A stretch of DNA of 64,000 nt. Source: Saccharopolyspora galaxeae. GTDB lineage: Bacteria; Actinomycetota; Actinomycetes; Mycobacteriales; Pseudonocardiaceae. The position numbers and the translations under genes are program-made. This document shows, in pieces, positions 1 to 64,000 of the stretch (positions within the stretch are counted from its first letter, which is position 1; each line of letters begins with the position of its first letter). Location of the stretch: positions 434,001-498,000 of the forward strand of contig NZ_JADDUE010000001.1 of assembly GCF_016526145.1 (NCBI RefSeq), read 5' to 3'. The notes beneath the pieces are model-generated. The model was not told the DNA's origin and did not search any database. It was given only the letters and a program-made list of their open reading frames with translations.

Positions 1-315
1 CCAATGGATCGCGACCCGGTCGCCGTTGCCCTCGTCGACGTGCCGGTCCACGCAGTTGTAGGCGACGTTGAGCTTGCCGCCGACGAACCACTTCGCGAAC
101 GGTGCGTCGGACCAATCCAGCACCTGCGACCACTCGGTGTCCCAGTGCAGGTGCTCGGCCTGTTTCGCCCAGAAGCCTTCGCGGTCGGCCGCGGCCTGGT
201 CGTACATCTCCGACGTGGCGTTGGCCGCGGCGGCGAACTCCTGCGGCGGGGGGAAGGTCCTGCTCTCGGTGAGCAGGTTGTCCAGGGTGTTGCTTTGCCC
301 GTCGGGCTGACTCAT
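1..315 (-). CDS. acsA: Acetyl-CoA synthetase, N-terminal part (cut by window edge)
   Basis: Reading the minus strand from the ATG at 315 gives about 105 residues that match the start of AMP-forming acetyl-CoA synthetase: an N-terminal helix region, then WAKQAEHLHWDTEW, a KWFVGGKLNVAYNCVDRH block and GDRVAIHW, the usual opening before the adenylation domain. The enzyme activates acetate with ATP and CoA in the cytoplasm. The start is supported by GGGAGG upstream of the ATG. The catalytic core lies beyond position 1, so nothing can be said about completeness. No partner gene is co-directional next to it. Confidence 0.93.
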   Translation of the reverse strand, partial: MSQPDGQSNTLDNLLTESRTFPPPQEFAAAANATSEMYDQAAADREGFWAKQAEHLHWDTEWSQVLDWSDAPFAKWFVGGKLNVAYNCVDRHVDEGNGDRVAIHW

Positions 316-810
316 CGCGGGGAACCTCCCAGCTCAAGGGGCGCCTTTCGTGTCGGGTAGACCGTAGTGCGATCCGGCTCACGCCGACAGGGGTTCGCGG
401 GCGGGTCCGGCCGATCTGGTGGCGGACGCGATGAGATCAGCAGCTTACCGTCCGTGCATCGCAGTGCGCTGTGACGAAAGTTGCATCCACTTGTCCGTTG
501 CGTTCCGGGTGCGATGGGCCTATCGAGACCGGATCGTGCAGGAAACCGGAAGGCACCAGCCGGGAGGGTGCCTTCCGGTATCGGTTCGCCTGCCGACGGT
601 TTCCGGTCCACGGCGACTCGCTCGCCCGTTCGCCGCGCGTCAGCGGCGCGGACCCGTCCCGCGCGCATCCCGCTGCTGTTGGTCGCGGGCAATTCCCGGA
701 AACACCGCGGGCGGGTTCGGAATCGGCCGCGCGCGGTGAACGTGTTCCCGCTGCCGGGGTGTCCCGGGGCGGGGTTCTCGGAACCCGTCCGGACGGATCG
801 GGGCTGCGGG
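316..810. other. Gene-poor spacer between acsA and a lipoprotein gene
   Basis: No coding region was recognised. The acsA promoter should lie in the first 150 bases. The one clear element is the hairpin at 545-579. The rest is G+C-rich and featureless to the eye. Confidence 0.5.
545..579 (-). terminator. Strong hairpin, probable terminator
   Basis: A perfect 13-bp inverted repeat (arms 545-557 and 567-579, 9-base loop). It lies downstream of the minus-strand lipoprotein gene and upstream of acsA. There is no U-tract, as is common for actinobacterial terminators. Confidence 0.6.
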
Positions 811-1248
811 TCAGCCCGCCTGCGTCGTGGCGATGATCGAGATGTTCTGGTCGTCGAAGCAGTCGACGGCCTGGGCGCCGGTTTCCTGCACGGTGCTCAG
901 GTGGCAGTCGAAGCCCTGGTAGACGTCCTTGGCGTACTTGTCGGCGCCCACCAACTCCGCCGGGTCGGTGTTGAAGTAGGCGTTGATGGTGTTCATGGAT
1001 TCCTCGGCGCCCGCGAATCCCTCGTCGCTCTGGCGGGCGTAGACCTCCCAGAAGCCGCCGTCGGGGCCTTGGGTCCCGCCCTGGTCGATGTCGTTCTTCG
1101 TCGGTCCGGGGATCTGGTTCGCTTCGCCCTGGTGCGAGCCGGACGCCGAAGCAGCCATGCTCGTACTTCCGGAGTCCACCATTCCGGTGCAGGCGGACAG
1201 GGAAATGCCGGCGGCGAGAATGGAACCGGCGATGGCGAGGCCGCGCAT
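811..1248 (-). CDS. Small secreted lipoprotein, function unknown
   Basis: The protein has 145 residues. It opens with a short charged start, a hydrophobic stretch (about 4-17) and an LSAC lipobox with the Cys near residue 20, so it should be lipid-anchored on the outer face of the membrane. A Ser/Gly/Ala linker follows, then a small soluble domain with two Cys (FDCHLS and VDCFDD) that could form a disulfide. AAGGAGA precedes the ATG at 1248. No family was recognised. It stands alone, divergent from the gene at 1465, with the hairpin at 545-579 beyond its end. Confidence 0.8.
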   Translation of the reverse strand: MRGLAIAGSILAAGISLSACTGMVDSGSTSMAASASGSHQGEANQIPGPTKNDIDQGGTQGPDGGFWEVYARQSDEGFAGAEESMNTINAYFNTDPAELVGADKYAKDVYQGFDCHLSTVQETGAQAVDCFDDQNISIIATTQAG

Positions 1249-1464
1249 TGTTGTCTCCTTGGATGGGATGCGCATTTCGTTTTCCGTCCGGTGGACGCCC
1301 GGCTGCGTCGGAGGTTCATCGTCGGGCCCAAATTCGTTGCCGCGGATTTGCTGCTGAGGGATTTCCCGCACGCGCCGTTTTCGATCCCGAGCGGTGCTTG
1401 TGGTGCCCTTGCCCGGTCCGGGTTGTGCGCTCCGGCCGCGGCCGACCGGGTAGCGTCCGGCGGC

Positions 1465-2220
1465 GTGAACGCGCAAGAGTCGTTGCTCCCCCTGCTGGAG
1501 CTGCCCGGCGTGCAGGACGCCGTGACCGCCGCGCGGGCGGCCATCGACGAGATCCACGAGCACCCGGCGAACCGCCGCGGCTGGCCCGCCACCAGCGCGG
1601 AGGCCTCGGTGCGCGCGGCCCGCGCTTCGGCGGCGGTCGCGGGCGGGGCGGCCGAGATCCCGGACAGCGGCGAGGTCACCGATCCGCTGCTGGCCGGTTC
1701 GCTGCGGGTCGCCGAAGCGCTCGGGCCGCTGCTGCCGACCTGGCAGCGCGCCCCGATGCAAGCCCTCGCACGGCTGCACGTGCTGGCCGCCGCGGACCTG
1801 GCGGACGATCAGGAACGGCTGGGCCGCCCGCGGGAGGACCCGGCGGTCTCCGCGCGGCTGGACCTGCTCGCGCAGATCGTCGCGGACGCGGGCGGCAAGT
1901 CGCAGGGGCTCGTGCCCGGTCCGGTGCAGGCCGCCGTGGTGCACGGCGAGCTGCTCGCGCTGTCCGCGTTCGGCGAGGTCGACGGCATCGTGGCGCGCGC
2001 GGCGGCGCGGCTGAGCATGATCGGCAGCGGGCTGGACCCGAAGGGGCTGGTGGTGCCGGAGGTCGCCTACTTCCGGCGGCAGCCCGACTACGTCGCGGCC
2101 GCCGAAGGTTTCGCCTCCGGAGAGCCGGACGGCGTCGCGAAGTGGATCGTGCACTGCTGCACCGCGCTGGAAACCGGCGCGCGGGAGGCGAAGTCCATCG
2201 CCGACGCCGTGGAGTCCTGA
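1465..2220 (+). CDS. Fic-like helical protein with degenerate motif
   Basis: The protein has 251 residues and starts at GTG 1465; this start is tentative, because the frame stays open upstream and no strong ribosome site is visible. It is almost all helical and Ala/Leu-rich, with no signal peptide. From about residue 85 on it recalls the Fic fold: an ALARLHVLAAADL helix, then a VQAAVVHGELLAL helix followed by SAFGEVDGIVARAAAR where Fic enzymes have HPFxDGNGRxxR. The catalytic His and the GN pair are absent, so AMP transfer is unlikely. Related actinobacterial proteins are, as I recall, often labelled oxidoreductase or Fic family. Role unknown. A nucleoside hydrolase gene follows after 134 bp. 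Confidence 0.6.
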   Translation: MNAQESLLPLLELPGVQDAVTAARAAIDEIHEHPANRRGWPATSAEASVRAARASAAVAGGAAEIPDSGEVTDPLLAGSLRVAEALGPLLPTWQRAPMQALARLHVLAAADLADDQERLGRPREDPAVSARLDLLAQIVADAGGKSQGLVPGPVQAAVVHGELLALSAFGEVDGIVARAAARLSMIGSGLDPKGLVVPEVAYFRRQPDYVAAAEGFASGEPDGVAKWIVHCCTALETGAREAKSIADAVES

Positions 2221-2354
2221 TGAGGGCCGGCTTCGAGCGGCTCCGCCGCGGCAGCCGCTGACCGCACACGCGTCCGGAAGCGTGCATCCGCACCGCGACG
2301 GAACCGCTGGTCGACCGACGCGCGCACCGACCCCGAAGAACCGACGGGAGCGAA

Positions 2355-3290
2355 ATGCCGAAGAAGGTCCTGATCGACTGCGATCCGGGCATCGACGACG
2401 CGCTGGCGCTGGCGCTCGCGCACGGCAGCCCGGAACTGGACGTCGTCGGCGTGACCACCGTGGCGGGCAACGTCGGCCTGCCGCACACCACGAACAACGC
2501 CCTGTGCCTGGCGGACTTCTACGGGATGGACGTGCCGATCGCGGCCGGCGCGGGCCGCCCGCTCGTTCGCGAAGCGCTGACGGCCGGCGACGTGCACGGC
2601 GGCAACGGGCTCGGGGGCGTGGTGCTGCCCGCGGCCACGGCACGGGCGATCGACGGCCACGCCGTGGATCGAATAGTCGACGAGCTGGCCGCCGCGCCCG
2701 GCGAGATCTCGCTGGTCGCGATCGGTCCGCTGACCAACATCGCGCTGGCGGTGCGCAAGGAGCCCAGGATCGTCGAGTGGGCGCGCGAGTTCGTCGTCAT
2801 GGGCGGCTCCTACACCCGCGGGAACCGCAACCCGGCGGCGGAGTTCAACGTGCTCGCCGACCCGGAGGCCGCGGCCGTCGCGTTCGACGCGGGCTGGCGC
2901 ACCACCATGGTCGGGCTGGACCTGACCGCGCAGGCCCGCGCCACCGCCGAAGTGCGCGAGCGGTTCGGTGCGCTCGGGCGGCTCGAGGCGGAACTGCTTT
3001 CGCCGATCCTGGACTTCTACGCACAGCACCGGCAGTACCGCGCCGAAGGTCCCGCGGTCCACGACGCCTGCGCCGTCGCGCACGTGCTCGATCCGGGGTT
3101 GCTGAGCACCGTGCCCGCGCGGGTGGACGTGGAGACGCACGGCCGGTTCACCTCGGGCATGACGGTGACCGACTTCGACGCGCCCGCCGAGCGCTGCAAC
3201 GCGGACGTGGCGACGGTGCTCGACACCGGAGCCTTCTGGAACCGCGTGCTCACCGCCTTCGAGCGGGTCGCCGCCGAACTACCGGAGTGA
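2355..3290 (+). CDS. Inosine/uridine-preferring nucleoside hydrolase
   Basis: The protein has 311 residues, the usual length for this family. It opens with LIDCDPGIDDALAL, the Asp cluster (D8, D10, D14, D15) that binds Ca2+ and the ribose. Further family marks are VTTVAGNVG, NGLGG, EISLVAIGPLTNIALA, FVVMGG, NPAAEFNVLADPEAA and the C-terminal HDACAVA. It hydrolyses ribonucleosides to base plus ribose in the cytoplasm (purine/pyrimidine salvage); exact substrate preference cannot be read. GGGAG precedes the ATG. The stop codon overlaps a palindromic repeat shared with two other gene ends, and the next gene, murQ, is convergent. Confidence 0.92.
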   Translation: MPKKVLIDCDPGIDDALALALAHGSPELDVVGVTTVAGNVGLPHTTNNALCLADFYGMDVPIAAGAGRPLVREALTAGDVHGGNGLGGVVLPAATARAIDGHAVDRIVDELAAAPGEISLVAIGPLTNIALAVRKEPRIVEWAREFVVMGGSYTRGNRNPAAEFNVLADPEAAAVAFDAGWRTTMVGLDLTAQARATAEVRERFGALGRLEAELLSPILDFYAQHRQYRAEGPAVHDACAVAHVLDPGLLSTVPARVDVETHGRFTSGMTVTDFDAPAERCNADVATVLDTGAFWNRVLTAFERVAAELPE

Positions 3291-3351
3291 ACGGACTGTT
3301 CGTCCGGCCAGATTGGTCAGACGGTCCGTTCGCCCGGTCCGTTCGCTCAGA
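3287..3351. repeat. Gene-end palindromic repeat, copy A
   Basis: The sequence begins GTGAACGGACTGTTCG at the stop codon of the nucleoside hydrolase and continues into inverted copies of the same core (GGTCCGTTCGCCC). It occupies the convergent gap between that gene and murQ and resembles copies at 47767 and 63833. It probably acts as a bidirectional terminator (inference). Confidence 0.6.
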
Positions 3352-3359
3352 GCTTCGGC

Positions 3360-4280
3360 TCAGCGCGTCAGCGAGCGCAGCGCGTCCCGCACCCGGCCGT
3401 CCGAGACCGCCAGCGCCGCCGCGGACCGCTCCACGTCGGAGCCGGTCAGCAAGTGCACCAGCGCCGTCTTCAAGTCACCGCCCGCGTCGCCGAGCGCGCG
3501 AGCGCACTCCTGCTCGGACGCGTCGGTGGCCTCGCGCAGGATCGCCACGGTCCGGCCGCGCAGCTTCGCGTTCGTGGCCAGCATGCTGACCATGAGGTTC
3601 GAGTAGGTGCGGCCCATCCGGATCATCACCGCGGTGGAGAACGAGGTCAGCACCAGCTTCTGCGCGGTGCCCGCCTTCATCCGGGTGGAGCCCGCGATCG
3701 GTTCCGGCCCGGTGTCCACCGCGATCACCACGTCCGCCGGGGCGTTGCCCGCCGACTCCGGGTTCGCCGACATCAGCGCCGTGCCCGCCCCGGCCCGCCG
3801 GGCCGCCTGCAGCGCTCCCATGACGTACGGCGTGCGGCCGGAGGCGGTCAGCCCGAGCACGAAGTCCGAACCGGTGACCTGCGAATCGACCAGCGCGGCA
3901 CCGGAATCGGTGTCGTCCTCGGCGTTCTCCACGGCTTTCTGGAAGGCGCCGCTGCCACCGGCCTGGTGCGCCACCACCCAGTCCGCGGGCACGTTGTAGG
4001 TCGGGATCAGCTCGGCGGCGTCGAGCACCGCGAGCCTCCCGGAGGTGCCCGCGCCCACGTAGTGCACCCGTCCGCCGGAGCGCAGCGCGGTCACCGCCAG
4101 GTCCACCGCGCGGGCCAGCTCCGGCAGCGCCCGGCCGACCGCCTCCGGAACGGTGCGGTCCTCGGCGTTGAGCACGTGCAGGATGTCCAGCGTCGGCAGC
4201 AGGTCGATGTCCCTGGTGCGCTCGTTGGTCCGTTCCGTCGGGGCGTTCACCCGCGCGGGCGGCTGCGGATCGCGGGTCAT
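3360..4280 (-). CDS. murQ: N-acetylmuramic acid 6-phosphate etherase
   Basis: The protein has 306 residues. It cleaves the lactyl ether of MurNAc-6-phosphate to give GlcNAc-6-phosphate and D-lactate, the entry of recovered cell-wall sugar into amino-sugar metabolism. The SIS sugar-isomerase fold is marked by VGAGTSGRLAVLDAAE (about residues 75-90), which includes the catalytic-type Glu90; ENAEDD (118-123) holds a second acidic site, followed by GLTASGRTPYV and the substrate-site stretch IAGSTRMKAGTAQK. The length is typical. The ATG overlaps the murR stop as ATGA, so the two are translationally coupled and probably regulated by MurR. Confidence 0.96.
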   Translation of the reverse strand: MTRDPQPPARVNAPTERTNERTRDIDLLPTLDILHVLNAEDRTVPEAVGRALPELARAVDLAVTALRSGGRVHYVGAGTSGRLAVLDAAELIPTYNVPADWVVAHQAGGSGAFQKAVENAEDDTDSGAALVDSQVTGSDFVLGLTASGRTPYVMGALQAARRAGAGTALMSANPESAGNAPADVVIAVDTGPEPIAGSTRMKAGTAQKLVLTSFSTAVMIRMGRTYSNLMVSMLATNAKLRGRTVAILREATDASEQECARALGDAGGDLKTALVHLLTGSDVERSAAALAVSDGRVRDALRSLTR

Positions 4281-5221
4281 CCAGCGTCCTCCTCGTTCCT
4301 GGGCCGGTCCGGATGCCTGCGGCGATCCGGGCGGGCACCGAGCCGGTGCCCGTCGACGGCCGCGTAGGTGGCTTCCAGCGCTGCCTTCGTGTCGTCGATG
4401 TGCCGTTGCGCCACCCCGATGAACAGGCAGTCGATCACGGTGAGCTGGCCGAGCCTGCTCGCCATCGCCCCGGAGCGGTAGGTCGTCTCGCGCACCGCCG
4501 TGGTCAGCACGTTCCCGGCGATCTCGGTGATCGGCGAACGGCTGAAGTTGGTCAGCGCGGCGGTGACCGCCCCGTGCCGCCCGGCCTCCCGCAACGCCTC
4601 CACCGTCTCGGAGGTGGCTCCGGTGTGCGAGATGCCGATGGCCACGTCGCCGTCGCGCAGCAGCGCCGCCGAGGTCAGCGCGGTGTGCGTGTCCGACCAC
4701 GCGAAGCAGGTCAGGCCGATGCGGTGCAGCTTCTGCTGCAGGTCGAGCGCGACGAAGGCGCTGGCGCCGACGCCGTAGACGTCGATCCGGCGGGCCCGCG
4801 CGACGGCGTCGACGACCGCGGCGAGCGCTTCGGCGTCGAGCTGTCCGGCGGTTTCCTCGACGGCTTTCGCGTCCGCGTAGGCGACCTTCTCGATGATCTG
4901 CGCCAGGTCGTCGTCCGGTTCGATGTCGCCGCCGAGGTCGCGGTCGCGTTCGGAGGTGCGGGCGGTGTCCGCGGCCAGCGCGATGCGCAGGTCGGGATAC
5001 CCGCCGACGCCGATCGCCTTGCAGAACCGGGTGACGGTGGTTTCGCTGGTGCCCGCCGCTTCGGCGACCTCGGTGATGCTGCGCCGGGCGATGGAGGCGG
5101 GATCGGCGAGCACGATGCCCGCGACCCGCTGCTCGGCTCTGGCCAGCCCCGGGAGCAGCGAGCGGATCCGCACGAGGGGACTGCCGTCCCCGGCTTCGGA
5201 CGAGCTGTCGTCAACGGCCAT
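4277..5221 (-). CDS. murR: MurR/RpiR-family regulator of muropeptide recycling
   Basis: The protein has 314 residues. An N-terminal RpiR helix-turn-helix (about 15-90: RSITEVAEAAGTSETTVTRFCKAIG) is followed by a SIS domain (about 120-260: RIDVYGVGASAFVALDLQQKLHRIG, GISHTGATSETVEAL) that in this family binds a phosphosugar; MurNAc-6-phosphate is the expected ligand from the coupling to murQ. It probably represses the murR-murQ pair and perhaps the hydrolase genes upstream. There is no clear ribosome site before the ATG, so the message may be leaderless. An arginine-rich tail (RPDRRRHPDRPRNEE) ends the protein. Confidence 0.92.
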   Translation of the reverse strand: MAVDDSSSEAGDGSPLVRIRSLLPGLARAEQRVAGIVLADPASIARRSITEVAEAAGTSETTVTRFCKAIGVGGYPDLRIALAADTARTSERDRDLGGDIEPDDDLAQIIEKVAYADAKAVEETAGQLDAEALAAVVDAVARARRIDVYGVGASAFVALDLQQKLHRIGLTCFAWSDTHTALTSAALLRDGDVAIGISHTGATSETVEALREAGRHGAVTAALTNFSRSPITEIAGNVLTTAVRETTYRSGAMASRLGQLTVIDCLFIGVAQRHIDDTKAALEATYAAVDGHRLGARPDRRRHPDRPRNEEDAG

Positions 5222-5240
5222 GTGGGAAACTTACTAACCG
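5207..5240 (-). promoter_or_regulatory. Possible MurR operator/leaderless start region
   Basis: On the minus strand, TTAGTAAGTTTCC lies immediately before the murR ATG, where a Shine-Dalgarno would be expected. The AT-rich AGTAAGTTT core stands out in this G+C background and could be an operator or part of a promoter of a leaderless message. This is by eye only, with no second copy found. Confidence 0.3.
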
Positions 5241-5406
5241 CGATCTGTGCAGGTCAATGCGGGTGTCTCCGGGTCGGCCGAGGTTCGGGCGGGGCCGGCG
5301 GGCCGCGCCCGCCGTGGACAGGACGGTTCGCACCGGGAATCGGGTTGCACCGTGCGGCGGTGCGCCGATCACCTTCGTGGGCCAACGGCGCCGAGTCCGC
5401 GCGGGC

Positions 5407-7155
5407 TCAGCGGTGCACCGGCGCCCAGCCCCGCGGGTCGAAGCCCTGCGGCTCGCGCTCGCCGTCGAGCAGCGTGCGGTCCCGGTCGGCCACCGAGATT
5501 CCGTCGACCAGCACGCCCCGCCCGGTGTACTGCTTGTCCGGCGCGTAGCGCCAGCGCACCTGGACGTGCTGGCCGGGCTGAGCGTCCACGGTGCCGCGCA
5601 CCTGCCACCACGCGCGGTGGCCCGATCCGGCCAGCGACTGCTGCGGCCCTTCCGGTGCACCCGGCCCGTTCGCGGTCACCGGCACCGGCCGCCAGCTCGC
5701 CCCGCCGTCCACACTGGACTCCAGTAGCAGCGGGTCGGCGCCGTCCGGATCCCGCTGGGTGTCCACGAAAGCGTCGAACGACACCTCCGCCTGCCCGGCC
5801 ACCGGCCCGAGGTCCCGGGTGCGCAACGTCGCCGGAGCCGCCGCGGGCGCGCCCCACGACTCCGACCCGCGCTCCGGGCGCACCGCCAGCGCCTCCGCCA
5901 TCGCCTGCGCGATCGCCTCCCGCGCCGGGTTGTTCGAGCCCCACTCCCGCGTCGGGTGCACCCGGTTGGTCAGCAGCACCACCACCGAACGCGAGTCCGG
6001 GTCCAGCACCAGCGAAGTACCGGTGAAACCGGTGTGCCCGGCCGTGCGCGGGCCGCTCAGCCCGGCCATGTACCAGCGCTGGTCCAGTTCGAAGCCCAAA
6101 CCGTGCCCGTCGCCGGGGAACGCGCCGTTGTAGTCGGTCAGCATCCGCTCGACCGTCTCCGGCTGCAGGATCCGCTGCTCGCCGTAACCGCCGCCGTTGA
6201 CCAGCGCCTGCCCGAGCACGCCCAGGTCGTGCGCGGTGGAGAACAAGCCCGCTTCACCCGCCACGCCGCCCAGCGACCAGGCGTTCTCGTCGTGCGGCTC
6301 GCCGCGGACCATGCCGCGCGGGGGCTCGGTCTGGAACTCGGTCGCCGCGATGTGGTGCAGCTCGCTCGGCGGCGGGTTGTAGCCGGTGTCGTCCATGCCC
6401 AGCGGGCCGGTGATGCGTTCGCGGACCACCTGGTCCAGCGGCGCATCGGCCATCCGGGACACCAGCACGCCCAGGGTGATGAAGTTCGGGTCGGAGTACT
6501 GGTAAGCCGTTCCCGGCGGCTTCTCCGGGCTCAGCCGCAGCACGTGCGGGATCCGCTCCTGCGGGGGCAGCTTCCACAGCTGCACCTCGGACGGCAGCCC
6601 GGAGGTGTGCGTGAGCAGCTGCCGCACGGTGATCGACTGCTTGCCCTGGCCGCCGAACTCCGGCAGGTAGTGCGCGACAGGGGTGTCCAGGTCCACGTCG
6701 CCGTCCTCGACCTGCTGCAGCACCGCGATCGAGGTGAACAGCTTCGTCAGCGATGCGACGTCGAAGATCGTGTCCGGGCGCATCGGCTCCTGCTGCTGCG
6801 GCGGCAGCTCGGTGCCCTGCGCGTCGGAGTAGCGCACCTCCTTGCCGAACGCCTCGTGCCGCACCACCACGCCGTCGTGGGCCAGCAGCGCCACCGCACC
6901 GGCGAACATCGGGTGCTCGCGCCCCGGCGTCGGCCCCGTCCAAGCCCCGATCCGCCGCAGCGCGTCATCGATCGGCGCCGCCGCGAGCCCGGCCTGCTCC
7001 GGGGAACCCGGCCGCAGCACGGTCTCCGCGGAGGAGAACCCGTCCTGCGGGCGGTCGAAGCGGCCGCCCGCGCCGACCGGCGGCGAAGCGCACGCCGGTC
7101 CCGCGGCCGTCGCCGTGATCGCCGTGAGGACCAGAGCCAACAGCGTTCCGCGCAT
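5407..7155 (-). CDS. AmiE/YbbE-like exported serine hydrolase with extra C-terminal domain
   Basis: The protein has 582 residues from ATG 7155 (a TTG one codon upstream is possible). It has a signal peptide (about 1-24), then a class C beta-lactamase-fold domain (about 50-430): the SLTK catalytic motif at S135-K138, the YSDPN Tyr motif and GHTGFTG in place of KTG. Bacillus subtilis AmiE (YbbE), a MurNAc-L-Ala amidase, has the same fold and sits in the same gene company, so amidase action on muropeptides is the best guess; an esterase or D-peptidase is possible. About 130 further residues form a beta-rich module (LLLESSVDGGASWRPV, VQVRWRY) that could bind wall glycan. It lies 33 bp after namZ. 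Confidence 0.83.
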   Translation of the reverse strand: MRGTLLALVLTAITATAAGPACASPPVGAGGRFDRPQDGFSSAETVLRPGSPEQAGLAAAPIDDALRRIGAWTGPTPGREHPMFAGAVALLAHDGVVVRHEAFGKEVRYSDAQGTELPPQQQEPMRPDTIFDVASLTKLFTSIAVLQQVEDGDVDLDTPVAHYLPEFGGQGKQSITVRQLLTHTSGLPSEVQLWKLPPQERIPHVLRLSPEKPPGTAYQYSDPNFITLGVLVSRMADAPLDQVVRERITGPLGMDDTGYNPPPSELHHIAATEFQTEPPRGMVRGEPHDENAWSLGGVAGEAGLFSTAHDLGVLGQALVNGGGYGEQRILQPETVERMLTDYNGAFPGDGHGLGFELDQRWYMAGLSGPRTAGHTGFTGTSLVLDPDSRSVVVLLTNRVHPTREWGSNNPAREAIAQAMAEALAVRPERGSESWGAPAAAPATLRTRDLGPVAGQAEVSFDAFVDTQRDPDGADPLLLESSVDGGASWRPVPVTANGPGAPEGPQQSLAGSGHRAWWQVRGTVDAQPGQHVQVRWRYAPDKQYTGRGVLVDGISVADRDRTLLDGEREPQGFDPRGWAPVHR

Positions 7156-7188
7156 CAAGACCCACCCTCGTCAGCAATGAGCACGCGC

Positions 7189-8436
7189 TCACCGGTACAG
7201 CAGGAAACGCTCCCGCAGGCGCCGGAACTCGGCCAGTTCCGCGTCCCACGAGCCGACGATCTCGTCCACGCCCGCGCCCGCGTCGACCATGGTGCGGACC
7301 CGGTCGGTGCCGGCCAGCTTGTCGATCATGCCGTCCGGGCGCCAGCCGAAGACCTGGCCGAACAGCCGCTTCGCCGTGACCAGCATGGTGATCGCGATGC
7401 GGATCGCGTCGACCTCGCCGCCGCGGTGCAGCTGCACGCCGCCGCAGGTGGCGCCGGCGTGCTTGCCGAACTCGGGCACGAAGTAGGTCTCCCGGAAGCG
7501 GAGACCCTCCAGCCCGGCGGCGTTCAGCTCGTCCGCCCAGCGCCAATCGATCCCCGGCGCCCCGATGATCTCGAACGGGTGCGTGGTGCCGCGCCCCTCG
7601 GACAGCACGGTGCCCTCGAACAGCCCGGTGCCCGGGTACACCATCGCGGTGTCCGGCGTCGGCATGTTCGGGCTCGGCGGCACCCACGGCAACGCCGAGC
7701 CCGCGGCACGACCGCGCCATCCTTCGGCGCGCACCACCGACAGCCGCTGGCCGAGCGGCGGGTCGAGGTACTCGGCGTCGAACATGCGGGCAAGCTCGCC
7801 GAGCGTCATGCCGTGCTGCTGCGCGATCGGCAGCGCACCGACACCGGAGGCGAACCGCATGTCCAGCCGCGGACCCGCCACTTGCGCACCGATCGGGTTC
7901 GGCCGGTCCAGCACGACGAACTCGGCGCCGGTGCGCGCGGCTGCGCGCATCGCGGTGTACATGGTCCACACGTAGGTGTAGAAGCGGGCGCCGACGTCGG
8001 CGATGTCGAACACCACGCGCTGCACACCGGCCTTGCCGAACATGCGGGCCAGCTCGTCCGCGTTCGCGCCGTAGGCGTCGTAGACCGGCAGGCCGGTGCG
8101 CGGATCGGTCACGTTCCCCTCGGAGCCACCGGCCTGCGAGGTGCCGCGGAAACCGTGCTCGGGACCGAACACGGCGGCGATGTCCACCGCACCGGACGCG
8201 TGCATCGCATCGACGATGTGCTGCAAGGAAGCCAGCACGCCCGTCGGGTTGGTGATCAGTCCGACCCGGCTGCCCGTCAGCGGCTGCCAGTTCTGCGCGG
8301 CCAGCACGTCCGCGCCGGTGCGCACCGCGCCGCCGTCGATCCGCTCCTGCTGCGGGGCCGCGCACGCGGCACCGGCGCCCACCAGCGGCGCCGACAGCGC
8401 CGTGGAAGCCAGCAAACTCCTCCTGCTCAGCGGCAT
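7189..8436 (-). CDS. namZ: Exo-beta-N-acetylmuramidase NamZ (DUF1343)
   Basis: The protein has 415 residues. A twin-arginine leader (SRRSLLAS) with a hydrophobic stretch points to Tat export; a Cys near residue 25 might make it a lipoprotein. The DUF1343 domain follows: GSRVGLITNPTGV, AVFGPEHGFRG, GLPVYDAYG, VVFDIADVGARFYTYVWTM, VLDRPNPIG, EGRGTTHPFEIIGAPG. Bacillus subtilis NamZ (YbbC, family GH171) releases MurNAc from the non-reducing end of wall fragments. It starts 4 bp after the nagZ stop, so the two are almost surely co-translated: NagZ removes GlcNAc, NamZ removes the exposed MurNAc, and the AmiE-like enzyme next door removes peptide. Confidence 0.92.
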   Translation of the reverse strand: MPLSRRSLLASTALSAPLVGAGAACAAPQQERIDGGAVRTGADVLAAQNWQPLTGSRVGLITNPTGVLASLQHIVDAMHASGAVDIAAVFGPEHGFRGTSQAGGSEGNVTDPRTGLPVYDAYGANADELARMFGKAGVQRVVFDIADVGARFYTYVWTMYTAMRAAARTGAEFVVLDRPNPIGAQVAGPRLDMRFASGVGALPIAQQHGMTLGELARMFDAEYLDPPLGQRLSVVRAEGWRGRAAGSALPWVPPSPNMPTPDTAMVYPGTGLFEGTVLSEGRGTTHPFEIIGAPGIDWRWADELNAAGLEGLRFRETYFVPEFGKHAGATCGGVQLHRGGEVDAIRIAITMLVTAKRLFGQVFGWRPDGMIDKLAGTDRVRTMVDAGAGVDEIVGSWDAELAEFRRLRERFLLYR

Positions 8437-8440
8437 CGCA

Positions 8441-10240
8441 CTACCAGCTCAATCCGTGTCCGAGCGGGAAGCGGTCCGCACCCGCGCCTTCCGGATCCGG
8501 CACCGGGACCGGCAGCTTGCCCTGCGGAGCGATCTCGCCGAACAGCACCTTCGCCAGCGATTCCATCGCCACCGGCTTGTCCGAGTACGTCGCCAGCCAG
8601 GTCGGCACCTGCTCGGCGTACGCGGCGTCGTACGGATCCCGCACGGCCGCGGCCACCACCGGCACGTTCGCCCGCTGCAACGCGCGCACGAGCTCCTGCT
8701 GGGCGGCGTTGTCCGCGTCCCACGCCGCGTTGATCAGCACGACCGTCACGTCGTTGCCCTTCGCGGCCTGCACCGCCTGCGAGATCTGCTGCTGGGTCGG
8801 TGCCTTCCCCGTCGGTAGCGAGGTCGCCTGCGGCCCGCGCGCCCGCACGCGATCCGCCAGTGCCCCGGTCGCGTCCTCTCCGGCCCCGGTGACCAGCATC
8901 TTCCCGGGCTTCTGCCGCATCGGGAGCTGACCGGCGTCGTTGCGCAGCAGCGTCGTGGTCCGGTCGGTGATCCGCTGCGCCTGCTGCGCGTGCTCCCGGC
9001 TGCCGACGACCCGGTCCACGCGGCCGGTGTCCACGAACGGCGCGTCCAGCACGCCGCGCTTGCGCTTCATCTCGAGGATCCGTTCGACGCTCGCGTCGAT
9101 GCGGTCCTCGGTCAGCGCGCCGGTGTGGACCGCGTCCAGCACCCCGTTGATGGCGACCTGGAGGTTCTGCGGCATCAGCAGTTGATCCGCACCCGCCCGC
9201 AACGCCAGCACCGGGATCTCGGCGTCCGGGTGCTTCGCCCGCACCCCGTCCATCTGCAGGGAGTCCGTGGTGATCACGCCCTTGTAGCCCAGCTCGTCGC
9301 GCAGCATCCCGGTCAGCACCGTCGGTGACAGCGTCGAGGGCTCACCGGAGGAATCCAGGTTCGGCACCACGATGTGCGCGCTCATCACCGCGTCCGTGCC
9401 CGCCTCGATCGCCTCCCGGAACGGTGGCGCGTCCAGCCGTTCCCACTGCTCGCGGGTGTGCTCGATGACCGGCAGGTCGGTGTGGCTGTCCTGGTTGGTG
9501 TCCCCGTGCCCGGGGAAGTGCTTGGCGGCCGCCGACACGCCGGCCGCGCCCGGGTCCTGGTAACCGTGCACGGCCGCTCCGGTCAGCCGCGCCGCCAGCT
9601 GCGGGTCGGACGAGAACGAACGCACCCCGATCACCGGGTTGGCCGGGTTCACGTTGACGTCGCCGCTGGGCGCGAAGTCCTGGTTGAGGCCCATCGCGCG
9701 CATCTCTTCGCCGGTGATCCGCGCGGACAGGCCGGTGTCGGCCGCGCTGCGGCCGGCGCCGAGCGCCATGTTCCCCGGCAGCTGCGTGACCGGTTCCGGC
9801 AGCCTGCTCACCTGGCCCTGCTCCTGGTCGGTGGAGATCAGCAGCGGTATTCCGGCACCGGAGGAGGTAGCCGCCCGCTGCACGCCGTTGGACAGCTCGG
9901 CGATCTGCCGCGGTTCGTACAGGCTGTCGGTCCAGCTGAAGTGGATCAGCCCGCCCGGGTGGTAGCGCTGCACCACCTGCGCCGGGGTGTCCACGCCGAA
10001 CTCCTCGCGGTTCTGCGGGTGCGGGGTGTCCGCGTCGCGGCCATAGGCGTAGGTGACGAACAGCTGGCCGACCTTCTCCTCGAGGCTCATCGCCCGCACC
10101 TTCTCGGTGACGGCGGGGTCGACCTCGCTGTGCCGCACTTCCGGTGGCTGCGCGCCCGCGGACGAACCGCCGCCGATCGTCACCACCGCCGCTGCGCTGA
10201 TCAGCACCGCCACGAGGCGGCGCGAACGGTTCGAGCCCAC
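8441..10240 (-). CDS. nagZ: Exported beta-N-acetylglucosaminidase NagZ (GH3)
   Basis: The protein has 599 residues starting at GTG 10240, which sits 6 bases after AGGAGG; frames opening upstream have no such site. An Arg-rich signal peptide (NRSRRLVAVLISAAAVV) is followed by a GH3 TIM barrel (about 45-400) with KHFPGHGDTNQDSHTDLP, the NagZ signature carrying the Asp-His acid/base dyad, and the nucleophile Asp in GVITTDSLQMDG. A second alpha/beta domain (about 420-599) matches the two-domain architecture of Gram-positive NagZ (YbbD). It removes GlcNAc from the non-reducing end of peptidoglycan fragments outside the cell. It is first in a minus-strand block with namZ and the amiE-like gene. Confidence 0.94.
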   Translation of the reverse strand: MGSNRSRRLVAVLISAAAVVTIGGGSSAGAQPPEVRHSEVDPAVTEKVRAMSLEEKVGQLFVTYAYGRDADTPHPQNREEFGVDTPAQVVQRYHPGGLIHFSWTDSLYEPRQIAELSNGVQRAATSSGAGIPLLISTDQEQGQVSRLPEPVTQLPGNMALGAGRSAADTGLSARITGEEMRAMGLNQDFAPSGDVNVNPANPVIGVRSFSSDPQLAARLTGAAVHGYQDPGAAGVSAAAKHFPGHGDTNQDSHTDLPVIEHTREQWERLDAPPFREAIEAGTDAVMSAHIVVPNLDSSGEPSTLSPTVLTGMLRDELGYKGVITTDSLQMDGVRAKHPDAEIPVLALRAGADQLLMPQNLQVAINGVLDAVHTGALTEDRIDASVERILEMKRKRGVLDAPFVDTGRVDRVVGSREHAQQAQRITDRTTTLLRNDAGQLPMRQKPGKMLVTGAGEDATGALADRVRARGPQATSLPTGKAPTQQQISQAVQAAKGNDVTVVLINAAWDADNAAQQELVRALQRANVPVVAAAVRDPYDAAYAEQVPTWLATYSDKPVAMESLAKVLFGEIAPQGKLPVPVPDPEGAGADRFPLGHGLSW

Positions 10241-10744
10241 GGAACCTCCTGGGGCTGCTCGCCCACGGTCCCGGACGTCTTCGTGGGGTCGTCCAGTGGG
10301 CTCGGGTGGAAAGTCCTCCACGACAACGCGGATGGGATTCGGAAGTTACCCACCGTGCTGAGCCCGGTCAACGACATTCACCGGCAGGCCGCGCACGTTT
10401 CGCGCGGATTTCGCTGCGCACGAACGACGGCGCCCGCCGGCAGGCAGGCGCCGTCTTGCGTGAACGGACGGGTTACCAAGCGTGCAACAAGTGTCGTAAC
10501 TCTTGGGCTAGGCGTCCGGCGTCCCGGTACGCAACCCGGTCGACGTTTCAGCCTCTCGTGGCGGCTGCGCGTGGGTGCTCCGTCCGCACGCACGGAGCCC
10601 GGTTCAGGGGGAGCGCCGCTTCTCCTCCGCGTCGCCCCTGGCCGAGCCAGGGTCCGCAATTCCTTTGTAGTCGGCTGCCCCTGGCCGCTGCAAGGTTTCT
10701 GAATCGGTCGCGGACGGCCTCGATCACCTGGGATTTCGCTGCGT
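10241..10744. other. Intergenic region with one hairpin
   Basis: No gene was recognised. A hairpin with 9-bp arms at 10426-10434 and 10447-10455 (GACGGCGCC) could end transcripts of the HAD gene arriving on the minus strand. The nagZ promoter must lie near 10241-10400. The 10480-10744 part is unremarkable. Confidence 0.45.
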
Positions 10745-11584
10745 TCAGCGGTGCCTGCGCCAGTAGCGCAGACCCCACCAGGCCGCTCCGGCCGCGGCGA
10801 CCGCGCCCATGCCGACGCCGGCCGCCGTCACTGCCGCGCGCGAAGGCGTGGGGAAGCGCGCGCGCAGCGAAACCGGCTGCTCGAACGCCAGCGACGGCCA
10901 GCCGCGTTGCGCGGCGTGCCTGCGCAGCCCGCGATCCGGGTTGACCACCGTCGGGTGGCCCACCGCTTCCAGCAGCGGCAGGTCCGTCACCGAATCCGAA
11001 TAGGCGTGGCAATCCCGCAGGTCGTAGCCGTAGCGCTCGGCGAGGTCGCGGGCCGCGGCGGCCTTGTTCCCCGCCGAGCAGTAGAACTCGACCTCACCGG
11101 TGTAGCGGCCGTCGGCGACGACCATCCGGGTTCCGGCGGAATGCGTTGCGCCGAGCAGTTTGGCGATCGGCGCCACCACTTCTTCGCCGGAGGCCGACAG
11201 CACCACGATGTCGTGGCCCTGTTCCTTGTGCTCGGCGATGAGCTGGGTGGCTTCCTTGTAGACGAGCGGATCGACGATGTCGTGCAGGGTCTCCTCGACG
11301 ATCGCGTTGACCTGCTCGACGTCCCAGCCGGTGCACAGCGAGGTGATGTGCGCGCGCATCCGGTCCATCTGGTCGGCGTCCGCGCCTGCCAGCATGAAAA
11401 CGAATTGTGCGTAGGCGCTTTTCAGCACCGCCCGGCGGTTGATGAGACCTTCCTGGAAGAACGGCCTGCTGAATGCGAGCGTGCTCGATTTGGCGATGAC
11501 CGTTTTGTCCAGGTCGAAGAATGCCGCCGTCCGGGGTCCGGTGGCGGTCGGGGGGTTCGCGGGCGCTGTCACGTCGCACAGCAT
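10745..11584 (-). CDS. HAD-IB family phosphatase, Rv3661-like
   Basis: The protein has 279 residues. HAD motif I is AAFFDLDKTVIAKSS, motif II is VVLSASGEE, and the Lys/motif III-IV region is GNKAAAARD plus AYSDSVTDLPLLEAVG, all as in SerB-like HAD-IB phosphatases. Pro-rich sequence and a hydrophobic C-terminal segment (VTAAGVGMGAVAAAGAAWWG) followed by RYWRRHR suggest membrane association. The M. tuberculosis homologue beside ssd is close in sequence from memory. The substrate is unknown. A GTG at 11572 is an equally possible start. It is divergent from ssd/tad, with a 600-bp gap between them. Confidence 0.88.
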   Translation of the reverse strand: MLCDVTAPANPPTATGPRTAAFFDLDKTVIAKSSTLAFSRPFFQEGLINRRAVLKSAYAQFVFMLAGADADQMDRMRAHITSLCTGWDVEQVNAIVEETLHDIVDPLVYKEATQLIAEHKEQGHDIVVLSASGEEVVAPIAKLLGATHSAGTRMVVADGRYTGEVEFYCSAGNKAAAARDLAERYGYDLRDCHAYSDSVTDLPLLEAVGHPTVVNPDRGLRRHAAQRGWPSLAFEQPVSLRARFPTPSRAAVTAAGVGMGAVAAAGAAWWGLRYWRRHR

Positions 11585-12190
11585 ACGACCGGACCCCGGC
11601 GCGGCGGGCGATGCGCGGCGCGCGGGCCGGCTTCACTGCGAGTGGCCGACTTCGGCTCGTTGCAGTGAGTTCTCGCCACGTTCGGGCAGTGGATCGGTCG
11701 TGGCGTTTCCAGAAGGCGCGACAGGGTGCTTATGTTCGTCCTAATGGACGGGACGCGAGTGGGGGAGACCGGGCGCTAGAGTATGGGGGTCCGGGAACCG
11801 GACGGGTTCAGCTCGACCCCCCGGAGCTGAACTCTCGGCGACCCCCGTCCTCCCCCTGGCGGGGGTCGTCCGCATTCTCGGGGGCGATGTTCCCGGCCGC
11901 GTCCGGTGCGGACGGTTTCCGAGCAAATTATTCCAGTCTTCAAGTAGTTTCGCGGTGCGCGGGCACTTCTTTTCGGCTCCCGGCGCTGGTCGGGCCATTT
12001 CCGGTGAATCCTTCACGGTTGATCGCTTAATCGGGTGAAGAAGTTGTCCACAAGGTGCCGGTCCATCCACAGATTCCGGAATTCGGTCTGGGCGCCGCCG
12101 CCCGGCCGCTGCAACGTGGACGTCGAGCGGGAATTCCGCCGGTCCCGGCGAATTCCTCCCGCGAGCCCTGCGACCGGAACGGGTGCCGGC
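11585..12190. other. Long divergent promoter region with two hairpins
   Basis: No gene was recognised in 606 bp between the HAD gene and ssd. Two adjacent hairpins occur: arms 11806-11814/11824-11832 (GTTCAGCTC) and 11839-11847/11860-11868 (CGACCCCCG). The stretch 11920-12060 is less G+C-rich. It probably holds both divergent promoters and a structured 5' leader for the tad operon. Confidence 0.5.
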
Positions 12191-13303
12191 ATGCCCACCT
12201 CGACCACCGCACCACCACTGCTCGTCAGCCAGGACGACGACCTGGCCGCGGAGATCACTCGGTTGACCGCCGTCGCGGGCTGCGACCTGCGGCGTCGCGC
12301 CGACCCGGCGGAGACGGGGCAACTCTGGCGCGAAGCGCCGCTGGTGCTGCTCGACGACCGCACGGCGGCTCGTGCTGCCGCGGCCGGTATGCCGCGAAGA
12401 TCAGCGGTCCTGCTGGTCTCCCGCACGCAGCGAGCGGAGCGGTGGCGGTCCGCGTTCGAGATCGGCGCGGACGCGGTGCTGCAGTTGCCCGAGCAGGAAG
12501 CGCAACTCGTCGAGCTGCTCGCCGAGGCCGTCGACGCTCCCGCGTCCGGCGCAGGACGGGTGCTCACCGTGCTCGGCGGAACCGGCGGCGCGGGTGCCTC
12601 CACGTTGGCCGCGGCGGTCTCCGTCGTCGCGGCACGCCGCGGCGACCGCGCGTTGCTGCTCGACTGCGACCCGCTCGGCGGCGGGTTGGACCTGACCGTC
12701 GGTGTGGAGCGCACGCAGGGGTTGCGCTGGTCCGGACTGGCGATCAGCGGTGGCCGCGTGGCGGCCGGTGCGCTGCGGGAGGCGCTACCGGGACAGCGGG
12801 TCGGTTCCGGCGCGCTCACCGTGCTCTCCTGCGACCGCGACGGTGCGGCCAGCGGACTCACCGCGCCGTCGGTGCAAGCCGTGCTCGCCGCCGGTCGCCG
12901 GGGCGGTGAAACGGTCGTGTGCGATCTCCCGCGGGATCTGTCCGAGCCTGCTTGCGCGGTGCTGCGCACCGCCGATCTGACCGTCCTGGTCGTGCCCGCG
13001 CAGGTCCGGGCGTGCGCGGCCGCGGCGAGCCGGCTGCGGGTGCTGCGGGAACGCGCTTCCGCACCGGTGCGGCTGGTGATCCGCGGGCCTGCGCCCGCCG
13101 GGCTCCGCGTGCGCGACATCGAGCTTGCGGTGGGCGCGCCGGTGCTCGCGGTGCTGCGAACGCAGGCGGGTCTGCCGGGAGCCGTCGACAAAGCGGGACT
13201 GTGCGGGACGCGGGCGAGCAGCCGGGGAGCCACGGCCAGAGCCGCGGCGGAAGTCCTCGAGACCTTGGATGATCAGCGAGCCCCGGAACGGGTGGCGTCA
13301 TGA
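12191..13303 (+). CDS. ssd: Ssd/CpaE-like MinD-family ATPase of the Tad locus
   Basis: The protein has 370 residues. A receiver-like N-terminal region (about 1-110) precedes a MinD/ParA fold: VLGGTGGAGASTLAAAVS (a P-loop lacking the usual lysines, as in CpaE relatives), LLLDCDPLGGGLDLTVG, VVCDLPRDL and LTVLVVPAQVRA. In mycobacteria the homologue Ssd affects septum placement; in Tad systems CpaE proteins place the pilus machine. It is the first gene of the operon and overlaps tadA by ATGA. The start at ATG 12191 is chosen because the domain begins a few residues later; the frame stays open upstream. Confidence 0.9.
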   Translation: MPTSTTAPPLLVSQDDDLAAEITRLTAVAGCDLRRRADPAETGQLWREAPLVLLDDRTAARAAAAGMPRRSAVLLVSRTQRAERWRSAFEIGADAVLQLPEQEAQLVELLAEAVDAPASGAGRVLTVLGGTGGAGASTLAAAVSVVAARRGDRALLLDCDPLGGGLDLTVGVERTQGLRWSGLAISGGRVAAGALREALPGQRVGSGALTVLSCDRDGAASGLTAPSVQAVLAAGRRGGETVVCDLPRDLSEPACAVLRTADLTVLVVPAQVRACAAAASRLRVLRERASAPVRLVIRGPAPAGLRVRDIELAVGAPVLAVLRTQAGLPGAVDKAGLCGTRASSRGATARAAAEVLETLDDQRAPERVAS

Positions 13304-14469
13304 ACACCGACTTGATCGAGCGGGTGCGCAACCGCCTCGCTGGCGGCGGCACGCCGGTGAGCCCTTCGGCGGTGGCGGCCGCGGTGCGCGAGGAAGCGGG
13401 CGGTCCGGTGGCGGACGCCGACCTGCTCACCGCTTTGCGGTCGCTGCAACAAGAATTCCTCGGTACCGGCGTGGTCGAGCCGCTGCTGCGCGATCCGGAA
13501 GTCACCGACGTACTGGTGACCGCACCGGACGAGGTCTGGGTGGACCGCGGCGACGGGTTGTGCCGCTCCGCGGTGACGTTCTCGGACGAGGAGGCGGTCC
13601 GCAGGCTCGCGCAACGGCTCGCCGTGGCCACCGGCAGGCGGTTGGACGAAGCGCAACCGTGGGTCGACGGCTGGCTTCCCGGAGCCGGTGCGGGCGAAGC
13701 GGTCCGGATGCACGCGGTGCTGCCGCCGATCGCCGTGAACGGGACGTGCTTGTCGTTGCGGATTCTGCGGCCCGCCTCGCACGGGGTGGATGCGCTGCTG
13801 CGGATGGGCACGTTCTCGCCGGAACTGGGCGCGGTGCTGCGCTCGATCGTGCGGGCGAGGCTGGCCTTGCTCGTGACCGGCGGCACCGGCGCCGGGAAGA
13901 CGACCCTGCTGGCCGCGCTGCTCGGCGAGGTTTCCGCGGCTGAGCGGATCGTCTGCGTGGAGGAAGCGGGTGAGCTCCGCCCGCGGCATCCGCACGTCGT
14001 CCGGCTGCTGACCCGGCCCGCGAACGTGGAGGGAGCCGGTGAGGTGCGGATGCGGGATCTGGTGCGGCAGTCCCTGCGGATGCGCCCGGACCGGTTGATC
14101 GTCGGCGAGGTGCGCGGCGCGGAGGTGTGCGAACTGCTCGCCGCGTTGAACACCGGCCACGAAGGCGGTGGAGGGACCGTGCACGCCAACTCCCCGGAAG
14201 AGGTTCCGGCCCGGATGGAGGCCCTGGCCGCGCTGGGCGGTATGGCCCGGGAGGCGTTGCACAGCCAGCTGGCCGCCGCCGTGCAGGTGGTGCTGCACGT
14301 GCGCCGCAGCGCCGATCGCGGCAGGCAGTTGGCCGCGATCGGTGTGTTGCGCCGTGAACGGGACCGAGTGTCGGTCGTGCCGGCCTGGCGGTGCGACGAC
14401 GGTTGGATCGAGGGGCGTTCGGAACTCGCCGGGCTGATCCGTTCGCGGGGAGGTGCGGCGCCGTGCTGA
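13300..14469 (+). CDS. tadA: TadA/CpaF-type secretion ATPase
   Basis: The protein has 389 residues. It is a type II/IV secretion NTPase: an N-terminal domain with the VVEPLLRDPEVTDVLV stretch, Walker A GGTGAGKTT, an acidic VCVEEAGELRP box, SLRMRPDRLIVGEVRGAE (Walker B) and the His box HEGGGGTVHANSPEE. It should power assembly of a Flp-type pilus or secretion through TadB/TadC from the cytoplasmic face. The start overlaps the ssd stop and its own stop overlaps the tadB GTG, so ssd-tadA-tadB-tadC are translationally linked. Confidence 0.95.
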   Translation: MNTDLIERVRNRLAGGGTPVSPSAVAAAVREEAGGPVADADLLTALRSLQQEFLGTGVVEPLLRDPEVTDVLVTAPDEVWVDRGDGLCRSAVTFSDEEAVRRLAQRLAVATGRRLDEAQPWVDGWLPGAGAGEAVRMHAVLPPIAVNGTCLSLRILRPASHGVDALLRMGTFSPELGAVLRSIVRARLALLVTGGTGAGKTTLLAALLGEVSAAERIVCVEEAGELRPRHPHVVRLLTRPANVEGAGEVRMRDLVRQSLRMRPDRLIVGEVRGAEVCELLAALNTGHEGGGGTVHANSPEEVPARMEALAALGGMAREALHSQLAAAVQVVLHVRRSADRGRQLAAIGVLRRERDRVSVVPAWRCDDGWIEGRSELAGLIRSRGGAAPC

Positions 14470-15302
14470 CTCTGCTGCTGCCTGCCGCGGCGTTGCTCGG
14501 ATGGCCGGACCTGCGAGCGCACCACCGACTGCTACCCAGGCGTGAAGTTTCGCTGCCGCACCGGAATCCGGTTTCGTCGTTGCGGATCGGCGCGGTTCCG
14601 GCCGCCGCGCTGCTCGGACTGCTGCTCGCCGGTGTCGGCGGATTGCTGGCGGCGAGTGCGCTGACCGCGCTCGGCGTGTGGTGGTGGCGTACCCGCGGCG
14701 GGTACCGCCTGCGGTTGCAGCGCTCGGCGGCGCTGGCGGCCGGATTCCGGTTGCTGGTCGCCGAGCTTCGAGCGGGGTCGCACCCGGCCGCCGCCGCGGA
14801 AGGGGCGGCCGTGGACGCGGATTTTCCGGTCGCCGCCGTGTTCCGCGACCTGTCCACCACGGCAAGGATGGGCGGCGACGTCGCATCCGTGCTCACCGCA
14901 GCAGGTGCGGGCGCCGAAGCGGTGGATCGCCGCGTGTTCCGGTTCGGCGAGCGAGCTGCGCCCGTCGATCCCTTGGCACGGGCCGGCAGAGCGTGGGCGT
15001 TGGCCGAACGTCACGGCGTCGCCCTGGCGGAGCTGCTGGACGCGGTGCGCCGCGATCTCGAGCACCGAGTGGCGTTCGCGCGGGAGGTCGAGGCGAAGCT
15101 GGCCGGTCCGCGAGCCACCGCCGCGGTATTGGCGGGTTTGCCGTTGCTCGGCTTGCTGCTCGGGGAGGTCTCGGGAGCGACTCCGCTCGCGGTGCTCACC
15201 GGAGGTCTCTTCGGGCAGGCCGTGCTCGTGCTCGGAGTGGCACTGCTGTGCGCGGGTGTGCTGTGGACCGTCCGGCTGACCGAGTCGGTGGTGCGGACAT
15301 GA
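14463..15302 (+). CDS. tadB: TadB-like inner-membrane platform protein
   Basis: The protein has 279 residues starting at GTG 14463, which overlaps the tadA stop. Hydrophobic segments flank a cytoplasmic GspF-like domain: two near residues 40-75 and two near the C terminus (AVLAGLPLLGLLLGEV; LFGQAVLVLGVALLCAGVLW). Between them are FRLLVAELRAGSHPAAA and WALAERHGVALAELLDAVRRDLE, the helical pattern of T2SS-F/TadB proteins. It should form the membrane platform with TadC. Confidence 0.88.
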   Translation: MLTLLLPAAALLGWPDLRAHHRLLPRREVSLPHRNPVSSLRIGAVPAAALLGLLLAGVGGLLAASALTALGVWWWRTRGGYRLRLQRSAALAAGFRLLVAELRAGSHPAAAAEGAAVDADFPVAAVFRDLSTTARMGGDVASVLTAAGAGAEAVDRRVFRFGERAAPVDPLARAGRAWALAERHGVALAELLDAVRRDLEHRVAFAREVEAKLAGPRATAAVLAGLPLLGLLLGEVSGATPLAVLTGGLFGQAVLVLGVALLCAGVLWTVRLTESVVRT

Positions 15303-16024
15303 GCGCCCTCGAACCGGTGTTGCTCGCGATCGCGCTGCTGTTGCTGCCCGTCCGATCGGCGCGGGTCGCCGTGCTGCACCGGAGGGGTGAAGCTGCCGCC
15401 GCCGGGCAGCCGAACTCCGTCACGCGGCTGTTGTCGAGATGGCCGGAACGAGCCAGAGCTCCCGTGGCTGCGGCTGCGTCCGGCGCCCTCGGCGCTGCCG
15501 TCGCCGGGGTGATTCCCGGTGCGGTGCTCGCTGCGGCCGTCTTCTGGCTGGTGCTTCGCGCTCGGGCCGGACCGCCGGACACCGATCCGCTGGAGCTGGC
15601 CGCGGGGTGGGATCTGCTGGCGGCCGGGATGCGCGCAGGGCTGCCGCTGGTCGTGCTCGTGCGGGCGGTGGCCGCGGAACTCGCTGGTCCGGCGGGTACC
15701 GCGCTGCGCGAGGTCGCGGGGCTGCTCGAACTCGGGGCCGACCCGGCCTCGGCGTGGGAACCGGCGCTTCGCCATCCCGGCACCGCCGAACTCGCCCGCG
15801 CGGCCCGCCGCAGTGCGCGGACCGGCAGTGCGTTGGCCGAGGTCGCCGACGGCCTGGCGGCCGAAGCGCGAACCGCGGTCGCCGACCGAGCCCAAGCAGC
15901 AGCTCAGCGGGCCGGGGTGTGGATCACCGCGCCGCTCGGCTTGTGCTTCCTGCCCGCGTTCCTGTGCCTGGGCGTGGTTCCGGTCGTGGCGGGGATGGTG
16001 CAGCGGCTCGCCGCGACCTGGTGA
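15299..16024 (+). CDS. tadC: TadC-like inner-membrane platform protein
   Basis: The protein has 241 residues, with ATG 15299 overlapping the tadB stop (ATGA). A second GspF-like protein: hydrophobic segments at the N terminus, near 60-85 and at the C terminus (WITAPLGLCFLPAFLCLGVVPVVAGMV), with the helical domain LAAGWDLLAAGMRAGLPLVVLVRAV and RRSARTGSALAEVADGLAAEAR between. The LPAF(L)CLGVVPVV ending is typical of TadC proteins. It should pair with TadB. Confidence 0.88.
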   Translation: MSALEPVLLAIALLLLPVRSARVAVLHRRGEAAAAGQPNSVTRLLSRWPERARAPVAAAASGALGAAVAGVIPGAVLAAAVFWLVLRARAGPPDTDPLELAAGWDLLAAGMRAGLPLVVLVRAVAAELAGPAGTALREVAGLLELGADPASAWEPALRHPGTAELARAARRSARTGSALAEVADGLAAEARTAVADRAQAAAQRAGVWITAPLGLCFLPAFLCLGVVPVVAGMVQRLAATW

Positions 16025-16136
16025 GCAGGCCGGATTCCGTCGTGCGGCGAGACATTCGTTGCCGACAACCGGCCCGGCAAGCCGCGAAAAGCGATGCGCG
16101 GTGCCGGGCGAACGACAACACGAGAAAGGCGGGAGC

Positions 16137-16400
16137 ATGACCCCGATTCCTACGAAGATCAGCTGCACGGTGCCTGCCGGCGATCGCCGCACGAGCCGCT
16201 CCGGACTCAGCCGTCGTCGATTGCGGAGTCTTCGAACGCTGTTGCACGGCGACCGCGGTATGAGCACCGCCGAGTACGCCATCGGCACCGTGGCGGCGGC
16301 CGCTTTCGCGGCGCTGCTCTACACCGTCGTCACCGGCGACTCGGTGACGGCCGCGCTCACCGGGCTGGTCGAACGTGCATTGCAAGGCAGTGTCCCGTGA
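16137..16400 (+). CDS. DUF4244 protein, Flp-type pilin candidate
   Basis: The protein has 87 residues. A basic leader of about 40 residues ends in HGDRG, followed at once by MSTAEYAIGTVAAAAFAALLYTVVTG. G|MSTAEY fits the Flp prepilin cleavage motif (Gly, four residues, then Glu-Tyr) and is followed by a hydrophobic helix, as in a pilin of a Tad system. I infer it is the major pilin subunit; databases call the family DUF4244. GGGAG precedes ATG 16137. It lies 112 bp after tadC and overlaps the next pseudopilin gene. Confidence 0.85.
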   Translation: MTPIPTKISCTVPAGDRRTSRSGLSRRRLRSLRTLLHGDRGMSTAEYAIGTVAAAAFAALLYTVVTGDSVTAALTGLVERALQGSVP

Positions 16401-16831
16401 TCGCGCGGCGAGCGCTCCCGGTCGGCTCGGGCGGCCGAGCGGTCCCGGCGGCGCGAAGTCCGGATTCCTTTTCCGACCGCGGTGCGGTGACGGTCGAGGC
16501 GGCCCTGGGCGTGGGCGCGGTCGTAGCGGTGTTCGTGCTCGTGCTGACCGCCATGAACATGGTGCTCGGGCAGGTCCGGTGCACCGACGCCGCGGTCGAG
16601 GCCGCTCGGCTGGCGTCCAGGGGAGATCGCGAGCAGGCCGACGCAGCGGTGCGGCGGTTGGCCCCGCCGGGCGCGAGCTTGGCGATCTCCGTTCGGGACG
16701 ACCAGGTGACGACCGAGGTGAGCGCTCCACCGGTGGTCGGTTTCCTGCCCGCCCAGTGGTGGACCAGTCGAGCCGCGGCAGTGCTGGAACCGGGTGCGGC
16801 CGGGTCCGGTCCGGCGGAGCCCGCGCGGTGA
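16397..16831 (+). CDS. TadE-like minor pseudopilin
   Basis: The protein has 144 residues from GTG 16397, overlapping the preceding stop. A leader of about 30 residues ends SDRG, then AVTVEAALGVGAVVAVFVLVLTAMNMV: the TadE pattern with Glu at +5 of a prepilin-like site and one transmembrane helix. The outer part contains QVRCTDAAVEAARLASRG, the usual TadE extracytoplasmic start. It is a likely pilus-initiation or minor pilin component. Confidence 0.87.
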   Translation: MIARRALPVGSGGRAVPAARSPDSFSDRGAVTVEAALGVGAVVAVFVLVLTAMNMVLGQVRCTDAAVEAARLASRGDREQADAAVRRLAPPGASLAISVRDDQVTTEVSAPPVVGFLPAQWWTSRAAAVLEPGAAGSGPAEPAR

Positions 16832-17193
16832 GCACCGGTGCCGGCGGCCGGGATGCCGGTGTCGCCACGGTGCTCGCCGCGGTGCTGATCCTCGGATTGC
16901 TGGTCATCCTCGGGTTCGGCCTGGCACTCGGCTCCGCCGTGCTGGCCAGGCATCGCGCGGAGGGGGCCGCCGACCTCGCCGCGCTGGCCGCTGCATCGCA
17001 CGCCACCGCGGGCGGCACGGCGGCGTGCGAGCAAGCGGAACGGGTGGCGCGCGGGATGCACGCGAGCGTGCTCGACTGCCGACTGTCCGGCCCGGATGCG
17101 CGAGTGATCGTCGCAGAACGCACTTCCGCCCTGCCCGGGTTGCTTTCATCCCAGGTCAGCGCCAGGGCAAGGGCGGGGCCGGCACCGCGCTGA
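16828..17193 (+). CDS. Helicase/secretion-neighbourhood TadE/G-like protein
   Basis: The protein has 121 residues from GTG 16828, again overlapping the stop before it. GGRDAGVATVLAAVLILGLLVILGFGLALG is a membrane helix after an RDAG site that lacks the Glu; then VLARHRAEGAADLAALAAA, the helix diagnostic of TadG/TadE-like proteins. Two Cys (ACEQAER and VLDCRL) could pair. It is the last gene of the tad operon. The family is known for co-occurring with a DECH-box helicase, here at 18346-20736. Confidence 0.86.
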   Translation: MSTGAGGRDAGVATVLAAVLILGLLVILGFGLALGSAVLARHRAEGAADLAALAAASHATAGGTAACEQAERVARGMHASVLDCRLSGPDARVIVAERTSALPGLLSSQVSARARAGPAPR

Positions 17194-17499
17194 ACGCGAG
17201 TGGCGTGTTCCGGGTGCGCGCTCAGCGGTCACACGTCCCCGGGCGGCGACCGGTTGCCGTGTCGCGCGGCCGGGAACGCCCACCCCGGCATATCAGTGCC
17301 TCTGGTCCCGTTCCCGACGTTCGTCGCCGCTGAACGACCGTTCGTCGCCGCGGGGGTATACGCGGGTGCGCCTTGTGACGTTGATTGAAAGTGCGAGTTG
17401 CGGGCAAGAGTTCCGACAACGTGGTCGGGCTCGCAGGTGGACCGCGATACCGCGGGAAACCGTTGCCGAGGCGCTCGCCGTTGTTGAGGAGGAGAGGGA
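17194..17499. other. Spacer between the tad operon and the Prim-Pol gene
   Basis: 306 bp without a recognised gene. A GAGGAGAGGGA ribosome site at the right edge serves the next gene. Around 17375-17400 the sequence is less G+C-rich and could hold its promoter. Nothing else stands out. Confidence 0.4.
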
Positions 17500-18207
17500 A
17501 TGGACTGGTCGGCGGACGAGCGGCCCGGTGTTGCTACAGGGACCGGTGTCGCTCCAGAGACCAGTGTCGCCGGTTCCGGCACCGGCGGTTGGCGCGGAGC
17601 GGCCGATTGGGCCGGTGCGTTCCGCATCGAGCTGCGGGTGCAAGCGATCGAGCTGGCCGCGCGCAGCTGGCCGGTGGTGCCCGGCACGTTCCCGGTCGCT
17701 GCGACCGGGAGATGGTCCGGTGGTGGCTCCACCGGCCCGGTGCCCGTGCACGAGGACTGGCAGGACCGGCGGAGCACCGACGCGGACCAGGTCGCGGCCT
17801 GGTTCGGTGAGCGGCCGTACAGCCTGCTGATCGCCACCGGTGACGAGGTGGAAGTACTCGAGGTCGGTGCCGAGCTCGGGCGGCGTGCCGCGCGGGCGCT
17901 GCGCTCGATGGGCGCTCCGGCACCGATCGTGGCGACTCCGGACGCCCGCTGGTACTTCCTGGCCGCCGGTGGCCGTGCTGCCGCGGTGTGCCCCGAGCTC
18001 GTCACCGCGGGAGCGGTGCGCAGGCACACCGCCGGAAGCTGGCTCCCGGTGCCGCCGAGCACTTTCCACCACGGTGTCGTGCACTGGCGCGTCAAGCCGG
18101 AGGTCTGCGGGTGGCGGCTACCGTCGCCCGAGGTCATCGGCGATGCGTTGCGCATCGGTGCGGACACCGCCGAAGACGTGGCCCAGCTCGTCGTGGCCGG
18201 CAACTGA
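17500..18207 (+). CDS. Prim-Pol domain protein, probably catalytically degenerate
   Basis: The protein has 235 residues, essentially one bifunctional primase/polymerase N-terminal domain: AIELAARSWPVVPGTFPVA (the usual A..YA..GW.VFP start), DWQDRRSTDADQVAAWF, then YSLLIATGDEVEVLEVGAELGRRAARAL and WYFLAAGG, PPSTFHHGVVHWRV and LPSPEVIGDAL. Active Prim-Pols have a D-x-D pair after the TG; here the spot reads LEVGAE, so metal binding is doubtful. No helicase domain is fused. A strong GGAGGAGAGGGA site precedes the ATG. It lies between the tad operon and a convergent helicase gene. Role unknown. Confidence 0.82.
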   Translation: MDWSADERPGVATGTGVAPETSVAGSGTGGWRGAADWAGAFRIELRVQAIELAARSWPVVPGTFPVAATGRWSGGGSTGPVPVHEDWQDRRSTDADQVAAWFGERPYSLLIATGDEVEVLEVGAELGRRAARALRSMGAPAPIVATPDARWYFLAAGGRAAAVCPELVTAGAVRRHTAGSWLPVPPSTFHHGVVHWRVKPEVCGWRLPSPEVIGDALRIGADTAEDVAQLVVAGN

Positions 18208-18293
18208 CGGTCGGCGGCGACCGCGAAATTAGCCGCGGGCAACTGGACGTCCGACCCGTCCAGGGGCACCCCCGATGAGACGTCCGGCGGTGG

Positions 18294-18324
18294 GAGCGAG
18301 CGGGACCGGCGAACCCGCTCGCTC
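18294..18324. terminator. Bidirectional hairpin between convergent genes
   Basis: 11-bp arms (18294-18304 and 18314-18324, GAGCGAGCGGG) with a 9-base loop. It sits between the ends of the Prim-Pol gene and the helicase gene, with further imperfect pairing outside it. Confidence 0.7.
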
Positions 18325-18345
18325 ACCCGACCCGCCGCCGTCGTC

Positions 18346-20736
18346 TCAGCCCCGCCCAGCGGCTTCCCCGTGCGCGGTCGAGAGCACGTCGAGCACAGCC
18401 ACCGCCCCCGCCTTGTCCAGCGGTTCGTTGCCGTTCCCGCACTTCGGCGACTGAACGCAGGACGGGCACCCCGCCGGGCACCCGCAGGAGACGATCGCCT
18501 CCCGCGTCGCGGCCAACCAGGGGAACAACGCGGCATAGCCGCGGTCGGCGAAGCCGGCACCCCCCGGGTGACCGTCGTGCACGAACACAGTGGCTCGTCC
18601 GGTGTGTTCGTGCCGGGCAGTGGAGACACCACCGATGTCCCACCGGTCGCAGGTCGCGAACAGCGGCAGCAGGCCGATCGCCGCGTGCTCGGCGGCGTGC
18701 AGCGCGCCGGGGATGCGTGCCGGGTCCAGCCCGGCCCTCCCCGGCGCGCTGCCGGTAAGCAACTCGTCGGAGATCGTGTACCAGACGGCGCGGGTCACCA
18801 GGTTCCGCGCGGGAAGCTCCAGCGCCACCTGGTCGAGCACCTCGCCGGACGGCAGTTTGCGCAGGTAGCCGACGACCTGCGAGGTGACTTCCACGTCGCC
18901 GAGGCAGACCGTCACCCCCGGGGCGACCATCCGTTCCTCCACGGTGCGCAGCACCGAGATGTCCACGACGTCGCGCGGCGAAGTGGTCCACTCCGGGTTC
19001 TCCGAGTGCACCAGCGCCAGCCCGCTGTCCAGGTCGAGCTCGTCGACGACGAACGACTGGCCCTGGTGCAGGTGCACCGCACCGGGATGCACCATCGAGC
19101 AGGCCGATTCCGGGTCGACGGTGCCCAGCATCCGCCCCGAGTCGCCCTCCACCACCGCGACCTGCTGGCCTCCTGACCCGCGCAGCTCCACCGCCCCGTG
19201 CGGCCGATCCTTCGCGGTCCAGTACCAGCCGCGTGGCCGTTTGCGCAGCACACCTTCGTCGGTCAGCGCCTCGACCGCCGCCCGCGCGGGCGCCCCGCCG
19301 AAGATCTCGAACGATGATTCGTCCAGCGGCAGCTCCGCGGCGGCGCAAGCCAGGTGCGGTTCGAGCACGTACGGGTTCGCCGGATCCAGCACCGTCGATT
19401 CGACCGGCCGGTCCAGCACCGCGGGCGGGTTGTGCACCAGGTAGGTGTCCAGCGGATCATCCCGCGCGACGAAGATGACCAGCGCGTCCTCCCCATCCCG
19501 CCCGGCCCGGCCCGCCTGCTGCCAGAACGAGGCCAGCGTTCCCGGATACCCGGCCACCACCACGGCGTCGAGCCCCGCGATGTCCACACCCAGTTCCAAG
19601 GCGTTGGTCGCCGCCACCGCGAGCAGTTCCCCGGACAGCAACGCCCGTTCCAGCCAGCGCCGGTCCTCGGGGAGGTAACCGCCGCGGTAGGCGGCGACCT
19701 TGTCCGCGAGTTCATGGTCCACTTCGGACAGAGCGCGCCGGGTGGACAGCGCGGCCAGCTCGACGCCGCGCCGCGAGCGGATGAACGCCAGCGTCCGCGC
19801 GCCCTCGATGACCAGCTCGGTCAGGATGCGCGCCGCCTCGGTCCCGGCCGCGCGACGCACCGGCGCGTCGTTCTCGCCCGCCAAGTCGTCCAGCAACGGC
19901 GGTTCCCACAACGCGACGGTCCGCGAACCCCGCGGTGAACCGTCTTCGCTGATCGCGTGGCACTCCACCCCGGTGAGCCGTTCGGCGAGCGCACCGGGAT
20001 CGGCCACCGTCGCCGAGGCCAGCACGAACACCGGGTCCGACCCGTAGTACCGGGCGATCCGCCGCAGCCGCCGCAGCAGCAGTGCCACGTGGGAACCGAA
20101 CACGCCGCGGTAGGTGTGGCACTCGTCGATCACCACGAACTTGAGGTTCCGGAAGAACCGCGCCCATCGCGAGTGCCGGGTGAGCACGCCGTGGTGGAGC
20201 ATGTCCGGGTTCGTGAAGACCCAGCGACCGTGCGCGCGAACCCAGTCCCGTTCGACCTTGGGCGTGTCCCCGTCGTAGGAGCTCGCACGCACTCCTTCGA
20301 GCCCTTCACCGCAAAGCTCCTCCACCGCCCGGAGCTGGTCGGCGCCGAGCGCCTTGGTCGGAGACAGGTACAGCGCGGTGCTCCGCGCGTCCGACAGCAG
20401 CTCGGCGAGCACCGGGAGCTGGTAGATCATCGACTTGCCGGAGGCGGTGCCGGTGGCCACCACGACGTGCTCACCGGCCCGCGCCGCTTCGGCCCCTTCG
20501 GTCTGGTGCGACCACGGCAGCTCCGCGCCGCGGGCGCGCATCGCGGCCACCAGCTGTTCCGGCGCCCAGTCCGGCCAATCCGCGTGCTTGGCCGGGCGTG
20601 CTGGTGTCTGCTCGACGTGGCGCAACGGGGACTCGTCGGCAGGCACTCCGGCCAGCGCGCGATCGAGCAGCCGTCGCCCGCGGCCGTCCCGGTCCCGGCC
20701 GGTGTCCGCCTGGCCTGCACCCATGTGCGCTGCGTT
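18346..20736 (-). CDS. SftH/Hrq1-type DEAD/H helicase with DUF1998 zinc domain
   Basis: The protein has about 796 residues. Superfamily 2 motifs: Q-like LPWSHQTEGAEAA, Walker A ATGTASGKS, LYLSPTKALGADQ, DECH box VIDECHTYRG, SAT motif VLASATVADP, and QQAGRAGRDG (motif VI) in the second RecA domain. The C terminus has CGCPAGCPSCVQSPKCG, the four-Cys metal site of the MrfA/Hrq1/SftH clade. M. smegmatis SftH is a 3'-5' DNA translocase; MrfA repairs mitomycin crosslinks. The start at GTG 20736 is preferred (GAGG upstream); GTG 20772 and ATG 20724 remain possible. Helicase plus Tad genes is a known actinobacterial neighbourhood. Confidence 0.92.
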   Translation of the reverse strand, partial: NAAHMGAGQADTGRDRDGRGRRLLDRALAGVPADESPLRHVEQTPARPAKHADWPDWAPEQLVAAMRARGAELPWSHQTEGAEAARAGEHVVVATGTASGKSMIYQLPVLAELLSDARSTALYLSPTKALGADQLRAVEELCGEGLEGVRASSYDGDTPKVERDWVRAHGRWVFTNPDMLHHGVLTRHSRWARFFRNLKFVVIDECHTYRGVFGSHVALLLRRLRRIARYYGSDPVFVLASATVADPGALAERLTGVECHAISEDGSPRGSRTVALWEPPLLDDLAGENDAPVRRAAGTEAARILTELVIEGARTLAFIRSRRGVELAALSTRRALSEVDHELADKVAAYRGGYLPEDRRWLERALLSGELLAVAATNALELGVDIAGLDAVVVAGYPGTLASFWQQAGRAGRDGEDALVIFVARDDPLDTYLVHNPPAVLDRPVESTVLDPANPYVLEPHLACAAAELPLDESSFEIFGGAPARAAVEALTDEGVLRKRPRGWYWTAKDRPHGAVELRGSGGQQVAVVEGDSGRMLGTVDPESACSMVHPGAVHLHQGQSFVVDELDLDSGLALVHSENPEWTTSPRDVVDISVLRTVEERMVAPGVTVCLGDVEVTSQVVGYLRKLPSGEVLDQVALELPARNLVTRAVWYTISDELLTGSAPGRAGLDPARIPGALHAAEHAAIGLLPLFATCDRWDIGGVSTARHEHTGRATVFVHDGHPGGAGFADRGYAALFPWLAATREAIVSCGCPAGCPSCVQSPKCGNGNEPLDKAGAVAVLDVLSTAHGEAAGRG

Positions 20737-21227
20737 CACGTCTTCGAGCCTCGCACAGGGCGCACGCGGCACCGCACACGTGTGTGCATACCCGGTGATG
20801 ATCTCGATCGAGTGATCTTGCGCGGGCTGCGGGCCGTTCGCTGAGCGCGGTCGTTTCGTCCGGCCGGCGCGCGCGGCTTCGTCCCCTTCGCGTGGTTGCG
20901 CCGACCGGGTGAGCGCGCGACACGCCGGACGGAGCTCCCGAGCGACACGCGATACCGGAAGTCACCCGTTCGGTCCACGTCAAGATTTGCCCGAACGGGC
21001 GATCAAGGCCGCACTGTATCGATCATGAAATAACGAATCCGCACGTCGATGCGAGGCACGCATCACACGGTGAAGTAAGACACTTCGAGCCTGAATAGAC
21101 TCCCCGCCCACGACTTCGTCGCGCGCGGCCCCCGGCGGGCCGGGCGTCGGCGGGGAAGTATCGAGCGTCGGAGCGGACGCAGCACCGCCCTCTCCGGCGC
21201 GCCACTGAGCACATTCGAGGAGGACGG
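20737..21227. other. Divergent promoter region, helicase and hppA
   Basis: About 490 bp with no recognised gene. The 20990-21110 part is less G+C-rich (GAAATAACGAAT, GAAGTAAGACACTTC) and is the likely place of the hppA promoter. A GAGGAGGACGG ribosome site precedes hppA. Confidence 0.45.
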
Positions 21228-23609
21228 ATGTCCCTGCTGACGCCGGCCCAGCCAGGTTGGGCCGCTCAGGGCACTGCACCACCGAGCTCGACGCAGATGA
21301 ACCTCGCGCAAGCCGCTCCCGGCGGCGGTCTGGATCTCAGCGGCGCGGACTACGCCGTGGTCGGTGTCGTCATGGTCATCGCCCTGGCCGCGCTGGCCTT
21401 CGGCTACGTGCTGATCAAGGAGGTGCTGGCGGCCGGTCAGGGATCGGCCAAGATGCAGGAGATCTCCCGAGCGGTCCAGGAAGGTGCCGCCGCGTACCTC
21501 AACCGCCAGTTCCGCACCCTCGCCGGGTTCGCGGTGGTGGTGTTCCTGGTGCTGTTCGCGCTACCCGCCGACAGCGCCGCCGAGCGGATCGGCCGATCGA
21601 TCTTCTTCCTGTTCGGTGCCGCGTTCTCGGCGGCCATCGGTTACCTCGGGATGTGGCTGTCCACCCGCGCGAACGTGCGGGTCGCGGCGGCCTCGAACGA
21701 CCCGGGTGCGGGCAGGCAGACGGCGATGAAGGTGGCGTTCCGCACCGGCGGTGTGGTCGGCATGACCACGGTCGGCCTTGGCCTGTTCGGTGCGTCCCTG
21801 GTGGTGCTGGTCTACGCCGGTGAAGCACCGCGGGTGCTGGAGGGCTTCGGCTTCGGCGCCGCCCTGCTGGCGATGTTCATGCGGGTCGGCGGCGGCATCT
21901 TCACCAAGGCCGCCGACGTGGGTGCCGACCTGGTCGGCAAGGTCGAGCAGGACATCCCGGAGGACGACCCCCGCAACGCCGCGACCATCGCGGACAACGT
22001 GGGCGACAACGTCGGCGACTGCGCGGGCATGGCGGCGGACCTGTTCGAGTCCTACGCGGTCACGCTGGTGGCCTCGCTGATCCTGGGCACCGCGGCGTTC
22101 GGCCTGAAGGGTCTGCTGTTCCCGCTGATCGTGCCCGCGATCGGCGTGGTCACCGCGGTCATCGGCGTCTACATCACCAGGGCGCGGGCCGCCGAGAGCG
22201 CGCTGACCGCGATCAACCGCTCGTTCTACATCTCGGCGGGCATCTCCGCGGTCGCGTGCGCGATCGCCGCGCTGCTGTACCTGCCGACGTCGTTCTCGCA
22301 GTTGGCCGGGGTCTCCCCGGAGATCAGCAACAGCCCGGGCAACCCGGCGCTGATCGCGCTCGCCGCGGTGATCATCGGCATTCTGCTGGCCGTGGTGATC
22401 CTGAAGCTGACCGGCTACTTCACCGCCACCGAGCACCGGCCGGTGCAGGACGTCGGCAAGTCCTCGCTGACCGGCCCGGCCACGGTGATCCTCACCGGCC
22501 TGTCCGTCGGGTTCGAGTCCGCCGTCTACACCGCGCTGGTGATCGGCGCGGCGGTCCTCGGTGCATTCCTGCTCTCGGGCACGTTGACGGTGGCGCTGTT
22601 CGCGGTCGCGCTGGCCGGCTGCGGACTGCTGACCACGGTCGGCGTGATCGTCGCGATGGACACCTTCGGGCCGGTCGCCGACAACGCGCAGGGCATCGCG
22701 GAGATGTCCGGCGAGTTCGAGGGCGAGGGTGCCAAGATCCTCACCGAGCTGGACGCGGTGGGCAACACCACCAAGGCCATCACCAAGGGCATCGCCATCG
22801 CGACCGCGGTGCTGGCGGCGACGGCGCTGTTCGGGTCGTACCAGGACGCGATCACGAAGGCCGCCCGCAACGTCGGAGAGGCGATCAGCGCGGCCGACTA
22901 CCAGGTGTTCGCGCCCAACGTGCTGGTCGGCATCGCGATCGGGGCGGCCGTGGTGTTCCTGTTCTCCGGGCTCGCGATCAACGCGGTGTCCCGCGCGGCA
23001 GGCGCCGTGGTCTACGAGGTGCGGCGCCAGTTCAAGGACAACCCGGGGATCATGGACGGTTCGACCCGGCCGGAGTACCACCGCGTCGTCGACATCTGCA
23101 CCCGCGACTCGCTGCGCGAGCTCGCCACCCCCGGTCTGCTGGCGGTGCTGGCGCCGATCGCGGTGGGCTTCGGGCTCGGCGTCGGTCCGCTGGCCGGTTA
23201 CCTGGCGGGCGCGATCGCCGCCGGCACCCTGATGGCGATCTTCCTGGCCAACTCCGGCGGTGCGTGGGACAACTCGAAGAAGCTGGTCGAGGACGGCTAC
23301 CACGGCGGCAAGGGTTCCGAGGCGCACTCGGCGACGGTCATCGGCGACACGGTCGGCGACCCGTTCAAGGACACCGCTGGACCGGCGATCAACCCGCTGA
23401 TCAAGGTGATGAACCTGGTCTCGGTGCTGATCGCGCCTGCGGTGGTCACCCTGACCATGGGCGACTCGGCCTCGCGGCCGGTGCAGATCGCGATCGCGGT
23501 CGTGGCGGCGCTGGTGATCGTGGGCGCGGTCGTGGCGTCGAAGCGGCGCAGCACGGCCATCGCCGACGAGCCTGCCGACGAGGGCAAGGTCGTCAACGGC
23601 GCGGCCTGA
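21228..23609 (+). CDS. hppA: Membrane-bound proton-pumping pyrophosphatase
   Basis: The protein has 793 residues with about 16 membrane helices. It hydrolyses pyrophosphate and exports protons. Active-site blocks: DVGADLVGKVE (from D230), EDDPRNAATIADNVGDNVGDCAGMAADLFES, and near the C terminus GGAWDNSKKLVEDG and DTVGDPFKDTAGPAINPLIKVMNLVS. GNTTKA at 512-517 has Lys516 at the position that separates K+-independent pumps (Lys) from K+-dependent ones (Ala). It stands alone. With the soluble Ppa at 34066 it gives the cell two ways to remove pyrophosphate. Confidence 0.97.
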   Translation: MSLLTPAQPGWAAQGTAPPSSTQMNLAQAAPGGGLDLSGADYAVVGVVMVIALAALAFGYVLIKEVLAAGQGSAKMQEISRAVQEGAAAYLNRQFRTLAGFAVVVFLVLFALPADSAAERIGRSIFFLFGAAFSAAIGYLGMWLSTRANVRVAAASNDPGAGRQTAMKVAFRTGGVVGMTTVGLGLFGASLVVLVYAGEAPRVLEGFGFGAALLAMFMRVGGGIFTKAADVGADLVGKVEQDIPEDDPRNAATIADNVGDNVGDCAGMAADLFESYAVTLVASLILGTAAFGLKGLLFPLIVPAIGVVTAVIGVYITRARAAESALTAINRSFYISAGISAVACAIAALLYLPTSFSQLAGVSPEISNSPGNPALIALAAVIIGILLAVVILKLTGYFTATEHRPVQDVGKSSLTGPATVILTGLSVGFESAVYTALVIGAAVLGAFLLSGTLTVALFAVALAGCGLLTTVGVIVAMDTFGPVADNAQGIAEMSGEFEGEGAKILTELDAVGNTTKAITKGIAIATAVLAATALFGSYQDAITKAARNVGEAISAADYQVFAPNVLVGIAIGAAVVFLFSGLAINAVSRAAGAVVYEVRRQFKDNPGIMDGSTRPEYHRVVDICTRDSLRELATPGLLAVLAPIAVGFGLGVGPLAGYLAGAIAAGTLMAIFLANSGGAWDNSKKLVEDGYHGGKGSEAHSATVIGDTVGDPFKDTAGPAINPLIKVMNLVSVLIAPAVVTLTMGDSASRPVQIAIAVVAALVIVGAVVASKRRSTAIADEPADEGKVVNGAA

Positions 23610-23834
23610 CGAGCCGTCCTGGCGGGGCGTCCGGCGCGGCCGGGCGCTCCGCCTTTTTCGGTGCTGACGGGTGAAGTGGGCGGCTTGTGCGTTGTCTCGC
23701 CGCACATCCTTCTCCGACGAGTCCGCAGTTCCGTGCGCAGCGATGAAGGTCCAGTGCGCCCCCGGCCTGCCGGTCGCGGCCGCGGGTGCGGGACAGTCGG
23801 GGCGCACGGTGAAGCAAACCCCAGGGGAATGCGC

Positions 23835-24530
23835 ATGAAGATCCGTTCGACCTCCGTCGCGGTGCTCGCCGCCGTCCCGCTGGCGCTGGCCGGTTGTTCG
23901 CAGGGACCGCAGCCGCCGGAGCAGCCGCCGCAGCAGCCACCGGCTCCGCAGCAACAGCAGCCCGCCCCGAACCAGCCGGCGAAGGTCAGCGCCGAGGGCG
24001 TGGCGTGGACCGGCAAGCTGTGCGGCCTGGTGGGCAGCTTCTCCGCGTCGCAGCAGCAGGCGCCGCAGGTGGATCGCAGCAACACCGACGCCTTCAAGAA
24101 CTCCTCGGTCGCCCAGATGACCGCCGCCGAGCAGGCCGCGAACCAGACGGTGACCGGGCTGCAGCAGATCGGCCCGTCTCCGATCAAGGGCGGCGACCAG
24201 GTCGCGGGCACCTTCGTCGACGGGTTCTCGCAGGTGCGCGACATCCTGAGCACGGCCAAGGGCAAGGCCGAGCAGGTCGACTCGCACGACAAGCAGGCGT
24301 TCACCGCGGGCATGACCGGTGTGCAGGACGAGCTGAAGAAGGGGCAGCAGCTGGACTTCAGCGCCCAGTTCGAGCAGTTCTCCAAGAACGCGGAGCTGAA
24401 CCAGGCGGCGACGCAGGCTCCGGAGTGCCAGCAGCTGACGGCGCAGGCTCAGCAGCAGGCCCAGCAACAGCAGCAGATGCAGCAGCAACAGCAGCAACAG
24501 CAGCAGCCGGCGCCCCAACCGCCGCGCTGA
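23835..24530 (+). CDS. Lipoprotein with glutamine-rich linker and tail
   Basis: The protein has 231 residues from ATG 23835, which has AGGGGA at good spacing; the ATG two codons earlier is too close to it. The signal ends in LALAGC, a clear lipobox. A Pro/Gln linker follows (about 20-45), then a helical domain of about 150 residues with two Cys (KLCGLVG; PECQQL), and a C-terminal run that is almost pure Gln (about 205-225) ending PAPQPPR. No family was recognised. The CAG/CAA run at about 24445-24510 is prone to slippage. Confidence 0.85.
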   Translation: MKIRSTSVAVLAAVPLALAGCSQGPQPPEQPPQQPPAPQQQQPAPNQPAKVSAEGVAWTGKLCGLVGSFSASQQQAPQVDRSNTDAFKNSSVAQMTAAEQAANQTVTGLQQIGPSPIKGGDQVAGTFVDGFSQVRDILSTAKGKAEQVDSHDKQAFTAGMTGVQDELKKGQQLDFSAQFEQFSKNAELNQAATQAPECQQLTAQAQQQAQQQQQMQQQQQQQQQPAPQPPR

Positions 24531-24618
24531 TCGACGCGGTGCGCCCGGCCGGGCCCGAGTAGCCCGACCGGGCGTACCCACTGGTCAAGCTCGAACGACT
24601 GTTCTACGATCATGGATC

Positions 24619-25203
24619 GTGGACCAGCTGTCCTTCTTCTCGGCGGAGGCCCGCCATCCCCGCGTGGCCGATCTCGCGGGAATGCTGTGCGGGCCGGGCC
24701 AGGCGGTGGGCTTCGGCCGCGGCACCGCCGCCCGGCTGTCCGTCGTGGTCGCCGACGACTGGCGCGCCCGCTCGCTGGTGCGTGCCTGCGAGGAGCGCGG
24801 GGTCGGCGCCGAACTCGACCGCTCCGAAGCCGATCACCCGCTGGTGCGCACCGCGTTCCGCGCCGACCTGACCGAGCTCGCGCGCGATTGGCTGCGCGGC
24901 GCGATGAAGTCGGTGCCCGCCGATTTCGCCCCGGACGGCGCCGCGCTGCGGATCTGGGCGCTCACGGCGGGACGCCCGGTGCCCGGCGGTTACCTGCTCG
25001 GCCTGGATCCGCACGCGCCGGACACGCACGAGCCGTTGACCTCCGCGCTGTCCAGGGCAGGACTTCCGACGCGCTGCCTCGGGCCGCGCGCCGGCGGTCC
25101 GGCGTTGCGCGTCACCGGGCGGCGCCGCATCGAACGCCTCGCCGAACTCGTCGGCCCGACACCCGATGGTGCGATCGAGCGCACGTGGCCACTCGTTTCG
25201 TGA
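24619..25203 (+). CDS. Conserved actinobacterial protein, Rv3647c-like, unknown function
   Basis: The protein has 194 residues from GTG 24619. It is soluble, without signal or membrane segment; it starts DQLSFFSAEARHPRVADLAGMLCGPGQ and contains ARLSVVVADDWRARSLVRACEERG and a DWLRGAMKSVPADF stretch, ending in a basic RVTGRRRIERLAEL. The position directly before topA matches the place of an uncharacterised M. tuberculosis protein, so the link to topA is conserved. A DNA- or RNA-related role is a guess only. Confidence 0.8.
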   Translation: MDQLSFFSAEARHPRVADLAGMLCGPGQAVGFGRGTAARLSVVVADDWRARSLVRACEERGVGAELDRSEADHPLVRTAFRADLTELARDWLRGAMKSVPADFAPDGAALRIWALTAGRPVPGGYLLGLDPHAPDTHEPLTSALSRAGLPTRCLGPRAGGPALRVTGRRRIERLAELVGPTPDGAIERTWPLVS

Positions 25204-25392
25204 CGCTTCACCGCAGGCAGTGACAGGTCACGCAACGGAACACGTTCCTCACCCGATACGTTCGTACGGGACGGAAGACGCGAGTACCGGCGTGTGGTGT
25301 GCCACGCTGTGCGTCCCTGGGTGCGGCATATCGGACCGCGTCCGGTGCACACTGGCGGATCGGACGCCTTCGCGAGGAGAGAGCAGGTAAGC

Positions 25393-28419
<3,027 letters not shown>

Positions 28420-28492
28420 ACCGCCCCGGGTGCGCCCGGTCCGCTGTCGTGGCCGCCTCGTACAGTGCGGGTGAACGCCACGGAGGTGACCT

Positions 28493-29743
28493 GTGCAGGA
28501 GTCCCCGGATCCGGTCGAGGGCGAGGTCCCGCCGGACACCGGCGTCTGGGCGGACATCGTCGGTCAGCCCGCCGCGGTGCGCACGCTGCTGGCAGCCGCC
28601 CGCGCCGCGCGGTTGCAGATCCGGGGTGAGCCGGCGCCGGCCGGGGCGATGACCCACGCGTGGTTGTTCACCGGACCGCCCGGATCCGGCCGCTCGGTGG
28701 CGGCTCGCGCCTTCGCGGCGGCACTGCAGTGCACGGACCCGGCCGCGGATGGTGACCTGCCGGGCTGCGGGCACTGCTCCGCCTGCCGCACGGTCATGTC
28801 CGGCACGCACGCGGACGTGCGCGTGGTCGTGCCGGAGGGTCTGACGATCTCGGTGCGCGAGATGCGCGAGCTCGTGCAGGCCGCGGCTCGCCGCCCGACC
28901 ACCGGGGAATGGCGGGTCGTGCTCATCGAGGATTCCGACCGGCTGACCGAAGGCGCGGCGAACGCGCTGCTCAAGGCCGTCGAAGAACCTCCGGACCGCA
29001 CGGTTTTCGCGCTGTGCGCGCCTTCGGACCACCCGGAGGACGTGCCGGTGACGATCCGCTCGCGGTGCCGCGCCGTGCAGCTGCGCACTCCGCTGGCGTC
29101 CGCGATCGCGGAGGTGCTGCGCGAACGGGACGGCATCGAGGACGCCATGGCCACCTGGGCCGCGTCCGTGTGCGGCGGACACATCGGCCGTGCGCGGCGG
29201 TTGGCGACAGATTCCGATGCGCGGGAGCGGCGCGCGAAGGTGCTCAGCGTCCCGGCCGGTCTGCGCCGGTTCTCCGATGTGTTCACCGCCGCCGGCGGGC
29301 TGGTGAAGTCCGCGGAGACGGAGGCGGCAGCGGCCAACGAGGAACGCGACGAAGCCGAGAAGGACGAGCTGCGCACCGCCATGGGAGCGGGCGGTACCGG
29401 TAAGGGAACCGCGGCGGCGAACCGCGGCGCGAACGCCGCGCTGCGCGAACTGGAGAAGCGGCAGAAGTCCCGGGCCACCCGTTCGCAGCGGGACGCGCTG
29501 GACCTGGCGCTGGTGGACTTGGCGGGGTTCTACCGGGACGTGCTGGTGACCCGGTCGCGTTCGGCCGCGCCGCTGAACCATCCGGACTACGAGGCGGATG
29601 TGGTGCGCGCGGCTTCGGAGTGGAGCTCGGAGTCGGCGCTGCGGCGGCTGGAAGCGGTGCTGGAGTGCCGCACGGCGCTGAGCCGCAACGTGAAGCCGAT
29701 CATCGCCGTGGAGGCGATGGCCGCCACCTTGCACCGGGGCTGA
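28493..29743 (+). CDS. holB: DNA polymerase III subunit delta'
   Basis: The protein has 416 residues from GTG 28493 with CGGAGG upstream. Clamp-loader AAA+ domain: WADIVGQPAAVRTL, P-loop GPPGSGRS (Arg where Lys is usual; delta' need not hydrolyse ATP), zinc module with CGHCSAC, VVLIEDSDRLTEGAANALLKAVEEPP and VPVTIRSRCRAVQL. An unusual charged insert (about 265-325, EERDEAEKDEL and GTGKGTAAANRGAN) precedes the C-terminal collar domain. It works with DnaX and HolA to load the sliding clamp. A terminator follows directly. Confidence 0.94.
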   Translation: MQESPDPVEGEVPPDTGVWADIVGQPAAVRTLLAAARAARLQIRGEPAPAGAMTHAWLFTGPPGSGRSVAARAFAAALQCTDPAADGDLPGCGHCSACRTVMSGTHADVRVVVPEGLTISVREMRELVQAAARRPTTGEWRVVLIEDSDRLTEGAANALLKAVEEPPDRTVFALCAPSDHPEDVPVTIRSRCRAVQLRTPLASAIAEVLRERDGIEDAMATWAASVCGGHIGRARRLATDSDARERRAKVLSVPAGLRRFSDVFTAAGGLVKSAETEAAAANEERDEAEKDELRTAMGAGGTGKGTAAANRGANAALRELEKRQKSRATRSQRDALDLALVDLAGFYRDVLVTRSRSAAPLNHPDYEADVVRAASEWSSESALRRLEAVLECRTALSRNVKPIIAVEAMAATLHRG

Positions 29744-29762
29744 CGCCGCCGCGGACGTGAAA

Positions 29763-29799
29763 CGGCCCCCGCACCCTCCTCCCCTGGGTGCGGGGGCCG
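29763..29799. terminator. Terminator hairpin after holB
   Basis: 14-bp perfect arms (29763-29776 and 29786-29799, CGGCCCCCGCACCC) with a 9-base loop. It serves holB and the convergent gene. The arm sequence is nearly the same as that after clpC (63767). Confidence 0.85.
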
Positions 29800-29815
29800 C
29801 GTCAGTGGCGGCCGG

Positions 29816-30616
29816 TCAGTCGGCCGGGGTCTGCTGCGGGACGTTGACCGCTTCGGCCAGCGAGCTGTGCCCCAGGCCGTGCTGCAGCGGCTTGCCGAGC
29901 ATGCCGTTGGCGTTGCTGAGGTCGAGCAGGTGCGGGCGCTGCGCACTGCGCGGGGCGGGCTTGGTGGTCGGGGCGTTGATCGCTTCGGAGCTGCCGCCCG
30001 CCTGGCCGTCGGTGCCGCTGAGACCGCCGGATCCGGGCTTGCCCGGCTTGCCGTTCTCGGCGGTGACGTGCTGGTTCATCGCCTCGGGCGGGAGGGCGTT
30101 GACGAAGTCGACCATCGCGTTGCCCGCCGTGTTGACGGCGTCGCCGATGTCCCGCGGCGGGAACGCGGGCTGGGCGGCGCGCGCACCGTCTGCCGGGGAC
30201 TGCGCACTGCGCGGCACCGGGTGCGTGGTCGCGTGGTCGAACGGGGCGAGCGGGTCGCCGAGCGCGCCGTCCTTCTCGGCGGAGCCGCCCAGCGGGCCGT
30301 TGTCGAAGGCCGCGTTGAGGGGACCGTTCTCGAGGCTGTTCGCCAAGGGGCCGTTCTGGAAGGTGCTCGCCAGGGGCCCGCCGTCGCGCTGCTGGCCTGC
30401 CTGCTGCGCCAACCCGGAGGGTGCGGAGACCACGTCGCCGACGGTCTTCTGGATGCCGTGGACCGTGCCTGCGCCGTGGAAGGCGGTCTGCGCGAGCCCG
30501 TTCTGCACGGGCAGTTCGGCCGGGTATTGGGGGGTGGCCAGGGCGGCCCCTGCGGAGCCGACTACGCCGGCCCCGGTCAGCACGGCGGCGGCCGCCGCGG
30601 TCAGGCTGCGTTTCAT
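29816..30616 (-). CDS. Secreted Ala/Pro/Gly-rich protein with NGPL repeats
   Basis: The protein has 266 residues from ATG 30616 with GAGGAG upstream. The signal peptide ends in ALATPQ. The mature protein is hydrophilic and low in complexity, with an NGPL repeat near residues 75-110 (NGPLANSLE, NGPLNAAFD, NGPLGGSAE), several KPxPRSAQ segments (TKPAPRSAQRP, HPVPRSAQSP) and no Cys. It looks disordered and cell-wall or medium located. No family was recognised; a role in the envelope is only inferred from export. Confidence 0.78.
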   Translation of the reverse strand: MKRSLTAAAAAVLTGAGVVGSAGAALATPQYPAELPVQNGLAQTAFHGAGTVHGIQKTVGDVVSAPSGLAQQAGQQRDGGPLASTFQNGPLANSLENGPLNAAFDNGPLGGSAEKDGALGDPLAPFDHATTHPVPRSAQSPADGARAAQPAFPPRDIGDAVNTAGNAMVDFVNALPPEAMNQHVTAENGKPGKPGSGGLSGTDGQAGGSSEAINAPTTKPAPRSAQRPHLLDLSNANGMLGKPLQHGLGHSSLAEAVNVPQQTPAD

Positions 30617-30781
30617 CGCCTTGCTCCTCTCCGCACAGGTGCTCACCTGTGCACCGGGCGGAGAGTACGGAGCCGGGTTCGACCACGAATCAGCGATCAC
30701 GACCTTCGGAAAATATCTACGCGCAGTGTGTGGAACGGGGCAGAATCCGCTCACTTTCGAGTGATCCGAACGGTCCCGCGA

Positions 30782-31621
30782 TCACTGTCCGGCGAAGGAC
30801 GTGATGTCCACGGATTGGTTGAGGTGCTGTTGGCGCTTGGCCTGCTCCTCGCGCAACGATTCCACGGTATCGGCGAATTCGGCGTAGGCGTCGGTTTCGT
30901 CCTCGAACCTACTGTACCGACCGGCCCGCAATTCGACCGAATGGTATTCGCGTTCCAGCACATCGGCGGTCTGCTGCAGGCTCACGCCCCGCTCGCGGTA
31001 CTTGGCGTAACCGCCGAACGCGGCCGCGACCGCCACCAGCAGCCCGACGCAAACAGCTGCCCAGCGGAAACTGGGGGCCGAAGTGCCCGCGGCGGTGACC
31101 GTGGCGCTGACGATCGAGCCGACGATCACCACGGTCTGCAGGAACTGGTCCTTCCAGCGGTGCCTGCCCGCTTCGTCGCGGTAGCGCTCGATCACGTCGG
31201 GCAGGTCCGCCCGGTAGCGCTTGCGCATCCCGAGCAGGTCACCGGAGTTCCACTCGTCGAGCTGGTGCTCGCGGTGCGCCCGTTCGACCTCGCGCAGCTC
31301 GGTGGCCACCGAGCGCATCCTGAAATGCTGGCGGTAAGCGGTCCGGGCGGAGACGGCGACCGAGCCGATCGGTAGCACCACTGCCGCGACCGTGGCCGCC
31401 ACGGGCGGATTGAGCAGGCTGATCCCGGCAGCGGAGATGCCGAACAGGGCCAGGTTGCCCGGATAGACCCAGAGCAGCAGGAAGCGTTGCAGCAGCCGTG
31501 CCCGGTAGAGCTGCTCGGACAACTCGCTGATGCGTCGTTCCCAGTCCTGCGCCTGGGATTCTCCGGCGATGACCCCGCCGCCGATGATGCCCGTGCCGTT
31601 GCCCGCGTCCCAACGCTCCAT
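30782..31621 (-). CDS. DUF4231 2TM protein (SLATT-like)
   Basis: The protein has 279 residues from ATG 31621 (GGAAGG upstream; ATG 31678 would add 19 residues). Two hydrophobic hairpins (about 50-95: FLLLWVYPGNLALFGISAAG and VAAVVLPIGSVAVSA; and about 165-215: FLQTVVIVGSIVSATV and AAVCVGLLVAVAAAFGGY) are followed by a cytoplasmic helical part with QQTADVLEREYHSVELRAGRY and a charged coiled tail. This is the DUF4231 pattern, related to SLATT domains, which act as membrane effectors in nucleotide-signal conflict systems. Here no SMODS, SLOG or TIR gene is adjacent, so its job is unknown. Confidence 0.78.
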   Translation of the reverse strand: MERWDAGNGTGIIGGGVIAGESQAQDWERRISELSEQLYRARLLQRFLLLWVYPGNLALFGISAAGISLLNPPVAATVAAVVLPIGSVAVSARTAYRQHFRMRSVATELREVERAHREHQLDEWNSGDLLGMRKRYRADLPDVIERYRDEAGRHRWKDQFLQTVVIVGSIVSATVTAAGTSAPSFRWAAVCVGLLVAVAAAFGGYAKYRERGVSLQQTADVLEREYHSVELRAGRYSRFEDETDAYAEFADTVESLREEQAKRQQHLNQSVDITSFAGQ

Positions 31622-32139
31622 CACATCGATCCTTCCGGCGTCACTGTGATCGAAGTAGCTCCCCAAGTTCGGCGACAATCGGCTATCAGGGTGAAGGTCG
31701 ATTGGGCTGATCGGCCTACACCTGGTGGCGCCGTGTGATCACTGCAGGTCGGTCGCGAGATGTCGACTTCGAAACCCGCCAGTGATAACAGCTGTTGCCA
31801 CCAGCCGTCCGTCACCGTCCCTACTTGCCCCGGATCGGGGTGACCCACTTTGGCAGCGCCGCCGAACGGCTCAATCACGTGGGGCGCGAACGACGGCGTT
31901 CGGACTCTGCTATGGGGCGGAGCCGAGCGGCGTTCTCGGTGGCTGCGGTGGAGTTCACCGCGGTTGTTCGTGTTGGAACTTCTGCTGTGTGCGATTTAGG
32001 AATTCCGAATAAAAGCGGAACGATCCAGAACGAAATTTCTTGCCGATTGTTCCGACTTGGAACTTGATCAAGCCGTTCACGCCTACCCGTCCATGGTCCT
32101 GCGGTCGCCCGGACCGCACCACGGCGAGCCGGACGCGAA
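31622..32139. other. Spacer of lower G+C between DUF4231 gene and tRNA
   Basis: About 520 bp. No gene could be supported; a short minus-strand frame at 31621-31878 lacks homology that I recognise. 31960-32080 is clearly poorer in G+C than the rest of the window, which may mark a decayed insertion or simply promoter DNA. Confidence 0.4.
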
Positions 32140-32172
32140 ACAGCCCCCTCCCGGAGGCCGGAAAGGGGCTGT
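32140..32172 (-). terminator. Terminator after tRNA-Thr
   Basis: 8-bp arms (32140-32147 and 32165-32172) just past the 3' end of the tRNA; read on the minus strand, the stem is followed by TTTC. Confidence 0.7.
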
Positions 32173-32179
32173 GCGCGGA

Positions 32180-32252
32180 GCCGCCTGCGGGAATCGAACC
32201 CGCGACCTACGCATTACGAGTGCGTCGCTCTGTCCGACTGAGCTAAGGCGGC
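32180..32252 (-). tRNA. tRNA-Thr (anticodon CGU)
   Basis: A 73-nt cloverleaf on the minus strand: acceptor arms GCCGCCT/AGGCGGC, D-stem GCTC/GAGC, anticodon stem ACGCA/TGCGT with loop CTCGTAA (anticodon CGU, reading ACG) and T-arm GCGGG-TTCGATT-CCCGC. CCA is not encoded. A terminator follows. No integrated element is seen at its 3' end. Confidence 0.97.
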
Positions 32253-32448
32253 GTTGCGCGGCCAGTGTAGCGGGGCGACGCGACGGCTCCGACGGAGGGG
32301 AGGGCTCCGACGGAGGGGAGGTTCGGAGGCGGTCGCGAGCGGCGAGCGGACGTGCACACGCGGCAATCGGGCCGTCACCCCGGCCAGGGCGCATCGTTGT
32401 GCTGATCGGTGATACGTGTCACCGATCCGACCAACGGAGGTCTTCGCG

Positions 32449-33969
32449 ATGCGATCGAACCGACCGCTGCGCCGCTTCGCCGCTTGCACGACGGTGTCGC
32501 TGGCCATCGCCGGGCTGAGCGTGCCGGCCGCGTTCGCGGAGACCACCACGACGCCCATTCCGATCCCCGAGGATCCGAACCAGCCGCCCGCGTCCTCCGG
32601 CCCGCCGGTACCGCCGCCGGGGCCGATCGTGGCGGAAGCCGGCACCGGCATCGGGGTGGTGCGGGTGCTGCCGGGCACCGTGCCCGGGGACTCGATCATC
32701 GACGGACAGCAGGTGCCGAACCAGTCCGTGGCGGAAGCCGGCATGGGGCTGGCCACCGCGAAGGCGGACTCGGGGACTTACCTGGCGCAGGAGCGCTCGG
32801 TCGCGGAAGCCGCGCCGTTCGGTGCGGCGATCGCGGGCAACCCGATCCAGGTTCCCGGGGTGTCGGTGAACCAGACGGCGCTGCCGGACCACCCCGAACC
32901 GACCGCGACCGGCTTCGGGCCGTCTCCGTCGCCTGCCGACTCGGTGCTGAAACTCGGTGCGGTGCAAGGGAGTGCGCACGCGAGGTGGGACGAGCTGCAG
33001 GGGCCGTGCGTGTCCCCGATCTCCGATGCGGACACCTCGGTCGCGAGCGTTTCCGCGGTCAACGCGCTGCCCGCGATGCCGGACACCCCGCAGGAGTTCG
33101 ACCGGCTGGCGAGCGACCCGGGCTCGGCCCAGGCGAAGACCGCCGAGCTGCGCGCGATGCTCGATGGCGGGAAGGGCGCCACGCTCGGCGGTCTGCTCTC
33201 CGGCGGTGCGCCGGACGAATCGGGCAACGGCTCGCTGCTCAACGTGCCGCAGTCGATCCGCGCGCACTCCCGCATCGAGCTGGTGGACGTGCCGGGCGCG
33301 GCGGGCAAGGCGGTGCGGTCCACCTCCGAGATGCAGCTCGCCAGCGTCCAGCTGCTCGCCGGGACGCCGCAGGAGGTGCGGGTCGACGTGGTCAGCGCGC
33401 CGAAGCTGACGGTCACCGCCACCGGCGATCCCGCGACCTCCAGCGTCGACTACTCGGCGCCGGTGCTGCGGGTCTCGCAGGGCGGCCGGGAATTGGCGGT
33501 GCTCGACGCGGCGCACCCGACGCAGGACCTGCCGATCGGGATGCCGCCGGGATCGGATCGGCTGCCGGTCGTCGGCGACGCGCTGAACAGCCGGATGCTC
33601 GACCTCGGGGTGCTGCGGCTGAACCTCGGATCGCTGACGCAGCAGGCCGACGGCACCGAACTCAGCGCCGATGCGCGGTTGTTCGAGCTGAAGGTGCTGC
33701 CTGCCGATGCGCTGGGGATGCCCGGTGCCGCGCTGGCCGACATCTCGTTCGGGGAGCAGTCGGCGCAGGCCGGTGCGCCCGAAGGCGGCGTGCAGTGCGG
33801 GCAGCAGCCGCTCCCCGCGCCTGCGGACCCGCCCGCGGAGGGCGCTGCTGCGCCACCGCTGGCGAAGACCAGCGGTGCCTACTACACGATTCCGCTGTTC
33901 TGGACCGGTGCCGGGCTCCTGCTGCTGGGCGGCGTGCTGGTCGCCGCGGTCCCGCGCCGCAGGAACTAG
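32449..33969 (+). CDS. Secreted protein with C-terminal membrane anchor
   Basis: The protein has 506 residues from ATG 32449 (ACGGAGG upstream). A signal peptide ends in VPAAFAET; a Pro-rich linker (about 35-65) follows; then a long soluble region without recognised family, rich in beta-like segments (RIELVDVPGAAGKAV, MQLASVQLLAGTPQEVRVDVVSAPKLTVTATG, ADARLFELKVLPADALG); and at the end YYTIPLFWTGAGLLLLGGVLVAAV plus RRRN, a membrane anchor with basic stop. Two or three Cys. There is no sortase LPxTG. It is probably displayed on the outer face of the membrane. Two hairpins follow. Confidence 0.82.
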   Translation: MRSNRPLRRFAACTTVSLAIAGLSVPAAFAETTTTPIPIPEDPNQPPASSGPPVPPPGPIVAEAGTGIGVVRVLPGTVPGDSIIDGQQVPNQSVAEAGMGLATAKADSGTYLAQERSVAEAAPFGAAIAGNPIQVPGVSVNQTALPDHPEPTATGFGPSPSPADSVLKLGAVQGSAHARWDELQGPCVSPISDADTSVASVSAVNALPAMPDTPQEFDRLASDPGSAQAKTAELRAMLDGGKGATLGGLLSGGAPDESGNGSLLNVPQSIRAHSRIELVDVPGAAGKAVRSTSEMQLASVQLLAGTPQEVRVDVVSAPKLTVTATGDPATSSVDYSAPVLRVSQGGRELAVLDAAHPTQDLPIGMPPGSDRLPVVGDALNSRMLDLGVLRLNLGSLTQQADGTELSADARLFELKVLPADALGMPGAALADISFGEQSAQAGAPEGGVQCGQQPLPAPADPPAEGAAAPPLAKTSGAYYTIPLFWTGAGLLLLGGVLVAAVPRRRN

Positions 33970-33973
33970 CGGC

Positions 33974-34004
33974 GCCGTCCCCGCACCCCGAATCCGGGGA
34001 CGGC
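33974..34004 (+). terminator. Hairpin after secreted-protein gene
   Basis: 9-bp arms GCCGTCCCC/GGGGACGGC (33974-33982 and 33996-34004), immediately after the stop at 33969. Confidence 0.65.
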
Positions 34005-34018
34005 CCGCCCGGCACGAC

Positions 34019-34051
34019 GAAGGCCCTCACCCCGGCGAGGTGAGGGCCTTC
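34019..34051. terminator. Terminator hairpin between convergent genes
   Basis: 13-bp perfect arms GAAGGCCCTCACC/GGTGAGGGCCTTC (34019-34031 and 34039-34051). It can serve both the plus-strand gene and ppa. Confidence 0.8.
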
Positions 34052-34065
34052 GGTGCGAGCGCGGT

Positions 34066-34557
34066 TCAGTGCTCGCCGTGCTCCTTGGCGCGCCGGTAGG
34101 AGCGGTGGATCTCCTCCTCCGCCTCGGTCCGGCCGACCCAGGTGGCGCCCTCCACGCTCTTGCCCGGCTCCAGATCCTTGTAGACCTCGAAGAAGTGCTG
34201 GATCTCCAGCTTGTAGAACTCCGCCAGGTGGTGGATGTCGCGCAGGTGCTCCTGGCGCGGGTCGTCCGAGGGCACGCAGATGAGCTTGTCATCGCCGCCC
34301 TTCTCGTCCCGCATGCGGAACATGCCGACCGCGCGGGCGGTGATTAGGCAGCCGGGGAACGTCGGTTCCTGCACCAGCACCAGCGCGTCCAGCGGGTCCC
34401 CGTCCTCGCCGAGGGTGTGCTCCACGTAGCCGTAGTCGGCCGGGTACTGGGTTGCGGTGAACAACGTGCGGTCCAGCCGGATCCGGCCCGTCTTGTGGTC
34501 CACTTCGTACTTGTTCCGGCTCCCCTTGGGGATTTCGATAAGGACGTCGAACTCCAC
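34066..34557 (-). CDS. ppa: Soluble inorganic pyrophosphatase
   Basis: The protein has 163 residues from GTG 34557 with GTGAGGA upstream; sequence further upstream is not family-like. Family I pyrophosphatase: [38 protein letters not shown] (the Asp signature) and the C-terminal [20 protein letters not shown]. The tail KEHGEH is close to the His-rich end seen in actinobacterial enzymes. It converts PPi to phosphate in the cytoplasm, pulling biosynthetic reactions forward. It is divergent from dacB. Confidence 0.96.
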
Positions 34558-34831
34558 GCGGTTCCTCACTCGTTCTCGCCAGCTTGCTCGTCGAGACTCT
34601 CGCCCGACCGGTTGCGGCCCGCCGCTGCCACGCCGGTCGGCGTCCGGCCCGCGGCGCGCCTGCCGGGCACTGCGCGGTGCCACCTCGCAGGCCACCAGGC
34701 CCGACGAGTCGACAGCGGCCGCCCGTGCCGCGGCACGACCACGTCTAGTGTGGACCACGGCCGCGCGCCCGGCCCCACCGCAGTGCGGCAGCTCGCATCT
34801 GGCAATCTGTCCACCCGTCGAGGAGGAGCCC

Positions 34832-37800
34832 GTGCCCGAACCCCACAGCATCCGGGGTGAGGTGTCCGATCCCGATCGCGAGCAGCACTCGGACTCCGCG
34901 CGAACGTCGAAGACGGGGGCCGGGGACCAGGCGAGCGCGGACGCGGACACCACGCGCCCGGAGCAGCGCTCGCCGTCCGGCGAGCCGGAGCCGGGTGGCC
35001 GGTCGGCCGGCGCCAAGACGCTCGCGGGGGACGTGCGCGGCGGGGCGGACAACGGCGGTGGCACGCGGGTTTCCGGAGATCTCGCGGACGGTCAAGGATC
35101 GGAGCAGCCGGACGAGACCGGGCGATCGGAAGGTTCCTCGCACGACGAAGCCGCCGGGTCCGCGGAGCGTTCGTCGGATGCTGCGGCGGATTCCGGCACG
35201 GACAGCGCCCAGCGGCAGGCCGCTGCGCAGGATTTTTCCGGTTGGCAGGCGGGTTCTGGGCTGTTCGGCGCTACCTCGGCGCCGAGTTCCGCGCAGCGTC
35301 GTGGTGCGTTCGCGGCGCCGATGGTCGGCGAACTGCCCACTGATGACGCCGGGGCCGAGGAGGACTCCGGTGCGCGTGCGAGCTCCGAGGGATCAGACGC
35401 GGCGGATGACGACCGCGCGGGTTCGTCCGAGGAGGCCGTGGCCCGGACGGCGGATCAGGACGGGCAGGTAGCTGCCGACGAGGATGTCTCGGCGCCCGAA
35501 TCCGATGTCCCCGAATCCGATGCCGTGGAATCCGATGCCGCGGACGACGATTCCGGCGTGGGGGAAACGCGCGGTTCGTCCGAGGAAGCGGGCGCGCGGT
35601 CCGACTCGACGGCTGCTGAAGCGCCCGCCGCGGAAGCCGCGGAGCCGCAGCGTGCATCCGGCTGGGCGGGCCAGGCGGTGGACCAGGTGGCGAGCCCGGC
35701 GGAGAGCGGAACCGAGGAGCGGAGCAACGGGCAGCCGGACACCGGCGAAGACGAGCGGGACGCGACGGCCGACGGCAGCCGGTCCCGGGCTTCACCCGAG
35801 GTGGACGCCGATTCCGGCCGGAGTGCCGAGGGCGGTGCCGGCCCGGAAGAGGTGACCGGTCGGTTCGGGACGGTGGACCGGAATTCCGGGGCTGCCGAGC
35901 AGGAATCCGGCACCGGGCAGGACGCGGAGACCGGGCCGGTCGATCCGGCGACCGGCGAGCAGGACCCGGCAGGCCCGAGCAGCGCGGCGACCGGCGGTGT
36001 CCGGACCGCCGAGCAGGGGCCGACCGATCGACGAGCGGCCGAGGGCTCCGGCCGGGCCACTGCGCGCTTCGCGACGGGGCGGATCGATCGTGCGCCCGAG
36101 CGCTCCGCGGACGGGGTGGCGGCCGAGGACTCCGCCGACGCGGACGGTGTCAGCGCGGGCGGTGCTGATCCGGACCGCGCCGACCAGGAAGGTTCCGATC
36201 AGGTAAGTGCTGGTCAGGGACGCGCCGATCAGGAGAACGCCGATCAGGGCCGCGCGGATCAGGGCCGAGACGAACAGGACGGCGACGGCCGGGACCGCTC
36301 TGGTCAAGACAGCGACGACCAGCACGGTGCCAGCCAGGATGACGCTGATCCCGACCGCGCCGACCAGGACGGCGAGGACACCGGCCGGTCCTCGGACGAG
36401 CGGCCGGACGCGGCTGCAGAACCCGAGCAGGCGGTTCGAGCTCCGAACGCCGAACCCGACGGGCCTGACGAAGACGCGCAGGCGACCGGACCGCTCGGCG
36501 CCTCCGACGAACAAGCAGCGGCGGAGTTGCCCCGAGCGGCCGGTAGCAGCGCGGGAACTCAGCAGATCACCGGTACCGCCGACCCGGACGGGCAGGCGAC
36601 CGGGAAGTTCGAGGTCGTCGACGAGGATGCCGGGGAGGGCGCCGAGGACGGCTCGGTTTCGGATCGGGAGGAGACCGACGAGTCCGCCACGCAGGTGACC
36701 GGCCGGTTCGAGACGGTCGAGCAGGACGAGGTTCCTGCCGCGACCGAGCCGGTGGCGGGCGAACGCGACGCGGACTCCGCGCCGGCCGAGCCAGCGGAGG
36801 TCGATCCAACCGCGGCCGATCCGGTCGTGGGCGACTCGGCAGCGGTCGAGCGCGGTGCGGATGCCGAGTCGGCCCCGTTTACCGACCCAGCCCCGTTCAC
36901 CGACCCAGCCCCGTTCACCGAGCCAGCCCCGTTCACCGAGCCGACCACAGCGGCCGAGTCGGTCCCGGCCGAAGGCGCTGCAGCGGCGGCCGAGCCGCTC
37001 GCGGATGAGCCTGCTGCGGATCCCACCGCGGTCGACTCGGTCCCGGCCGATGATGCCGCCGGTTCAGCGGCAGCCGCGCCCGAGCACGACGAGACTCCGA
37101 CGGGGGAAGACGGCTCCCAGCCCGGCTTCACCGGCCAAGCCACCGGCCGCATCGATCTCGACGACATCGACGCGCCAGCGGACACCGCGCAGCGCGAGGA
37201 CACCTCGCCGCCCGCGCCCGCCGCGACCGCACCGGAGGTCGACCAGACCGGGGCGACGCCCGATGAAGGCGAGTGGGCCACCGCCGAGCAGCAGCGCATC
37301 GACGTCCCGATCGCCCCCGGCTCCGCAGGCACGCCCGCAGCGGACCCGTCGTTCCCCGGTGCGGACACCGCGCCGCCCGCGCCGGAGGAACCGGTCGATT
37401 CCGCCTTCTCCGCGGACTCCGGTTCGGACCCGATCGGCACCCGCGGCGGTGGGCTCGCGAGCGGTCCGCTGCGGGAGGCGCCGCCGCCCTCCGACGTCGA
37501 GCGGACGCAGCAGCTGAAGCCGATCGAGGACACCCAGCAGTTCAGCGTCGCCGACCTGGAACGCGAGGTGGCCAGGCAGGAAGGCGGGCCCACCGAGCAG
37601 CGGCCCACCGAGCAGGGTTCCGCCGCGGACCGGAACGACGACGGCGGGCCTGCGACGACCCGGATACCGGTCGTCCCGCCAGCGCCCGAACCGGTCGAGG
37701 CGCCCTCGGACACCGAGACCACCCAGCAGTTCCGCATCCCGGACTTCAGCGCACCGCCGCGGCCAGGGCCGCCTGCGCCGCCGGCCGCTCAGCCGCACCA

Positions 37801-39400
37801 CTTCCCGTCGCCGCAGGCCAGGCAGGCACCGCCCGCCGCAGCGCCGCGATCGGCGCACCCGCAGGACTTCGCGGGTGCGCCGTCCCAAGCGCCCGGGCCG
37901 TACCGGGCGGCGCCGCAGCGGGTGACGCCCGCCGAGCACGAGCCGGACCTCCACGCCGAACCCGCCGAACCAGCCGAGCCCGCTGCGGAGGAACCGCGCC
38001 GGAAGCGGTTCCGCGGCGTGCTGGCCGTGGCGGTCGTGGTGGTGCTCGGCGTCGGCGCCGCGATCGGCGTGCCCGCCGCGATCGACGGCATTTCCGCCGC
38101 GCAGATCGCCGATCCGCCTGCGCCGGTGCGGTTGAGCCCGTCGATCAAGCCGGTCGGCTCCTCGGCTCCGGAACCGGCTTCGGCCGCGCTGGACGCGGCG
38201 CTGAACGGCCCGGCCTCGAACCCGGTGCTGGCGCCGTTCGGCGGTGTGGTGCTCGATCCGGCGACCGGCCGCACGCTGTGGGACCGCGGGGCGTCGCAAC
38301 CGCTGACGCCCGCCTCCACCGGCAAGCTGCTGACGATGAGCGCGGCGATGCTCACGCTCGACCACGAGTCGCGGTTCACCACCAAGGTGGTGCGCGGGTC
38401 GGAACCGGGCAGCGTGGTGCTCGTCGGCGGTGGCGACCCCACGCTCTCCAGCCTGCCCGCGGGGGACGAGTCGGTGTACCCGGGCGCGGCGCACCTCGCC
38501 GATCTGGCCGCGCAGGTGCGGGCGGCGACCGGTGGGCAGGTCACCTCGGTCAAGGTCGACAACAGCCGCTACAAGGGCCCGAAGCTGGCGCCCGGCTGGC
38601 TGCCGACGGACATCGCGGGCGGGCAGATGTCGCCGATGGAGCCGGTGATGCTCGACGGCGGGCGGAAGAATCCGAAGGAGGACTACAGCCCCCGCACCGA
38701 AACCCCGGCGCAGCAGACGGGGCAGGAGCTCGCGAAGCTGCTCGGGCTGCCGTCCTCGGCGGTCTCGGAGGCCAGCGCCGGGCCGAACGCGCAGAGCCTC
38801 GGCCAGGTCGAATCGCCGACGGTGCGCAAGATGGTCGAGACGACCCTGCTGCACTCGGACAACGTGCTGGCCGAAGCGCTCGGCAGGGAAGTCGCCATCA
38901 AGAACGGCAAGGAGCCGTCGTTCGCCGGCGCCACCCAGGCGGTGCGCGAAGTGCTGCAGCGCAACGGTTTCGACCTGACCGGCGTGCGGATGGACGACAG
39001 CAGCGGGTTGTCCACCAACGACAAGATCCCGCCGAAGGTGCTCGGCAACCTGCTGGCCGCGGCGAACTCGACCGGCGGGGCGAACGCGAACGGCGGTTCC
39101 GGCTCGACCGGCGGGGCGTCGGACAAGTCGGCGAAGCTGCGCGAGCTGCTGACCGGGCTGCCGGTGGCGGGCGGTTCCGGCAGCCTCGGCGACCGGTACG
39201 CGGACAGCTCCGGTCGCGGATGGGTCCGGGCGAAGACCGGCACGCTGGACGGGGCGAACGGCTTGGCCGGGTCGGTGGTCACCCGGGACGGCCGGTTGCT
39301 GGTGTTCGCGTTCATGTCCAACCACACCGGAAGCTCCGGCGTGCTGCGTCCCGCGCTGGACAAGGTCGCCTCCGCGTTGCGGGAGTGCGGCTGCCGCTGA
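34832..39400 (+). CDS. dacB: D-Ala-D-Ala carboxypeptidase (PBP4/DacB type) with giant cytoplasmic extension
   Basis: The protein has 1522 residues from GTG 34832 (GAGGAGG upstream). Residues 1 to about 1055 are acidic and disordered (Glu, Asp, Ala, Pro, Gly). A basic RRKRFRG is followed by one membrane helix (about 1062-1085). The outer part (about 1110-1522) is a peptidase S13 domain: SxxK S1162-K1165 (STGK), SDN at 1342 and KTG at 1468, so all three catalytic motifs are intact. It trims or cuts wall peptides outside the cell. The usual M. tuberculosis-like homologue has a short N terminus. The extension repeats T-G-R-F and T-Q-Q-F units (Thr 342, 410, 590, 623, 901, 964 and others) and four 18-bp units at 36872-36943. 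Confidence 0.93.
36872..36943 (+). repeat. Four tandem 18-bp units inside dacB
   Basis: Units at 36872, 36890, 36908 and 36926 read GCCCCGTTCACCGA(C/G)CC(A/G) with few changes, coding Ala-Pro-Phe-Thr-(Asp/Glu)-Pro. In-frame expansion would not disrupt the protein. Confidence 0.85.
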
Positions 39401-39519
39401 GCGGCTCCGCGCGGGTTCCGTGCGCTGCACGTGGGAGTGTCCGTGCCCTGCACGTGGAATGTCGCTGCGCAGCGCGCGGAAGTGTCGGTGCGCAGGGCAC
39501 CGGGGGTACGGTCGGTGCT

Positions 39520-40638
39520 GTGACTTCGCGATCCGCCACTTTGCCGCCGAGCACTCCCGACAACGGCTCGACCGGAGCGGATCGCACGCTGGATTGGGAC
39601 CTGGCCGCGGCGACCGCGGCCCGGCTGATGTCCAGCGGCCCGGACGTGCCTCGGCAGGAAGCGGACCGCGCGGTGCGCGATCTGCGGCGGGCCAGCGTCG
39701 CGGCGGAGTCGCACGTGCGCGAACTGACCGGCTTGGGCCTGGACCTGCCGGTGTTGCAGGGCGATGTGGTCGACCGGCCGGAATGGGTGCGCGCGGCCGC
39801 GCACGGGCTGTCCGAGTTGACCGGTGTGGCGCTGCGCTCGGCCGGTCGTCCCGGCGCGCTCGGCGCTGATCTGCTCAGCGGACTCGGTGCGCGCGGCGCC
39901 GGGCTGCAAACCGGACTCGTGCTGTCGTACCTGGGCACGAAGGTCCTCGGGCAGTACGACCCGTTCCTGCCGAGTTCCCGCGGCACGCGTCCCGGGCAGC
40001 TGCTGCTGGTGGCGCCGAACATCGTGGCCGCGCAGCGGGCGTTGGACGTGCCCGCGGACGACTTCGTGATGTGGGTGTGCCTGCACGAGTCGACGCACCG
40101 GCTGCAGTTCAACGCGGTTCCGTGGCTGCGGGAGCACTTCGCGCAGAGTCTCGGGGTGCTGCTCTCGGACATGGACTCGTCGCTGGTCGAGCTGCTGCGG
40201 CGGTTGCCGTCGGTGCTGCGCGGGCCACGGGCCGGGGCGGAGTCGAGCCCGGGGATGCTCGGCGTGGTCGAGCTGCTGCAGGGGCCTGAGCAGCGGGCGG
40301 CGCTGGACCGGATCCTCGCGCTGTCCACGCTGCTGGAAGGCCACGCCGATCACGTGATGGACGCCGTCGGGCCGGAGGTGGTGCCCAGCGTGGCCACCAT
40401 CCGCCGCAGGTTCACCGAGCGCCGCAACGGTGGCGGATTGCTGGACCGGCTGCTGCGCAGCCTGCTCGGGGTGGACGCGAAGATGCGGCAGTACGCGGAG
40501 GGTGCGGCGTTCACCCGGCACGTCGTGCGCGAGGTGGGCATGGACGGGTTCAACGCGGTGTGGACGTCGCCGGAGCAGCTGCCGACGCGCGCCGAGATCT
40601 CGGATCCGCCGTCGTGGCTGCGCCGCGTGCACGGCTGA
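39520..40638 (+). CDS. Zincin-like metalloprotease (F420-biosynthesis-associated family)
   Basis: The protein has 372 residues from GTG 39520. The key block is VCLHESTHRLQF, an HExxH zinc motif, followed downstream by STLLEGHADHVMDAVG, which supplies the third ligand and closes the active site. The N-terminal part (DWDLAAATAARLM, RELTGL) is conserved in this actinobacterial family, often labelled zinc-dependent metalloprotease or coenzyme F420 biosynthesis-associated. There is no signal peptide, so it is cytoplasmic. The real substrate is unknown. The order dacB, zincin, tilS, hpt is conserved with mycobacteria. Confidence 0.86.
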   Translation: MTSRSATLPPSTPDNGSTGADRTLDWDLAAATAARLMSSGPDVPRQEADRAVRDLRRASVAAESHVRELTGLGLDLPVLQGDVVDRPEWVRAAAHGLSELTGVALRSAGRPGALGADLLSGLGARGAGLQTGLVLSYLGTKVLGQYDPFLPSSRGTRPGQLLLVAPNIVAAQRALDVPADDFVMWVCLHESTHRLQFNAVPWLREHFAQSLGVLLSDMDSSLVELLRRLPSVLRGPRAGAESSPGMLGVVELLQGPEQRAALDRILALSTLLEGHADHVMDAVGPEVVPSVATIRRRFTERRNGGGLLDRLLRSLLGVDAKMRQYAEGAAFTRHVVREVGMDGFNAVWTSPEQLPTRAEISDPPSWLRRVHG

Positions 40639-40672
40639 CAGCGGCTGTCGCCGCGCCCCGCACAATGTTGTC

Positions 40673-41704
40673 GTGACCTCCGCGTTCCCCGGCCCCGCGG
40701 CCGACGGCGCCAGCCGCTTCGCAGGCCAGGCGACTCTGGCCGTGCGAACGGCGCTGCGCCGCTTTCTCGCCGCGGCCGGAAACGCGGCCCCGCTGGTGGT
40801 GGCGTGTTCCGGTGGCGCCGACTCGCTCGCGCTCGCCGCCGCTGCTTCGCACGTGGCGGCCCGCGAAGGTCGCTCGCTGCGCGGAGTGGTCGTGGACCAC
40901 GGGTTGCAGGAGGAATCCGCAGAGGTGGCTTCGACGGCTGCCGACCAGTTGCGGGCACTGGATTTCCCGGACGTGCAAGTACTGCCGGTGCGGGTGAGCG
41001 GTGCAGGCGGCACGGAGGCCGCCGCTCGACGCGCGCGGTACGAGGCGCTGGAGCGGGCGCGGCCGGACGGGTCGATGGTGCTGCTCGGGCACACGCTGGA
41101 CGATCAGGCCGAGACGGTGCTGCTGGGATTGGGACGCGGTTCGGGAGCTCGTTCGCTGGCCGGGATGCGCGCGTGGGACGAACCCTGGGCGCGGCCGCTG
41201 CTGGAGATCACCAGGGAGACCACGGCCCGTTCCTGCGCCGAACTCGGCCTGGTGCCGTGGCAGGACCCGCACAACAGCGACGGCAGGTTCACCCGCGTCC
41301 GGCTGCGCGGGGAAGTGCTCCCGCTGCTGGAGGAAGTGCTGCAGGGCGGCGTCGCACCGGCGTTGGCCCGCACGGCCCGCCAGCTGCGCGAGGACGTGGA
41401 CGCGCTGGACGCGGTCGCGGCACGAGTGCGCGGCCGGGTCGAGCTCGCGGGCGCGCTCGACGCGACGGCGCTGGCAGCCGAACCGCCCGCGGTGCGGCGC
41501 CGGGTGCTGCGCGGTTGGTTGCTGCAGCAGGGCGTCGCCGAGCTCTCGGACGCCCATCTGCGGTCCGCGGACGCCCTGATCGGTGACTGGCGGGGACAGG
41601 GTGGTCACGCTCTGCCGGGCAACTTTGTGCTGCGCCGGACGCATGGCAGGCTTCAGGTGGAACGTGGTGGACGAGGAACCGCCGAACGGTTGAGCGGCGG
41701 GTGA
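40673..41704 (+). CDS. tilS: tRNA(Ile)-lysidine synthase
   Basis: The protein has 343 residues from GTG 40673. N-type ATP pyrophosphatase: P-loop VVACSGGADSLALA, VVDHGLQ, ARRARYEAL, and GHTLDDQAETVLLGL. The C-terminal region (about 230-343) is shorter than in E. coli, as usual in actinobacteria. It modifies C34 of the CAU-anticodon tRNA-Ile to lysidine, an essential decoding step. hpt follows after 33 bp, so the two are probably co-transcribed. Confidence 0.94.
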   Translation: MTSAFPGPAADGASRFAGQATLAVRTALRRFLAAAGNAAPLVVACSGGADSLALAAAASHVAAREGRSLRGVVVDHGLQEESAEVASTAADQLRALDFPDVQVLPVRVSGAGGTEAAARRARYEALERARPDGSMVLLGHTLDDQAETVLLGLGRGSGARSLAGMRAWDEPWARPLLEITRETTARSCAELGLVPWQDPHNSDGRFTRVRLRGEVLPLLEEVLQGGVAPALARTARQLREDVDALDAVAARVRGRVELAGALDATALAAEPPAVRRRVLRGWLLQQGVAELSDAHLRSADALIGDWRGQGGHALPGNFVLRRTHGRLQVERGGRGTAERLSGG

Positions 41705-41737
41705 ACGTGCGCCCAACAGGAGAGGGGAAGCCGGGCC

Positions 41738-42295
41738 GTGTACGACGGCGACATCGCTTCAGTGCTCATCACCGAGCAGCAGATCAAGGACAAGACGGCC
41801 GAGTTGGCCAAGCAGATCTCCGAGGACTACCGGGACGCCCCGGGCGGGGACCTGCTGCTGGTGGGAGTGCTCAAGGGTGCGGTGATGGTCATGACCGACC
41901 TGGCGCGGGCGCTGCCGCAGCCCGCCCAGCTGGAGTTTATGGCGGTCAGCTCGTACGGCTCCTCGACCTCGTCGTCCGGCGTGGTGCGGATCCTCAAGGA
42001 CCTGGACCGGGACATCGCGGGCCGCCAGGTGCTGATCGTGGAGGACATCATCGACTCCGGGCTGACGCTGTCCTGGCTGCTGAAGAACCTGGCTTCGCGC
42101 AACCCCGCCTCCCTGGAGGTGTGCACGCTGCTGCGCAAGCCGGACGCGGTGCAGGTGGACGTGCCGGTCCGCTACGTCGGGTTCGACATCCCGAACGAGT
42201 TCGTCGTGGGCTACGGGCTGGACTTCGCCGAGCGCTACCGCGACCTGCCCTACATCGGCTCCTTGGACCCGAAGGTCTACACCTCGGGGCTGTGA
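41738..42295 (+). CDS. hpt: Hypoxanthine(-guanine) phosphoribosyltransferase
   Basis: The protein has 185 residues from GTG 41738 with AGGAGAGGGGA upstream. PRPP-binding motif [18 protein letters not shown], flexible-loop region [16 protein letters not shown], and [19 protein letters not shown] at the C terminus. It salvages hypoxanthine (and guanine) with PRPP in the cytoplasm. Together with the nucleoside hydrolase at 2355 it can recycle purine nucleosides. Confidence 0.95.
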
Positions 42296-42519
42296 AGCCG
42301 CACCGGCGGGCGGGAACGGCCGCGCGAAAGATCCGGTTCCGGCCAAGAGTAGGCTGGTCTGACTGCACGGCTCGCGGCGTGGTCGCGCACTCGTGGCGGC
42401 CGGTACGCTGGTTCGAGGGGGTTGACGGCGGCGACGGTTCGTGCGTGCGCCGTTCACCGGTGCCGTTGCCCGAGGTGAAGTCAGGGAGGGTCGAGGCCGA
42501 ATCCGTCGGCCGCAAGTGA

Positions 42520-45081
42520 ATGGACCGAAAGCGCCTGCTCCGTAACCCGCTGCTTTGGATCCTGGCGGTGTTCGCGCTGATGTGGGGCCTCAGCGTGATC
42601 ATGGACGAGACCCGGGGCTACCACCCGGTCTCCACCTCCCAAGCGCTTCAGCAGATCTCCGAAGGCAAGGTCTCCGAAGCGACCATCCAGGACAAAGAAC
42701 AGCGCGTGCTGCTGACCATGAAGCCCGGCCAGAGCTTCGACGGCAGCTCGATGCTGACGACCCAGTACCCCGCGGGCTCCACCGACGCGGTGGTCAACGA
42801 GATCCGCCAGGCCGGCGTCGGCAGCTGGAACACCCAGGTCACCCAGGATTCGCTCTGGATGCAGATGCTGATCTACCTGGTGCCGATCGGCCTGCTGGTG
42901 CTGCTGCTGATGTGGATGATGAACAACGTCCAGGGCGGCGGCAACCGGGTGTTGAACTTCGGCAAGTCCAAGGCCAAGCAGCTCACCAAGGACATGCCCA
43001 AGACGCTGTTCGGCGACGTCGCCGGTGCCGACGAGGCCGTCGAAGAGCTGCACGAGATCAAGGACTTCCTCTCCTACCCGGCGCGCTACCAGGCGCTCGG
43101 CGCGAAGATCCCGAAGGGCGTGCTGCTCTACGGGCCGCCCGGCACCGGTAAGACGCTGCTGGCGCGGGCCGTCGCCGGCGAGGCGGGCGTGCCGTTCTAC
43201 TCGATCTCCGGTTCGGACTTCGTGGAGATGTTCGTCGGTGTCGGCGCCTCCCGCGTCCGCGACCTGTTCGAGCAGGCCAAGCAGAACGCGCCGTGCATCG
43301 TGTTCGTCGACGAGATCGACGCGGTCGGCCGCCAGCGCGGCGCCGGGCTCGGCGGCGGGCACGACGAGCGGGAGCAGACGCTCAACCAGCTGCTGGTGGA
43401 GATGGACGGGTTCGACTCCCGCGGCGGGATCATCCTGATCGCGGCGACGAACCGCCCGGACATCCTGGACCCGGCGCTGCTGCGGCCGGGCCGGTTCGAC
43501 CGGCAGATCCCGGTTTCGGCGCCGGACCTGCGGGGCCGCCGCGCGATCCTGGGCGTGCACTCCAAGGGCAAGCCGCTCGCCGGGGACGCGGACATGGAAG
43601 GCCTGGCCAAGCGCACCGTCGGGTTCTCCGGCGCGGACCTGGAGAACGTGGTCAACGAGGCCGCGCTGCTCACCGCCAGGGAGAACGGCCAGCTGATCAC
43701 CGCCGCCGCCCTGGAGGAGTCGGTGGACCGCGTGATCGGCGGCCCGCGGCGCAAGAGCAAGATCATTTCAGAGCGGGACAAGAAGATCACCGCTTATCAC
43801 GAGGGCGGGCACGCACTCGCCGCGTGGGCGATGCCGGACGTGGAGCCGGTCTACAAGCTCACGATCCTGCCGCGCGGCCGGACCGGTGGGCACGCCTTGG
43901 TCGTTCCCGAGGACGACAAGGACATGATGACCCGCTCGGAGATGATCGGGCGGCTGGTCTTCGCGCTCGGCGGACGCTCCGCCGAGGAGCTGGTGTTCCA
44001 CGAGCCGACCACCGGTGCCTCCAGCGACATCGAGCAGGCGACCAAGATCGCCCGCGCGATGGTCACCGAGTACGGCATGACCGCCCGCCTCGGCGCGGTC
44101 AAGTACGGCAAGGAGGAGGGCGACCCGTTCCTGGGCCGCTCCGCCGGGCAGCAGCCGAACTACTCGCTGGAGGTCGCGCACGAGATCGACGAGGAGGTGC
44201 GCAAGCTCATCGAGGCCGCGCACACCGAGGCGTGGGAGGTGCTCAACACCTACCGCGACGTCCTCGACGACCTCGTGATGGAGGTCCTGGAGAAGGAGAC
44301 GCTGGTCCGCAAGGACCTGGAGCGGATCTTCTCCCGGGTGGAGAAGCGGCCGCGGATCACCGCGTTCAACGACTTCGGCGGGCGCACCCCGTCGGAGAAG
44401 CCGCCGATCAAGACCCCTGGCGAGCAGGCGATCGAGCGCGGCGAGCCGTGGCCCCCGCCGGAGGCCGAGCCCACGCCGGTCAGTGCCGGTCAGCAGAACG
44501 GTTCGGTGCCCGCGGGCGCGGTCCCGGGTGCGCAGCAGAACCAGCAGTACGACCAGCAGAATCAGGGGACCGTCCAGTTCCCGAACCCGCAGCAGGGCCA
44601 GTACCCGCAGGGCGGCCAGTACCAGCAGGGGCAGCAACCGCAGGGCGGGCATTACCCGCAGCAGGGCCAGCCTCCGCAGGGCCAGCAGCTGCCGCACGGC
44701 GTGCCGCCGAACTACGGCGCTCCGCCCGGGTGGAGCCCGGCCACGGCGTCCGGCGGTGTCGCGCCGGGCGGGCAGCAGCCGGCTGGACAGCAGCAGCCCT
44801 ACCAGTGGGTTCCGTCCTGGGAACGCCAGCAGCCCACGGCCGGTCCGGGTGAGCAGTACGGCGGGCAACAGCCCCAGCAGCCGGCCAGCCAGCAGTCCGG
44901 CAGCCAGCAGCCGGGGAACCAGCAGCCAGGCGCGGCCGAAGGCCAGAACGCTTCGGGTGCGCAGGACCAGGCCGACCGGTCCGGGACCGAGCAGAACTCG
45001 GCGCAGTCCCCGCCCGCGGGCGAGGACCCGAACCGGACGGACCGGGGAGACGAATCGGGCGGCGGCGGCACGTCCCGCTGA
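42520..45081 (+). CDS. ftsH: ATP-dependent zinc metalloprotease FtsH with Gln-rich tail
   Basis: The protein has 853 residues. Two membrane helices (about 9-25 and 115-135) enclose a small outer domain. AAA+ part: Walker A GPPGTGKT (from 205), Walker [12 protein letters not shown], second region of homology [19 protein letters not shown]. Protease site HEGGH at 427-431 (Gly where HEAGH is commonest). It degrades membrane and some soluble proteins. The last about 210 residues are disordered, rich in Gln, Pro and Gly ([19 protein letters not shown]), longer than in mycobacteria. The ATG is in a good context after GTCGGCCGCAAGTG; no strong Shine-Dalgarno. Confidence 0.96.
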
Positions 45082-45190
45082 GCACGACGGCCGCGCGTCG
45101 AGGAATCGAGCCGGTGCACGAGCAACGCCGATGGGGGCACCGCACGCCGGTGCCCCCATCGGTGCGGCCGAACCGGTGGAGGAACGACCA

Positions 45191-45832
45191 GTGATCAGCA
45201 GTCTCGGTGAGCAAGCCGGGTCGGAGGACGACTTCCGGCCGTCCGCGACGACGTTCGAACACCCCCGCTTCGACCACGAGCGGGCGCAGGCGGCGATCCG
45301 GGAACTGCTGCTCGCCGCCGGTGAGGACCCGGACCGGGAGGGCCTGCGGGAAACCCCGTCCCGGGTGGCGCGGGCGTACCAGGAACTGTTCGCGGGCCTC
45401 TACACCGACCCGGACGAGGTGCTCGACCGCACCTTCGACGAAGCGCACGAGGAACTCGTGCTGGTGCGCGACATCCCGATGTACTCGCAGTGCGAGCACC
45501 ATCTGCTGCCGTTCCACGGGGTCGCGCACATCGGCTACATCCCGAACGAGAAGGGCCGGGTGACCGGGCTGTCCAAGCTGGCCCGGCTGGTGGATCTGTA
45601 CGCGAAGCGCCCGCAGGTGCAGGAGCGGCTGACTTCGCAGGTCGCCGACGCCCTGGTGCGCAAACTCGAACCGCGCGGCGTGATCGTGGTGGTCGACGCC
45701 GAGCACCTGTGCATGGGGATGCGCGGCGTGCGCAAGGCCGGGTCGACCACGACCACTTCGGCGGTGCGCGGCGTGTTCCGCACGTCGGCTTCGTCGCGGT
45801 CCGAGGCCCTGGCGTTGATCAGGGGGAACTGA
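45191..45832 (+). CDS. folE: GTP cyclohydrolase I
   Basis: The protein has 213 residues from GTG 45191 with GGAGG upstream. It converts GTP to dihydroneopterin triphosphate, the first step of folate synthesis. Zinc and catalytic blocks: [43 protein letters not shown], and [26 protein letters not shown] (both Cys ligands and the HH/H residues present). First gene of folE-folP-folB-folK; its TGA shares a base with the folP ATG. Confidence 0.97.
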
Positions 45833-46677
45833 TGGTCGTCGAGCTGCCCCGCCCCGGCCGGTGCGCCGTGCTGGGCGTGTTGAACGTGACGCCGGATTCG
45901 TTCTCGGACGGCGGGCGCTACCTGGACCGCGCGGCCGCGATCGAGCACGGCATCGAGATGCACCGGGCGGGCGCGGACATCATCGACGTCGGTGGCGAGT
46001 CCACCCGGCCGGGATCGGCGCGGGTCGATCCCGGCACCGAGGCCGATCGGGTGCTTCCGGTGGTGACCGAGCTGGTCGCGGCCGGTGTGCCGGTGAGCGT
46101 GGACACCACGCGTGCGCAGGTCGCGGAGGCCACCGCGAAGGCCGGTGCCGCGATGATCAACGACGTTTCCGGCGGGCTGGCGGACCCGGACATGGCGCGG
46201 GTCGCCGCGGAGACCGGGTTGCCGTGGGTGCTGATGCACTGGCGCGGGCACAGCCGGGACATGAATTCGCTGGCGAACTACACCGACGTGGTCGCCGAGG
46301 TGCGTTCCGAACTGCTGCGGCAGGTGGACGCGGCGGTGCGGGCCGGTGTCCGGGAGGAGGCGATCGTGCTCGACCCGGGGCTCGGCTTCGCCAAGACCGG
46401 GGAGCACGACTGGGCGCTGCTGCACGACCTCGGCGAGTTCGTGCAGCTCGGGTTCCCGGTGCTGGTGGGCGCTGCCCGCAAGCGGTTCCTCGGCAAGCTG
46501 CTGGCCGATCCGGACGGCACGCCGCGCCCGCCCACTGGGCGGGAGACCGCGACGGCGGCGGTTTCGGCGCTGGCCGCGGACCGCGGCGCGTGGGCGGTCC
46601 GGGTGCACGACGTGGTGAGTTCGTTGGACGCGGTCGCGGTGGCCGCGGCGTGGCGAGCGGGGAGGACCGTTGGCTGA
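45832..46677 (+). CDS. folP: Dihydropteroate synthase
   Basis: The protein has 281 residues. It joins pterin pyrophosphate with p-aminobenzoate and is the sulfonamide target. Family signatures: [18 protein letters not shown] (pterin loop 1), [14 protein letters not shown] (loop 2), [35 protein letters not shown] and the end VRVHDVVSS. The start codon overlaps the folE stop (TGATG) and the end overlaps the folB start by 8 bp, so translation is coupled along the operon. Confidence 0.97.
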
Positions 46678-47056
46678 CCGGATCACGTTGACCGGGCTGC
46701 GGGTGCACGGCAGGCACGGGGTCTACGACCAGGAGAAGCGCGACGGGCACGAGTTCTCCGTCGACATCACCGTGTGGGCCGACTTGGCGGGTGCCGCGGC
46801 GGACGACGACCTGGCGCAGACGCTGAACTACGGCGAGCTGGCGCAGCGCGCGGCGGACGTCGTGGGCGGTCCCTCGCGGGATCTGATCGAGACCGTGGCC
46901 GCGGAGATCGCCGACGGCATCATGGCCGAGCACGCCGCGCACGCCGCGGAGGTGACGATCCACAAGCCGTCCGCCCCGATCCCGTTGACGTTCGCGGACG
47001 TGGCGGTGACGATCCGCCGTTCGCGGCGCGGTGGCCGGGGCGGCAACTCGCCCTGA
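46670..47056 (+). CDS. folB: Dihydroneopterin aldolase
   Basis: The protein has 128 residues from a TTG at 46670, chosen because GGAGG lies 4-5 bases before it. [25 protein letters not shown] holds the substrate-binding start, [11 protein letters not shown] the central site, and [21 protein letters not shown] the C-terminal Lys-bearing strand. It cleaves dihydroneopterin to hydroxymethyl-dihydropterin and glycolaldehyde. The start lies within the folP end. Confidence 0.95.
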
Positions 47057-47180
47057 GCTGGTTCGCGGCGAGATGGTCTGCTTCGTGGGAGCGACCGCGG
47101 CTCTCTGCGATCGATCGAGCTGCACGACATCGGGGCGGCGTGACAGCGATCGGCGAGCTTGATCTGGCGGGAGGGTGCGG

Positions 47181-47684
47181 ATGAGCAGGGCGGTGCTCTC
47201 GCTCGGGTCGAATCTGGGGGACCGGCTGGGTTTCCTGCAGCTGGCCGTGGACGGGTTCGCCGACGTCCTGGTGGCGGCCTCACCGGTGTTCGAGACCGAA
47301 CCGTGGGGCGTGACCGATCAGCCGGACTTCCTCAACGCGGTGCTCGTGGTGCAGTCGTCCGATGTGGACGAATGGGGTTGGCTGCGGCGCGCTCAAGAGC
47401 TGGAACGGGCTGCGGAACGGATCCGCGAGCAACGCTGGGGTCCGCGCACGCTGGACGTCGACGTCGTCGCCGTGGACGGGGTGCGCAGCGAGCACCCGGA
47501 CCTGCTGCTGCCGCATCCCGGAACGCCGAGCCGGGCGACGGTGCTGATCCCGTGGCTCGCGGTCGAGCCGGAGGCGGTGCTGCCCGGGCGCGGTCGGGTC
47601 GCGGCGCTGCGCGATGCCTTGCCCGCTGCCGACCTCGAAGCAGTGCGTGCTCGCCCGGACCTCGCGCTGCGCATTCCGCGCTGA
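47181..47684 (+). CDS. folK: HPPK (hydroxymethyldihydropterin pyrophosphokinase)
   Basis: The protein has 167 residues from ATG 47181 (GGGAGG 5 bases before; a GTG two codons upstream would be too close). Family marks: VLSLGSNLGDRLGFLQ, VFETEPWGVTDQPDFLNAV, RWGPRTLDVDVVAVDG and LPHPGTPSRATVLIPW, including the Asp pair for Mg2+-ATP. It makes the pterin pyrophosphate used by FolP. It is separated from folB by 124 bp but is the same pathway and strand. A palindromic repeat follows. Confidence 0.96.
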   Translation: MSRAVLSLGSNLGDRLGFLQLAVDGFADVLVAASPVFETEPWGVTDQPDFLNAVLVVQSSDVDEWGWLRRAQELERAAERIREQRWGPRTLDVDVVAVDGVRSEHPDLLLPHPGTPSRATVLIPWLAVEPEAVLPGRGRVAALRDALPAADLEAVRARPDLALRIPR

Positions 47685-47766
47685 AGAACCGCCTGTTCGC
47701 TCCGACCCGAGCTCCGCGCTGCGCCGACACGCCCGGAAACCGGCGCTCTGCTGCGATTTCCGCAAT

Positions 47767-47817
47767 GAGTGAACGGACCGTTCGCCCAGTCTTGTAGGGC
47801 GAAGAGGTCGTTCACTC
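47767..47817. repeat. Gene-end palindromic repeat, copy B
   Basis: Imperfect inverted repeat: arms 47767-47787 (GAGTGAACGGACCGTTCGCCC) and 47797-47817, matching at 17 of 21 positions, loop of 9. It lies between convergent folK and the MerR gene. It shares its core with copies A (3287) and C (63833). Confidence 0.7.
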
Positions 47818-47908
47818 CGGGTGCAAGTGCACCGTTCGGCGGGTGGGCGGGCGTGTCGGCGGGAGGGCGAGCGCGGATCAGGCTCAGCAGGGATCAGTCC
47901 AGAGTGGA

Positions 47909-48865
47909 TCAATCCAGCGTGCCGCGCACCGCGGCGGCGAGCCAGTGCATCCCGGCCTGCCTGGTCGGGTGCGCGGGCCAGTCGTTGATGATCGCCAGCA
48001 GCTCCCAGTAGCGCGACATCCGCTCGTCGACCGGCTGCGCCAGGAACTCCGCCAGCTCGCCGCGGACCTGCGGCGAGTCGGCGGTGCCGAGCTGCTCGGC
48101 GTAGGTCCGGGCGGCCCGCTCGGCTAGCTCCCGGCCACGAGCCGAGTCCGGCGCCGTGCCCGCCTGCTCGGCCGCGTTGACGTCGTCGTGCAGCGACCAC
48201 CACTGCGCCGCCTGGTCCGGGGTCTGCACGGGAACCTCGTCGCCCGCCGCCATCCGCTCGGCCTGCCGGCGCCACATCTCCCGCACCGCGGCGCGGAAGC
48301 TCTGGTCGTTGATCAGCTCGGCCAGTTCCACCCACGCTTCGACCTGCGCGGGATTCGGGTCGTCCGGCAACCGGGGTTTCGCCGAACGCATCCACTCGGC
48401 GAATTCCTCGTCGATGTCCAGCCCGCTGATCGTGTAGTCCCAGAACTCGTCGATCAGCCGGTCGCGCTCGCCGTCCGACATCTGCGCGAGCTTGTGCATG
48501 AGCCTCACCTCTTCGGTCGTCTTCTGCTCCCGGACGACCGCGCGCAGCACGGCCCGCCGCGTCCGCAGCCGCCGCAACTGCTCCTCCACCAGCTGAAGCT
48601 GCCGCTGCGCCAGCGACGGCAGATCCGTCTCGGCGGCCAGCACGCGGCGTACCTCGCCGAGACCGGCACCGAGGTCGCGCAACGTGCGCACCAGTTCGAG
48701 CCGGGCCATCGCGGTCACGTCGTAGCGGCGGTGGCCCGCGGAGGTGCGGTCGGTGGGCGGGACCAGGCCCTCGTCGGAGTAGAACCGGATCGTCTTGGCG
48801 CTCAGGCCCGTGCGGCGGCTGAGCTCTCCGATGCTGTAGCGCTGGTCGTCGTCCACGCCGGTCAC
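47909..48865 (-). CDS. MerR-family regulator with large C-terminal helical domain
   Basis: The protein has 318 residues from GTG 48865 (GGAAGG six bases before); GTG 48856 is the alternative. Winged helix: YSIGELSRRTGLSAKTIRFYSDEGLVPPTDRTSAGHRRYD, then the MerR dimer helix (about 55-125: LRDLGAGLGEVRRVLAAE and QLQLVEEQLRRLRTRRAVL). The remaining about 190 residues are helical and Trp-rich (EFWDYTISGLDIDEEFAEWM, WVELAELINDQSF, WWSLHDDV, YWELLAIINDWP), like ligand-binding parts in other actinobacterial MerR proteins. No Cys metal site is seen, so a small molecule is more likely than a metal. Target unknown. Confidence 0.87.
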   Translation of the reverse strand: MTGVDDDQRYSIGELSRRTGLSAKTIRFYSDEGLVPPTDRTSAGHRRYDVTAMARLELVRTLRDLGAGLGEVRRVLAAETDLPSLAQRQLQLVEEQLRRLRTRRAVLRAVVREQKTTEEVRLMHKLAQMSDGERDRLIDEFWDYTISGLDIDEEFAEWMRSAKPRLPDDPNPAQVEAWVELAELINDQSFRAAVREMWRRQAERMAAGDEVPVQTPDQAAQWWSLHDDVNAAEQAGTAPDSARGRELAERAARTYAEQLGTADSPQVRGELAEFLAQPVDERMSRYWELLAIINDWPAHPTRQAGMHWLAAAVRGTLD

Positions 48866-48953
48866 CTTCCGCCTTCCAGCCGCTGGAAGTGCAAGCCCGA
48901 TTTCCGCTGCGGGGCGTGGCGGGCACGGGGCCGCGCGGTGGGATGCTGGTCCG

Positions 48954-49439
48954 GTGGCACCTCGGCAGCAAGAGCGGATGAGCTTCACCCAGATCCGGCA
49001 CCTCGTCATCGCCGCCGTCGTGGCGGGTGCGCTGGCGTACCTGGGCTGCCGCGCAGCCTATGGCGGACTGCCGCGGCTGCCCGCGCTCGCGGGCGCGACG
49101 TTGCTGCTGGTCGCGATCGTCGACGTGATCCTGGCCAGCACCATGCGGCCGCGGATCCTGCGCAAGTCCGGTACCGAGCCGGTGGATTCGCTGACCGCGG
49201 CGCGCGCGGTCGCGCTGGCGAAGGCTTCCTCGATGGCCGGCGCGATCATGGGCGGGGTGTGGCTCGGCCTGCTCGGCTTCCTGCTGCCGATGCGCGGCGA
49301 AGTGCAGGCCGCGGCCTCGGACACCCCGGCGGCCGTCATCGGGCTGGTGAGCGCGGCGCTGCTGGTGGCGGCCGGGTTGTGGCTGGAGCACTGCCTGCGC
49401 AATCCGGACGACCCCGAAGAGCACGACGACGAGGAGTGA
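48954..49439 (+). CDS. DUF3180 membrane protein
   Basis: The protein has 161 residues from GTG 48954; ATG 48978 is an alternative start. Four membrane helices in two pairs (about 17-32, 45-65, 95-115, 125-143), a basic loop MRPRILRKSGTEPVD and a short acidic tail DDPEEHDDEE. This matches DUF3180 proteins found after the folate genes in actinobacteria (Rv3605c position). Function unknown. Confidence 0.85.
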   Translation: MAPRQQERMSFTQIRHLVIAAVVAGALAYLGCRAAYGGLPRLPALAGATLLLVAIVDVILASTMRPRILRKSGTEPVDSLTAARAVALAKASSMAGAIMGGVWLGLLGFLLPMRGEVQAAASDTPAAVIGLVSAALLVAAGLWLEHCLRNPDDPEEHDDEE

Positions 49440-49574
49440 CTCCGCGGGTTTCTCTCACGCGGAAAACAACGGCTCGGCCGTCCGGAGGTATGGCACTGGT
49501 GCGCGCCGCGGAACATGCCGAGCGGTCGGTTCCCTGCGGATCTCGAACAGATAACCGCCGGGTACCGTGCGGAC

Positions 49575-50795
49575 ATGACCAGCTCCGGCCGCCCCGAACA
49601 CGCGCCTCGACACACCTCGGCGCTGTGGATCGGCACGGTCGTGCTCGCCGCCGCGGCGGCCGCGGTGATGGTGCTCAGCGACGACTCGCGGGTGCTCAAA
49701 CTGGGCTTGGTGGCGGCGCTGTGGGCGGCGCTGCTCGGCGCGTTCGCGGTGGCCAAGCTGCGCGCCAAGGTCGCGGCCGAGGCGGAGCGCTCCGACGAGC
49801 GGCAGCGGATCTACGAGCTGGAGCTGGAGCGCGAGATCGCCGCTCGCCGTGAGTTCGAGGCCGAGGCCGAAGCCGACGCCCGGCGCAAGGCCGCCGAGCA
49901 GTCCGACACCGAGATCCAGGCGTTGAAGGCGGAGCTGCAGTCGCTGCGGGAGAACCTGGAGAAGGTGCTCGGCGGCGACGTGCTGTTCGAGCGGGTCGCG
50001 CTGCGCGCGGAGTCCACCCGGCTGCGCTCGCTGGCCGAGCACGGCGGCACCGGGAACCAGCCGCGGGTGATCCAGCACGGCGACGGCCGCGGCAAGCTCT
50101 CCACCGGTGTGCAGGGCCAGGTGGATCCGCACGTGGGCGAGCAGCAACCGCCGCGCCAGCCGCGTCCGCGCAAGTCCCGTCCGCAGCAGGGCAGACCCGC
50201 GCCCCGGCAGCCGGAACCGCGGAAACCGCGCAACGTCGCGCAGGGCGCGTGGCCCGCGCAGCAGCCGCAACCGCCGATCCAGCGGCCGCGGGAGCACCCG
50301 GCGAGCCGGACCGGGGAGATCCCGGTGAACGGCGGCACCGATGTGCAGGAGGCTCTCGCGGGCAACCCCGCCGCGACCGGGCGCGCCGCCGCGCACCAGC
50401 CGACGCCGGCCGCTGGTGCGCAGGCAACCGGCGGGCATCCCCAGCAGGCCGGGGTGGGCAATCCGGCCATGACGGCCGAACAACCTGCCGTGCAATCGAA
50501 AAGCGCTGCGGCACCAGAAAGTTCCCCGGCGTCGACGCAGGACCGCGCGGCGGCGCCGCAAAACTCCGCCCCGCCTGCGCAACACCACTCAGGGCCACCG
50601 GAAACCTCCGCAGCAGCACCGGGGAATCCCGCTGGAGCACCGGCGAAGCCGCAGCAACCGGCCGAGCCGCAAGAAGCGGATCCGTCGAACGCGGCCGGAG
50701 CGCACACCGAGGGCACTTCGGTCACCGACCTGCTCGCCGCCTACGGCGATTCGCGCGGCTCCGCGTCGAAGCGCCGTCGTCGCCGCAGCGACTGA
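49575..50795 (+). CDS. DUF6779-type membrane protein with coiled coil and Pro/Gln tail
   Basis: The protein has 406 residues from ATG 49575. Two adjacent membrane helices (about 17-35 and 42-60), then a highly charged coiled coil (about 65-135: AEAERSDERQRIYELELEREIAARREFEAEAEADARRKAAE), then a long basic, Pro/Gln/Ala-rich region that is probably disordered, ending in SVTDLLAAYGDSRGSASKRRRRRSD. The DLLAAYG plus basic end is a conserved feature in this family as I recall. Its place matches Rv3604c. A role at the membrane in division or envelope work is only a guess. Confidence 0.82.
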   Translation: MTSSGRPEHAPRHTSALWIGTVVLAAAAAAVMVLSDDSRVLKLGLVAALWAALLGAFAVAKLRAKVAAEAERSDERQRIYELELEREIAARREFEAEAEADARRKAAEQSDTEIQALKAELQSLRENLEKVLGGDVLFERVALRAESTRLRSLAEHGGTGNQPRVIQHGDGRGKLSTGVQGQVDPHVGEQQPPRQPRPRKSRPQQGRPAPRQPEPRKPRNVAQGAWPAQQPQPPIQRPREHPASRTGEIPVNGGTDVQEALAGNPAATGRAAAHQPTPAAGAQATGGHPQQAGVGNPAMTAEQPAVQSKSAAAPESSPASTQDRAAAPQNSAPPAQHHSGPPETSAAAPGNPAGAPAKPQQPAEPQEADPSNAAGAHTEGTSVTDLLAAYGDSRGSASKRRRRRSD

Positions 50796-50929
50796 GCCGC
50801 GCGGCCTGCCCACCCGCATCGCCCTGAACGCTTCGCCGAGGCGTTGCGACGATTTTGCCGGACCGGTCAGCGCGCAGATCGCCGCCCGGGCGGTCCCGGG
50901 CGGCCCGGCCGCGTTCTAAGGTTTCGGGC

Positions 50930-52480
50930 GTGTCCCATCCTGATCTTCCCGGTCCCGACCTCTCCGGTGCGCGCAGGCTGCAGACCCGCAAGCATTCCGC
51001 GGTCGGTCTGCCGGTGGCCGGTCTGCTGGTGCTCGGCGTGGTCGGTCTGGTGATGGTCGGCGTGGCCACCTCCCGGGTCGGTGCGCTGCCCGCGCTGGTC
51101 GGCGCGTTGGCGGCGTTGATCCCGGTGGGCGTCGTGTTCGCCGCCATCGTGTGGATCGACCGCTGGGAACCGGAGCCGCCGCTGCTCATGCTCGGCGCGT
51201 TCCTGTGGGGCGCGGGTGGTGCCACGGCGTGCTCGTTGCTGCTCAACGACTCGGTGGTCGGGCTCGGTGAGCTGCTGTTCGGCCCCAGCAGGCACGTCTT
51301 CTTCGAGCGCGCGCTGATGGCCCCGCTGGTGGAGGAGGGCGCCAAGGCGCTGTTCGTGGTGGCGCTGTGGTTCCGGCGGCGCTCGGAGTTCAACGGCCTG
51401 GTCGACGGCATCGTCTACGCGAGCCTGACCGCGGCGGGCTTCGCGTTCACCGAGAACATCCTGTACTTCGGCAAGGCGTTCGCGGAGGGCGGCCTGGGCA
51501 ACGCCACGGGCGGGGTGGTCGCGGTGTTCATCCTGCGCGGCGTGCTCGCGCCGTTCTCGCACCCGCTGTTCAGCGCGATGGTCGGCATCGGCATCGGGCT
51601 GGCCTCGCGCACCGCCGACAACCGGCGGCGCGTGCTGTGGCCGTTGCTGGGCTACCTCGGCGCGGTGGTGCTGCACGCGGCTTGGAACGCTTCGACGCTG
51701 CTCAGCGGTACGGGCTTCCTGAACATGTACTTCCTGATCATGGTGCCGATCTTCGCGGGCACCGGCTGGCTGATCGTCTGGCAGCGCAAGCGGGAGCAGC
51801 GGATCGTCGTGGACCAGCTGCCGGTGCTGCAGCGGGCCGGGCTGATCGTGCGCAGCGAGGTGGAGATGCTGGCTTCGCTGGCGGGCCGACAGGGCTGGTT
51901 GCGCAAAGTGCGCCGCAGCGCGGGCGCGGATGCCGCGAAGGCGGTGCGGGACTACCAGATCGCGGTGACCGAGTTGGCGTTCCTGCAGCACCGCGCGGCC
52001 GAGGGGCGCACCACCAGTGCGGTGCGCCGCGCGCGGCGGGAGCAGCTGATCGAGGAGCTCAAGGCCGCCCGGCGGGAGGCCGTCGGGTCGCGGGAGGGGT
52101 TCCAGACCGCTCGGGTCAAGATCCACGAGCTGACGCAGAGCGTGCGGCGCCCGGCGGTGTGGCCGACGGTTCCGGACGACGCGCAGGAGGACGCGAATCA
52201 GGCGGGCCGGGCGGCCCGGCCGAATCAGCAGGGGCCGAATCAGCAAGCCCCGCACCAGCAAGCCCCGCACCAGCAAGCCCCGCACCAGCAGCCCCCGCCC
52301 CAGCCGGGCCCGCCCCCGGGCGCGCGGCCCGCACCCGGCCAGCCGGTGCGCAACCCGCACGATCCGCCGAACGCGCAGCCCCACGGTCCGCAGCACAGGC
52401 CTCCGCAATCCCCGCCGGGTCAGCACCCGCCGAACCGGCCGCACCCGAACCCGCCGCCGGATCAGCACCGCCCGGGCTAG
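50930..52480 (+). CDS. PrsW-family intramembrane metalloprotease
   Basis: The protein has 516 residues from GTG 50930. Eight or so membrane helices up to about residue 290. Family motifs: LVEEGAKALFVVALW (EExxA), AAGFAFTENILYF (FxxxEN), LAPFSHPLFSAMVGIG (H in the active site) and VVLHAAWNAS. PrsW proteases cleave anti-sigma factors in Bacillus. A cytoplasmic helical region (about 295-415) follows, then about 100 Pro/Gln/His-rich residues including three 15-bp tandem units at 52241-52285. The target is unknown; no anti-sigma gene is near. Confidence 0.9.
   Translation: MSHPDLPGPDLSGARRLQTRKHSAVGLPVAGLLVLGVVGLVMVGVATSRVGALPALVGALAALIPVGVVFAAIVWIDRWEPEPPLLMLGAFLWGAGGATACSLLLNDSVVGLGELLFGPSRHVFFERALMAPLVEEGAKALFVVALWFRRRSEFNGLVDGIVYASLTAAGFAFTENILYFGKAFAEGGLGNATGGVVAVFILRGVLAPFSHPLFSAMVGIGIGLASRTADNRRRVLWPLLGYLGAVVLHAAWNASTLLSGTGFLNMYFLIMVPIFAGTGWLIVWQRKREQRIVVDQLPVLQRAGLIVRSEVEMLASLAGRQGWLRKVRRSAGADAAKAVRDYQIAVTELAFLQHRAAEGRTTSAVRRARREQLIEELKAARREAVGSREGFQTARVKIHELTQSVRRPAVWPTVPDDAQEDANQAGRAARPNQQGPNQQAPHQQAPHQQAPHQQPPPQPGPPPGARPAPGQPVRNPHDPPNAQPHGPQHRPPQSPPGQHPPNRPHPNPPPDQHRPG
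52241..52285 (+). repeat. Three tandem 15-bp units in the PrsW gene tail
   Basis: CAGCAAGCCCCGCAC repeats exactly three times (52241, 52256, 52271), coding Gln-Gln-Ala-Pro-His. In-frame slippage would change tail length only. Confidence 0.9.
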
Positions 52481-52684
52481 TCCGTCCGGCAGCTCGGAGG
52501 GACCGCACCACCGGCACGACGCGGACGCGGCAACGCTCCCGCCCCGGCGGCCTGATCGCCCCGGCCCGGCCGAACCGCCCGCGTAATCCTGCCCACCCGC
52601 CTGTCCGCGCACCGCATCGCGCGGGCTACTCTCGCGCTGCTGTCCGGTACCCGGTTCGGGACTGGAACAGGTAGGGAGGACGAC

Positions 52685-53605
52685 GTGGCGATGTCTGCCG
52701 GGCGTCCGGCCCGCCGGGGCGACGGCCCGCGGCTACGGGTCGGCGTGATCTCCGCGGGCCGAGTGGGCGCCGTGCTGGGAGCAGCGTTCCAGCGCGCCGG
52801 GCACGAGGTCGTCGCGGTCTCCGGTGTTTCCGCCGCGTCGCTGCGCCGCGCCGAGGAGCTGCTGCCGCAAGTTCCGGTGCGCCCGCCCGACGAGGTCGCG
52901 AACTCCGCCGATCTGGTGCTGCTCGCGGTGCCCGACGACGTGCTCGCCGGTCTGGTGCGCGGCCTGGTCGCCACCGGCTCGCTGCGCTCCGGGCAGATCT
53001 TGGTGCACACCTGCGGCGCGCACGGCGTCGCCGTGCTCGAACCCGCAGCGGAGGTCGGCGTGCTGCCGCTGGCGCTGCACCCGGCGATGACGTTCACCGG
53101 CCGACCCGAGGACGTCGAGCGGTTGGCGAGCGCCTGCGCGGCCGTCACCGCCGCCGGGGCGGACGAAGCCTCCTGGAACGTCGGCGAAGTGCTCGCGCTC
53201 GAACTCGGCGCGGAACCGGTGCGGGTGCCCGAGCAGGCCCGGCGGCTGTACCACACCGCGCTCTCGCACGGCGCGAACCACCTGATCACCCTGATCAACG
53301 AGTGCTCGGACCTGCTGCGCGGCGCGGGTGTCGAGATCCCGGAACGAGTGCTGGCGCCGATCCTGTCGGCCTCGCTGGACAACGCGCTGCGCTTCGGCGA
53401 CAAGGGGCTGACCGGCCCGGTTTCGCGGGGCGACACCGGCACGGTCCGGGCGCACCTCGCCGAACTGCGCGAGTCCGCGCCGGAGGTCTCCGCCGGCTAC
53501 GCGGAGCTGGCCCGCCGCACCGCGGCGCGCGCCGAGCAGGCCGGGTTGCTGGACCGGCACTCGGCTTCCGAAGTGACCGACGTGCTGGACGAGGAGCAGC
53601 GATGA
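52685..53605 (+). CDS. Rossmann/DUF2520 protein, ketopantoate-reductase-like candidate
   Basis: The protein has 306 residues from GTG 52685 (GGGAGG upstream). N-terminal NAD(P) fold: [31 protein letters not shown], with [14 protein letters not shown] after. The C-terminal DUF2520 domain begins near 150 and contains [23 protein letters not shown] and [15 protein letters not shown]. The family resembles NADP-dependent hydroxyacid and pyrroline-carboxylate reductases. Its stop overlaps panC (ATGA), so I infer a step in pantothenate synthesis, for instance ketopantoate reduction; no biochemical proof is known to me. Confidence 0.87.
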
Positions 53606-54495
53606 CCACAGCGAACAGCGTTGGTGCAGGCCCCGGTTTCACGCCGCGAGAGCTCACCGTGCACCGCATGCCCGCCGAGCTGGCGAAGGTCACGCGGGCG
53701 CTGCGCGCGACGGGGCGGCAGGTCGTGCTGGTGCCGACGATGGGCGCGCTGCACGCCGGGCACGTCGAGCTGATCCGCGCGGCGCGCAAGGTGCCGAACT
53801 CGGTGGCCGTCGTGTCGATCTTCGTGAACCCGCTGCAGTTCGGGCCGGGCGAGGACTTCGACCGCTACCCGCGTTCGCAGGAAGCCGATCTGGAGGTCTG
53901 CCGCGCGGAAGGCGCCGAGCTCGTGCTGGCACCGGAACCGGCGCAGATGTACGGCCCGGACCCGCAGATCGGCGTCACCGCGGGATCCATCGGCGAACAG
54001 CTCGAAGGCGCCAGCAGGCCCGGCCACTTCGACGGGGTGCTGACCGTGGTCGCGAAGCTGCTCGGCATCGTGCGCCCGGACTACGCGCTGTTCGGCGAGA
54101 AGGACTACCAGCAGCTGGTGTTGATCCGCCGGATGGCCAGGGAGCTGAACTTCGACACCGGTATCCAGGGCGTGCCGACCGTGCGCAACGCCGACGGGCT
54201 GGCCCTGTCCTCGCGCAACGGCTACTTGGACGAGCAGCAGCGCCGCGCCGCGCTCGCGCTGTCCGCGGCGATGGCCGCCGGTGCGCACGCGGGTCGTTCC
54301 GGGGCGTCGGCGGTGGTCGCCGCCGCGCGCGAGGTGCTCGACGCGGAACCGCTCGTGCAGCCGGACTACCTGGAGCTGCGGGACACCGAACTCGGGCCCG
54401 CACCGGAGTCCGGAGAAGCCCGGCTGCTGGTGGCGGCGAAGGTCGGCACCACCAGGTTGATCGACAACGCGCTCGTGGTGCTGGGCTCCCAGTGA
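53602..54495 (+). CDS. panC: Pantothenate synthetase
   Basis: The protein has 297 residues. It joins pantoate and beta-alanine with ATP. Family blocks: [17 protein letters not shown] (HxGH), [55 protein letters not shown], and [15 protein letters not shown] (SSRN). Adjacent genes supply beta-alanine (panD) and start CoA synthesis (coaX). panB is not in the window. Confidence 0.97.
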
Positions 54496-54548
54496 CGCCG
54501 CGGCCGGTGCCGGACCGCTGCGGCGGTGGATGAAGGGGAGCTGTCCCG

Positions 54549-55034
54549 ATGTTCCGCACGATGCTCAAGTCGAAGATCCACCGGGCCACGGTGACCCGGT
54601 CGGACCTGCACTACGTCGGATCCGTCACGGTGGACGCGGACCTGATGGACGCCGCCGACCTGCTGGCGGGCGAGCAGGTCACGATCGTCGACGTGACCAA
54701 CGGGGCGCGGCTGGAGACCTACGTGATCACCGGTGCGCGCGGGTCCGGAGTGCTCGGCATCAACGGCGCGGCCGCGCACCTGGTCGAGCCCGGTGACCTG
54801 GTCATCCTGATCGCCTACGGGGTGATGGACGAGGCGGAGGCGCGCAGCCGCGAGGCCAACGTGGTCTTCGTCGACGCGGACAACGCGGTGGTCGAACGCG
54901 GCGCCGATCCGGGTTCCGCCCCGGCAGGTTCCGGGCTCGCCACCAGCGCCGTCGAACCGGCGGATTCCGCGGCGCCCGCCGAGACCGACGACGCCACGCG
55001 CCTCGACGCGCTGCTGGCCCGTCCCGAAGCCTGA
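54549..55034 (+). CDS. panD: Aspartate 1-decarboxylase
   Basis: The protein has 161 residues from ATG 54549. It makes beta-alanine from aspartate for PanC. The proenzyme self-cleaves at Gly24-Ser25 in YVGSVTVD to give the pyruvoyl group; K9, Tyr58-region residues and [17 protein letters not shown] are present. The C-terminal tail after about residue 118 (Ala/Asp/Ser-rich) is longer than in E. coli (126 residues), as in M. tuberculosis, where the tail is involved in pyrazinoic-acid-driven degradation. Confidence 0.96.
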
Positions 55035-55091
55035 CCGGCCGGACCCGCCCCGAAGCCCGCCCCGCGGCGAAATCTGGAAGGAAGGAAGCCG

Positions 55092-55889
55092 GTGCTGCTC
55101 GCCCTGGACGTCGGCAACACCAACATCACCCTCGGCCTCTACGACGAAGCGGACGGGGCGGATCGCGCGGACGGCGGGCTGGTGCGGGACTGGCGGATGC
55201 GGACCGAACCGCGGATGACGGCTGACGAGCTCGCGCTGACCGTGCGCGGTCTGCTCGGCTCGCACGCCGACGGGATAACCGGCATCTCCGCGTTGTCCAC
55301 GGTTCCCGCGTTGCTGCGCGAACTGCGCGTGATGCTCGGCCGCTATTGGGACGAGGTGCCGCGAGTCGTGGTGGAACCGGGTGTGCGCACCGGGGTTCCG
55401 CTGCTGGTGGACAACCCGAAGGAGGTCGGCGCGGACCGGGTCATCAACACCTTGGCCGCGCACCACCTGCATTCCACGAACTGCGTGGTGGTGGATTTCG
55501 GTACGTCCACGAACGTCGATGTGATCTCGTCGAAAGGGGAGTTCCTCGGCGGCGCGTTCGCGCCCGGTGTGGAGATCTCGTTGGACGCGCTGGCCTCCCG
55601 CGCCGCGCAGCTGCGCAAGGTCGAACTCACCCGGCCCCGCTCGGTGATCGGCAAGAACACCGTGGAGTGCCTGCAATCCGGGATCCTGTTCGGTTTCGCG
55701 GGTCAGGTCGACGGGCTGGTGGAGCAGATCGTGGCGGAACTGGAATCCACCCACGGCGGCCCGACGACGGTGCTGGCCACCGGTGGTCTCGCGCCACTGG
55801 TCGTCGCCGAATCGCGAACGATCACCCAGCACGTGCCGGATCTGACGCTGCTCGGGCTGCGGTTGGTCTACGACCGCAACTTCCGCTGA
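55092..55889 (+). CDS. coaX: Type III pantothenate kinase
   Basis: The protein has 265 residues from GTG 55092 (GGAAGGAAG upstream). ASKHA fold: LALDVGNTNITLGLYD (phosphate 1), RTGVPLLVDNPKEVGADRVINTLAA with the catalytic-type Asp, VVVDFGTSTNVDVISSKGEFLGGAFAPG (phosphate 2) and VLATGGLAPLV (adenosine). It phosphorylates pantothenate without feedback by CoA. Last gene of the pantothenate group. Confidence 0.95.
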   Translation: MLLALDVGNTNITLGLYDEADGADRADGGLVRDWRMRTEPRMTADELALTVRGLLGSHADGITGISALSTVPALLRELRVMLGRYWDEVPRVVVEPGVRTGVPLLVDNPKEVGADRVINTLAAHHLHSTNCVVVDFGTSTNVDVISSKGEFLGGAFAPGVEISLDALASRAAQLRKVELTRPRSVIGKNTVECLQSGILFGFAGQVDGLVEQIVAELESTHGGPTTVLATGGLAPLVVAESRTITQHVPDLTLLGLRLVYDRNFR

Positions 55890-56605
55890 TCCGGCGCCGC
55901 TGCGAAATCGGTATCCCGCACCGCGCTCGTTACTCGTGAGGGATAGTCCGACGCTTGCCACGCGGAACCGGTGCGGTCATCGGGAAGTTCGGCTGCGGGC
56001 GAGGTCGCGGCCCGGTGAGTGCGTGCTTTCTGCTTGCCGCGGAGTGCGGAATGCCGTCGGCGGTGCAGGAATGGCAGTACCGGAGACCATGCGGTGCGAC
56101 GAGTGGGTATCGGCTCGATCCGCTTCGGAGAGCTCGCCCGGAATGACCCGATCCGGGGAGTCCCCTAGGATTTTCCTCGGCGGGGTGAGTGCGTTTGCCG
56201 AGTCGCTGCGCTAACCTGACCGTGACAATGTTCGGTGACGGCTCCTATGACAGCTGCGACGGCAGCTTCGATACGGCCGATGACGGCTTCGGCGAACGCT
56301 CCAACCGGAAGGCGATTGTTCAACTCGGTTGTGCGCTGTCGAACTTCATCGCCGGCTCGGTGGCACCGCCCGAAGAAGGACCGCTTGCGAGTCACTTCCG
56401 GGCAACCGCCGCCGGAGTCCGGTGGCCCGGTCGGCGCACCCCGAGTGCGCCGGAACGGGAAGGTCGGGTGGAGCAGTTCGGCAATAGCGCCCAGCCAGCG
56501 GCTCGGTGGGAGAGTCCCGGTGCGGAGTCCGGGCCGCCTGTCCAGGTCACGGCGCCAGGTGTCGTCATCAGGTTTATCGCACAAACTCCGGGGAGGATTG
56601 CCACC
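55890..56605. other. 716-bp non-coding stretch upstream of lsr2
   Basis: No gene was supported. A frame in register with lsr2 stays open upstream to 56189, but its content (no conserved sequence, poor ribosome sites) argues against coding; GGGGAGG directly before ATG 56606 marks the real start. In mycobacteria lysS lies between coaX and lsr2; it is absent here. The region probably carries a long lsr2 promoter or leader. Confidence 0.55.
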
Positions 56606-56959
56606 ATGGCGCAGAAGGTCACGGTCACGCTTGTCGACGATCTGGACGGCGGACAGGCCGATGAAACAGTCGAGTTCGCGCTGGACGGCGTCTCGTACCA
56701 GATCGACCTTTCCAACGACAATGCGAGCGAGTTGCGCGACGCGCTGTCCGGCTACGTCTCCAGCGCCCGGCGGGCCGGTGGGCGCAAGAAGCCCGGCCCG
56801 CGGCCGTCCTCGAGCGGGCGCTCCTCGAGCGGTTCCACCAGCGCGGACCGGGAGCAGAACCAGGCGATTCGGGAATGGGCGCGCAAGCGCGGCCTGAAGG
56901 TCTCGGACCGGGGCCGCATCCCCGCCGACATCGTCGACCAATACCACAAGGCGAACTGA
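56606..56959 (+). CDS. lsr2: Lsr2 nucleoid-associated protein
   Basis: The protein has 117 residues. It is the actinobacterial xenogeneic silencer that binds AT-rich DNA. N-terminal dimerisation domain (1-60: [30 protein letters not shown]), a flexible basic Ser/Gly linker (65-90) and the C-terminal DNA-binding domain with the AT-hook-like RGR in [23 protein letters not shown] precedes the ATG. A strong terminator follows, so it is a single-gene unit. Confidence 0.97.
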
Positions 56960-56968
56960 AGCAGTCGC

Positions 56969-57006
56969 GATCAGGGGGCGCCGGGTGATCCCGGCGCCCC
57001 CTGATC
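56969..57006 (+). terminator. Strong terminator after lsr2
   Basis: 17-bp perfect arms (56969-56985 and 56990-57006, core CAGGGGGCGCCGG) with a 4-base loop, 9 bp after the lsr2 stop. Confidence 0.9.
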
Positions 57007-57759
57007 GTTGTGCGCCGGTTGTTCGCGGCTCGGGCGGATACCGATCACGACTCCGGCGCGTTGTTTCGCGGGCGCGTGGGATCGAGAAGTGACCGGGAGT
57101 GCTCGCCCGGTTCGCGCGAGCGCCGCGGGATTGCCGGTCGGTGTCGAATCCGCGGGCGCCGCGCAGGCATCGGCCGTTGATCGGATTGTCACTTTCGGTG
57201 TTCGGGTGTGCGGTGCCGAGTGCTGTTCGGCTATCCGGATGTTCGGCGTTCCGCCGCTCGTTTGGTGCCTGCCGATGCGGGCGTGCGCCGAATGTTCTCG
57301 GCTCGCAACTTCTCACCGCGCGTCGCCGCGGCGTCGGTGGTCGTTTCGCATCCGAACTCGCCGGTTTCTTTCCGCGTCCGCCCGCGGTCGCCCGCGGGTC
57401 GCGAAACGAGCGGTTCGGATGTTCGCGCGCTGCGTTCCGGCTCGCGGGCAGCGGATTTTTTGCACCGTGCTGACCCGTTCGCCGCAAGATTGCCGCAGCG
57501 GTCGTGCCTCGTTCTGCCGGACAGAGCAAACCGATATGCGGCAGCGAGCGCAGTGCGCGCGGTTCGCCGAACGGCGTCGCGCGCGGCGCATGAAACGGCA
57601 CCGTGCGTGCCGAGTGGAAAAACAGCGCACCGCGCGGAAACCCGCGCCCGCTTCCCGTCGGTCGCACGCCCGGTGCCGGGACCAGCGCCCGGTGTGAGGT
57701 GTCCGGATGCTCCGGCTCGAAGGAAAACGGTCGGCTTCGCCGGACCGGTCGGCTAGCCT
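57007..57759. other. 750-bp gene-free stretch before the siderophore operon
   Basis: No gene was supported on either strand: several open frames overlap but none has a family-like sequence or a convincing ribosome site. Base use is patchy with short T-rich runs (for example GGATTTTTTGCACC near 57460). It may be a decayed gene or lineage-specific spacer. Confidence 0.45.
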
Positions 57760-57778
57760 TAGGACGGCCTAACCTAAC
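57760..57778 (+). promoter_or_regulatory. Iron box (IdeR/DmdR1-type operator)
   Basis: TTAGGACGGCCTAACCTAA matches the actinobacterial iron-box consensus TTAGGTTAGGCTAACCTAA at 15 of 19 positions, with TTAGG and TAACCTAA arms intact. It is 33 bp before the first permease start, so Fe2+-loaded regulator should repress the importer when iron is plentiful. Confidence 0.88.
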
Positions 57779-57810
57779 TTGGGTGCCGGAACGAGCCGGA
57801 CGAGCTGGGA

Positions 57811-58965
57811 GTGGACGCTTTGAGACCAAGCGGGAGCGGCGCGACCGCCGCGGGCACCGCCGACGGCCCACCCGACGGCCCGGCAGGCGGCCCAGCAGGC
57901 GGCCCGGCAAACGGCTCTGCTGACGGCTCTGAGCGGGGATCCGCACCCGCGGCCGCGCGGCTGGGTTCCCGGCGCAGGCGGCGGCTGCTCGGGTTGGCGG
58001 TGCTGCTCGGCGTGCTCGTGGTGAGCTGCCTGCTCAGCGTCGCGGCCGGGGCGAAGTCCATCCCGCTCGGCGACGTCTGGCAGGCGCTGATCGCGCCCGC
58101 GGGCGCGGAGAACGATCTGATCGTGCAGCAGCTCCGGCTGCCCCGGACGCTGGTCGGCGTGCTGGCCGGTGCCGCGCTCGGCCTGGCCGGCGCGTTGATG
58201 CAGGGCCACACCCGCAACCCGATCGCCGACCCCGGCATCCTCGGCATCACCCAGGGCGCCGCGCTCGCGGTGGTGCTCGCGGTGTACTCGTTCGGCATCA
58301 GCAGCCTCTACGGCTACATCTGGTTCGCGTTCGTCGGCGCGCTGCTCGGTGCGATCGCCGTGTTCGCCATCGGCTCGATGGGCCGCGGCGGGTCGACACC
58401 CGTGACGCTCGCGCTGGCGGGCATGGCGATCAGCGCTCTGCTGCAGGCGTTGACCTCGGCGCTGGTGCTGACCGATCAGGAGAGCCTGGACACCTACCGG
58501 TTCTGGAAGGTCGGCTCGATCGCGATCACCGACCCCGGCGTGCTCTGGCAGGTGGCGCCGTTCCTGGTGGCCGGGATGGTGCTGGCGTTGGCGAACGCTT
58601 CCGGGCTCAACGCGCTGTCGCTGGGCGACGACGTGGCCCGCGGGCTGGGCCACCGCGTCGAGTGGACCCGCCGGCTCGGGCTGCTCGCGATCGCAGTGCT
58701 GGTCGGCGGTGCGGCGGCGGTGTGCGGGCCGATCAGCTTCGTCGGGCTCGTCGTGCCGCACATCGCGCGGTTCTTCACCGGTTCCGATCACCGCTGGCTG
58801 CTGCCGTTCTCCGCGTTGCTGGGCGCTTCCCTGGTGCTGCTCGCGGACGTCGTGGGCCGGCTGGTCGCGCGGCCCGCCGAGGTGCAGGTCGGAGTGATGC
58901 TCGCGATGGTCGGCGCCCCGTTCTTCATCGCGCTGGTGCGGCGCAGGAGGCTGGTGCGGCTGTGA
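57811..58965 (+). CDS. Iron-siderophore ABC permease (FecCD family), first
   Basis: The protein has 384 residues from GTG 57811; the ribosome site is weak. A Gly/Pro/Ala-rich stretch (about 10-50) and RRRRR precede the membrane part. FecCD family marks: RLPRTLVGVLAGAALGLAGALMQGHTRNPIADPGILGITQGAA, GDDVARGLG and VCGPISFVGLVVPHIARF, with about nine helices. It imports Fe3+-siderophore with the second permease (GTGA overlap) and the ATPase. The iron box at 57760 implies iron regulation. Confidence 0.94.
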   Translation: MDALRPSGSGATAAGTADGPPDGPAGGPAGGPANGSADGSERGSAPAAARLGSRRRRRLLGLAVLLGVLVVSCLLSVAAGAKSIPLGDVWQALIAPAGAENDLIVQQLRLPRTLVGVLAGAALGLAGALMQGHTRNPIADPGILGITQGAALAVVLAVYSFGISSLYGYIWFAFVGALLGAIAVFAIGSMGRGGSTPVTLALAGMAISALLQALTSALVLTDQESLDTYRFWKVGSIAITDPGVLWQVAPFLVAGMVLALANASGLNALSLGDDVARGLGHRVEWTRRLGLLAIAVLVGGAAAVCGPISFVGLVVPHIARFFTGSDHRWLLPFSALLGASLVLLADVVGRLVARPAEVQVGVMLAMVGAPFFIALVRRRRLVRL

Positions 58966-60038
58966 CTCAGCTACTCGAGAGCCCCAAGCGGGTACCCGGC
59001 CGCTCGCCGGTGCGGGTCGGTCCGCTGTCCGGAGTGCTGCGCGCCCGGCCACTGCTGGTGCTGTTCGGCGGGCTCGTGGTGCTGCTCGCCGGGCTGGTGC
59101 TAGACGTCGCCATCGGGACGTACCCGATCAGCCCGGGTCAGGTGCTGGCGACGTTGTTCGGCGGCGGTGACCGCGCGGATCAGCTCATCGTGTTCACGCT
59201 GCGGATGCCGCGGGCGCTGACCGGCCTGCTGGTCGGCGCAGCGCTCGGGCTGGCGGGCGCGATCACCCAGGCGGTCGCGCGCAACCCGCTGGCCAGTCCG
59301 GACATGCTGGGCATCACCTCGGGCGCGGGGCTGGCGGCGACCACGATGATCGTGCTCGGCAGCGGGCTCGGCGCGGCTTCGGCGATCGGCCTGCCGGTGG
59401 TCGCGCTGATCGGCGGACTGCTCGCCGGGCTGGCGATCTACCTGCTGGCCTATCGCCAGGGCGTCGACTCCTACCGGATCGTGCTGGTCGGCGTGGGCGT
59501 CTCCGCGTTGGCCGGAAACGCCACGTACTGGCTGCTGACCGTCGGCGACGTCAACGACGCGGGGCGCGCGATGGTGTGGCTGACCGGCAGCCTCAACGCG
59601 CGCGGCTGGGAGCACGTGGTGCCGACGGCGATCGCGCTGGCGGTGCTGCTGCCGCTGGCGCTGCTCGGCGCGCACGTGCTCGGGGCGTTGCAGTTCGACG
59701 ACGACACCGTCCGCGGGCTGGGCGTGCGGACCGACCTGGCGCGGGGCGCGCTGCTGCTGGCTTCGGTCGTGCTGGCCTCGGTCGCGACCGCAGCCGCGGG
59801 ACCGGTGCAGTTCGTGGCGCTCGCAGCGCCGCAGATCGCGATGCGGATGGCGCGGGCGGCACGACCACCCCTGGTCGCATCGCTGGTGTTCGGCGCGGTG
59901 CTGGTGGTCGTGGCCGACCTGCTGTCCCGGACCGCCTTCGGCGCCATGGAACTCCCGGTCGGCATCGTGACCGCGATCCTGGGCGCCCCATACCTGATCT
60001 ACCTGCTCGTCCGTCGGTACCGGGAGGACCACGCATGA
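58962..60038 (+). CDS. Iron-siderophore ABC permease (FecCD family), second
   Basis: The protein has 358 residues from GTG 58962, overlapping the stop before it. Family marks: RMPRALTGLLVGAALGLAGAITQAVARNPLASPDMLGITSGA, WLTGSLNARGW, DDDTVRGLGVRTD and AGPVQFVALAAPQIAMR. It pairs with the first permease as a heterodimer, the FepD/FepG arrangement. Its stop overlaps the ATPase start (ATGA). Confidence 0.94.
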   Translation: MTQLLESPKRVPGRSPVRVGPLSGVLRARPLLVLFGGLVVLLAGLVLDVAIGTYPISPGQVLATLFGGGDRADQLIVFTLRMPRALTGLLVGAALGLAGAITQAVARNPLASPDMLGITSGAGLAATTMIVLGSGLGAASAIGLPVVALIGGLLAGLAIYLLAYRQGVDSYRIVLVGVGVSALAGNATYWLLTVGDVNDAGRAMVWLTGSLNARGWEHVVPTAIALAVLLPLALLGAHVLGALQFDDDTVRGLGVRTDLARGALLLASVVLASVATAAAGPVQFVALAAPQIAMRMARAARPPLVASLVFGAVLVVVADLLSRTAFGAMELPVGIVTAILGAPYLIYLLVRRYREDHA

Positions 60039-60901
60039 CCTCACCCGTGTCCACACCCACCCAGCCGCTCACCGGCTCCGCAGCCGACCAGCGGTTGCGC
60101 GGCCGCGGGCTGCGGCTGGCCTACGGCGAACGGGTCGTCGTGGACGGCCTCGACATCGACGTGCCGGACGGCACGATCTCGGCCGTGATCGGGCCGAACG
60201 GCTGCGGCAAGTCGACCCTGCTGCGCGCGCTGGCGCGGCTGCTGCCGCCGAAGAGCGGGCAGGTGCTGCTGGACGGCAAGCAGATCCACAAGATGCCGAC
60301 CAAGGAGGTCGCCCGCGTGCTCGGCCTGCTGCCGCAGTCGCCGCAGGCGCCGGAGGGGCTGACGGTGGCCGATCTGGTCGCGCGCGGCAGGCACCCGCAC
60401 CAGTCCTGGTACCGGCAGTGGTCCTCGGACGACGAGCGGGCGGTGGCCGAGTCGCTGGCGTTGACCGGCATCGGCGACCTGGCGGAGCGCGCGGTCGACG
60501 AGCTCTCCGGCGGCCAGCGGCAGCGCGCCTGGCTGTCCATGGCGCTGGCGCAGGGCACCGATCTGCTGCTGCTCGACGAGCCCACGACGTACCTGGACCT
60601 CTCGCATCAGGTGGAGGTGCTGGACCTGATCGGCAGGCTGCACGACGACAGCGGGCGGACCGTGGTCATGGTGCTGCACGACCTGAACCTGGCCGCCCGC
60701 TACGCGGACCGGCTGGTCGCGATGCGCGACGGGGCGATCGTGGCCGAGGGGGCGCCGGGCGAGGTGCTCACCGAGGAATTGCTGGCGGATGTCTTCGGGT
60801 TGAACGCCAAGGTGATTCCGGACCCGGTCGCGGGTACTCCGATGGTGGTGCCCGTAGGCGGCCGGCAAACGCCCAGCGTGCCGAACGAGACCGGTCGGTG
60901 A
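60035..60901 (+). CDS. Iron-siderophore ABC ATPase (FepC type)
   Basis: The protein has 288 residues from ATG 60035 (GGGAGG upstream). Walker A GPNGCGKST, Q-loop LLPQSPQAPEGLTV, signature LSGGQRQRAWLSMALAQ, Walker B LLLLDEPTTYLDL and H-loop VLHDLNLAARYAD; the TTYLDLSHQ ending of Walker B is typical of siderophore importers. It drives the two FecCD permeases. No substrate-binding lipoprotein follows, so that must be encoded elsewhere. It probably ends before the clpC regulatory region. Confidence 0.95.
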   Translation: MTSPVSTPTQPLTGSAADQRLRGRGLRLAYGERVVVDGLDIDVPDGTISAVIGPNGCGKSTLLRALARLLPPKSGQVLLDGKQIHKMPTKEVARVLGLLPQSPQAPEGLTVADLVARGRHPHQSWYRQWSSDDERAVAESLALTGIGDLAERAVDELSGGQRQRAWLSMALAQGTDLLLLDEPTTYLDLSHQVEVLDLIGRLHDDSGRTVVMVLHDLNLAARYADRLVAMRDGAIVAEGAPGEVLTEELLADVFGLNAKVIPDPVAGTPMVVPVGGRQTPSVPNETGR

Positions 60902-60938
60902 CACCCGAACGAGTGCAATCGACCTGCGGAAAGCGGCC

Positions 60939-60959
60939 GTGTTCGCGGTGAGCGGACAC
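60939..60959. promoter_or_regulatory. Palindrome upstream of clpC, ClgR-like
   Basis: GTGTTCGC-GGTGA-GCGGACAC: arms match at 7 of 8 positions with a CGC-N5-GCG core. ClgR, the actinobacterial activator of clp genes, recognises a CGC-N5-GCG palindrome. It sits 220 bp before the clpC ATG. Assignment by eye; the middle bases deviate from the published consensus. Confidence 0.5.
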
Positions 60960-61178
60960 CGCCCCCATTGCCCTGCCCCGGCGGAATGTCGCAGCACAGC
61001 GGCTCGTTGAACCGCACGGTAGAGGACGAAAGTGAACAGCGGGCTGCCAGCGGGCGCGGACCGTGGCGGGGTGGGGCTACTACAGTGGACCCCAGCGTGC
61101 TGAACCCATCGTGGGCATCGGCGAGGCAGGAGCCGTGTCCCGGTACAACACCGCCGGCGCAGCAGTCAGGGAGTGCGA

Positions 61179-63743
<2,565 letters not shown>

Positions 63744-63766
63744 CCTGACGAGCTCCGCTGACGAAC

Positions 63767-63802
63767 GCGGCCCCCGCACCCTTCTCTTGGTGCGGGGGCC
63801 GC
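63767..63802. terminator. Terminator after clpC
   Basis: 14-bp perfect arms GCGGCCCCCGCACC/GGTGCGGGGGCCGC with an 8-base loop, 23 bp after the stop; nearly the same arm sequence as after holB. Confidence 0.9.
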
Positions 63803-63832
63803 TTCGCGTTTGCGGTTTTCGACCACCGACGG

Positions 63833-63885
63833 GGAGCGAACGGACCGTTGGTCCTGCTGGATGGGGCGAACAGGTCGTTCACTCC
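63833..63885. repeat. Gene-end palindromic repeat, copy C
   Basis: Arms 63833-63849 and 63869-63885 match at 13 of 17 positions (GGAGCGAACGGACCGTT). The right half GGGCGAACAGGTCGTTCACTCC is nearly the same as in copy B. It lies between clpC and a convergent gene. Confidence 0.68.
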
Positions 63886-63899
63886 GAGAAAGCGGGGCG

Positions 63900-64000
63900 T
63901 CAGCGGATGCGGGGGAGGCGTTCGGTGGGGCTTTCGGGGTGGGTGACGCGGGGGAACTGGTCGGTGGGGGCATCCGCATCGTCCGCCTCGTCGCGCTCGC
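63900..64000 (-). CDS. C-terminal end of an unidentified protein (cut by window edge)
   Basis: The minus-strand frame ends at a TGA at 63900 and reads acidic sequence ERDEADDADAPTDQFPRVTH followed by PESPTERLPRIR. Only about 32 residues are inside, too few to name. It converges on clpC with repeat copy C between them. Confidence 0.5.
   Translation of the reverse strand, partial: ERDEADDADAPTDQFPRVTHPESPTERLPRIR

Follow-up and report, generated by a model that had tools for sequence, protein, structure and literature searches.

FHA domains recognise phosphothreonine, with added specificity at position +3 (PMC4157861). In M. tuberculosis, the CwlM peptide NDRPTGTFTFAELLA is bound by the FHA domain of FhaA via pT382, with Phe at +3 (PMC6180346), and mycobacterial FhaA is described as a hub for phosphorylated CwlM and MurJ (PMC6180346, PMC11898655). 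The FhaA interactome of M. smegmatis contains Mvin, CwsA and SepIVA, and DacB does not occur in the examined passages (PMC11898655). Thr represents 88% of inhibitor-sensitive sites for mycobacterial PknA/PknB, and the motifs E-x-x-pT and pT-x-P were reported for M. tuberculosis (PMC5845002); another description of the M. tuberculosis kinase motif includes acidic residues at -1 and -3 to -6, a basic residue at +4 and Pro at -1/+2, and in PknA-dependent pThr sites Leu/Val are favoured at +3 (PMC7164672). In S. erythraea, GarA is phosphorylated in vivo at ETTS (PMC12321487), showing that Thr kinases are active in this group. The coupling of wall-trimming enzymes to wall synthesis in bacteria is a long-standing question.

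We analyzed a window of 64,000 nucleotides from Saccharopolyspora galaxeae, in which dacB extends from a GTG start at 34832 to 39400 (+) and encodes 1,522 aa (Table 1). The sequence GGAGGAG lies directly 5' of this GTG, and the start is supported because DacB proteins of close relatives open with a similar N-terminus, MP[ED]P..xRGEVS. The protein matches Peptidase_S13 in Pfam (PF02113, E 1e-69) and TIGR00666 (195 bits vs a cut-off of 107.8), and the catalytic motifs SxxK, SxN and KTG are all present, as STGK (1162), SDN (1342) and KTG (1468). By these matches, DacB is a putative PBP4-type (S13) carboxypeptidase with an intact catalytic domain. About 1,057 disordered residues are followed by one membrane helix and then by the catalytic domain; the strongest hydrophobic stretch in the hydropathy profile starts at residue 1062, and the residues N-terminal to the helix are predicted to be cytoplasmic because of the positive-inside rule. 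For comparison, 60 family dacB loci were taken from the 118 of 120 Pseudonocardiaceae genomes with a match, at least one for most genera, with partial matches omitted. Family assignments are based on named relatives, the nearest being Saccharopolyspora. A ppa match lies upstream of dacB in all 61 family loci (the window and the 60 fetched; position, not strand), and ppa is divergent upstream in 76 of 80 named loci.

Table 1. Positions of dacB, its parts, its threonine units and its upstream neighbour in the window
Feature	Position	Strand	Basis or remark
ppa, divergent neighbour upstream of dacB	34066..34557	-	ppa match also upstream in relatives
dacB, putative PBP4-type (S13) carboxypeptidase with a predicted cytoplasmic tail of about 1,057 residues	34832..39397	+	profile matches, motifs
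Disordered acidic tail, residues 1-1057	34832..38002	+	composition, hydropathy
Distal unit T342, TGRF	35855..35866	+	+3 Phe is Ser in same-species genome
Distal unit T410, TARF	36059..36070	+	
Distal unit T415, TGRI	36074..36085	+	absent from preliminary description
Distal unit T552, TGPL	36485..36496	+	
Distal unit T576, TQQI	36557..36568	+	absent from preliminary description
Distal unit T590, TGKF	36599..36610	+	
Distal unit T623, TGRF	36698..36709	+	
Distal unit T771, TGRI	37142..37153	+	
Conserved membrane-proximal unit T892, TQQL	37505..37516	+	rank 1 of 4,933 in own-genome matrix scan
Conserved membrane-proximal unit T901, TQQF(SVADL)	37532..37543	+	resembles CwlM pT382 site
Conserved membrane-proximal unit T942, TTRI	37655..37666	+	absent from preliminary description
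Conserved membrane-proximal unit T964, TQQF(RIPDF)	37721..37732	+	
Membrane helix, about residues 1062-1081	38015..38074	+	hydropathy
Extracytoplasmic catalytic region (STGK, SDN, KTG)	38084..39397	+	Pfam match, motifs

A preliminary description of this DNA had listed nine T-x-x-(F/I/L) motifs in the tail, all nine of which are exact in position, and had missed T415, T576 and T942. The complete set goes beyond shuffled composition: T..[FIL] occurs 12 times compared to 2.8 expected, a number reached in 0 of 5,000 whole-tail shuffles, and T.[RKQ][FIL] occurs 11 times compared to 0.34 expected. When shuffling was confined to blocks of 30 residues, 1 of 5,000 shuffles reached 12. The controls in the same tail stayed near chance: the Ser counterpart S..[FIL] (5 vs 3.8 expected), the reversed [FIL]..T (3 vs 2.8) and T..V (3 vs 2.9), with no excess at the other spacings T.[FIL], T...[FIL] and T[FIL] (1 each vs 2.8). 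It is very improbable that the units result from chance or from low-complexity drift of a repetitive tail. Short DNA tandem repeats are numerous in the dacB tail (12 rows) and distal units vary between species, as such drift would have it; however, neither the whole and local shuffles nor the Ser and offset controls reproduce the excess, disordered segments elsewhere in the sampled genome depart little from chance (79 vs 67, dacB excluded), and the unit Thr is conserved. The codons vary from unit to unit, so the units are not simply recent duplications of DNA. The tail is acidic, as had been noted, but the claimed acidic context of the motifs is weak around single units, with 0-3 acidic residues in the six positions before Thr.

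The same pattern is found across the family. In 56 DacB tails of at least 60 residues drawn from the 61 loci (same-species L035 included), T..[FILM] occurs 208 times compared to 69.6 expected, whereas S..[FILM] occurs 69 times compared to 82; the frequency of a hydrophobic residue at +3 is 0.114 after Thr vs 0.032 after Ser, and no other offset peaks. After inclusion of named loci and removal of duplicates, 86 of 105 tails (at least 60 residues) contain 327 T..[FILM] compared to 106.4 expected, the highest of 200 shuffles being 136, and Ser is depleted (98 S..[FILM] vs 132.9). At least one unit is present in 80 of these 86 tails and none in 6. The logo of 187 family DacB sites, in which I/L/F/M at +3 follows from the definition of the sites, has E at -2 (3.1x) and K/R/Q at -1 on the N-side, and Q/M/V at +1, R/K/Q/W at +2 and V/I/P at +6 on the C-side. 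The hydrophobic residue at +5 that had been suggested is a mere tendency: this position holds K/R or V/L/I, with a hydrophobic fraction of 0.29, a basic fraction of 0.28 and an acidic fraction of 0.03 compared to 0.19 in the background. Of the 69 DacB matches to a strict context, E-[RQKE]-x-[QTMDVERA]-[QRKWHVTA]-[FILM], 67 have Thr at x, one has Gly, one has Pro and none has Ser; Thr was replaced by E, D or A 0 times.

The units might serve only as substrates of a kinase, with no FHA protein reading them, such that phosphorylation alters the charge or shape of the tail and thereby tunes DacB activity, clustering or turnover. A kinase rule by itself could yield Thr plus the +3 residue, given the preference of PknA/PknB for Thr (88%, PMC5845002) and Leu/Val at +3 in the PknA-dependent motif (PMC7164672). 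Nevertheless, we regard this explanation as unlikely: the absence of Ser from the E-[RQKE]-x context (0 vs 67 Thr) and a motif fixed through +6 are more like a binding site, and the units resemble the FhaA-binding site of CwlM. The published mycobacterial kinase motifs share the hydrophobic +3 position with the DacB logo, but the rest of them does not match; E-x-x-pT, pT-x-P and basic +4 are not prominent, and the logo differs in E at -2 and R/K/Q at +2.

The preliminary description also expected motifs to be kept while spacers drift. In 136 pairs among 17 related tails, 54% of comparisons retain the unit Thr, compared to 22% for other Thr, 21% for Ser and 30% over all residues. The expectation holds near the membrane, where within the last 150 tail residues the unit Thr is kept in 70% vs 20% for other Thr; the +3 residues are also kept in 70%, though other hydrophobic residues reach 51%. 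It is not supported farther from the membrane, in the distal part (342-771), where the units are poorly conserved in place (46% vs 22% for other Thr) and the +3 residue of T342 is lost, being Ser instead of Phe in the same-species genome. Within a single genus (4 tails, 5 units), the unit Thr is kept in 93% vs 26% for other Thr. The order of the four membrane-proximal units is traceable across genera, whereas that of the distal units is not kept; those of the TG[RK]F type are species-specific, and distal units appear and vanish between species.

Outside the family, the array was rejected for the sampled loci, as 20 dacB loci from the same order but other families contain 3 T..h altogether. The tail does not exceed 41 residues in 14 of these loci (one of the 20, L154, is cut by a contig end), three loci have tails of 95-162 residues, and the three longest tails, of 360-388 residues, contain no units; among these, that of L151 is Ala/Glu-rich. 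A Nocardia/Rhodococcus-type group of 25 named loci was assembled by record titles; one of them, L200, has the array, and its title, Rhodococcus rhodnii, is probably wrong. With L200 set aside, the tails are 17-20 residues long in 23 of 24 loci and 45 in the remaining one, and the array was not found in these 24; the whole group has 9 T..h compared to 4.5 expected, 5 of the 9 coming from L200.

The motif is not a proteome-wide one. We examined 864 kb of the same genome in 41 stretches, some picked for kinase/FHA genes; of the 694 proteins called there, 156 have disordered segments. T.[RKQH][FILM] occurs 11 times in dacB vs 3 times in the next-richest protein, and with dacB excluded 20 times compared to 14.0 expected, the Ser counterpart occurring 13 times compared to 13.6. 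It should be noted that tail starts, helix positions and gene calls in the own-genome sample were set by simple rules. A matrix was built from DacB units outside this genus (274 units, other genera) and used to score the 18,018 Thr in 1.242 Mb of this genome (1,013 called proteins); among the 4,933 Thr in low-hydrophobicity context, this DacB takes ranks 1, 2, 4, 17, 24, 26, 34 and 49, a VanW/PG_binding_4 protein ranks 3, 14 and 28, a coiled-coil protein with a sub-cut-off DivIVA match ranks 5 and 6, MurJ rank 13, and a second PASTA kinase, in its juxtamembrane part, ranks 29 and 51. Moderate scores were obtained for the PknB juxtamembrane part (71 and 217) and GarA (182), and for CwlM (263 of all 18,018 Thr). 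The list also has numerous rows outside these proteins.

Two of these protein classes were followed through the family; the totals for both contain near-identical pairs, and those for MurJ also some membrane-junction matches. The cytoplasmic tails of VanW-type wall proteins (the best-matching 30 loci; matches in 56 of 60 family genomes) have 114 T motifs compared to 29.9 expected and 4 Ser counterparts compared to 23.2, with a hydrophobic +3 residue at 0.251 after Thr vs 0.013 after Ser; the strict context contains Thr 28 times, Ser 0 and Ala 11. In MurJ (30 loci, 26 with tails of at least 30 residues; matches in 59 of 60 family genomes), the T motif occurs 60 times compared to 12.9 expected and the Ser counterpart 23 times compared to 15.5, the +3 frequencies are 0.293 and 0.123, and the strict context has Thr in 9 cases and Ser in 0. 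The MurJ of this genome, the one checked in this respect, stops after the membrane domain, without an extra C-terminal domain, and its N-terminal tail contains the units STRPIP, DTQPIP and EQTQVLR. Outside the family, 27 MurJ tails from the family of G126 are near chance (16 vs 11.6); open frames of at least 1,190 codons in 32 of the 43 MurJ matches there are consistent with the additional C-terminal domain that mycobacterial MurJ is described to have. In the family of G269, Thr (33 vs 14.7) and Ser (72 vs 23.6) are both enriched in MurJ tails, and thus the motif there is not Thr-specific.

An extended conserved motif with basic and hydrophobic positions, together with similar units on the DivIVA-like protein and other wall proteins, would also be expected of short phosphate-free motifs that bind some partner, for instance a polar scaffold protein, and Ala beside Thr in the strict context of the VanW-type tails (11 vs 28) points the same way. 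We consider this explanation quite unlikely, as Thr but not Ser is well explained by phosphate reading alone, and E, D and A are never found in place of Thr in the strict context of DacB.

Taken together, these comparisons suggest that the DacB tail is probably a multivalent phospho-Thr docking array, with a PknB-type kinase as the writer and FhaA or another FHA protein as the reader. Each unit, approximately E-[RQK]-T-[Q/T/G]-[R/Q/K]-[F/I/L]-x-x-[V/I/P], would be a candidate phospho-Thr site. A PknB-type PASTA kinase would phosphorylate the unit Thr, and an FHA domain would then bind the phospho-Thr plus the hydrophobic residue at +3; of the four FHA proteins of this genome (FhaA and three others), the likeliest candidate is FhaA. 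Several docked FHA proteins may hold the wall-trimming DacB at the growth machinery during kinase activity, with release by a phosphatase, for example PstP. The conserved core may consist of the four membrane-proximal units, to which the fast-changing distal units would add valency. We favour docking because the Thr-only and +3 rules match the known FHA code (PMC4157861), the motif exceeds the shuffle, Ser and offset controls, the proximal units are conserved, the VanW-type and MurJ tails bear the same code, and the CwlM site is alike. Conversely, docking is weakened because the published kinase motifs fit at +3 only, the distal units are poorly conserved, 6 of 86 tails have no unit, the DacB matrix gives no more than moderate scores to the sites of CwlM, GarA and PknB, and DacB is absent from the examined passages on the FhaA interactome (PMC11898655). 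The phospho-scaffold proposed in the preliminary description has partial support, in that the motif is far above chance and Thr-specific, as would fit phospho-Thr/FHA signalling; the code extends beyond DacB.

A plausible but more tentative proposal is that Pseudonocardiaceae have evolved a common Thr-only T-x-x-hydrophobic docking code on the cytoplasmic tails of wall proteins that are not otherwise related (DacB, VanW-type, MurJ and perhaps DivIVA-like proteins), through which one FHA hub might bring wall trimming together with modification of the wall and with lipid II export, depending on how active the kinase is. On this view, tail motifs would have replaced the folded pseudokinase as the dock of MurJ, and the length of the DacB arrays would give the assembly multivalency and perhaps a condensate-like character. 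Literature searches at the level of titles and abstract openings brought up no earlier account of this kind of array for the tails of DacB, VanW-type proteins or MurJ. A sequence-defined code would tie a carboxypeptidase to one phospho-reader, together with a flippase and another class of wall proteins, and it names residues for mutation and offers a pattern for finding further network members in antibiotic-producing actinomycetes.

Among known systems, the short-tailed PBP4/DacB of Nocardia and Rhodococcus has the catalytic family in common with this DacB and mostly, as here, lies downstream of a ppa match (in 24 of the 25 named loci, one of which is misnamed), but differs in its tails of 17-20 residues (one of 45) without an array. 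GarA/OdhI, an actinobacterial Thr-kinase target, has Thr with Phe at +3 in ETTSVF, which is also present in the GarA-like protein of this genome; unlike DacB, GarA is soluble, regulates metabolism and has a single site, read by its own FHA domain. The CwlM pT382-FhaA pair of M. tuberculosis shares with the DacB units a T-x-x-F core and an E/D-L stretch behind it. The CwlM homologue of this genome (the only Amidase_3 match) retains the site, its C-terminus DDQPTGTFTFDDLL being nearly the M. tuberculosis peptide, and the FHA domain of its FhaA is closely related to the solved Rv0020c FHA (E 2.7e-43 across 91 residues). However, CwlM is a cytoplasmic protein with one C-terminal site pair, whereas DacB, a wall enzyme anchored in the membrane, has about twelve units in its tail. 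Mycobacterial MurJ (MviN) is, as described, a wall-synthesis membrane protein tied to FhaA via phospho-Thr, in parallel to the docking proposed for DacB; its dock is a folded C-terminal pseudokinase domain, whereas the MurJ of this genome has units in an N-terminal tail instead.

Long DacB tails (360-388 residues) were also found at three loci of another family of the same order (L151, L152 and L153), where the tail of L151 is Ala/Glu-rich; the repeated T-x-x-hydrophobic motif (T..[FILM], Thr unit) is absent from these three tails. The locus L200, from a record titled Rhodococcus rhodnii NRRL B-16535, encodes a DacB tail with the same kind of Thr array, and appears to belong to a Pseudonocardiaceae genome.

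Several other sequence features were detected in DacB. The first ~13 residues are kept among related DacB tails, the sequence directly following them drifts between relatives, and this conserved start may be a further binding motif. Two DNA tandem repeats in the tail are distinct from the Thr units. A second repeated motif, [ST]-P-x-D-F-A-G-L, follows the last Thr unit, ahead of the membrane, and is present in 1-4 copies per tail in 14 DacB tails (including L064, L176, L177, L178 and L207), all from Saccharopolyspora species or close relatives; the DacB of the window contains a single variant of it.

Coordinates of features in the window and in the source genome
Feature	Position	Detail
Conserved DacB N-terminus	window 34832-34876	
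Tandem repeat, dacB tail	window 36176-36278	15-base unit, RADQ-type
Tandem repeat, dacB tail	window 36864-36942	18-base unit, PAPFTD/E
Sole second-motif variant	window 37859-37876	HPQDFAGA
VanW/PG_binding_4 protein	L112:14469-17033	C11:62469-65033
MurJ	L253:1084-3003	contig C11

The VanW/PG_binding_4 protein of the source genome has a tail of ~290 residues with nine T..[FILM] matches, ERTTRIS, ERTATIP and ERTDTIP among them, and this array was found again in relatives. For MurJ N-terminal tails in the family of the genome G269 (L334-L363), both T..[FILM] and the Ser control S..[FILM] are enriched, the Ser version more strongly (72 vs 23.6 expected). The MurJ of the source genome, whose N-terminal tail contains three Thr units, stops after the membrane domain and lacks a C-terminal domain, whereas mycobacterial MurJ has that domain.
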